Assembly: GCA_025454375.1 (NCBI GenBank)
Contig: JALOOO010000022.1
Location: forward strand, 1 to 33,926
Reading direction: 5' to 3'
Origin: Leptolyngbya sp. Prado105
Lineage (GTDB): Bacteria > Cyanobacteriota > Cyanobacteriia > Leptolyngbyales > Leptolyngbyaceae
DNA: 33,926 nucleotides
Shown here piece after piece: positions 1-33,926 of this stretch. The translations under genes and the position numbers were made by a program. Below the pieces are notes generated by a model that was not told where the DNA came from, did no database searches, and was given only the letters and a program-made list of their open reading frames with translations. Position 1 is the first letter of the stretch. The number at the start of each line of letters is the position of its first letter.

Positions 1-2799
1 CATTAGTATTGCAGCGGTTGACCGACTCATATTCATCGCCATCCGAACTGCCATTTGTTCATAGATCTTCTCGCGGAAATCCTTCACACGAGGGGATTGA
101 GATCCTAAGAGTAAATGGACTCCAAAAGAACGCCCCTGTTTCGCTATCGTCTCTAAAGCATCATTTAGGCGATCGCACAGGCGACCATCTGCTTGCAGAT
201 ACATTTGCTGATATTCATCAATGACAATCAGCAGACGGGGTAGAGTTTTGCCTGTTGTCTTGCGATAAATTTCTAAATTAGAAGCTCCAATTGACTTAAA
301 GGCTTTTCCTCGCGCTTCAATTTCAGCGATCGCGCGTTCTAAAACGCTCAATCCGAACTCTGCATCGCTTTCAATTGAAATTACCTTCGCGTGGGGTAAT
401 ATTCGAGTTGGATCGGGATCATTGAGAGCATTCGGATTGCCTAACTGATCAGGAGTCACATAGATTTGGAATTCTACCCCTTCTTTAAAGTCGAGCAAAT
501 AAAGCTCTAGCTCATCTGGAGAATAGTGCAGCGCTAAGCTGAAAATAATGGCATGAAGCGTATAGCTTTTTCCTGAACCTGTTGTTCCAGCGAGCAACGC
601 GTGAGCAGGTTCATATGACCCATCCGCATACATTCCAACTAAAAACTCCAGTCGATCTCTTGCGCCTGCCATACCAATTGGAGCAGAGAGGTTTCGAGCG
701 CTACTTGCCAGCCATAGCTTCTCAGGATACAGCCGATGAAAGGGAATCACATCCGTTGGAATATTCCGAAGGGCTTCGCCGACCTTTGTTGCAATTTGAT
801 TGAATTGCACATGATCAGGTGGAGTATCTAATCGCACTCGAAAAGCTGCGCCACGCGGAAGCTGCAATGTGAAAAGCGGAACTCCCTCATGCTGAAAATC
901 TTCCGTTTGTAGTGCTAACCATGCTGCTGATCGGGCTTCCTCTTCCTGAATGCCTAAACAGGTCAGAGTAGCGCGATCTTGAGCGTCAATACTATTAACT
1001 TTAACTGCGAGGATTTGTCCGATCGTAATGGCTTCTTCTGGTTGGCGGATGCGATGCTCGGTCATTTGAGCCGTTGGCAGCATTCCTTCACGTCCCGGAA
1101 GAAATTCTACAAATGCCCCAGAGTGAAGGATTCGTGTGACTTGCCCTAAGTAAACATAACCTACTTTAAAGCTTCCAGCTCGCCGGAAGCTTCCTCCTGT
1201 TGTCAACCCATAGGCAGGGCGTAAAACAGTACAGCACTCGTCGAATAGCTCGTAGCGGAAATCTCTCGGCTTTTCAAGGATATCATCTACATGGAGAACA
1301 ACATAGACCCCTGCTCGTGCGCCATTAAGCAACAAGCTTTTCAAATCTTCGATCGCGCTTCGATCAAATCCAGTTGGAAAATCGGCAATAAAGACATATC
1401 GATATGCTTCTGAGATCGCGGTACTATCTGCGTTATAGTCTTCAATCATCTCGTAGTTACGACTGAGGTAATTTTGAGTGATTTGCTCGACATGCTGAGC
1501 GAGTGCCCTCAATTGCTCCCGAATATCCTCACTGCGAGTGTAGGTCTGCTTTGCAACAATTTCATTGGGAAAATTCCGAAATGGGAACGTATTGCCAGCA
1601 TTGACTGGATCGATCAAGATTGTCTTGCAGGTCTTTACAGGCATAGAAGCGATCGTGCGAACAGCAAGTGACTCAATTGAGTGCAGCACCGCTTGTCTTG
1701 AATCGCCATCATTACTCAAGAAAGCAACATGACCAGAATGATGACGCTTCGCACTTGGCTGATTTGCTCGTAACGAGAGCAGTGCAGGAACAGTTCCTTC
1801 TTCCTGCTCTCGTTCGATCAGCAGAGTCCCAAAGCGAAATAGAGCCTGTAGGTCATCTTGTTTTGGAGCAGTATAGTCCTGCCACGCTTGATGCTGCCAA
1901 TCCCAAGCAGGGAGATTTAAGGACTCGATCATTGGGGTAATGTAGCCTTGTTGGTTTTGCCACTCATCCCGCAGATTTTTGGGTTTGACTTCTGTCGCAT
2001 CATAACGAGCAGCAGCGGTAAATGCTCGAATCGTTTCTAAGTAACCCAATGCGCTTTGGCGCAAATTCTCTAGATCAAGTCGTAGTTGAGCTTCTTGAGT
2101 TCTCTTTTTCTGAAGAAGCTGGGCTTCTTGGTCGAAAATATATTGTCGGAAACTTTTAACCGCTTTAACTAACTCCTGATAAGTTTTTGACACTTTGCAT
2201 AGACAAAGAATTGCGGTCAGCAAGCTATGCTCATAAAAAATTGGCAGGACAGTGGCAATGCAAAGTGCAGATAAGGCAGTAATCGCTGTGGAATCGAAGT
2301 TTTTCGTGAAATAGGCAGCAAGTGCAACGACCCCTACGATCGTGAGGAGACAGAGGAAAATTGCCATCTTGGCAGCATCAAGCCGATTCAATGCCCCTTT
2401 GCAGTCCTGCTCTAATTGCTCTTGCTGATCTCTGAGTGCCTGCAAATCTGCTTCATATCGTTTTTGGATATCATTAAGCTGATTTTGGAAGTTGCTCTGA
2501 AAGTGCTGAAGTTGTTTGAGTTCCTGTTGAAGTGTGTCCGAGATTCCTAGCAAAGTATCTCGATCAACACGCAAGAGAGCAATGTCTTGAGCCGTCCATT
2601 CTGCTTCGCTTGCAGACCCTAAAACTTTAGGAGATGTAGACTTATTTAAGCCATATTGCGCTGCTAAACCTTCAGCATTTGAGAGCTTACTCTCGTACCA
2701 GGAAAGTTCTACCCTTGAATTTTGCAGTTCACGATAGCGTTGATCGATTAGGGTGAGGCTATCGTGGTACTGGTTGAGAGAGTCGAAATGATGTGACAT
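1..2799 (-). CDS. FtsK/SpoIIIE-type membrane ATPase with internal S1 domain (C-terminus cut by window edge)
   Basis: Translating the minus strand from the ATG at 2799 gives 933 residues with no stop before the left edge, so the gene is partial. Residues 1-135 are coiled coil. Hydrophobic segments lie near 145-165 and 172-200, probably a membrane hairpin. A second helical region follows. Residues about 390-530 look like a divergent, Walker-less P-loop-type domain. Residues 554-622 are an S1 (OB-fold) domain. The active motor has Walker A GTTGSGKS at 738-745, LLDFKE just after it, and Walker B LLIVIDEYQ at about 856-864, as in FtsK/SpoIIIE/HerA pumps. The start lies 9 bp after the upstream coiled-coil gene, so the two are probably co-transcribed. 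The family suggests ATP-driven translocation of DNA or protein; the substrate is unknown. EccC/EssC (type VII secretion) also combine membrane segments with several FtsK domains, but no WXG100 partner is visible here. Confidence 0.88.
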   Translation of the reverse strand, partial: MSHHFDSLNQYHDSLTLIDQRYRELQNSRVELSWYESKLSNAEGLAAQYGLNKSTSPKVLGSASEAEWTAQDIALLRVDRDTLLGISDTLQQELKQLQHFQSNFQNQLNDIQKRYEADLQALRDQQEQLEQDCKGALNRLDAAKMAIFLCLLTIVGVVALAAYFTKNFDSTAITALSALCIATVLPIFYEHSLLTAILCLCKVSKTYQELVKAVKSFRQYIFDQEAQLLQKKRTQEAQLRLDLENLRQSALGYLETIRAFTAAARYDATEVKPKNLRDEWQNQQGYITPMIESLNLPAWDWQHQAWQDYTAPKQDDLQALFRFGTLLIEREQEEGTVPALLSLRANQPSAKRHHSGHVAFLSNDGDSRQAVLHSIESLAVRTIASMPVKTCKTILIDPVNAGNTFPFRNFPNEIVAKQTYTRSEDIREQLRALAQHVEQITQNYLSRNYEMIEDYNADSTAISEAYRYVFIADFPTGFDRSAIEDLKSLLLNGARAGVYVVLHVDDILEKPRDFRYELFDECCTVLRPAYGLTTGGSFRRAGSFKVGYVYLGQVTRILHSGAFVEFLPGREGMLPTAQMTEHRIRQPEEAITIGQILAVKVNSIDAQDRATLTCLGIQEEEARSAAWLALQTEDFQHEGVPLFTLQLPRGAAFRVRLDTPPDHVQFNQIATKVGEALRNIPTDVIPFHRLYPEKLWLASSARNLSAPIGMAGARDRLEFLVGMYADGSYEPAHALLAGTTGSGKSYTLHAIIFSLALHYSPDELELYLLDFKEGVEFQIYVTPDQLGNPNALNDPDPTRILPHAKVISIESDAEFGLSVLERAIAEIEARGKAFKSIGASNLEIYRKTTGKTLPRLLIVIDEYQQMYLQADGRLCDRLNDALETIAKQGRSFGVHLLLGSQSPRVKDFREKIYEQMAVRMAMNMSRSTAAILM

Positions 2800-2808
2800 A
2801 AGCTCAGT

Positions 2809-4590
2809 TTACAATTCAGTCAGTTGCTTTTTCTTGAGAAATAGGGTGGCAGCGGACACACTATAAGCTCCTGCTGCACTTATGAAGAATGGTTTCTGGT
2901 CATCCCCAGATGCAAGTGAGCAGCCTCCTGCGAGTACGCCGATCACAACATGAGCAATTAAGAAACCCTGTAGCTTTTTCTGAGTTTTGTGGCGCACTTC
3001 TGCATAGACCGGATGTCCGCTTCCGAGAGCAGGTAAGAACTGAGTAATCGATTGATGAATCGGAAATAAAGTCCCTAAATTACCAAATGGCAGTACAGAG
3101 ATCCCCAGAAGAATCTTTAAACGTCGCGCAAATTCGTCTGCTTTCTCTTTGGGCTGTTGCGAAATGTCATAGAGACAACGAGACAGGGTGTCAAGACCGC
3201 CAATCAACTCTTGCCGTTTCTTCTGAAGTTTTTGACGATATTCTAGAAACGCGAAGCCTTCATTCGTGTCGATCGCTTGTGCTGCTGAGATAGATAGCAT
3301 TTCTGTTTCTAGAATTGCCTTGATCAGCTTTGTTAAATTGATACCTAGCGAGGTTTCAATCTCTAGCTGCATTGCTTCAAGGAGTTCTTTTTGCTGACGG
3401 AGATATTCATCTTGAATGTCCTCATCAAAGATACCTAGGACAAAGCGAGAATAATCAAATGCTTCACCCAGACGAGCTTCTTTGTTTTGACGGATGAGGT
3501 GCAGTTTTGCTTTACTCTCTGCGAGTACTCCTGCTATCAGGTCGAACGTGTCAGCCATGTGTTCTGCAAAAGCGTCGATGCCAATAATGTTTTCTTCAAA
3601 TTGCTCTCGTCGATCGTGAATCTGAGCTGCAATGTGGGCTAACTCACGTGGGTCAATCACTTCTTTATACTGGAAGTTTGAATTGACAATGAGAGACGCG
3701 AGCGTATGGGCAGAATCACCATTGACCCTACATTCGCTGTAGGGTAACTGCTCAAGTTGAGCCTGCATCGCATCAAAGATTGCTTCATTCTCACGGAAGC
3801 ATTCATAAACATAAGTCAAAATCTCCGAAAATCCACTTTTAAGATCCTCTGAGTACTTCTCGACTAGTGTTTCTAACTCGCCGTTAAGTTGACGGAAAAT
3901 GTTGCTTGCAGTGTTGCGATCGTTAGTACTCTCAATACGATCGTACAGGAAAGTATAGGCTTTTTTTGCCATGAACAGCAGCACAAAAGATTCAAAGATC
4001 AGCGCTTTATTATGAAAGCAGTCGTAGACAAGTTGCTGAAGCTTACCCAGGAAAGCAACCATGTCTCGATCAAGAGCAGGTTTGAGTTCTTCTTCTTTTT
4101 GACGGATCTGCTCTTCACATTCAGCTTGCTTATCTTTGAATCGCTCTAAAGCATCTTCGTATCGTTCTTTGGCTCGCATCGTTTGGTCAACCAAACGTCG
4201 ATGATAATCGATTTCATTGTTGTACTTTTGTACTCTTTCATTGTGGCGAGCAACTGCATTGTGATCGCTTCGATCTAAAAATAAACCGGAGGGAGCATCC
4301 ATCGGGCGATTTGCATTTGCCCGAGACTGTGCTGCCTGAAACTCAGTTTGTGTGTCTTGGAGACGCTGGCGATAGCTTTCTAGATTCGCCTCTTGACGTG
4401 CAGCAAACTCAGCAACTTTTTGCTGAGTCTTCGCATAGTTGTCTGCTTTGATAATCCCAGCTAGCTCATCATCATCATCATAGTTAATTCCTGAGTCGCC
4501 TAGCCCTATAAAAAAATTAATGTTCGCGATCGGATCGATTAAGTCGCGAACTGCATACAATGATTGGTTACTACCTACTACGTAAACCAT
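2809..4590 (-). CDS. Large coiled-coil membrane protein, partner of the FtsK-like ATPase
   Basis: I do not recognise a named family. The protein is about 593 residues and mostly charged helix. Heptad-rich coiled coil covers roughly residues 50-190 and 370-470. A compact helical middle part follows the first coil. Two hydrophobic segments near 545-590 form a likely C-terminal membrane hairpin, ending in a basic-then-acidic tail. An ATG two codons upstream at 4596 is possible. I prefer 4590 because GGAGAG lies 7 nt before it, whereas it is almost touching the 4596 ATG. The gene ends 9 bp before the FtsK-like ATPase and both have membrane segments, so a physical complex is a reasonable inference. 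There is no enzymatic motif that I can see. Confidence 0.85.
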   Translation of the reverse strand: MVYVVGSNQSLYAVRDLIDPIANINFFIGLGDSGINYDDDDELAGIIKADNYAKTQQKVAEFAARQEANLESYRQRLQDTQTEFQAAQSRANANRPMDAPSGLFLDRSDHNAVARHNERVQKYNNEIDYHRRLVDQTMRAKERYEDALERFKDKQAECEEQIRQKEEELKPALDRDMVAFLGKLQQLVYDCFHNKALIFESFVLLFMAKKAYTFLYDRIESTNDRNTASNIFRQLNGELETLVEKYSEDLKSGFSEILTYVYECFRENEAIFDAMQAQLEQLPYSECRVNGDSAHTLASLIVNSNFQYKEVIDPRELAHIAAQIHDRREQFEENIIGIDAFAEHMADTFDLIAGVLAESKAKLHLIRQNKEARLGEAFDYSRFVLGIFDEDIQDEYLRQQKELLEAMQLEIETSLGINLTKLIKAILETEMLSISAAQAIDTNEGFAFLEYRQKLQKKRQELIGGLDTLSRCLYDISQQPKEKADEFARRLKILLGISVLPFGNLGTLFPIHQSITQFLPALGSGHPVYAEVRHKTQKKLQGFLIAHVVIGVLAGGCSLASGDDQKPFFISAAGAYSVSAATLFLKKKQLTEL

Positions 4591-4954
4591 AATCATTCTC
4601 TCCAGTATCGTAAAGTGGTTTCGCTCTGAGTCAAGAATTCTGCTCTAGTAAACACTTTTCCTTAAGCATATTTGTAGAGAAGAATACAGAGAAAATATCA
4701 AAAGTTTAAACATCCCTCGAAATATTACTGACTCGTCGATCTCTTTGTGCAACTCCGCGTTTTCAATTGCTCTGCATGGACAGAACAAAGAGTTGGATCT
4801 GGAGTAAGTAAGTTTGCGCAAATTATAAAATTTCTGTAGATATAATTCTGAGAAATCCCGGAGCCTGTCACAGTAAGTTTTGGGCTGAATAGAGATTGAA
4901 GAAGCGATGCGTTCGCTCGTATCTATTGCTGCCCCAACATTAAGCCTTTAAACT
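4591..4954. promoter_or_regulatory. Divergent intergenic control region
   Basis: This 364-bp AT-rich gap separates the leftward ATPase/coiled-coil pair from the rightward protease cluster, so it must hold promoters for both. A perfect TATAAT lies at 4841-4846 on the plus strand, about 110 bp before the metalloprotease start. No good TTGACA sits 17 bp upstream of it, so any promoter there would depend on an activator or an extended -10. I see no further ORF in it. Confidence 0.4.
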
Positions 4955-6937
4955 ATGAAATGGATTCTTCGCCCTCTTGGGAGATTCGTTGCGATCTCAT
5001 TAGCGACTTGTTTAAGTATTGTATGTTTTGCAAATCAGTCTCCAGCAGTTCTTGGAACAACATCGCGCCCAGATTCAGCAGAAGTACAACTGGATCGAAC
5101 TTTGATTGCAAGAGGGTTTCGGCGATCGAGATTTTCAAAAAACGAATATCGCGTTTTAGCTGAAGCCGATCGCTTCTATCTAGAAGGCAATCTACAAATG
5201 GCAGAACGCATCGCGAGCCAAGTTAAACCTCCTTTTCAAGGTGGAAGTGACATTAGTATTCCAAAAGCGACTCGTGAGGCAGATCAACTTGATCCCGCAG
5301 CACAGGTTTACTGGCGAAATGCAACTGAGGGAATTGAGCAAAAGCTTGAAAGTAAGATTTTTCAACCTTTACAACTTCTCACTGAGAACTATCCCGACTT
5401 TCTACCCGGACATTTAAAGTTGGCAGAACAGTGTGAAGTCGATCCGAACGGATGTAAACGCAATTCTAAAGCAGAGCAACCTAATACTGCATTGGCTGTC
5501 TTGGAGCGAGCAGGCGCACTTTATCCCTCAGAGACGATGATTTTAGATGCGAGGTTAGCTTATTTTGAGAGGCTATCCCGTGGAGATGAGAAATTTGCTT
5601 CTAATCATTTGCTCAGTGCTTCGATCTCAGCGCGTCAGTTTGCAATGACTTACCCAGATCGTTCTGAATCTGAGAAGTACATGAAACTTGCGAATGACTA
5701 TATGCAACGGTATCGGCGAGAACTGAAGCGAGAAATTGAAGGGTATGCACTCGCAAATCTTCTCATTGGGGATAAGAAAGCAGTGAGAGCGATGCAAAAC
5801 TTGATGCTGGGTGAATCTAAATTTGGTGAGTTCTATGCAGAAGAATATAAGAAGAGTGTCAAGCTTATTGACGATCCAAAAGTGACTCAGTATGTCGATC
5901 GAGTTGGACAAAAGCTAGCAGAATTGATGGGGCGAGATGAATTTGACTACAAATTTTATGTTGTCGATGATCCAAACTTGAATGCTATTGCTTATCCGGG
6001 TGGTAAGGTCTTTATTAATGCTGGAATTCTCTTTGCATGTCGTTCTGAAGCAGAACTCGCAGGCGTTTTAGGACATGAACTTGCTCATATAGCGCTCTCT
6101 CAAAGGTTCAGACGAGAGGCTGAAATGACGTTGATGAGTACTATCTCTAAACTCATCCCGTTTGGAGATATCTTAAATGACATTACAACCCTAGAGTACA
6201 GTCAGAACAATGAACGAGATTCAGACCTTCTGGGCACAAGAGTTCTAGCTCAATCCAATTACTCAGCAGACGGGCTACGCAACTTTATGATGACTTTGCG
6301 CGAGCAAGAAGGAGGTCGGCGTGAATCCTGGCTCTCTTCGCATCCTCCAACAACGAGCCGAATTCGCTATATCGAAAGTTTGATTCGGCGAAATGGGTAC
6401 AATCGGTTTGCCTTTGAAGGAGCAAAAGCACATCTCGCGATTCAGAAACATATTGAAGGGGAGGGTGCGGATGATTCGACCAGCCCTAACCGCAATGAGA
6501 GTCAAGGTATCGGTTCAGGACGTACTTCTAGAACTCCCGCAAGAGGAAACCCAGCTTCAGCGAAGCGTCCGGCAAGTCGTCCTACTGGCAATATCGAAAT
6601 GTCGATTTCTCAAGAGCGAGACGGGGTAACGATTCGGACAGATGGAGCCTACATTTCACGGAGTGGGTCACCGACGATTAAGCTTGTCATTGAGAACAAG
6701 AGCGATCGAGAATTTGGGTTTGTTCCAGTCCTTGCTCAGGTTACTGACGAGAATGGGAAAGCGCTTCCAGCCCGGTACAAGTTTGAGTCGAAGACGAACA
6801 TAGTCGAAGCAGGTGGAACGCTGAGAGGACAAGTTCAAATCCCTGCCTATCGGTGGATTGGGCAAGATAAACAGGGGCTAACGCTCTTGATTAAAGAAGG
6901 AACCGTTGGGGCGAGAGTTTTCCGAATTCCGATCTAG
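4955..6937 (+). CDS. M48-family zinc metalloprotease with helical/TPR-like N-terminal region
   Basis: The product is 660 residues. A signal peptide or anchor covers about residues 1-33 (basic start, hydrophobic core, then an FANQ-type cut site). Residues 50-260 are helical and TPR-like. The M48 domain spans about 290-480. Its zinc motif HELAH is at 374-378, and the third ligand is probably E420 in NERDSD, an ExxxD pair typical of M48. After a Ser/Pro/Arg-rich linker (about 500-545) comes a beta-rich C-terminal domain of ~110 residues that I cannot name. All residues needed for peptidase activity are present. The architecture resembles BepA-like periplasmic M48 proteases, which combine M48 with TPRs, although BepA carries the TPRs at the C-terminus. 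It heads a rightward set of five genes and lies 30 bp from the next. Periplasmic quality control or processing is an inference. Confidence 0.92.
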   Translation: MKWILRPLGRFVAISLATCLSIVCFANQSPAVLGTTSRPDSAEVQLDRTLIARGFRRSRFSKNEYRVLAEADRFYLEGNLQMAERIASQVKPPFQGGSDISIPKATREADQLDPAAQVYWRNATEGIEQKLESKIFQPLQLLTENYPDFLPGHLKLAEQCEVDPNGCKRNSKAEQPNTALAVLERAGALYPSETMILDARLAYFERLSRGDEKFASNHLLSASISARQFAMTYPDRSESEKYMKLANDYMQRYRRELKREIEGYALANLLIGDKKAVRAMQNLMLGESKFGEFYAEEYKKSVKLIDDPKVTQYVDRVGQKLAELMGRDEFDYKFYVVDDPNLNAIAYPGGKVFINAGILFACRSEAELAGVLGHELAHIALSQRFRREAEMTLMSTISKLIPFGDILNDITTLEYSQNNERDSDLLGTRVLAQSNYSADGLRNFMMTLREQEGGRRESWLSSHPPTTSRIRYIESLIRRNGYNRFAFEGAKAHLAIQKHIEGEGADDSTSPNRNESQGIGSGRTSRTPARGNPASAKRPASRPTGNIEMSISQERDGVTIRTDGAYISRSGSPTIKLVIENKSDREFGFVPVLAQVTDENGKALPARYKFESKTNIVEAGGTLRGQVQIPAYRWIGQDKQGLTLLIKEGTVGARVFRIPI

Positions 6938-6967
6938 GAGTCGCAGTTTTGTTATAGAGCTAGAGCT

Positions 6968-8728
6968 ATGAAATTTTCAGGTTATATTCCTGCGATTGTT
7001 AGCAGTGTCCTTGTGAGTACTATTGCTTCAGCCGTCGCAGCACCGAAGAGCGTTGAGCAGATTCGAGCGATCGCACAGCAGGTAACAGCTCGGATTGAGA
7101 GTCCAGCAGATTCGGGATCAGGCGTGATCATTGCGAAGACTCCAAGTCAGAAAGGCTATACCTATTCTGTTTTGACGGCTTATCACGTGATTGCAGGCAT
7201 TGGTGTGCAAGAGAGTATTGAGATTGTGACTGCTGATCGGCAGCGGCATCAGATTACAGCAAAATCTGTTAAAGCCTTTCCAAAAGACATTGACCTTGCG
7301 GTGCTAGAGTTTACTAGCCAACAAGAGTATTCTGTTGCAAAAATCTCAACCTATCCCTATCGACTATATGAGAATCGGGAATACGATCGTACACAATCGC
7401 CCCAGATGTACCGGAGTGCATCCGAGCAAAATCAGCATGTGGTCTTTGTTGCTGGATTTCCCAATGCAGAAAATACGAATCAACTTGTCATCAATCCTGG
7501 TTTCTTAGTGGACACCTCCGCTTCTGCGATTAGTAACCCACAAGCTCGCTATCAGAGCTATGAATTGCTCTATAGCAATATGACCCATCCGGGGATGAGT
7601 GGGGGAGGTGTGTTTGATGCTCAGGGGCGACTGATTGGGATTCATGGGCGTTCTGACGGGCGGCAGATTGATCAAAATGATCAAACGGTCAAACCATTTC
7701 TCGAAGAAATGAGTGATGGGTATCGAGTGCGACTGGGGTTGAGTTTGGGAATTCCGATTTCGACTTTTCTCCGGCTTGCTCCTCAGTATGGTGTGCGACT
7801 TTCTCTGACTGAGGAGAAGACTGCTCCAGGTAAAATACCAATGCCTTCACTCGCATCGGCTTGGCGACCTCCGAATCCATTACCTCCTTCTAATCCGTTT
7901 CATTGGATTGAGCGAGGCAATCAAGAATGGCGAGTTGGGCAATTTTCTCAAGCTCAAACGAGCTTCGATCGAGCTGTTGCGATCCGTCGTGATCTCTCTT
8001 ATGGCTGGTTTGCGAAGGGCTTCGTTTACGGATTTTCTCGGGATTATCCCAATGCTTTATCTGCCTGTACTAAAGCGATCGAAGTTCATCCAAGTCGCAA
8101 TCGTTACTATGACGGTTGGCGATGTCGATCTGGAGCATTGCAATATCTAAAACAATTTCCGGCTGCCCTTGAAGCGCTAAATCAAGCGATTTCGATTCAA
8201 TCTCAATTGAAGCAAGACGCGATCGCAGACGGTACGACCCCCGCTGTTCAGAATCCTTCAGATTTAGCCGCACGGGCTGAAATCTTATTCGCGATGCAGC
8301 AATATCAGGGCGCATTGAATGCTTTAGATCAAGCAATTGAACTCCGAATTGAGCAGCAGCTTCCTGATTCTGCCCGATTGCGAAATTCACGCGCTTTGAT
8401 ATTGATGGTTTTGAAGCAGAATGAAGCCGCGATCTTAGAGTGCGACCAAGCGCTCAAGCTCGATCCAAACTATGCTACAGCTTGGATGACTCGCGGAATG
8501 ATCTTAAGCCGTATGAATCAACTACCTCAAGCACTCGAAGCATACGAGAAAGCAGCTCGGCTGGAGCCGAGAAATGTCACACTCTGGAACAATCGAGGAA
8601 CCTTACTGTTTTCAATGCAGCAGTATGAAGCAGCCCTGAGTGCATTTGAGCAAGCCTTGAAGCTCGATCCAAACTATGAACCTGCTCGGCGTAATCATGC
8701 AGATCTATTGCAGCAGATGAAACGTTGA
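6968..8728 (+). CDS. Trypsin-like serine protease with C-terminal TPR repeats, secreted
   Basis: The product is 586 residues. A clear signal peptide ends near residue 25 (ASAVAA-P). The chymotrypsin-fold domain spans about 35-270, with the catalytic triad visible: H73 in LTAYHV, D109 in DIDLAVLEF and S211 in GMSGGG. A proline-rich linker (about 285-312) leads to roughly six TPR units in 313-586. The last two are canonical, with LDPNYATAW and LDPNYEPAR signatures. The family is the cyanobacterial 'TPR-containing serine protease' group. The TPRs probably select the substrate or partner. It starts 30 bp after the M48 gene and is likely in the same operon. It resembles the 289-residue protease at 10858 in the protease domain only. 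Confidence 0.92.
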   Translation: MKFSGYIPAIVSSVLVSTIASAVAAPKSVEQIRAIAQQVTARIESPADSGSGVIIAKTPSQKGYTYSVLTAYHVIAGIGVQESIEIVTADRQRHQITAKSVKAFPKDIDLAVLEFTSQQEYSVAKISTYPYRLYENREYDRTQSPQMYRSASEQNQHVVFVAGFPNAENTNQLVINPGFLVDTSASAISNPQARYQSYELLYSNMTHPGMSGGGVFDAQGRLIGIHGRSDGRQIDQNDQTVKPFLEEMSDGYRVRLGLSLGIPISTFLRLAPQYGVRLSLTEEKTAPGKIPMPSLASAWRPPNPLPPSNPFHWIERGNQEWRVGQFSQAQTSFDRAVAIRRDLSYGWFAKGFVYGFSRDYPNALSACTKAIEVHPSRNRYYDGWRCRSGALQYLKQFPAALEALNQAISIQSQLKQDAIADGTTPAVQNPSDLAARAEILFAMQQYQGALNALDQAIELRIEQQLPDSARLRNSRALILMVLKQNEAAILECDQALKLDPNYATAWMTRGMILSRMNQLPQALEAYEKAARLEPRNVTLWNNRGTLLFSMQQYEAALSAFEQALKLDPNYEPARRNHADLLQQMKR

Positions 8729-8779
8729 CCCTGTTATTCCTCTAAGTTTTAACCCATTTGCAATTCGGAGAAATCACTC

Positions 8780-10108
8780 ATGGCTAAAAGTAAACTGTGG
8801 TTCTGTAAAGGTATTCAAGGCAGTGCAGCGCACCCACCGCATGAACCTGCTCATATGAGTACTTTTCAAGCAAAGTGCAGTATTTGCGGACTCGATCAAG
8901 CTTCTGCGGCAAGCTTACAAGTCTCAACCCCTTCTCCTGAGACAGTGTCTCCTCTATCCGCGACACCTTCAACCCCATCGCCTCCGACTGTAACAACTAC
9001 CGAGGCAGCACCTTTAGCGACTTCAGCACTTCAGTCTACATCAACTCCAGAAGCAGCTACGATTTCAACAGCGACCCCAACAGTAATTTCAGCTCCTCAG
9101 GTTGCACCCACTGCAGAGCAGTCTCCGATTCCAGCAGTTACTCAGACTGTACCAATTCCAGAAGTTGCACCTACTTTGGAAACTCAACCGACTCCAAGTC
9201 AGCCAACTGTACTAATTTCGCCATTTTCATCAAATCCGGAAACAGAAACGGCAGGACATTCCCCATCTGTCGTAGATCGCTTGACTTCTTCTCCAGTTGC
9301 GATTTCGATCGCAGCTTCGATCGCAGCAGCAGGATTACTAGGAGGAACGTGGTTTGCGATTCCAAATATTCCAGGAGTCTGCAACACGCTTGGAAATTGT
9401 CAAGCTTGGAATACAGAACTGCAACAAGTAATTCAGGCTGCTGATACAGCACAATCGGAAGTCAATCAAGCGAATACGCTTCAAACTCTAACAACAGCCC
9501 ATGATCGTTTCAAAGCCGCGATCGCGAAAGTAGAGAGCTTGAAGACCTATTCAAAACTCAAATCGCAAATCGAAACAGCATTATCTAAGTATCAACCCAC
9601 TCTCGCTCAATCAGAGGCGAAATTGAGCCAAGAAAAGCAAGCTCAAGCCCAACTGAGCAACGCAGAAGCGATCGCGCAATCTGCTAAAGTTCTCTCTGAT
9701 GTGAGTCAGAAAGAGCAGTCTCCTGCAACAGCCGAGCAGGCTCAGAAAAAATGGAATGAAGCGATCTCCGCGTTAAACAAAGTTCCGCAAAATACTTTTG
9801 CGTCAAAACAAATCAGCGATCGAACTCAGTCTTATACTGCAAGTCGAGATCAACTTAATTCCATCATTGCAAGCGGTATTATTCAGCAGAATAGTCAACC
9901 TGCGCCTGCGCCTATGCCCGTCGTTTCATCCGGATCAAGTGAGCCTGCCTCTTACTATGAGCCACCGACTCAAGCAGCTTATACTGCTCCTGCTGCCCCT
10001 CAAGCTCCTGCCCCTCAAGCTCCTGCCCCTCAAGCTCCTGCTGCTGCTGAAGAACGCCCGATCACAATCGATCTTGGAGAAGATCCATTCACAAAGACTC
10101 AGCCCTAA
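8780..10108 (+). CDS. Membrane protein with N-terminal Cys/His cluster, Pro/Thr-rich linker and helical outer domain
   Basis: No known family is recognised. Of 442 residues, the first 40 contain C9, H18, H21, H25 and C33-x-x-C36, which could bind one zinc ion. Residues about 45-165 are low-complexity Pro/Thr/Ala/Ser. One strong membrane segment covers about 172-195. C201 and C207 follow directly and could form a disulfide. Residues 205-355 are Gln/Ala-rich helix, and the tail holds PQAPA repeats. Because the first residues are not a signal peptide, the zinc cluster should sit in the cytoplasm and the helical part outside. This layout would suit a link between a cytoplasmic factor and the secreted proteases on either side. 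GGAG lies 9 nt before the ATG. Confidence 0.8.
   Translation: MAKSKLWFCKGIQGSAAHPPHEPAHMSTFQAKCSICGLDQASAASLQVSTPSPETVSPLSATPSTPSPPTVTTTEAAPLATSALQSTSTPEAATISTATPTVISAPQVAPTAEQSPIPAVTQTVPIPEVAPTLETQPTPSQPTVLISPFSSNPETETAGHSPSVVDRLTSSPVAISIAASIAAAGLLGGTWFAIPNIPGVCNTLGNCQAWNTELQQVIQAADTAQSEVNQANTLQTLTTAHDRFKAAIAKVESLKTYSKLKSQIETALSKYQPTLAQSEAKLSQEKQAQAQLSNAEAIAQSAKVLSDVSQKEQSPATAEQAQKKWNEAISALNKVPQNTFASKQISDRTQSYTASRDQLNSIIASGIIQQNSQPAPAPMPVVSSGSSEPASYYEPPTQAAYTAPAAPQAPAPQAPAPQAPAAAEERPITIDLGEDPFTKTQP
9998..10042 (+). repeat. Three 15-bp tandem units inside a coding region (PQAPA x3)
   Basis: The unit cctcaagctcctgcc occurs three times head to tail, the last with one base changed. It is in frame with the 442-residue membrane protein and encodes PQAPA at residues 407-421. 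Such an array can change copy number by slippage without shifting the frame. Confidence 0.9.
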
Positions 10109-10124
10109 CTTTACGATCAACGCG

Positions 10125-10217
10125 CTGCTATGAGAATTGCAGATCGCTGCGGTGTCTCGACCCAATTATTTTTGAGCCAAATTTCTCAGATTACCCCCGT
10201 GACATCCCTCATAGCAG
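10125..10217. promoter_or_regulatory. Long-range inverted repeat in the leader of the COP23 gene
   Basis: CTGCTATGAG (10125-10134) is matched perfectly by its reverse complement CTCATAGCAG (10208-10217), 73 nt apart. Both lie in the 146-bp gap before the COP23-domain gene. In RNA they could pair and close a large loop just upstream of the AGGAG ribosome-binding site. No known riboswitch was recognised, and chance cannot be excluded. Confidence 0.3.
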
Positions 10218-10254
10218 ATGGCTCAACGTTCATCTTACTTAGGAGCATAATCTT

Positions 10255-10797
10255 ATGCGATCGACATTGAAATGGATTTCAGGAACATCTGCTGTATTTC
10301 TTCTCACAACTTTGAGCTTTAGCCGCCCAGCTCAAGCTAATGAGACAACTTTTACCTGTAGCACCAGTCAAGGAACCCCCACAACGGTTGCACAAACTTC
10401 AGAAGATGAAGTCCCCATCATTCGGTTTAACTCCAGCTATTTCAATGATAGAGGTTGGAGCCCAGAACGTCGTTGCCAAGAAGTTTCTGCCCGTTTTCAG
10501 CGCTTTCATCAAGCGAAGCAACTCCGGTACATCACTGTCGGGACAATGAATCGGCAACGAATTGTCTGTGTTGCTGAGAGCAAAACCAGTGGATGCTTGA
10601 AAGATGGATTGCTGTTTACGCTCAAACCGACGAGCAATGCAAATGCGACATTGAGGCAGCTTTTTGGCATTAAAGACCAAGCTGCTGGTCCTTTGAGCGA
10701 ATCGCGGGGTCGAGCTTACATTGACATCAATGAATTGCTCTCAAGACGCTCTAACGCCGCCCCTCGTAACGCAACACCTAAAAAATCTGTTTGGTAA
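10255..10797 (+). CDS. COP23-domain secreted protein
   Basis: The product is 180 residues. A signal peptide spans 1-28 (hydrophobic core VFLLTTLSF, cut after PAQA). The mature part matches the cyanobacterial COP23 family in size and pattern: FTCSTSQG at the start, a central IIRFNS strand and a W-x-x-x-x-R-C motif. Its four cysteines are C35, C74, C105 and C114, enough for two disulfides. COP23 was first described as a circadian-oscillating membrane-associated polypeptide of a unicellular cyanobacterium; its molecular role is unknown. AGGAG lies 9 nt before the ATG. It sits between two trypsin-like protease genes, so it may be a substrate, inhibitor or chaperone of them; that is inference. Confidence 0.85.
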   Translation: MRSTLKWISGTSAVFLLTTLSFSRPAQANETTFTCSTSQGTPTTVAQTSEDEVPIIRFNSSYFNDRGWSPERRCQEVSARFQRFHQAKQLRYITVGTMNRQRIVCVAESKTSGCLKDGLLFTLKPTSNANATLRQLFGIKDQAAGPLSESRGRAYIDINELLSRRSNAAPRNATPKKSVW

Positions 10798-10811
10798 TCA
10801 ACTCTGAAGCT

Positions 10812-10837
10812 GGACAGGGATGTTTTCATCCTTGTCC
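10812..10837 (+). terminator. Hairpin between COP23 and second protease gene
   Basis: An 11-bp stem with one G-U pair (GGACAGGGATG / CATCCTTGTCC) closes a TTTT loop. It starts 14 bp after the COP23 stop codon. The downstream T-tract is weak (CTTTCATTT), so it may act as a partial terminator or mRNA stabiliser that sets the ratio of the two genes. Confidence 0.55.
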
Positions 10838-10857
10838 CTTTCATTTGGTGAACTCGA

Positions 10858-11727
10858 ATGTTGTTTCTTGTCCGATTTCTGACTCTATTTTTGCTCACAT
10901 TTGTGATCGTTCAATCAAGAGCCATTGATGCTGCTGTAGCAAGTAATTCTGGCGAAGAAACCACAATCAATGTTGCTGCACTGAAAACTTACAGTCGCCA
11001 GATTAGTGTCAAAGTTATTGCTGGAGACACAAGTGGTTCTGGTGTGTTGATTCAGCGTCAGGGACATCTGTACAGTGTGATCACGAATGCTCATGTTTTA
11101 CAGTCTGCTTCTTATCAGGTGCAGACTGTAGATGGGCAGATTTATTCTGCAACTCGACTTGCCGCAAATGTTCAAGATAATGATCTTGCAGTCTTGCAAT
11201 TTCAAGCAGCAAGATCTTATATTGTCGCAACACTTGCACCGGATTTAGAAGTGCAGGAAGGAGATCTGGTCATTGCTGTTGGCTTTCCTTTTAATCGTCG
11301 CCATACCGACGCGACTGGATTCAAGTTTACTCAGGGTCAAATTTCTTTGCTGCTGAATACTCCCTTACAGGGGGGATATCAATTGGGGTACACAAATGCG
11401 ATCGAAAAGGGAATGAGTGGCGGTGCTGTTCTCAATGAGCGCGGCTATTTAATCGGGGTAAATGGGGTTCATGCTCGCCCGATACTGGGCGGCAGTCGAA
11501 ATTATCAAGATGGCAGTCAACCTTGTCTACCGATTCAGCGTCTTGTGTTTCGTTCAAGTTGGGCACTGCCTGCGGATACGATTTTCTCTGTTTTTGGCAG
11601 CTTACTCGCATTACAGATTGCCCCTCCGCTATTTGTTGATCCAGCAGACAAGCAGTTTGATGTTTCCTGGCATCGGCTCCAAATGCAGCAGAATGCAGCG
11701 ATCGCAAAACAGTGCCAGGATATGTAA
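10858..11727 (+). CDS. Secreted trypsin-like serine protease
   Basis: The product is 289 residues. A signal peptide covers 1-26 (LFLVRFLTLFLLTFVIV core). The chymotrypsin-type domain spans about 40-215, with the triad intact: H79 in ITNAHV, D109 in NDLAVLQF and S187 in GMSGGAV. The last ~75 residues contain another hydrophobic stretch (about 235-255) and no TPRs or PDZ, unlike DegP/HtrA. It follows the COP23 gene after a hairpin and is the last gene of the rightward cluster. The start is the first codon of the hydrophobic leader; only a weak GGTGA precedes it. Confidence 0.9.
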   Translation: MLFLVRFLTLFLLTFVIVQSRAIDAAVASNSGEETTINVAALKTYSRQISVKVIAGDTSGSGVLIQRQGHLYSVITNAHVLQSASYQVQTVDGQIYSATRLAANVQDNDLAVLQFQAARSYIVATLAPDLEVQEGDLVIAVGFPFNRRHTDATGFKFTQGQISLLLNTPLQGGYQLGYTNAIEKGMSGGAVLNERGYLIGVNGVHARPILGGSRNYQDGSQPCLPIQRLVFRSSWALPADTIFSVFGSLLALQIAPPLFVDPADKQFDVSWHRLQMQQNAAIAKQCQDM

Positions 11728-11768
11728 GAACTCTGGCTTTGATGCTGATTTGAGAGATCCATCAAGAC

Positions 11769-11797
11769 GGACGCAAGAAATGTTCTTTCTTACGTCC
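11769..11797. terminator. Hairpin between converging genes
   Basis: GGACG-C-AAGAAA pairs with TTTCTT-A-CGTCC around a five-base loop, with one C/A mismatch. It lies in the 84-bp gap where the rightward protease and the leftward lectin-propeller gene converge. It could end transcripts from both sides, though neither side has a good T-tract. Confidence 0.45.
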
Positions 11798-11811
11798 GAT
11801 CTTAAACTGCT

Positions 11812-14073
11812 CTAGAGCGCGACTGCGTTCGGGCGGATTGCAACGTTCCAGTTGGGTCCACTGTTGAGGATGAACTCTTGGCTGGTTGGGGTTTTGCCAT
11901 CCATTAACCAGATCGCGGTTTCACCTGTGGCATTGTTGCGCCAAATCAGATCGGATTTGCCGTCACCACTGGTATCCCGCACACCATTGATGATCCAGTT
12001 TTGATTCGCGACTGGCGTGATGAAGCCTGCATCTGCGATCGCAGCGCCGTCGATCAGCCAAACTGCATTTTCACCTGTTGTGATATTGCGCCAGACGATA
12101 TCTGCCTTGCCATCGCCACTGGTGTCACAGACATCGGCAATCCGCCAACCGGCTGGGGTCTGAGTCAGGAATTGCTGACTGGTTGAGGTCACACCATCGA
12201 TCAGCCAAATCGCGGTTTGATTCGTGACATCATTGCGCCAGATGAGATCTGCCTTGCCGTCACCGCTTGTATCCCGCGCTGCGATGATTCTCCAATTTTG
12301 GTCGGGAATCCGAGTCAAGAAGCCCCCGGATGTCCGAGTACTACCATCCATCAGCCAAATTGCATTCTCTCCGGTGCGAGTATTGCGCCAGACCAGATCT
12401 GCTTTGCCGTCGTTGTTAAAGTCTGCTGTATCTGCAAGCTGCCAGCCTGATTCAACGTTCAAGACCAAATTGGTACTAATGACATTGGTGCCATTCATCA
12501 GCCAAACAGCGGTTTGTCCGGTTGCTGCATTGATCCAGAAGATATCAGCGGCTCCATCATTGTTAAAATCGCGAGAGGCGGCAACTTGCCAGTTCTGATC
12601 GGCAACTGGCGTGATAAAGGTTGCGGTCGCGATTTCTGTTCCATCCATGAGCCAGATTGCGTTCTGCCCGGTTGCGGTATTGCGCCACAGTAGATCGGTT
12701 TTGCCATCGGCATTGTAGTCACGGGTGGCAGCAATGCGCCAGTTAGGTCCGGTCGTGGCGGTAAAGGCAGTTTCTGTCACCTCGGTTCCGTCAAGCAGCC
12801 AGATCGCATCTTGGGTTGTGACGGTGTTGCGCCAGGGAAGATCAACTTTGTTATCGCCGTTAAAGTCTGGCAGGGCACAGCCATCATCGCTCATCCGAGT
12901 CAGTTTCACATCCAGTTGTGAATTTTGGGGACTGAGCGAGGCGCTGGTGGGATTGCCGAGATTGATTTCGATATTTTTCTCGCCGATCGTTGGAGAATTG
13001 TTCAAACCAGTGAGGGTAACACTGCCTGTAGTTTGTCCCGCTGCGATCGTAATGAAGCTATTCGACAGTTGATAGTCGGTTCCTTGGACTGCATTACCGC
13101 CGAGAGTCACGGGGACTGTAACGGTTTGAGTCGAAGCGACATCTAGGGTTGCTGTGACATTAAAGCTGCCATTGGGTTTGATCACCCGAGTGCCGCCGTT
13201 GAAATCGACGAGCGGAATGTAAGGACCATCAAAGGTGTTGATGGCGAGATTATTGACCTCGTGGAAGTTAGTGACCGAACCCGTTGAAGCCGCAAATCCA
13301 AACTTGAAGGTGGAAGGAAGTGCGCCATTACGATCGCTCTGCGTGATGTTGAAGTCGTTGATCAACTCCTCATTCGCTTCGAGTGTGCCGTTACCATTGA
13401 CATCGAAGGAGACGCTGAGATTGCCGTTGGGACTGAGATCGATGCCGACTCGGCGACGGGCTTCAGACCGAACAGAGGTGTCTACATCGATCGTATTGGT
13501 TCCCGACAGTTTGGCATTAGTGAGGAATTGGTAGTTGAGGGATTCTTTGCCGCGAACTGCGATCGTTTGGGGAGAGAAGCCTGTCCCACCTGCACCGAAG
13601 CCATTGACAGAGAAATTGCCAAATTCATCAAAGCCGATACCGAGATAGCCACCTTTGATACCCGGAGCGGCTGGAGTGCGCGTTGAATCCGAAGAATATC
13701 CTAAGCTGCCTCCCACTGCGCCCGCAGTGGTCGGTTCTGCGGCTCCGTCGATCAAGAAGAAACTAATCCCATCGGCTCCATCTCCGCCATAGGCGTAGAG
13801 ATCAAACTGAACGGAGAGTCCGCTTGCAGAATTGATCGGTTGGTCGTAGATGACAAATGAACCTTGAGCCTGAGAATTGTTTGTAAGGCGGAGTGCGCCA
13901 CTGCCTGCGGTATCCGTTCCACCACCTGGTAACCCTCCAGTCGGGGCAGAAGAATTACTGCGAGCCGTCAAGATGGGAGGAAGTGCGCCATCCTGGCTGG
14001 TTCCAAAAAGCCAATTGAATTGGCTGACATCTGCATTTGCAAATGATTCGGTTAAGATGCTTTGTCCTGGCAT
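11812..14073 (-). CDS. L-type lectin-like / Calx-beta / FG-GAP (VCBS) propeller protein
   Basis: The product is 753 residues. Residues 1-275 resemble legume (L-type) lectins: DGADGISFFLIDG, then an LGIGFDEFGNF strand as in bacterial lectin-like domains. Residues about 285-390 form a Calx-beta domain. Residues 398-753 hold seven FG-GAP/VCBS units of ~50 residues, each starting with a calcium-loop motif such as DYNADGKTD or DTSGDGKAD and ending AIWLMDG. Seven units fit a seven-bladed beta-propeller. Such proteins are usually extracellular calcium-binding adhesins. No N-terminal signal peptide is visible, so export would need type I secretion or another leaderless route. I choose the ATG at 14073 because no longer in-frame start with a leader was seen. 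Confidence 0.88.
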   Translation of the reverse strand: MPGQSILTESFANADVSQFNWLFGTSQDGALPPILTARSNSSAPTGGLPGGGTDTAGSGALRLTNNSQAQGSFVIYDQPINSASGLSVQFDLYAYGGDGADGISFFLIDGAAEPTTAGAVGGSLGYSSDSTRTPAAPGIKGGYLGIGFDEFGNFSVNGFGAGGTGFSPQTIAVRGKESLNYQFLTNAKLSGTNTIDVDTSVRSEARRRVGIDLSPNGNLSVSFDVNGNGTLEANEELINDFNITQSDRNGALPSTFKFGFAASTGSVTNFHEVNNLAINTFDGPYIPLVDFNGGTRVIKPNGSFNVTATLDVASTQTVTVPVTLGGNAVQGTDYQLSNSFITIAAGQTTGSVTLTGLNNSPTIGEKNIEINLGNPTSASLSPQNSQLDVKLTRMSDDGCALPDFNGDNKVDLPWRNTVTTQDAIWLLDGTEVTETAFTATTGPNWRIAATRDYNADGKTDLLWRNTATGQNAIWLMDGTEIATATFITPVADQNWQVAASRDFNNDGAADIFWINAATGQTAVWLMNGTNVISTNLVLNVESGWQLADTADFNNDGKADLVWRNTRTGENAIWLMDGSTRTSGGFLTRIPDQNWRIIAARDTSGDGKADLIWRNDVTNQTAIWLIDGVTSTSQQFLTQTPAGWRIADVCDTSGDGKADIVWRNITTGENAVWLIDGAAIADAGFITPVANQNWIINGVRDTSGDGKSDLIWRNNATGETAIWLMDGKTPTSQEFILNSGPNWNVAIRPNAVAL

Positions 14074-14489
14074 GAGCTACTCAGAGAAAAATTTTATCTA
14101 TATGTTTGATTACCACTCTTAGTGTCTTTTTCTCTACCGGGTTCCGTAGATTTAAGGTTGAATTTTCATACAAGTGGTACGGGTACGGAGTTTGCTTTAC
14201 GGTTACTTCATACTGATGAAGAAATTTTGAGACGGTTGGTTTACAATTCTTTAAGCGATTTTAGACGGTCATTTTACAGCGATCGCAGACCCATTCCTCA
14301 GTTTCTCTAAGTTGATCAGTATAAATTTTGCGGATTTTCCAAATTGCTGAGTTAGATTTGCAACATTCAAGATTTAAAGTGTGAAAATTAGATTCACTTT
14401 GTGATCAATTTGGCGAATTAACTTGTTTAAACGATTGAGATTTTTGATGGTTTGATATTGAGAAATTCAACCTGAATTCATGCTTAAAT
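14074..14489. promoter_or_regulatory. Intergenic region upstream of the lectin-propeller gene
   Basis: This is 416 bp of AT-rich DNA without a credible gene. It should contain the leftward promoter of the lectin-propeller gene. TATACT on the minus strand (14318-14323) is a possible -10 but lacks a convincing -35. The right end carries the terminator hairpin of the SNF2/SWIM pair. Confidence 0.35.
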
Positions 14490-14496
14490 TCAGGTT
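14469..14496 (-). terminator. Terminator-like hairpin overlapping the SWIM-protein stop codon
   Basis: A perfect 10-bp stem (AACCTGAATT / AATTCAGGTT) encloses an 8-nt loop. The stop codon at 14490-14492 lies within the stem. The minus-strand sequence after it (GAATTTCTC) is moderately T-rich. It is well placed to end the SNF2/SWIM transcript. Confidence 0.6.
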
Positions 14497-15296
14497 AGTC
14501 CAGCGGTCATTGCCGTCTGGACTGCTTCAATGCTGACGGTTTGATAAATCGTTTTGAGCGTTTCCATCGCTGCCTGATTTGCCGCAGGTTCAACCTTTGC
14601 AGGAATCGTTCCCAGGACATCTAGGACGGTTTCACTGCTTGGAGGAGGCGTAATCACGATTAAAGACGGCTCAAGTTGTTCGTCATAAGACCAGAGTTGA
14701 TCAGGGTTGAGGGGCGTTGAGGGGCGAGCGACAGTCGTTTCAGTTTGACTCGCCTCACTGCCAGAACTGCGAATTTGCCGCAGAGCGCTGATGATTTCTT
14801 GTTTGCTGCGTCCGCGCAGTTGGAAAAGGACAAAGGGATCGTCACTAAAGCGATCTCCTAGCAGATAGTAGACAGCACCAATATGTTTGCAGGGATTTGC
14901 TGGATCGGGGCAGGAGCAACGGCTGTGAATGTCAAATTTATTGAAGGGGAAGAGGCTTAACCCGTTTGCCGTAAAGACATCCTGGATAGTTTGCGGCATT
15001 TCTCCAGCTAGGAGCTTTGCCGAGAAAATTGCTCGTTCTGCCATCGATTCGATAATGTAGCTCCACTGTTCGTCAGTGAACTGATCGAGTGAGAACGAGA
15101 CTTCGTAAGGTTCGGGTGCAGTGCCTTGAACCATCGCTTTGACTTTTGCACCGATAAAGTCGAGACTCAGGACATTGCCTTGACGGGCATAGTTTCTAGC
15201 GCGGGCAAGTCGCTGGGTGAATCCGATGCGTTCTAAAACTTCGATCCACTGCTCTGTCCACCATTCGCGATTGGGTTGCGTGTAAGTCTCGGTCAT
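14490..15296 (-). CDS. SWIM zinc-finger protein, partner of the SNF2 helicase
   Basis: The product is 268 residues. The SWIM motif CxCx6CxH is complete: C127, C129, C136 and H138, within SRCSCPDPANPCKH. The N-terminal half is helical with a W-rich start, and the C-terminal third has no recognised domain. SWIM domains bind zinc and are linked to DNA or protein binding. In many bacteria a SWIM protein is encoded next to a SNF2-family ATPase. Here it begins 3 bp after the helicase stop codon, with GAGGAA 6 nt upstream of the ATG, so translation is probably coupled. Confidence 0.9.
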   Translation of the reverse strand: MTETYTQPNREWWTEQWIEVLERIGFTQRLARARNYARQGNVLSLDFIGAKVKAMVQGTAPEPYEVSFSLDQFTDEQWSYIIESMAERAIFSAKLLAGEMPQTIQDVFTANGLSLFPFNKFDIHSRCSCPDPANPCKHIGAVYYLLGDRFSDDPFVLFQLRGRSKQEIISALRQIRSSGSEASQTETTVARPSTPLNPDQLWSYDEQLEPSLIVITPPPSSETVLDVLGTIPAKVEPAANQAAMETLKTIYQTVSIEAVQTAMTAGLT

Positions 15297-15299
15297 GTT

Positions 15300-18200
15300 C
15301 TATTCCTCAATCACAGCCGTTCGATCGAGTAAAAGTAAATCTCTTAGCTGATCGGTATTTAATTCAGTGAGCCAGTTCTCACCTGTGCCGACGACTTGTT
15401 CTGCTAGGGCTTTTTTCGATTCGATCATGTCGTGAATCCGCTCCTCTAACGTGCCAGTGCAGACGAATTTGTGAACCTGGACATTGCGGGTTTGACCAAT
15501 GCGGAAGACGCGATCGGTGGCTTGATTTTCGACGGCTGGATTCCACCAGCGATCGTAGTGAAACACATGATTGGCGCGAGTGAGATTCAACCCGACTCCA
15601 CCTGCTTTGAGCGAGAGGATAAAGATTCGGGGAGCTTGGGGATCGTTTTGGAAGCGATCGATCATTTCTTCTCGTTGCTTCTTGGGAGTACTGCCGTATA
15701 GGAACAAGGTTTCTCGTCCGAGTTGCTTTTCGAGATGCGGTTTGAGCAGTTTGCCCCACTCTGCAAATTGAGTAAAAATCAAAGCACGATCGCCTTCTGA
15801 AACCGCTTCTTCGAGCATTTCTTCAAGGCGTTGGAGCTTAACGGATCGATTCGATTCTGCCAGTTCTTCTCGGTTAAACAATGCAGGATGATTGCAAATC
15901 TGTTTGAGCTTTGTCAGCAGGGCGAGAATGATGCCTTTTCGCTGAATGCCTTCTGATGCTTCAATTTCAGCAAGAGAGCGATCGACCGTTGCTTGGTACA
16001 AAGCCGCTTGCTCAGTAGAGAGTCCGCAGTAGACTGCCATTTCTTGCTTTTCCGGCAAGTCTTGAATGATCGTTTTATCCGTTTTGAGCCGACGCAGAAT
16101 AAAGGGCTGTGTCAGCGATCGCAACGTTTGCATCGAAGTCGTATCGCCGTATCGCTCGATCGGAATTGCGAAGCGACGCTGGAAAAAATTCTTCTGTCCC
16201 AGGTAGCCAGGATTGAGAAAATCGAGAATAGACCACAATTCAGTTAAGCGATTCTCGACGGGTGTCCCTGTGAGGGCAATGCGAAACTCTGCTTCGAGTT
16301 CTCGCACCGCTTGCGATTGTTTTGATTCAGCATTTTTAATATTTTGGGCTTCATCCAGCGCGATCCCTTGCCAACTGACTGCCGTTAAGGTTTTGACATC
16401 GCGTTGCACCAGGGGGTAGCTCGTCAGCACTAAATCACAGCTTGCGATCGCGCTTTGAAATGCTTTCCCTTGCGATCGTTTGTCACCATGATGAACTAGG
16501 ACTTTCAAGCTCGGCGTAAACTTCTTAATTTCGCGTTCCCAGTTGCCTAGCACAGAGGTCGGGCAAATCAGGAGTGCTGGTTTTTCCAGGAGCTTCTGCT
16601 CTTTTAAGTAGATGAGAAATGCTAGAAACTGCGGCGATTTTCCCAGTCCCATATCGTCTGCTAAACAAGCGCCTAAGCCCCATTTTTCCAAAAATCTCAG
16701 CCATGAAACCCCCCGTTTTTGGTAAGGTCGCAATTCACCGTTGAAGCTTTTAGGCGTTTCGATTTCTTCTGGGGTTCCGGTTCCGGTGAGAGTCGTGACT
16801 AGCTCTTGCAATGCACCAGATGCTTCAAACGTAACAACAGGAAGTTTCTCGATCGTTTGGGTATCTCCGGTACTAATACGCAAAGCATCTTCGAGTGAGA
16901 GGGTTGTCTGATCCTTTCGAGCCGCAAAGAAAGACTGAGCAGACTTGATATCTGACGCTCTGAGTTCGACCCACTCGCCGTTAATTTCGACTAGAGGTGA
17001 ATTTTGTGCCACTAAGCGATCGAATTCTTTTTTCGTTAAGCTCTGCCCGCCGATCGAGAGTTCCCATTCAAAATTGAGTAAGCCTTGCAACCCGAGCTTC
17101 CCTTTCTTCTGTTTCGTCGGAGTAGAGGCTTTAATTCTTAGACCCAAGCGATTTGCCAGTCCACCACGATTTGCCAAACTCTCCGGCAGAATTACCCCCA
17201 CTCCACTATCCTGCAAACGCCAGACCGTATTCATAATGAACTCGTAGGCTTGCTTCGGATCGAGTTGAAACGCTTGCGGGCGAGCTTCTTGCAAGCTCGG
17301 TTCGATCACCGGATAGAGGCGAGAAGCCAAACCTAGCCCCATTAATAACGTCTCTTGAGGTCGATCGATCACCCGTCCTTGATGAGGCAACTGCTCCACA
17401 GGATTTCGCCAAATCGTTTGAGCATTGACGACAAACTCTGGATCATCGATCGCTTGGAGCAAGTATTCAATCACCCAACTCTGATACGCCTCAACGGGTG
17501 GAATCAGCTTGAGACAGACGCGAAACTGTTCTTGATCTTTTTGTAATGGAGCCTTCCAGATTTCTAGCGCATCCGATAGCGTTGTCAAATCTGTTTCATT
17601 TAGCGTTGCAGCCTTTGTGCTTAAGCCTTGAATCCAAGTTTGTAGAATCGACGGAGTGCGAGGCACGCTCACCGATTTCCGCACTTGTGCATCGATCAAA
17701 TGATTGAGAAAATCGCGCAGCAGGTCTTGCGGCTCGATCGGCAGATCCACCGCAAACTCGTCTCCAGACTGATACAACCGACAAACAGATGGCATCTTGC
17801 GGACAAAATGCCGCAACCTCATCTGATCCGTCGAGCTATCGAGCAAGACCTCCCAACGATCGAGATCTGGAAGAAACTTCGATCGAGCTAACAAATCCAA
17901 AGCCCATCTTGCCGTATGCGACCAAAACCGCAAATCTCCGCCCAAAAAAGACTCCTCTGCGAGCATTCCGAGCGGCACAGAATTGAGCAATGCAAACGTC
18001 TGAGCAGAGTCCAACCACAGTCCTTCCACCTTCCACGGACTGATCACCCACTCAGACACCGGAGCCGCCGAAAGTTGAGGCACATTCCCTTCAGTCGGCA
18101 GTGCTATCAGTCGAGCTTGCCAATTTTTTAGGACAGTCACCGACTTGCGCCCCCGCTTCGGAGCCTCTTCCAAGCCAGAAACCTTTAACGGCAAGGGTGC

Positions 18201-18356
18201 AAGAAATGCAAGTAACTCCGATTGATCCATTGCATAAGGATGAACCGGAACCCCCGCTTCCCCAGAGCTTTCCTCCAACCGTCGCCAAGTTTCGCCCCAC
18301 AGAAAAAAACCACTCTGTGACCCCTGAGAAACCCAACTACCGTGTAAAACTGCCAT
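15300..18356 (-). CDS. SNF2/RapA-family helicase-like ATPase
   Basis: The product is 1018 residues. An N-terminal region of ~500 residues matches the bacterial SNF2-associated type. The two RecA-like lobes follow. Motif I is DDMGLGKS with K573; the usual Thr after Lys is Ser here. Motif II is DEAQ at 668-671. Motif III includes LTGTPVENR, and motifs V-VI are in LKAGGVGLNLTRANHV and DRVFRIGQTR. Such ATPases translocate on double-stranded DNA and remodel protein-DNA complexes; bacterial members are linked to transcription recycling or stress. Operon with the SWIM gene. There is no clear Shine-Dalgarno before the ATG. Confidence 0.93.
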   Translation of the reverse strand: MAVLHGSWVSQGSQSGFFLWGETWRRLEESSGEAGVPVHPYAMDQSELLAFLAPLPLKVSGLEEAPKRGRKSVTVLKNWQARLIALPTEGNVPQLSAAPVSEWVISPWKVEGLWLDSAQTFALLNSVPLGMLAEESFLGGDLRFWSHTARWALDLLARSKFLPDLDRWEVLLDSSTDQMRLRHFVRKMPSVCRLYQSGDEFAVDLPIEPQDLLRDFLNHLIDAQVRKSVSVPRTPSILQTWIQGLSTKAATLNETDLTTLSDALEIWKAPLQKDQEQFRVCLKLIPPVEAYQSWVIEYLLQAIDDPEFVVNAQTIWRNPVEQLPHQGRVIDRPQETLLMGLGLASRLYPVIEPSLQEARPQAFQLDPKQAYEFIMNTVWRLQDSGVGVILPESLANRGGLANRLGLRIKASTPTKQKKGKLGLQGLLNFEWELSIGGQSLTKKEFDRLVAQNSPLVEINGEWVELRASDIKSAQSFFAARKDQTTLSLEDALRISTGDTQTIEKLPVVTFEASGALQELVTTLTGTGTPEEIETPKSFNGELRPYQKRGVSWLRFLEKWGLGACLADDMGLGKSPQFLAFLIYLKEQKLLEKPALLICPTSVLGNWEREIKKFTPSLKVLVHHGDKRSQGKAFQSAIASCDLVLTSYPLVQRDVKTLTAVSWQGIALDEAQNIKNAESKQSQAVRELEAEFRIALTGTPVENRLTELWSILDFLNPGYLGQKNFFQRRFAIPIERYGDTTSMQTLRSLTQPFILRRLKTDKTIIQDLPEKQEMAVYCGLSTEQAALYQATVDRSLAEIEASEGIQRKGIILALLTKLKQICNHPALFNREELAESNRSVKLQRLEEMLEEAVSEGDRALIFTQFAEWGKLLKPHLEKQLGRETLFLYGSTPKKQREEMIDRFQNDPQAPRIFILSLKAGGVGLNLTRANHVFHYDRWWNPAVENQATDRVFRIGQTRNVQVHKFVCTGTLEERIHDMIESKKALAEQVVGTGENWLTELNTDQLRDLLLLDRTAVIEE

Positions 18357-18821
18357 GCCTATCTATATGAATAAAAGCAAACGATACTGACTTAATTTTT
18401 AGATCTTCCAAGACCCTCGGGTCGATTCTGTAAAAACTTAATTTTTGCGATCGCAATTTTCCATACGTGAAATCAATAAGCTTGATGATTTCTTAAGCAA
18501 TTTGACAAGTTGTTAACATCCGCTGACTGTACAAGTTGCTTAATTCATTCTAACGCGATCGCAAAACCCTCGTTGCCATCGATTTCGCTGACCCTCCTTG
18601 GTTTGCACTCAAAATAAAAAAGCAGATCCGCGATTTTTTCACAGTCTAAATTATAAAAACCTTAACTATAGATCAAATAGGAAAACCTGCGGCAATTCTT
18701 TTCAAGTCGAGCAGAAACCCAGCAAAATTTTCGAGTATTTACAAATAAAAAAAGCAGCAAAAGTATATCAGTGTTAGGATTGCAAGAACACTAAAAAAGA
18801 GAAGAAAGGACAATACACTTC
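18357..18821. promoter_or_regulatory. Divergent promoter region of the SNF2 gene and pnp, with long pnp leader
   Basis: This 465-bp AT-rich gap contains no ORF of note. It must carry both promoters. TTAAGCAA (18493-18500) and TTGCTTAA (18536-18543) form an inverted repeat. In many bacteria pnp mRNA leaders form structures cut by RNase III and bound by PNPase for autoregulation; whether this leader does so is not shown. AAAGGA lies 11 nt before the pnp ATG. Confidence 0.4.
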
Positions 18822-20972
18822 ATGCAAGAGTTCGAGAAGTCAATATCCTTTGATGGTAGGGATATTCGACTCAAAGTAGGCTTGTTAGCACCCCAAGCTG
18901 GAGGTTCAGTTTTAATCGAATCTGGAGACACGGCAGTCCTCGTTACTGCGACCCGTGCGAGTGCCAGAGAAGGAATCGATTTTCTCCCGCTGTTAGTTGA
19001 TTACGAGGAGCGCCTGTATGCAGCCGGACGAATTCCCGGTGGCTTCCTCCGACGAGAAGGACGACCCGCTGAAAAAGCAGTTTTGACGAGTCGTTTAATC
19101 GATCGCCCTTTGCGCCCCTTATTTCCTTCCTGGTTACGAGACGATATTCAAGTCGTCGCCACCACGATGTCGATGGATGAGCGAGTCCCTCCGGACGTTT
19201 TAGCGGTCACAGGTGCGTCGATCGCGGTTCTCCTCGCCAAAATCCCATTCAATGGTCCAATGGCTGCGGTTCGAGTCGGTCTTGTCGGTGACGATTTTAT
19301 TATCAACCCCACTTATAAAGAAGTGGAAACAGGCGATTTGGATCTCGTTGTGGCGGGATCTCCCGAAGGCGTAATCATGGTGGAAGCAGGTGCAAATCAA
19401 CTGCCCGAAGCCGACATGATTGAAGCGATCGACTTTGGTTACGAAGCAGTCCGCGATTTGATTCAGGCACAGCGCGACTTGCTCACAGAATTAGGCATCG
19501 AACTGGTGCAAGAACAAGCGCCTGTGATCGATCCGACCTTAGAGAATTTTATTCGAGAGCGCGTGACGGCTCCTGTGAAAGAAATTCTTGGACGGTTCGA
19601 GAAAGACAAACCGACGCGCGATGCAGCGCTCGATGAAGTCAAAGCTTCCGTCCTCAGCACGATCGCAGAATTGCCTGAAGAAGACGCGGTTAAGGTTGCA
19701 GCAGCAGCAGATGCAAAAGCGCTGAGCAATACATTTAAGGATGTAACGAAAACGCTGATGCGTCGTCAAGTCGTCGAAGACAATGTGCGCGTCGATGGTC
19801 GTAAACTCGATGAAATTCGCCCCATCTCTTGCCGAGTCGGGGTTTTACCTCAACGGGTGCATGGCAGTGGCGTATTTAATCGCGGCTTGACTCAAGTTTT
19901 ATCGATCGCGACTTTAGGCAGTCCCGGCGACGAGCAAGAAATGGATGACTTGCATCCCGACAGCGAGAAACGCTACCTACACCATTACAATTTCCCGCCT
20001 TTTTCGGTTGGAGAAACGCGCCCGATGCGCTCTCCCGGTCGGCGTGAAGTCGGTCACGGAGCCTTAGCAGAGCGTGCTTTAGTTCCAGTTTTACCTCCGA
20101 AAGAAACATTTCCTTATGTGATTCGGGTTGTTTCAGAAGTCTTGTCCTCAAATGGTTCGACCTCAATGGGTTCCGTTTCGGGTTCGACTTTAGCCTTGAT
20201 GCACGCAGGCGTTCCTATCTTGAAACCTGTCAGCGGTGCGGCAATGGGACTGATCAAGGAAGGCGAAGAAATTCGCATTCTCACCGATATCCAGGGGATT
20301 GAAGATTTCCTCGGCGATATGGATTTTAAAGTGGCGGGAACCGATACCGGAATTACGGCATTGCAACTCGACATGAAGATCGCTGGCTTGCCGATGGAAG
20401 TGATTGCTTCGGCGATTCACCAAGCGAAACCTGCTCGATTGCACATTCTTAGCAAGATGCTAGAAGCGATCGACGAGCCGCGTGCCGAATTGTCTCCTTA
20501 TGCGCCTCGCCTGCTCACGATCAAGATCGATCAAGATCAGATCGGGATGATTATCGGGCCCGGCGGGAAGACGATCAAAGGCATTACCGAAGAAACGGGA
20601 GCCAAGATTGATATTGCTGAAGATGGAACCGTAACGATTAGCGCGATCGAAGGCGAGAAAGCGAAACGGGCGAAAGCGATTATCCAAGGCATGACTCGCA
20701 AGCTGAGTGCGGGCGATATTTATGCTGGGAAAGTGACGCGGATTATTCCGATCGGTGCGTTTGTTGAATTCCTTCCGGGTAAAGAAGGGATGATTCACAT
20801 CTCGCAGCTTGCAGATCATCGGGTCGGCAAAGTTGAAGATGAAGTCGCACTTGGAGACGAAGTGATTGTGAAGATTCGGGAAATTGATAACCGAGGACGA
20901 GTGAATCTGACTCGCTTAGGCATTCACCCCGATGAAGCAACTGCGGCACGAGAAGCGGCAGCAGCGAAGTAG
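18822..20972 (+). CDS. pnp: Polyribonucleotide nucleotidyltransferase (PNPase)
   Basis: The product is 716 residues, the usual length for cyanobacterial PNPase. Two RNase PH domains (about 10-230 and 325-550) flank an all-helical linker. The second has the catalytic-core sequences ([41 protein letters not shown]). The KH domain follows, with [13 protein letters not shown] near 576-588, then an S1 domain (about 632-705, [13 protein letters not shown]). The enzyme degrades RNA phosphorolytically from the 3' end and can add tails. It is a single gene with its own terminator. Its S1 domain is strikingly like the one inserted in the FtsK-type ATPase at the left of this window. Confidence 0.98.
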
Positions 20973-20993
20973 ACTCACTTCGAGCCGATAAAT

Positions 20994-21033
20994 AAAACCG
21001 CGATCGTTCTTGAAGTAGAGCGATCGCGGTTTT
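20994..21033 (+). terminator. Rho-independent terminator of pnp
   Basis: A perfect 13-bp stem (AAAACCGCGATCG / CGATCGCGGTTTT) with a 14-nt loop is followed by GTTTTGG. It begins 21 bp after the pnp stop codon. The 3' arm contains a complete HIP1 octamer GCGATCGC (with the preceding G). Confidence 0.85.
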
Positions 21034-21044
21034 GTTTTGGGTGA

Positions 21045-21338
21045 ATGAATGCAGGTTTGTTCTTAATGAACGCAGGTTTGTTCTTAATGAATGCAGGTTT
21101 GTTCTTAATGAACGCAGGTTTGTTCTTAATGAACGCAGATTTGTTCTTAATGAACGCAGATTTGTTCTTAATGAATGCAGATTTGTTCTTAATGAATGCA
21201 GGTTTGTTCTTAATGAATGCACCTTGTGAGTTGATGAATGGAACAGTGATCTTGATGAACAGAGGTACGGTTTTGATGCAGACTGATGCCGTGTTAATCA
21301 GAGGAGATGGATTCAGGATGGATTCATCTCTTGGCTCG
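21045..21338 (+). repeat. 21-bp minisatellite, eight near-perfect units plus about six diverged units
   Basis: Eight head-to-tail copies of ATGAAYGCAGRTTTGTTCTTA run from 21045 to 21212. They are followed by further 21-nt units that keep ATG (once ATC) at the start and mostly end in L, but diverge inside. The array is free of stops in at least three frames. On the plus strand from 21045 it would encode a 104-residue peptide of MNAGLFL-type heptads ending at 21359. The minus-strand reading (LRTNLHS heptads) runs into pnp antisense. GGGTGA just before the ATG is a poor ribosome site. Whether any peptide is made is unknown. It fills most of the pnp-NACHT gap; 21360-21484 shows only AT-rich leader sequence. 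Confidence 0.85.
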
Positions 21339-21484
21339 ATCGAGCCGCGTTCTTTCTGAATAAACGAGAGAGAAAAATTAGAAAACAGATTGAATTGATA
21401 AATGAAAAAACTCTGACACTTTATGGAAATTGACGATCGCAGGTGTAAAACAGATCAGAAGCCTCTGAGTGATCCTGAGTTCTT

Positions 21485-24220
21485 ATGCCCGAACCTACTC
21501 CCGAAAAGTCGCTCTCTGAAAAAATTACGGATGCCCTGACAAAGTTTCTCGTCGTGGGAAGCGGGGGATATGCGATGTATTCTTTGTTTGATCAAGAGAT
21601 TCCGAAGGCGCTGATTGCAGCAGCAGTATCGGTCGGAACAGCACTGACGACTAGCTTTGGGGAGGGGCTGATGAAGGTGCTGAAAGAAAGCATGAGTCAG
21701 CGAGGGGAAAAATCGGGCAAAGCGATCGACAGAGGCATTACAAACGCTGAAAAATCGGCAACTCAGCTTAAAGAGCGGATTTTTAGTCCCAAGAAGAGCT
21801 ATCTGAATGCGCTGAAAACGCAATGCACAATGATGGAATCGGAGGGAGAATCAGTCCTCTCTGGTGGAATTCCGCTTAAAGATGTGTATGTGCCGCTGCA
21901 AGTTGTTTCGTCACAGACTCAAGGCATGTCGCGTGCGCCTCAGCAAATTTGGGCATTTCTGCCAGGGTTGCAAAGTCGAGAAGTTCAGCATCGACGAATT
22001 GCGATCGCAGCCGGAGCCGGATCGGGGAAGACGACGTTATTGCGATATCTCACGTTGTGTTATGTCACAGAGGTGTATCAACAGCATCAGGTTCGCGAGT
22101 TTATTCCTGTGCTGCTGAGGTTTCGCGATATCTTTGCAGAGATTCCACCGGAAGGAACGATCGCGCTACCGGAGTTGATTTTAAAGTCTTTGGCAAAGCA
22201 ACCAGAGGGAGAAGATCTAAAGACTTCTCGGCTGTGGTTTGAGGAGCAACTAAAGCAGGGTCGATGTTTGGTGATGTTTGACGGGCTGGATGAAGTGCCC
22301 AAAAGTCAGCGACATCGGATTAAAAAGTGGGTCGATTATCAGATGAAACGCTATGGCAAGACGAGATTTATCCTCACGTCTCGTCCGGCGGGATTGGAGC
22401 TAGAAGACGAAGTGGGCAATCTCGCACAGATTGAGGTCGATACGTCGTTAGAGGTTTTGCCGTTTAATCCCGATGACATCGATCGATTTGTGCAGCAGTG
22501 GTATCGTGCGTTGATTGCGCCAATGTGGAAGAGAGCGCTAGAAGACAGTTCACGCAAGCCTGTAGCAGAGCGATTAGACCCGGAAGCCGTCGAAGCTGAG
22601 ATTGGACGATCGGTAAAAAAGAGTGCTGATAGTCTAACGCGACAGATTTTTGCGAGTTCGGCTCTGACGGGACTGGCTCGAACTCCCTTGTTAGTCAAGC
22701 TCATCGCGATTACGCACGATGAGAATATCGAACTGCCGAAGCGTCGAGTCTCGCTGTATAAGGACATTTGTGATGTCTTGTTGCGGAAACGGGCAACGAA
22801 GTTTAGCGATCGACGAACACCGTTAGAGCTAGAGGATAAACTCGCTTTGCTGCAAGTGTTGGCGTGGAATCTGATGCAGCAAGAGGTGAATACGTTTTGT
22901 ATGTCGCAGGGGACGCAGTGGATTCAGGAGCGGTTTCGGCAGGCTTGTGCAGATGAGGCGATTAAGCCGAAACAGTTTTTGATCGAACTGATCGAGATTG
23001 CAGGGCTGATTGTGGAGCAAGAACACGATACGTATGAGTTTTCACATCAAACCTTTCAGGAGTATTTTGCAGCGCTTTATCTCAAGGCACAGGGACAGGA
23101 ATCGTTGCTAGTCGAGAAAGTGACGAACGATCGCTGGTTAGAAGTGTGTTGTTTTTCGGCATCAATGGGTCAGACGACGAGGATTGTGAATGCGGCTTTG
23201 GATGCGTTGCCGACAGCACCGGAAAAGAACAAACCACATTTGCTCAAACTGATGACACGATGCCGAAATGAAGGTGTGCCGATGAATTCTGAAACGAGTC
23301 AACGGCTCGATCGTGCATTAGAGCAGGCAGCGCAGGATGGCAACATTGCAGCAGAGATTCGACTTCAGCAACGATTTGAGCTTCAGAGTACGTTGCTCAT
23401 TGGTCAAGCGGAGGTCTGCACAGAGTATATTACTTGGGGGGAATATCAACTGTTCTTAACGGCACAGGAAACGAAGCAGTACCATTCTCAAGCAAAACAG
23501 ATCGACATCTCGATCGATCAACTCAATGAACCTGTGAAAGGCATTTCCTGGCAAGATGCTCAGTGGTTTTGTAATTGGATGTCTTCTCTGCCTTCACTTC
23601 AGAGTCCCACGCAAGCCTATGACTATCGCTTGCCTACTTCGGCAGAGCTTGACTCGATCGCAAGTTTAACGATCGAGGGATTGATCCCGTTTATCGATCG
23701 CTCAGATGCGCCCGGAAATTCGCTCAAAATTGTGCGATCGACATTACCAGATCGCTATACAGATTTACACAACTACTTAGCAAATGGTCGCTGGAAAGAT
23801 GCCGACCAAGAGACTTATCAAGTAATGCTCAAAGTTGCAAACCGAACTGAGCAGAGATATTTGGATGTGGAGGATATTCAGAAGTTTCCTTGTGAGGATT
23901 TACAAATCATCGATCGACTTTGGGTGAAGTTCAGTCTCGGTCACTTTGGCTTCAGTGTGCAGAAACAGATTTATGTCGAGACGGGAAATCCTTTAGATGG
24001 GCGATATCATGAAGAAACCTACAAGCGGTTTGGCGATCGCGTTGGTTGGCGTATGAAAGAAGAATGGATATCGTACTCTGACGTAACTTTTGATACCTCT
24101 TCTCCAATGGGACACTTACCCTGGAGTTTTGAAGGTCAGTTGTGGATGTGGAAAGTGTGGGAAGGGGGTCTCTCTTCTCTCGCGCAGAGACTTGTGAACT
24201 GTAGCACGAGCCAGTCCTAG
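21485..24220 (+). CDS. NACHT-family STAND NTPase with FGE-sulfatase-like C-terminal domain
   Basis: The product is 911 residues. Residues 15-60 hold two hydrophobic stretches, possibly membrane-active or a membrane anchor, followed by a helical segment. The NACHT ATPase starts near 170: Walker A GAGSGKTT at 177-184 with K182, and Walker B LVMFDGLDE around 262-270 (D266 and D269-E270, the NACHT-type acidic pair). SRPAGL and EFSHQTFQEYFAALYL, the typical NACHT winged-helix closing motif, follow. Residues about 630-740 resemble the formylglycine-generating-enzyme (FGE-sulfatase) fold: ISWQDAQWFCNWM and YRLPTSAEL. It is a single gene beside a toxin-antitoxin zone. Some bacterial NACHT proteins defend against phage, and the FGE-like end may serve as sensor. 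Both are inference for this copy. Confidence 0.92.
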   Translation: MPEPTPEKSLSEKITDALTKFLVVGSGGYAMYSLFDQEIPKALIAAAVSVGTALTTSFGEGLMKVLKESMSQRGEKSGKAIDRGITNAEKSATQLKERIFSPKKSYLNALKTQCTMMESEGESVLSGGIPLKDVYVPLQVVSSQTQGMSRAPQQIWAFLPGLQSREVQHRRIAIAAGAGSGKTTLLRYLTLCYVTEVYQQHQVREFIPVLLRFRDIFAEIPPEGTIALPELILKSLAKQPEGEDLKTSRLWFEEQLKQGRCLVMFDGLDEVPKSQRHRIKKWVDYQMKRYGKTRFILTSRPAGLELEDEVGNLAQIEVDTSLEVLPFNPDDIDRFVQQWYRALIAPMWKRALEDSSRKPVAERLDPEAVEAEIGRSVKKSADSLTRQIFASSALTGLARTPLLVKLIAITHDENIELPKRRVSLYKDICDVLLRKRATKFSDRRTPLELEDKLALLQVLAWNLMQQEVNTFCMSQGTQWIQERFRQACADEAIKPKQFLIELIEIAGLIVEQEHDTYEFSHQTFQEYFAALYLKAQGQESLLVEKVTNDRWLEVCCFSASMGQTTRIVNAALDALPTAPEKNKPHLLKLMTRCRNEGVPMNSETSQRLDRALEQAAQDGNIAAEIRLQQRFELQSTLLIGQAEVCTEYITWGEYQLFLTAQETKQYHSQAKQIDISIDQLNEPVKGISWQDAQWFCNWMSSLPSLQSPTQAYDYRLPTSAELDSIASLTIEGLIPFIDRSDAPGNSLKIVRSTLPDRYTDLHNYLANGRWKDADQETYQVMLKVANRTEQRYLDVEDIQKFPCEDLQIIDRLWVKFSLGHFGFSVQKQIYVETGNPLDGRYHEETYKRFGDRVGWRMKEEWISYSDVTFDTSSPMGHLPWSFEGQLWMWKVWEGGLSSLAQRLVNCSTSQS

Positions 24221-24263
24221 ACTTTTATTTCCTTTTGTAACGACGCTACTTTCTACGACATAA

Positions 24264-24548
24264 TCAGCGTTTCCCGAATCCTTTACCTGGCACCGATCCT
24301 TTTTCTCCTTCTGGGATATATCGATTCGCCTGTATAAACCTCTCTGCGATCTGCTGAACCTCTTCCCGCTCCTGGACTTTCGCATCCTCCCAGAGATCCT
24401 GCTGTCCCGGTGAAGGCTTTCGCCTTCCCTTTCGTATTCGGAACGGCTCTAGAAGTTTGCTCCCCCAGTGACTCCGCCGCTCCGGTTTCGGCTTCGCCCG
24501 ATACTTCTGACAAAACTTGCGATACCTCGCCGCACACTCATCCAGCAA
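24264..24548 (-). CDS. Small basic hypothetical protein, possibly an N-terminally truncated remnant
   Basis: This is an open frame of 94 codons with a TTG start; no in-frame ATG start is available. The product is Arg/Lys/Glu/Gln-rich and contains WGSKLLEPFRIRKGRRK and QQIAERFIQANRYIPEGE, which look like real protein. I do not recognise a family. Its 5' end abuts the hicA remnant at 24550, so the original start may have been lost when that segment was joined. It converges with the NACHT gene. Confidence 0.35.
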   Translation of the reverse strand: MLDECAARYRKFCQKYRAKPKPERRSHWGSKLLEPFRIRKGRRKPSPGQQDLWEDAKVQEREEVQQIAERFIQANRYIPEGEKGSVPGKGFGKR

Positions 24549-24549
24549 G

Positions 24550-24800
24550 TAGCATCTTGAAGCAAGCCCAATTTACCAGCAATTTCAAATTCAAATATCG
24601 ACTCTATAGCAATCCAGTTTGAGAAGATTCGGGAATGCCCCCAAACCCCCAATTTCTGGGAGCTAAGAATCTTATTCCCCCAAATTTGGGGGTTAGGGGG
24701 CACGACCAACCTTGTCATTTACGACGAATTTAGGATGGCTCTTGTTTGAATTTGGAATTGCTGCCAATTTACAGAAGACACTGAAGAGGAGACGGAATGA
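24550..24800 (+). pseudogene. hicA 3' remnant, split by a MITE
   Basis: Only the last ~18 codons of a HicA toxin remain (KQAQF, then EDTEEETE). They are split between 24550-24576 and 24773-24800 by an inserted element. The catalytic N-terminal part is missing; the sequence upstream does not match the intact hicA at 26515. Confidence 0.8.
24577..24763. mobile_element. 187-bp miniature inverted-repeat element (MITE)
   Basis: The ends are 19-bp terminal inverted repeats, CAGCAATTTCAAATTCAAA on the left (24577-24595) and its near-perfect complement on the right (24745-24763), matching at 18 of 19 bases. The element is flanked by the 9-bp direct repeat CCAATTTAC (24568-24576 and 24764-24772). The intact relative at 26670 has a single near-identical site (CCAGTTTAC), so it preserves the empty target. 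The inside carries C-run/G-run inverted copies of a CCCCCAAATTTGGGGG type. There is no coding capacity, so a transposase must act in trans. Confidence 0.85.
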
Positions 24801-25029
24801 TGCGATATGCGGTTGTGATCGAAAAAGCCCCAGAAAACTACTCAGCTTATGTACCAGATTTGCCTGGATGTGTCGCGACCGGAGCGACGGTTAGAGAAGT
24901 AGAACAGCAAATCCAAGAAGCGAACAGCTTTGCTGCGCCGAAGGCAGTGTGTTTCATTTAGAAGGAATGCAGCAAGAAGGACTACCGATTCCTGAACCGA
25001 CGACACTCTGCGAATATGTAGAAGCGTGA
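24797..25029 (+). pseudogene. hicB antitoxin pseudogene, frameshifted by a small insertion
   Basis: It is nearly identical to the intact hicB at 26721 until codon 42. There two bases are replaced by 25, including the GC-rich gctttgctgcgccgaaggc. The net +23 shifts the frame, which then ends after 54 codons at 24959-24961. The remaining antitoxin sequence, including the PIPEP tail, follows out of frame. Confidence 0.88.
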
Positions 25030-25082
25030 GAAAGCGAAAACCCTGTGCGGCGAAGCGATCGTCTTTCTGAATCAAAGGATTG

Positions 25083-25096
25083 TACGATCGTATAAT
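25083..25096 (+). promoter_or_regulatory. Palindrome overlapping a -10 box, upstream of vapBC
   Basis: The perfect palindrome TACGATCGTA (25083-25092) overlaps TATAAT (25091-25096). There is no good -35. The antitoxin start is about 80 bp downstream. Toxin-antitoxin operons are often repressed by their own antitoxin at such palindromes. The same sequence follows the other hicB copy at 26984. Confidence 0.45.
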
Positions 25097-25175
25097 GGGA
25101 GCTATGGATTTGATGTACTCTACGGGCTGGAGTACCTTAAAAGTATGGCTAGTCGATCAGCATGGAGTCTTCCCT

Positions 25176-25418
25176 ATGCCTCAAGCTTTAAAAGCAATTT
25201 ACCGTAATGGCGCGTTTATCCTTCAAACGGCTTTTGAATTGCCAGAAGGAACTGAGGTTGAATTGTTAGTTCAGTCTCCTCAGATTGTGTCACCGCCGAT
25301 TTCTGATGTAGAAACTAAACGGCAGTTTTTGAAATCACTAACTGAGAAAATGCAGCGTAACCCAATCCCATTTGATGCGCCTCAGTTCACACGGGAAATG
25401 CTGCATGAACGCCGTTGA
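25176..25418 (+). CDS. Antitoxin of the DUF104/AF2212-like type, VapB-like
   Basis: The product is 80 residues. The N-terminal core ALKAIYRNGAFILQ and LPEGTEVELLV match the DUF104 (AF2212-like) antitoxin family: a short beta-barrel that dimerises, then a helical tail that should block the toxin. The frame opens further upstream at 25080, but GGAG 8 nt before the ATG at 25176 and the family boundary fix this start. It overlaps the PIN toxin gene by 14 nt, so the two are coupled. Confidence 0.85.
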   Translation: MPQALKAIYRNGAFILQTAFELPEGTEVELLVQSPQIVSPPISDVETKRQFLKSLTEKMQRNPIPFDAPQFTREMLHERR

Positions 25419-25812
25419 CACGAACATTTTGATCTATGTTAATGATCCTCGTGATCCAGTCAAGCAAGAAGTAGCAATCTCTCTGGTATCTAATTTGGTG
25501 GAAGGTGTGTTGTTGTGGCAAGTTGCCTGCGAGTATTTGGCAGCTAGTCGCAAACTAGAATCACTGGGGTATGACAGAGCGCAAGCCTATCGGTACATTT
25601 GTGACTTGCAGCAGGTCTGGTATGCCGCACTTCCAACCTGGAGCGTTATTGATCGTGCAGAAAATCTGATGAGACGTTTCAGCCTATCTCATTGGGATTC
25701 AATGATCATTGCTGCTTGTTTAGAAGTGAACGTTCAAACGCTATATACAGAAGATTTCGGATACTCAGGTATTGATGGGCTGGGAATTGTTAATCCGTTT
25801 AAAGCTTTATAA
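25405..25812 (+). CDS. PIN-domain ribonuclease toxin, VapC-like
   Basis: The product is 135 residues, the normal length for VapC. The four acidic residues of the PIN site are present: D5 in VDTNILIY, E43 in ACEYLA, D98 in SHWDSMI and D117 in TEDFGY. PIN toxins cut RNA with Mg2+ or Mn2+. The start at 25405 gives the family's usual beginning; an upstream in-frame start at 25372 would only add residues read from inside the antitoxin gene. The gene looks intact, and the antitoxin gene overlaps it. Confidence 0.92.
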   Translation: MNAVDTNILIYVNDPRDPVKQEVAISLVSNLVEGVLLWQVACEYLAASRKLESLGYDRAQAYRYICDLQQVWYAALPTWSVIDRAENLMRRFSLSHWDSMIIAACLEVNVQTLYTEDFGYSGIDGLGIVNPFKAL

Positions 25813-25829
25813 CCCGGTTGGAACGGGTT
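25811..25829 (+). terminator. Short hairpin at the end of vapC
   Basis: AACCCG and CGGGTT form a 6-bp stem around a 7-nt loop and overlap the vapC stop codon. There is no T-tract, so terminator function is weak. Confidence 0.3.
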
Positions 25830-25837
25830 GATGCGAG

Positions 25838-26374
25838 ATGTACCTGAAAGACTATCAGCCCGTAAACCCCTGGAAAGCGATCGTCATCTTCACTGAGAAG
25901 CGCTTCGACCCCGGACTGCCACATCATTACTCAGAATATGAAAACAACCCCAGACTGTAACGAATCTATCTGAACAAGTTGCCGTCAGAGTTAGGCGATC
26001 GTTCATTAGGACTAGGAATTTTACAACTGCTTGGAACGAGTCAAAAACAGGCTCCAGCGAAGGGAAGGGCACTCATCGATCGAACTCGACAAGAACTGAC
26101 AGATGCGACAACCCAACGAAATCTCATAGAATTGATTGAAACGGTCTTCGTATACAAATTTCCAAAGTTGAATTTTCAGGAGATAGGCGAGATGTTAGGA
26201 CTTGGAGATCTAAAGCAAACTCGTGCATATCAGGAAGCACAAGAAGAAAAGCAAAATCAATTGCTCGAAATTACAGTTCCTTTGCTTCTGAATAAGGGAA
26301 TGACGGTTGAGGAAATCGCCCAGCACTACAAATTGTCGATCGAAACAATTCAACGATTCACCCCTCAAAATTAG
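25838..26374 (+). pseudogene. Rpn/DUF2887-type nuclease-transposase relative, truncated with an in-frame stop
   Basis: From YLKDYQPVNPWKAIV to the C-terminal MTVEEIAQHYKLSIETI the frame resembles cyanobacterial Rpn-family (DUF2887, PD-(D/E)XK) proteins. Full-length members have about 100 more N-terminal residues carrying part of the nuclease site; these are absent here. A TAA at 25958-25960 also interrupts the frame after 40 codons. The downstream 131-codon part (25979-26374) might still be translated but lacks the nuclease core. Confidence 0.75.
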
Positions 26375-26430
26375 AAGTGGCGCGGATGTTAGAACTGGAC
26401 AACCTTAAACAAACTCGTATGTATCAATCA
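26374..26430 (+). pseudogene. Second Rpn/DUF2887 C-terminal scrap
   Basis: In a different frame directly after the previous remnant, codons read EVARMLELDNLKQTRMYQ. This parallels EIGEMLGLGDLKQTRAYQ of the larger remnant. It is either part of a second gene copy or the product of an unequal recombination. The following ~85 bp to hicA shows nothing recognisable. Confidence 0.6.
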
Positions 26431-26514
26431 AAAACAGATTTAGGTCGAGATGGGAAATCTGTTAGATAAGTGCTTTGCTTAACGTTAAAGGAATTGTGTT
26501 GACGATCGCCAAGC

Positions 26515-26724
26515 ATGAAAGTTCGTGAAGTGATTAAACTGATAGAAAAAGATGGCTGGTATTTGGCGAGAACAAGAGGCAGTCACCGACAGTTTAAGCA
26601 CCCTGTAAAATCAGGTCTAGTGACAGTTCCAGGAAAGCCTTCAGATGACCTGGCACCAGGAACTTTGAATAGCATCTTCAAGCAAGCCCAGTTTACAGAA
26701 GACACTGAAGAGGAGACGGAATGA
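26515..26724 (+). CDS. hicA: HicA-family mRNA interferase toxin
   Basis: The product is 69 residues. It has the HicA dsRBD-like fold pattern: VREVIKLIEKDGWYL, then the catalytic histidine H24 in RGSHRQFKHP, then GLVTVPGKPSDDLAPGT. The length is normal. It overlaps hicB by 4 bp (ATGA), the classic HicAB arrangement with the toxin first. Confidence 0.93.
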   Translation: MKVREVIKLIEKDGWYLARTRGSHRQFKHPVKSGLVTVPGKPSDDLAPGTLNSIFKQAQFTEDTEEETE

Positions 26725-26930
26725 TGCGGTATGCAGTTGTGATCGAAAAAGCATCGGGAAACTACTCAGCTTATGTGCCAGATTTGCCCGGATGTGTCGC
26801 GACCGGAGCGACGGTTGGAGAAGTAGAACAGCAAATCCAAGAAGCGATCGTGTTTCATCTAGAAGGAATGCAGCAAGAAGGACTACCGATTCCTGAACCG
26901 ACGACACTCTGCGAATATGTAGAAGCGTGA
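26721..26930 (+). CDS. hicB: HicB-family antitoxin (short form)
   Basis: The product is 69 residues. It has the partial RNase H-like HicB core: MRYAVVIEKASGNYSAYVPDLPGC, then VEQQIQEAIVFHLEGM and the PIPEP tail. It is the short form and lacks a separate DNA-binding domain. Two adjacent ATGs (26721, 26724) are possible starts. It should neutralise HicA by binding it. Confidence 0.93.
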   Translation: MMRYAVVIEKASGNYSAYVPDLPGCVATGATVGEVEQQIQEAIVFHLEGMQQEGLPIPEPTTLCEYVEA

Positions 26931-26983
26931 AAAAGCGAAAACCCTGTGCGGCGAAGCGATCGTCTTTCTGAATCAAAGAATTG

Positions 26984-26997
26984 TACGATCGTATAAT
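26984..26997 (+). promoter_or_regulatory. Palindrome overlapping a -10 box, after hicB
   Basis: TACGATCGTA (26984-26993) overlaps TATAAT (26992-26997), the same arrangement as at 25083. It would drive the truncated antitoxin frame at 27036. Confidence 0.4.
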
Positions 26998-27035
26998 GAG
27001 CGATGGATTTAATGTAATCTCCGGGCTGGCGTACC

Positions 27036-27107
27036 ATGACCTTAAGAGAACAGATTAATGCAGAACTCGATCGATTGAGTGAGCAAGAACTAGATAACCT
27101 TTATTAA
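27036..27107 (+). pseudogene. Truncated antitoxin-like N-terminus
   Basis: A 23-codon frame begins MTLREQINAELDRLSEQEL, which looks like the start of small cyanobacterial antitoxins. It ends at TAA exactly where ABC-transporter sequence begins in another frame. The rest of the gene and its toxin partner are missing. Confidence 0.5.
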
Positions 27108-27522
27108 GCGATTGCCTGAAGGGTATCAAATGATCGTTGGAGAGCGTGGACAGAAACTTTCGGGGGGACAACGGCAGAGATTAGCGATCGCCAGAGCCGT
27201 GATCAAAAACTCACCGATTCTGATTCTCGATGAAGCGACTTCCGCCGTGGATAACGAGACAGAAGCAGCAATTCAGCAATCTTTGGCACGGATGACAAAA
27301 AATCGGACGACGATCGCGATCGCGCATCGACTTTCAACCATGTTCAAGGTTCCACCTGAGTTGGGGCAGGAATTTCGGCGCGAGATTGACTGGAGAGAAG
27401 GCTTGAATTTGTCGATCGATGACCGATGCTACGATCGCAATGTAGAATACAATGCTGCACCTTATGAGCATCCGATTCAGATGGGGTTTCGCAAAAAGTT
27501 CGGCATGAATCCCAAAGATTAG
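27100..27522 (+). pseudogene. ABC-exporter ATPase fragment joined to unrelated sequence
   Basis: Codons from about 27100 to 27340 encode the second half of an ABC exporter nucleotide-binding domain: LPEGYQ, signature [14 protein letters not shown], Walker [13 protein letters not shown] and the H-loop IAHRLST. The Walker A half and membrane domain are missing. After HRLST the frame runs on into ~60 residues ([15 protein letters not shown] ... KKFGMNPKD) that do not belong to ABC proteins and that I cannot assign. The frame needs a TTG start at 27112. I regard it as a fusion of two gene fragments. Confidence 0.75.
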
Positions 27523-27543
27523 GGACTTGCGATCAAATAACAT

Positions 27544-27685
27544 CCCGCCGCTTCGATTGGGTTCCGCCCACGCCTAAACGGCGGGCTATTGTCTCAACTC
27601 CACTGAAGTGGACTCAGCCTTGCTCGACTGATGCAGCCCGGTTTAGCGGGGTTGGTTCGATTAGCCCGCCGCAGATCGTGCGGGT
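27544..27685. repeat. Multi-hairpin intergenic repeat
   Basis: CGGCGGGCTA (27579-27588) is the perfect complement of TAGCCCGCCG (27662-27671). CCCGCCG at 27544-27550 competes for the same arm. Inside are TCCACT-GA-AGTGGA (27599-27612) and CCCG-GTTTAG-CGGG. The style (CCCGCC arms, a 'cactgaagtgg' hairpin) is that of dispersed cyanobacterial repeats. It lies between the gene fragments and the Uma2 gene. Confidence 0.6.
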
Positions 27686-27797
27686 GAACAAGCAACGTAG
27701 CAAGTCGATACGTTTGGGACTTTATTTGTGAGCAAACCCTTTATCAGATGCAGTGTAAGCAATCGAGGAAATTTTGCTGAAATCGATCTACCCTTAA

Positions 27798-28478
27798 TCA
27801 GGTGTTTAAGCGTTGCACAAATGCCTGATGCTCGGCAGAACTTAAGCCCTGCTGTAACGTTGCAAGAACGGCTTGCATATCGCTTGATAGCATGGCGTTG
27901 ACTGCTAGCCATAGTCCCGGAAAGGTTTGACTACGGATAATGCCTTGTTCATCAACAAGCAGCAATACATAGTCTCCGTCCTGGAGCTTGAACCAATCGA
28001 TCGCGCGATCGTACACGCGCCAAACAATGTATTCCTGTACCTGATTACGTCGATAAGCTCGTTTTTTGTCACCGAGGTCGATCGCCACACTACTTGCAGC
28101 AATTTCGGCTAAAAGCTCTGGCGCTCCTTCGATGTAGTCATCTTCACTTAACCTAGTTCGACCGCCAGCGGATTCACTGATGAATAATGCTGCATCGGGT
28201 TGAGGGGCATTCTCTAAATCGAGGCGCACGGTAGGTTCGATGCCAAGTTCTAAATTGGGTGTGGCAATCTTATAGTTTCCTAACCAAACGATCAGATTGG
28301 TATGGGGATCGGCGTGGCTTTTGAAGCGGAGAGCAGCAGGCAAGTAGACAACTCCTTCAATGAGTTCGGCTTTTTTCAGGTTTGGCATGACGTTGTAACG
28401 ACGCTCGAATTCTGGACGAGTTAAGCGATCGCCATTTTCGAGCGGAGGAATTGCCAACGGTAAGACGGGCTGATTCAT
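27798..28478 (-). CDS. Uma2-family (DUF820) PD-(D/E)XK nuclease-like protein
   Basis: The product is 226 residues. The family motifs are visible: ELIEGVVYLP early on, PQPDAALF with the metal-binding Asp, PELLAEIAASS with the Glu, and DKKRAYRRNQVQEYIVW with the Lys. The fold is a restriction-endonuclease type. Uma2 genes are very numerous in cyanobacteria and their role is unclear. A TTG start at 28499 would add 7 codons; I prefer the ATG at 28478. Confidence 0.9.
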   Translation of the reverse strand: MNQPVLPLAIPPLENGDRLTRPEFERRYNVMPNLKKAELIEGVVYLPAALRFKSHADPHTNLIVWLGNYKIATPNLELGIEPTVRLDLENAPQPDAALFISESAGGRTRLSEDDYIEGAPELLAEIAASSVAIDLGDKKRAYRRNQVQEYIVWRVYDRAIDWFKLQDGDYVLLLVDEQGIIRSQTFPGLWLAVNAMLSSDMQAVLATLQQGLSSAEHQAFVQRLNT

Positions 28479-28795
28479 AGGACGAGATCGATCGTGCAAA
28501 TGAAAGATTACTTTCAGTTTAGTGCCTCAGAGATTTTAAGCTCAACTTGTGCGATCGCATCAAAAAACTCCGTCTAGTGTCGAAAATGATTCCGCCGAAC
28601 GTCAAAAATCGCTTTCTTTTTCCTGGGTGTTGCTTGTCGTCTCTTGAGAGATTCTGATTTAGGTGTGGATGATGAGTGTGCAGGTGTGGGTTTTGGGCTG
28701 TCTGGGTGCGATCTCAATGGCGTTGCCTGCGGGAAACGAAAAAATCGGAGCAAGAAGCGGCACAGGTGAAGGAGAGCGTTCTCCCTATCGCACCT
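28479..28795. other. Intergenic region without a supported gene
   Basis: A 317-bp gap between the Uma2 gene and the 3' end of the glycosyl hydrolase gene. It holds the leftward Uma2 promoter. A plus-strand open frame (28663-28872, GTG start) overlaps the hydrolase gene and has no supporting family match. Confidence 0.5.
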
Positions 28796-30310
28796 CTAAA
28801 GCTGTTGAGCCGCACAAGACTTTCGATCCTGATCCGATCGCGGTTCCTGCCAAGAATAGGCAAAATGACTAATCGAAGAAATCCGAGGCGAAAGCGATTT
28901 TAACGCTTCCATCTGGACTTCGAGCGGCGGACGATTACTCACCGACAACTGCCAAATCCCGGCGAGAACAGGTTTTACCTCCGTGCCCGCAGGCGCTTGC
29001 GCTAAGACTCGTTGCACCTGTTTCACCACACAATCTGCCCTGCCACAAGTCGCATAGGACATCGGATGCCATGCAGTATTTTTGGGAAAGCGATCCCAGG
29101 GCTGCATTCGAGAATCGTATCCCAGCCCAACCATTTGATTGCCTTCTGGAAAAAAAACGGCCCCTGACGGTAATCCTGCCTGCTGCACCGGATATATGGC
29201 AACATTGAGAAAATCAACCACGCCCTGCATAGCATGAGCCACACTCAAGCGCCAGAGATCCATCTGTAAGACCCTGGCGCGCTGGGAAACAGACCCACGA
29301 GTATCGATCGTTGTCGAAGTACGCCCCTGCCACATTGGAACCCTCTCTCTTGGAAACAGCTTATCGACGGCTGAAACATCCTTTGCGTTAATTGAGCCAC
29401 GATCGAGATAGCGTTTAATCAGTTCTCGTCCTTTATTGTTCAACCCGCGATCGACCAAGGCTCTGCGCGATCCTTCGCCAAAAATCCAGAGATCCTTAAC
29501 TTTAGTTGCGATCGAGGCTTTTCCTTGACTGCGCGGATAGCGAATGTAGTCAAATAGCACTCCATCTGGCTTGCGTTTGAGAACAGCTTGCAGCATTTGA
29601 TAGTAGTCCCGTTTTGCAGGCAAGCTATAGGGATCAATGAAAGCTTCAGCCGGATTTAGCCTGCCCAAGTCGGTGCTTAATCCTGGCAATGTATTTGCGC
29701 TCAAACTGGTCTGTCCGCGTCCATTTCGCAGCAGTGAGACTTGCTTTGTCGGCTGATTTGCATAGCGATTGCCGAAGTTCATGCTGAACATCCACGCATA
29801 CACTTTCAAGCCTCTAGCCCGTCCTTTCTGAATAATTTGCGCGAGTAAGTCTGCATTGTTCGGGGACTGCACCATAGACTGCCAAGCGGTAGGATTATCC
29901 GAGGCAGGAAGTAACACCATTCCATTGAAGAAGGTTTCGACATAAACTTCGTTGTAGCCGCGATCGACAATGCGATCGAGGACTTCATCGATTCGCCCAG
30001 GTCGAGCATCACAAGAATATAACCGCAGCCAGATCCCCTGCGTTTTTAGCCAATTTTGGTTGCGACATTGGCGCAATTGATCGGCTTGCTTTTTCAGAAT
30101 GTTCTGATATTTTTGCTGGGCTTCTGCTCCACCCGTTAAGGCTGCGCGACGTGCGGCATCTTTTTGCGCGATCGTGTCTGAAGTTTGCTGACAATAGGGC
30201 AGAAAATCGGCTTTCGCGACATTGCGCCAAACGCCTTGAGCAAGCAAACTAGTGGTGACGATCGCACAGACGAATCCAAGCTGAAACCGACGGAAAGAAC
30301 TTACTCTCAT
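28796..30310 (-). CDS. Secreted family-10-like glycosyl hydrolase (GHL10/DUF187 type)
   Basis: The product is 504 residues. A signal peptide covers about 1-35 (FVCAIVTTSLLAQGVW core). A short helical part follows, then a TIM-barrel of the GHL10 group: IDEVLDRIVDRGYNEVYVETFFNG, ARGLKVYAWMFSMNFG, FIDPYSLPAKRDYY, PDGVLFDYIRYP and VLAGIWQLS. The FDYIRYP motif is typical of the family. Members are thought to act on cell-wall or extracellular glycans; the substrate here is unknown. Monocistronic as far as visible. Confidence 0.9.
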   Translation of the reverse strand: MRVSSFRRFQLGFVCAIVTTSLLAQGVWRNVAKADFLPYCQQTSDTIAQKDAARRAALTGGAEAQQKYQNILKKQADQLRQCRNQNWLKTQGIWLRLYSCDARPGRIDEVLDRIVDRGYNEVYVETFFNGMVLLPASDNPTAWQSMVQSPNNADLLAQIIQKGRARGLKVYAWMFSMNFGNRYANQPTKQVSLLRNGRGQTSLSANTLPGLSTDLGRLNPAEAFIDPYSLPAKRDYYQMLQAVLKRKPDGVLFDYIRYPRSQGKASIATKVKDLWIFGEGSRRALVDRGLNNKGRELIKRYLDRGSINAKDVSAVDKLFPRERVPMWQGRTSTTIDTRGSVSQRARVLQMDLWRLSVAHAMQGVVDFLNVAIYPVQQAGLPSGAVFFPEGNQMVGLGYDSRMQPWDRFPKNTAWHPMSYATCGRADCVVKQVQRVLAQAPAGTEVKPVLAGIWQLSVSNRPPLEVQMEALKSLSPRISSISHFAYSWQEPRSDQDRKSCAAQQL

Positions 30311-30407
30311 AGATGAATCTAGATTCTTCAGGAGCTATTCCAGAGTTTACCTTCTGTTGTTCAAGGTGCAGAACTACCCCGCGCAAGTTTTAAGAATTTC
30401 ACCGCTG

Positions 30408-30821
30408 CTATCGGAATTTTCGCTCTGATTCCTGAATTGGCAAGTCATTGATACTCGCTTCTCGTCTCTGCATCAATCCATTTTCAGCAAATTCCCATTG
30501 TTCGTTGCCGTAGGAGCGATACCAATGGTTAGAATCGTCATGCCATTCGTATTCAAATTTGACAGAAATCCGATTTTCAGTGAAGCTCCAGAGTTCTTTT
30601 TTCAGCCGATAATCCAATTCTTTGTCCCATTTGCGTCTGAGAAATGCGCGAATTTCGTCTCGTCCGGTAAGAAACTCCGATCGATTGCGCCATTGCGAAT
30701 CTTCGGTATAAGCCAGTGAAACGCGATCGGGATCACGGGTATTCCAGGCATCCTCTGCCGCCTGAATTTTTACTTTTGCGGTTTCTAGCGTGAAGGGTGG
30801 TAAAGGGGGTTTCGTTTCCAT
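30408..30821 (-). CDS. NTF2-like protein, DUF1348 type
   Basis: The product is 137 residues, a complete SnoaL/NTF2-like fold of the DUF1348 group: [21 protein letters not shown], then [18 protein letters not shown] and [26 protein letters not shown]. The biochemical role of the family is not established. It stands alone between the hydrolase and the cobalamin operon, about 100 bp from each. Confidence 0.92.
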
Positions 30822-30926
30822 TGCTCAAGTCCAAAATTTAGCCCTTGAATTCTAGAAGGTTTGCTGTAATTTTCTTAGAATGAAAAGCTTAATTTTTACC
30901 CCTGCACGCAATCCCGAAGCGATTTG

Positions 30927-32312
30927 TCAGTCAATCAGGGGTTGATAGTGGCGAGGAGTATAGACCCAAACGCCTCCTTCAACTCGATCGAATACTCGCG
31001 TCTGACTCGAACCAATCAAAATTACGGTTCGCATATCTGCATCGGTTGGCTGTAAATCTGCTAATTTTTTGACCTGCGTCTGCTGTCCTGGTCTACCCAG
31101 ATTTCGCGCCAGAACAATCGGAGTCTCGGGCGATCGATAGTTCAACAACAGATCTTTTGCTTTCTCAAGTTGCCAGGTACGAGTTTTAGAGATGGGATTG
31201 TAAAATGCGATCGCAAAATCTGCCTTCGCAGCAGCACAGATTCGATCCGCGATCGTCTCCCAAGGCTTCAAAATATCCGACAGTGAAATCGCACAGAAGT
31301 CATGTCCTAAAGGTGCGCCAACCTGAGCCGCTGCCGCTTGCATTGCAGAAATGCCGGGGCAAACTTGAAGGTCGATCGCATTCCATTCGGGCTTTGCATC
31401 TCGCTCTAGTACTTCAAACACTGCGGCTGCCATTGCATAGATGCCTGGATCACCCGAAGATACCATCACAACCGATCTTCCTTGTGCTGCTAGATCAAGT
31501 GCGAGGGCTGCGCGTTCTAGCTCTTCGCGATTGTCGAAGACATGCAGATTTTGATAGGTACGAAGCGGTTCAACCAGGTTCAAATAGGTTTGATAGCCAA
31601 TCCAATCGGTTGAATTGCGCAGCACTGCTTTGACTTGAGGCGACATCCATTCTGCCGAACCAGGCCCTGTGCCGATGATCGCAAGTCGCTTAGAAGATTG
31701 ATAGACCAAGCAATCTGGACTCCCCTGAATCGCTGCTGCTGTAATTTTGATCGTGAGCGTTGCATCTTCAGAGATCGGTAACTGACTCTTCTCTAACCAA
31801 GGCGCAGATCCTTCGATTTTTACGGTTGCACCTGCTAGTAAATCGGCGAGAAAGGTTTTTGCATCATCGGGATTCACTAAGCGATATCCACTAGGCGGTG
31901 AGAGCAAGGCGGTGCGAAATCGGATATCTCCTGTTGTTGTAATCGCAGGGGCAACTTCGAGCCGCGCTGCAATGTCACGCGCTAAATCATTCACGCCCTG
32001 CAATCCACCCAGTAAAGGAACCACAGCACTACCATCTTCTGCGATCGCAATCACAGGCGGCTCTTGCCATTTATTCGACAACAGGGGGGCAACCGTGCGA
32101 ATTAAAATTCCTGCTGCACAAATTCCCACGATCGCAGTGCCTTGAGTAAAGAGTTCTCGAACGGTTTCACCAAACTGAGTAAAGGAAACATCAACCTCTG
32201 TGGTGCGATGCTCTAGCCCATACAAAGTTGCATTCGGCAGAGCATCGACAATTTGGCGCGCAATCGGCACGCTTGTCTGACCTAAAACGATGACTGCAAT
32301 TAAGGTTGCCAT
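30927..32312 (-). CDS. cobJ: CbiG-like domain fused to precorrin-3B C17-methyltransferase (CobJ/CbiH)
   Basis: The product is 461 residues. Residues 1-205 match CbiG (the N-terminal and central parts; LLGGLQGVNDLARDIA is characteristic). CbiG opens the ring-contraction lactone in the anaerobic pathway. Residues 209-461 form the tetrapyrrole methylase domain: IIGTGPGSAEWMSP at the start, VVMVSSGDPGIYAMA for SAM binding and AFYNPISKTR further on. CobJ/CbiH methylates C17 with ring contraction, using SAM. It overlaps cobI by 13 bp and is the last gene of the leftward operon. CbiG-CobJ fusions are common in cyanobacteria. Confidence 0.93.
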   Translation of the reverse strand: MATLIAVIVLGQTSVPIARQIVDALPNATLYGLEHRTTEVDVSFTQFGETVRELFTQGTAIVGICAAGILIRTVAPLLSNKWQEPPVIAIAEDGSAVVPLLGGLQGVNDLARDIAARLEVAPAITTTGDIRFRTALLSPPSGYRLVNPDDAKTFLADLLAGATVKIEGSAPWLEKSQLPISEDATLTIKITAAAIQGSPDCLVYQSSKRLAIIGTGPGSAEWMSPQVKAVLRNSTDWIGYQTYLNLVEPLRTYQNLHVFDNREELERAALALDLAAQGRSVVMVSSGDPGIYAMAAAVFEVLERDAKPEWNAIDLQVCPGISAMQAAAAQVGAPLGHDFCAISLSDILKPWETIADRICAAAKADFAIAFYNPISKTRTWQLEKAKDLLLNYRSPETPIVLARNLGRPGQQTQVKKLADLQPTDADMRTVILIGSSQTRVFDRVEGGVWVYTPRHYQPLID

Positions 32313-32995
32313 TTGCTCGGAATCACAATCATAGAAAAGTAAGGAACTTCAGCCGGATCAAGCTCACTGATCGGGACAACTCGTTGCTGAGCAGTGGTTG
32401 CGCGTTCGATATATTTTGCTCGATCGTACAATCCCAACTCTTTTAGAACCTGAATCACTTTAGTAAAATGCCGACCCAGTTTAATAATCGCAGCAGCATC
32501 TGCAACGGCTAGACTTTTCTTTAAGTCTTCCGCCGACAGAATCGCAGAGACGACCATAAAGACATCATTTCGATAGGTCAAAGGTGTCCCTAACATGGCT
32601 GGACTTGCCATCACACAAGACACACCCGGAATTACTTCTGTCTGAAATCGATCGGCTAATCGATTGTACAAATACATAAATGATCCATAGAAAAAGGGAT
32701 CACCCTCACATAAGACCACAACATCACGCCCTGCTTGAAGATGTTCGGCTAGTGTTTCTGCTGCTTTATCGTAGTAAGGCTGAGCCGATTCTTCAAGCTT
32801 GAACGGAAAGTACATCGGCACTTCGATCTGCGCTGGGTGCAAATACTCTGCCACAATCGATCGCGCTAATTTTAGCTGGCTATCTGAGAGCGGATATGCG
32901 ACCACCTGCGACGATCGCAGAACGCGAAACGCTTTCATCGTCAAAAGTTCTGGATCTCCAGGGCCAATTCCAATTCCGTAAAGCCGACCTGCCAT
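32300..32995 (-). CDS. cobI: Precorrin-2 C20-methyltransferase
   Basis: The product is 231 residues, the normal length. Tetrapyrrole methylase features: LYGIGIGPGDPELLTMKA at the start, VVVLCEGDPFFYGSFMYLY and VIPGVSCVMASPA. The enzyme adds a methyl group at C20 of precorrin-2 (or its cobalt form). It begins 3 bp after cobH, with AGGAG upstream of the ATG. Confidence 0.95.
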   Translation of the reverse strand: MAGRLYGIGIGPGDPELLTMKAFRVLRSSQVVAYPLSDSQLKLARSIVAEYLHPAQIEVPMYFPFKLEESAQPYYDKAAETLAEHLQAGRDVVVLCEGDPFFYGSFMYLYNRLADRFQTEVIPGVSCVMASPAMLGTPLTYRNDVFMVVSAILSAEDLKKSLAVADAAAIIKLGRHFTKVIQVLKELGLYDRAKYIERATTAQQRVVPISELDPAEVPYFSMIVIPSKWQP

Positions 32996-32998
32996 AAG

Positions 32999-33631
32999 TT
33001 ATATCTCCTCTTGTTTTGCTAAAGCATTGACTGCTGCTGCCGCGATCGCACTTCCGCCTCGCCGCCCATGCAGTGTGATAAACGGAACCCCCCGACTGTT
33101 TGCTGCAAGTTCGAGCTTCGACTCTGCGGCTCCAACAAACCCAACTGGAAATCCTAAAATCAAAGCAGGTTTCGCCGCACCCGCATCTAGCAATTCGAGT
33201 AATCGAAACAATGCAGTCGGGGCGTTCCCGATCGCAATGACAGACCCTTCTAGATTCCACAGATCCAAAGCAGCAGCCGATCGCGTATTTCTGATTTTTT
33301 GGGCAAGTTCTGGAACGGTTGGATCATTGAGCGTGCAAATGACAGCATTCTCTACTGGCAAACGCTTTCGAGTCACACCATTTGCTACCATCTGGGCATC
33401 ACAGTAGATTGCGGCTCCCTTTGCTAGAGCTTGCCGACCTGCTTGTACTGCATCAGAAGACGCTTCGATATCATTTGCTAAGTCGGTCATACCGCAGGCA
33501 TGAATCAAGCGCACGGTGACATGAGCAAGATCGGCAGGTAAACGATCGAGATTTGCCTCAGACCGAATAATGGCGAAGGATTTGCGATAGATATCATCAC
33601 CGTTGCGAATGTAATCAATCATGTCGGGCAT
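32999..33631 (-). CDS. cobH: Precorrin-8X methylmutase
   Basis: The product is 210 residues. It moves the methyl group from C11 to C12 to give hydrogenobyrinate (or cobyrinate). The catalytic histidine lies in RLIHACGM (H44 or nearby), followed by IYCDAQMV and GFPVGFVGAAESK, typical of CobH/CbiC. The ATG at 33631 overlaps cobG by 17 bp; the ATG at 33622 would overlap by 8. The family's usual start at DYIR makes either possible. Confidence 0.95.
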   Translation of the reverse strand: MPDMIDYIRNGDDIYRKSFAIIRSEANLDRLPADLAHVTVRLIHACGMTDLANDIEASSDAVQAGRQALAKGAAIYCDAQMVANGVTRKRLPVENAVICTLNDPTVPELAQKIRNTRSAAALDLWNLEGSVIAIGNAPTALFRLLELLDAGAAKPALILGFPVGFVGAAESKLELAANSRGVPFITLHGRRGGSAIAAAAVNALAKQEEI

Positions 33632-33926
33632 TTATCAGTTGAGCGATCGTGGTCATGTCTTGCACAGGTTGATCGGTAATCGGTTGATCTGCCGCAAAAA
33701 GATAGTAAGCTTCTGACTGTCCAATCTTTGTTCCGAGTAAAGTAATCTCGGCAGGACTAGGCTGAGCGCACCCTTTCGGACAACCTGTAATGTGAACATT
33801 GATGGCGTGCTTTAATTGCTGAGTTAACGCAAGGGCATGAGCTTGCGTCTGGGTTTCAGCAGCAGCACAGCCCGGTTTCCCTGCACAGGCAACAATGGAC
33901 GATCGAATCGGATCAATTGAAAATTC
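33615..33926 (-). CDS. cobG: CobG-like precorrin-3B synthase, C-terminal part only
   Basis: The gene enters from the right edge; 103 C-terminal codons are present. They contain ACAGKPGCAAAETQTQA and HITGCPKGCAQP, the cysteine pairs that bind a 4Fe-4S cluster and siroheme in the nitrite/sulfite-reductase superfamily. Position ahead of cobH-cobI-cobJ supports CobG, which uses O2 to make precorrin-3B in the aerobic pathway. The N-terminal half is outside the window. Confidence 0.85.
   Translation of the reverse strand, partial: EFSIDPIRSSIVACAGKPGCAAAETQTQAHALALTQQLKHAINVHITGCPKGCAQPSPAEITLLGTKIGQSEAYYLFAADQPITDQPVQDMTTIAQLINARHD

Follow-up and report, generated by a model that had tools for sequence, protein, structure and literature searches.

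Why an S1 domain, a fold that generally binds single-stranded RNA, should sit within an FtsK-type membrane ATPase is the question raised by the first gene of the window, the stretch of 33,926 nucleotides from Leptolyngbya sp. Prado105 that was analyzed here as a whole. The gene, its domains, and the two other genes on which the comparison draws are as follows.

Positions 1 to 2799, minus strand: N-terminal 933 of about 1310 amino acids of an EccC/EssC-like FtsK-family ATPase, the rest of the gene being on contig C173 of the same genome
Positions 2230 to 2385, minus strand: two predicted membrane helices, residues 139 to 168 and 170 to 190 (hydropathy; helices with pLDDT of about 80)
Positions 1171 to 1902, minus strand: putative first, degenerate ATPase-like domain, residues about 300 to 543 (position and family layout, PMC11090510)
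Positions 964 to 1170, minus strand: S1 (OB-fold) domain, residues 544 to 612, with PNPase-like similarity to about residue 621 (window position 937) (Pfam, own-genome scan, BLASTP)
Positions 91 to 633, minus strand: active FtsK_SpoIIIE ATPase domain, residues 723 to 903 (Pfam, 85.5 bits; nearest solved structures EccC5, EccC, and YukB)
Positions 565 to 591, minus strand: Walker A motif AGTTGSGKS, residues 737 to 745 (invariant in the family alignment)
Positions 214 to 231, minus strand: Walker B motif LIVIDE, residues 857 to 862 (DE invariant in the family alignment)
Positions 2812 to 4596, minus strand: upstream partner of 595 amino acids, helical, with two C-terminal hydrophobic segments; its gene sits beside that of the ATPase in the three nearest carriers of S1
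Positions 18822 to 20972, plus strand: pnp, encoding PNPase, a comparison gene outside the operon, with its S1 domain at 20703 to 20912 (ORF, Pfam, S1 scan, BLASTP)

The 933-residue ORF of the ATPase is open at the contig end, the window being contig C38 from base 1. A contig match places the last third of the gene at the end of C173, where a WXG100 gene follows it. Alignment with relatives leaves about 7 codons unaccounted for between the two parts of the ATPase, and we infer from the sequences that C38 and C173 adjoin in the genome. Full-length homologues of 1308 to 1309 amino acids, 66 to 67% identical over the whole length, are encoded by Planktothrix sp. PCC 11201 and an uncultured cyanobacterium; none of the other genomes of the window's order has a whole-length match. 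The genomes searched, among them 390 from the class, 391 from one order, and 62 from one family, yielded 27 cyanobacterial members of the ATPase family (to judge from their proteins, G576 and G390 are apparently identical to the genomes L039 and L040). One member (L111, G401:C8:8257-11283) contains eight stop codons within the match and is apparently a pseudogene or a misread join. Viral contigs gave FtsK-domain matches only, at 24 to 32% identity, and plasmids gave remote relatives, of which the two examined (Deinococcus and Rhodococcus) are without S1.

The protein was initially described as a generic FtsK/SpoIIIE-type pump, a description that the curated models, the solved structures, and the WXG100 partners correct. 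The best NCBIfam models are EssC (109 bits) and EccCa (95 bits), and because both scores fall below the equivalog cut-offs (778 and 509 bits, respectively), the ATPase is related to these proteins but is not a member of T7SSa or T7SSb. The nearest solved structures to the ATPase domain are EccC5 (8e-25), EccC (4nh0), and YukB, and the C-terminal gamma winged-helix domain of FtsK is absent from the 1309-amino-acid homologue. Judged by these sequence relationships, the protein is a secretion ATPase of the EccC/EssC type, a relative of the motor through which tuberculosis bacteria export proteins, and not a DNA pump. Its two membrane helices are preceded by an N-terminal coiled coil (structure model and hydropathy). 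The conserved first domain, which spans residues of about 300 to 690 when S1 is left out, stands in the same place as the DUF domain of EccC (described in PMC11154593); its position fits that assignment, but profile scans against the EccC DUF family were not significant, nor did a profile comparison with the active domain reach significance. The Walker motifs are intact in the central ATPase domain, while the last domain, although similar to the active one by profile (95.8%), lacks GK[ST] and is thus degenerate. The AlphaFold model of the ATPase (pLDDT 40) was too poor to place S1.

The gene that follows the ATPase gene exceeds the Pfam WXG100 cut-off in two homologues (38.1 and 35.5 bits) and on C173 of the window's own genome (37.2 bits). 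A second WXG-like ORF comes after it, only the first of the two exceeding the cut-off, and the WxG triplet of the WXG100-type ORFs is varied (WSR, WRK, and WKK). Across the family, WXG-like ORFs are joined to or adjoin further domains (L143 8494-9441; L141 4789-6057; L078 5377-6099; L082 9202-9945; L039 13239-14057): GIY-YIG is joined to a WXG-like segment in Planktothrix, a GNAT domain lies in the WXG-like ORFs of L078 and L082, and an ADP-ribosyltransferase domain lies in that of L143, while L141 has an ADP-ribosyltransferase ORF that overlaps a WXG-like gene at that gene's end. These WXG-linked nuclease, acetyltransferase, and ADP-ribosyltransferase ORFs likely encode secreted toxins of a cyanobacterial type VII-like system. 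None of the other canonical T7SS components (EccB, EccD, EccE, EsaA, EssB, and YukD) was recognized beside the ATPase. The upstream partner of 595 amino acids belongs to no Pfam family and has no credible match beyond the closest carriers; its gene was not found beside the ATPase genes of the other two S1 carriers (G542 and G630), and its AlphaFold model had a pLDDT of 42. On the continuation contig, two neighboring genes (L077 11441-12823 and 12929-14227) resemble each other.

The WXG100 neighbors bear on whether the protein might instead be a DNA translocase, or an FtsK/HerA-type defense ATPase, with no link to secretion. Such a role would be in keeping with the FtsK_SpoIIIE Pfam family, with weak matches to HerA and SspH models (PADLOC; FtsK-fold only), and with related operons in Ter and CoCoNuT defense loci. 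We regard it as highly improbable, since EccC and EssC match far better than FtsK or HerA and since the two membrane helices and the constant WXG100 neighbors speak for a secretion ATPase.

An S1 domain inside the ATPase, as first proposed, was borne out by a Pfam match to residues 544 to 612 (42.6 bits against a cut-off of 22) and by an S1 scan of the own genome, which returned positions 964 to 1170 with an E value of 7.8e-12. The initial annotation had set the domain at 934 to 1140 (residues 554 to 622), which refers to this domain with an offset of about 10 residues; its count of 33 identities with the window PNPase in 69 ungapped residues (554 to 622) proved exact on recounting. BLASTP aligns the ATPase S1 with that PNPase at 34/77 identities with no gaps (E value, 3e-18). 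When the segment is compared with the S1 proteins of its own genome, PNPase reaches 65.6 bits and the next one (C258) 24.3 bits, and the ATPase S1 domains of the family are 44 to 51% identical to the S1 domains of cyanobacterial PNPases.

A search for further FtsK proteins with S1 in cyanobacteria, proposed along with the original observation, found the domain at the same linker site in five species, that is, in 5 of the 27 family members (the window genome, G576, G390, G542, and G630); the S1-bearing homologues comprise the two full-length proteins at 66 to 67% identity and two that are more distant. A local assembly artifact is rejected by this recurrence at one site in five species. The site is the linker that joins the first domain, putatively degenerate, to the active ATPase domain. 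In relatives without S1, the motif CTVLRP runs directly into LFxxxLP, which indicates that S1 was inserted cleanly, with a predicted strand on either side. Among the remaining 22 members, the linker is short in 21, and in one (G173) it holds a fragment of DnaK. This fragment occupies residues 413 to 508 of an ATPase encoded at 7682-11257, minus strand, of L084 (G173:C1:1239000-1258500); it corresponds to HSP70 positions 216 to 309 (73 bits), is 65% identical to the DnaK of its host, and is missing from two close relatives of the L084 ATPase.

The linker could be a tolerated insertion point, with S1 serving mostly to fix the spacing of two rings and its identity being hardly important, as the relatives without S1, the one with a DnaK fragment at the same point, and the divergence hotspot that the linker forms in some close pairs would allow. 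We consider this reading unlikely, because specific residues are common to both S1 clades and because across distant species the constraint on S1 equals or exceeds that on the ATPase domain: for the window genome and Planktothrix, dN is 0.116 in S1 and 0.157 in the ATPase domain. The dN/dS of S1 in the same pair is 0.07, an approximate value with silent sites near saturation, and by this measure S1 is under strong purifying selection.

A tree that joined the ATPase S1 domains with those of PNPases, another check proposed at the outset, separated the PNPase side from three other S1 domains of the own genome with a support of 99/97, and the FtsK S1 domains fell on the PNPase side. The five FtsK S1 domains formed one group (87/86); the resolution of the tree is modest because the alignment comprises only 82 columns. 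Recruitment from a pnp gene, as suggested originally, thus agrees with the tree, the identities to PNPase S1 domains, and the own-genome bit scores, by which cyanobacterial PNPase S1 is nearest. In the ATPase tree the S1 carriers stand in two places, which would permit two independent captures, but the tree does not reject a single clade (p-AU, 0.126), and one capture is favored by eight residues that are common to both FtsK S1 clades and absent from 58 PNPases; some of these residues (the PE and GQ positions) resemble the general S1 consensus and therefore count for less. The simplest reading is that S1 was probably captured once, long ago, from a cyanobacterial PNPase and was subsequently lost in some lineages or transferred as a module. 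Capture from the window's own pnp was rejected, as the FtsK S1 domains group together and pnp lies elsewhere in the genomes of the other carriers. Only 16 kb separate the window pnp from the S1-bearing ATPase gene, a proximity that looks accidental because the other carriers have pnp at a great distance or on a different contig. Downstream of pnp (21485-24220), the window encodes a 911-amino-acid protein with NACHT, sulfatase-modifying-factor-like, and GUN4 domains.

One close pair of genes, L096 and L097, suggests that the module can be exchanged locally. Its dS is 0.71 in the S1 segment and 0.14 to 0.20 in the flanks, and the nucleotide identity of the two ATPase genes drops to 76 to 84% across residues of about 320 to 470 (S1 plus linker) from 95 to 100% elsewhere, a combination that points to local recombination. 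One reading is that such pieces act as an integrated decoy: with duplicated parts of essential host proteins (PNPase S1 and a DnaK subdomain) built in, the motor would also be triggered or blocked in secretion by any phage or competitor factor that attacks those proteins. Two different housekeeping fragments at one site, a sporadic distribution, and an S1 that differs far more than its flanks between two near-identical ATPases, silent sites included, as expected for exchanged modules, would accord with this idea. Yet a decoy would be expected to remain similar to the protein it imitates, whereas the capture is old and diverged (44 to 51% to PNPases), the DnaK case is single, and there is no known attacker; we judge the decoy quite improbable. 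A broader and still very unlikely proposal is that the linker serves as a capture site for essential housekeeping pieces (PNPase S1 and DnaK) that, as exchangeable sensor or decoy modules, gate the release of WXG-linked toxins. If true, the linker modules would tell the motor what happens to those housekeeping proteins.

Whether the captured domain could still bind RNA can be read from its contact residues. That S1 retains this activity, tethering cargo-coding mRNA or ribosomes to the motor or sensing RNA as a secretion signal, is suggested by its clear fold, its PNPase ancestry, the purifying selection on it, and the general behavior of S1 domains. The equivalents of Phe22, Asp64, and Arg68 are kept in the clade of the window, so that weak or altered nucleic-acid binding would be possible. 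The recognized RNA site of S1 domains consists of Phe19, Phe22, His34, Asp64, and Arg68 (PMC6705787), and the FtsK S1 domains do not have this full set. The His34 equivalent is histidine in 58/58 PNPase S1 domains and proline in 5/5 FtsK S1 domains, with the entire HIS motif replaced in each of them by PTA, PTN, or PTP. The other positions are mixed: the Phe22 equivalent is F or Y, N and E stand in place of Asp64 and Arg68 in the two copies of the other clade, and the residue preceding GAF, which is I in PNPase S1, is S or G. Most family members, moreover, work without S1. The first observers had offered RNA sensing or movement and a docking OB-fold side by side; the former loses ground, since every copy carries substitutions at His34 and at other contact positions, and we hold RNA binding to be possible but doubtful, while the docking role fits better.

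Purifying selection on a domain without the canonical RNA site is best explained by protein docking or ring coupling, and a docking or regulatory OB-fold of a type VII-like motor is the reading that we tentatively favor over RNA binding. The ATPase would be the motor of a type VII-like operon exporting helical proteins of the WXG100 family, and probably WXG-fused toxins as well. The S1 domain, most likely acquired in a single event from a cyanobacterial PNPase and lodged in the linker that connects the first domain with the active one, would in a hexamer place six OB-folds around the ring, between the membrane-side and motor domains. There it may serve as a docking site for another protein (cargo, a chaperone, or the 595-amino-acid neighbor) instead of binding RNA or, alternatively, may set the coupling of the two rings. 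A domain of an RNA-decay enzyme would thereby have been taken into a secretion motor and kept for long, and its linker position allows a direct test of what a module between the first domain and the motor ring controls. The phrase "S1 domain" is absent from the leading EccC/EssC papers searched, which is weak evidence of novelty given that few subscription papers were covered.

The comparison with cyanobacterial PNPase shows what was retained and what changed: the C-terminal S1 of that enzyme shares the EFLPG and LTxLGI segments with the ATPase S1, with no gaps in the window's clade, and differs by His34 being proline, HIS being PTA, other contact changes, and the absence from the ATPase of attached KH or exonuclease domains. 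The G173 ATPase shares the family, the insertion point, and the insertion of a housekeeping-protein fragment, and differs in having DnaK instead of S1. Of the systems described so far, the stand-alone WXG100/EssC-like operon known from Ter and CoCoNuT loci comes closest. The account of this operon in PMC11090510, citing Anantharaman 2012, places it beside such loci and also describes it as a stand-alone mobile secretion system. Common to both are an EssC-like ATPase with an N-terminal coiled coil, a sporadic spread, Walker motifs intact only in the central ATPase domain with the last one degenerate, and two WXG100-type proteins. The window ATPase differs from the CoCoNuT versions in its two membrane helices, which those lack, and in the S1 domain of its linker. 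Location in a TerY-P or CoCoNuT locus is common for such operons but not required, and no TerY, VWA, or McrBC gene was found among the window ORFs scanned; the Rhodococcus plasmid relative has a TerD domain at the N terminus of its ATPase and TerD neighbors. With EccC of T7SSa and EssC of T7SSb, the window ATPase shares membrane helices, a linker, an active ATPase domain, WXG100 neighbors, and presumably a degenerate first domain in the same place, but it has one ATPase domain fewer, no FHA domains, and the S1 insert. The operon further differs from T7SS in that other T7SS components were not recognized and in its cyanobacterial (diderm) host; a type VII-like operon with likely toxin cargo in cyanobacteria would lie outside the Bacillota and Actinomycetota, the only two phyla covered by the T7SS survey PMC11217815.
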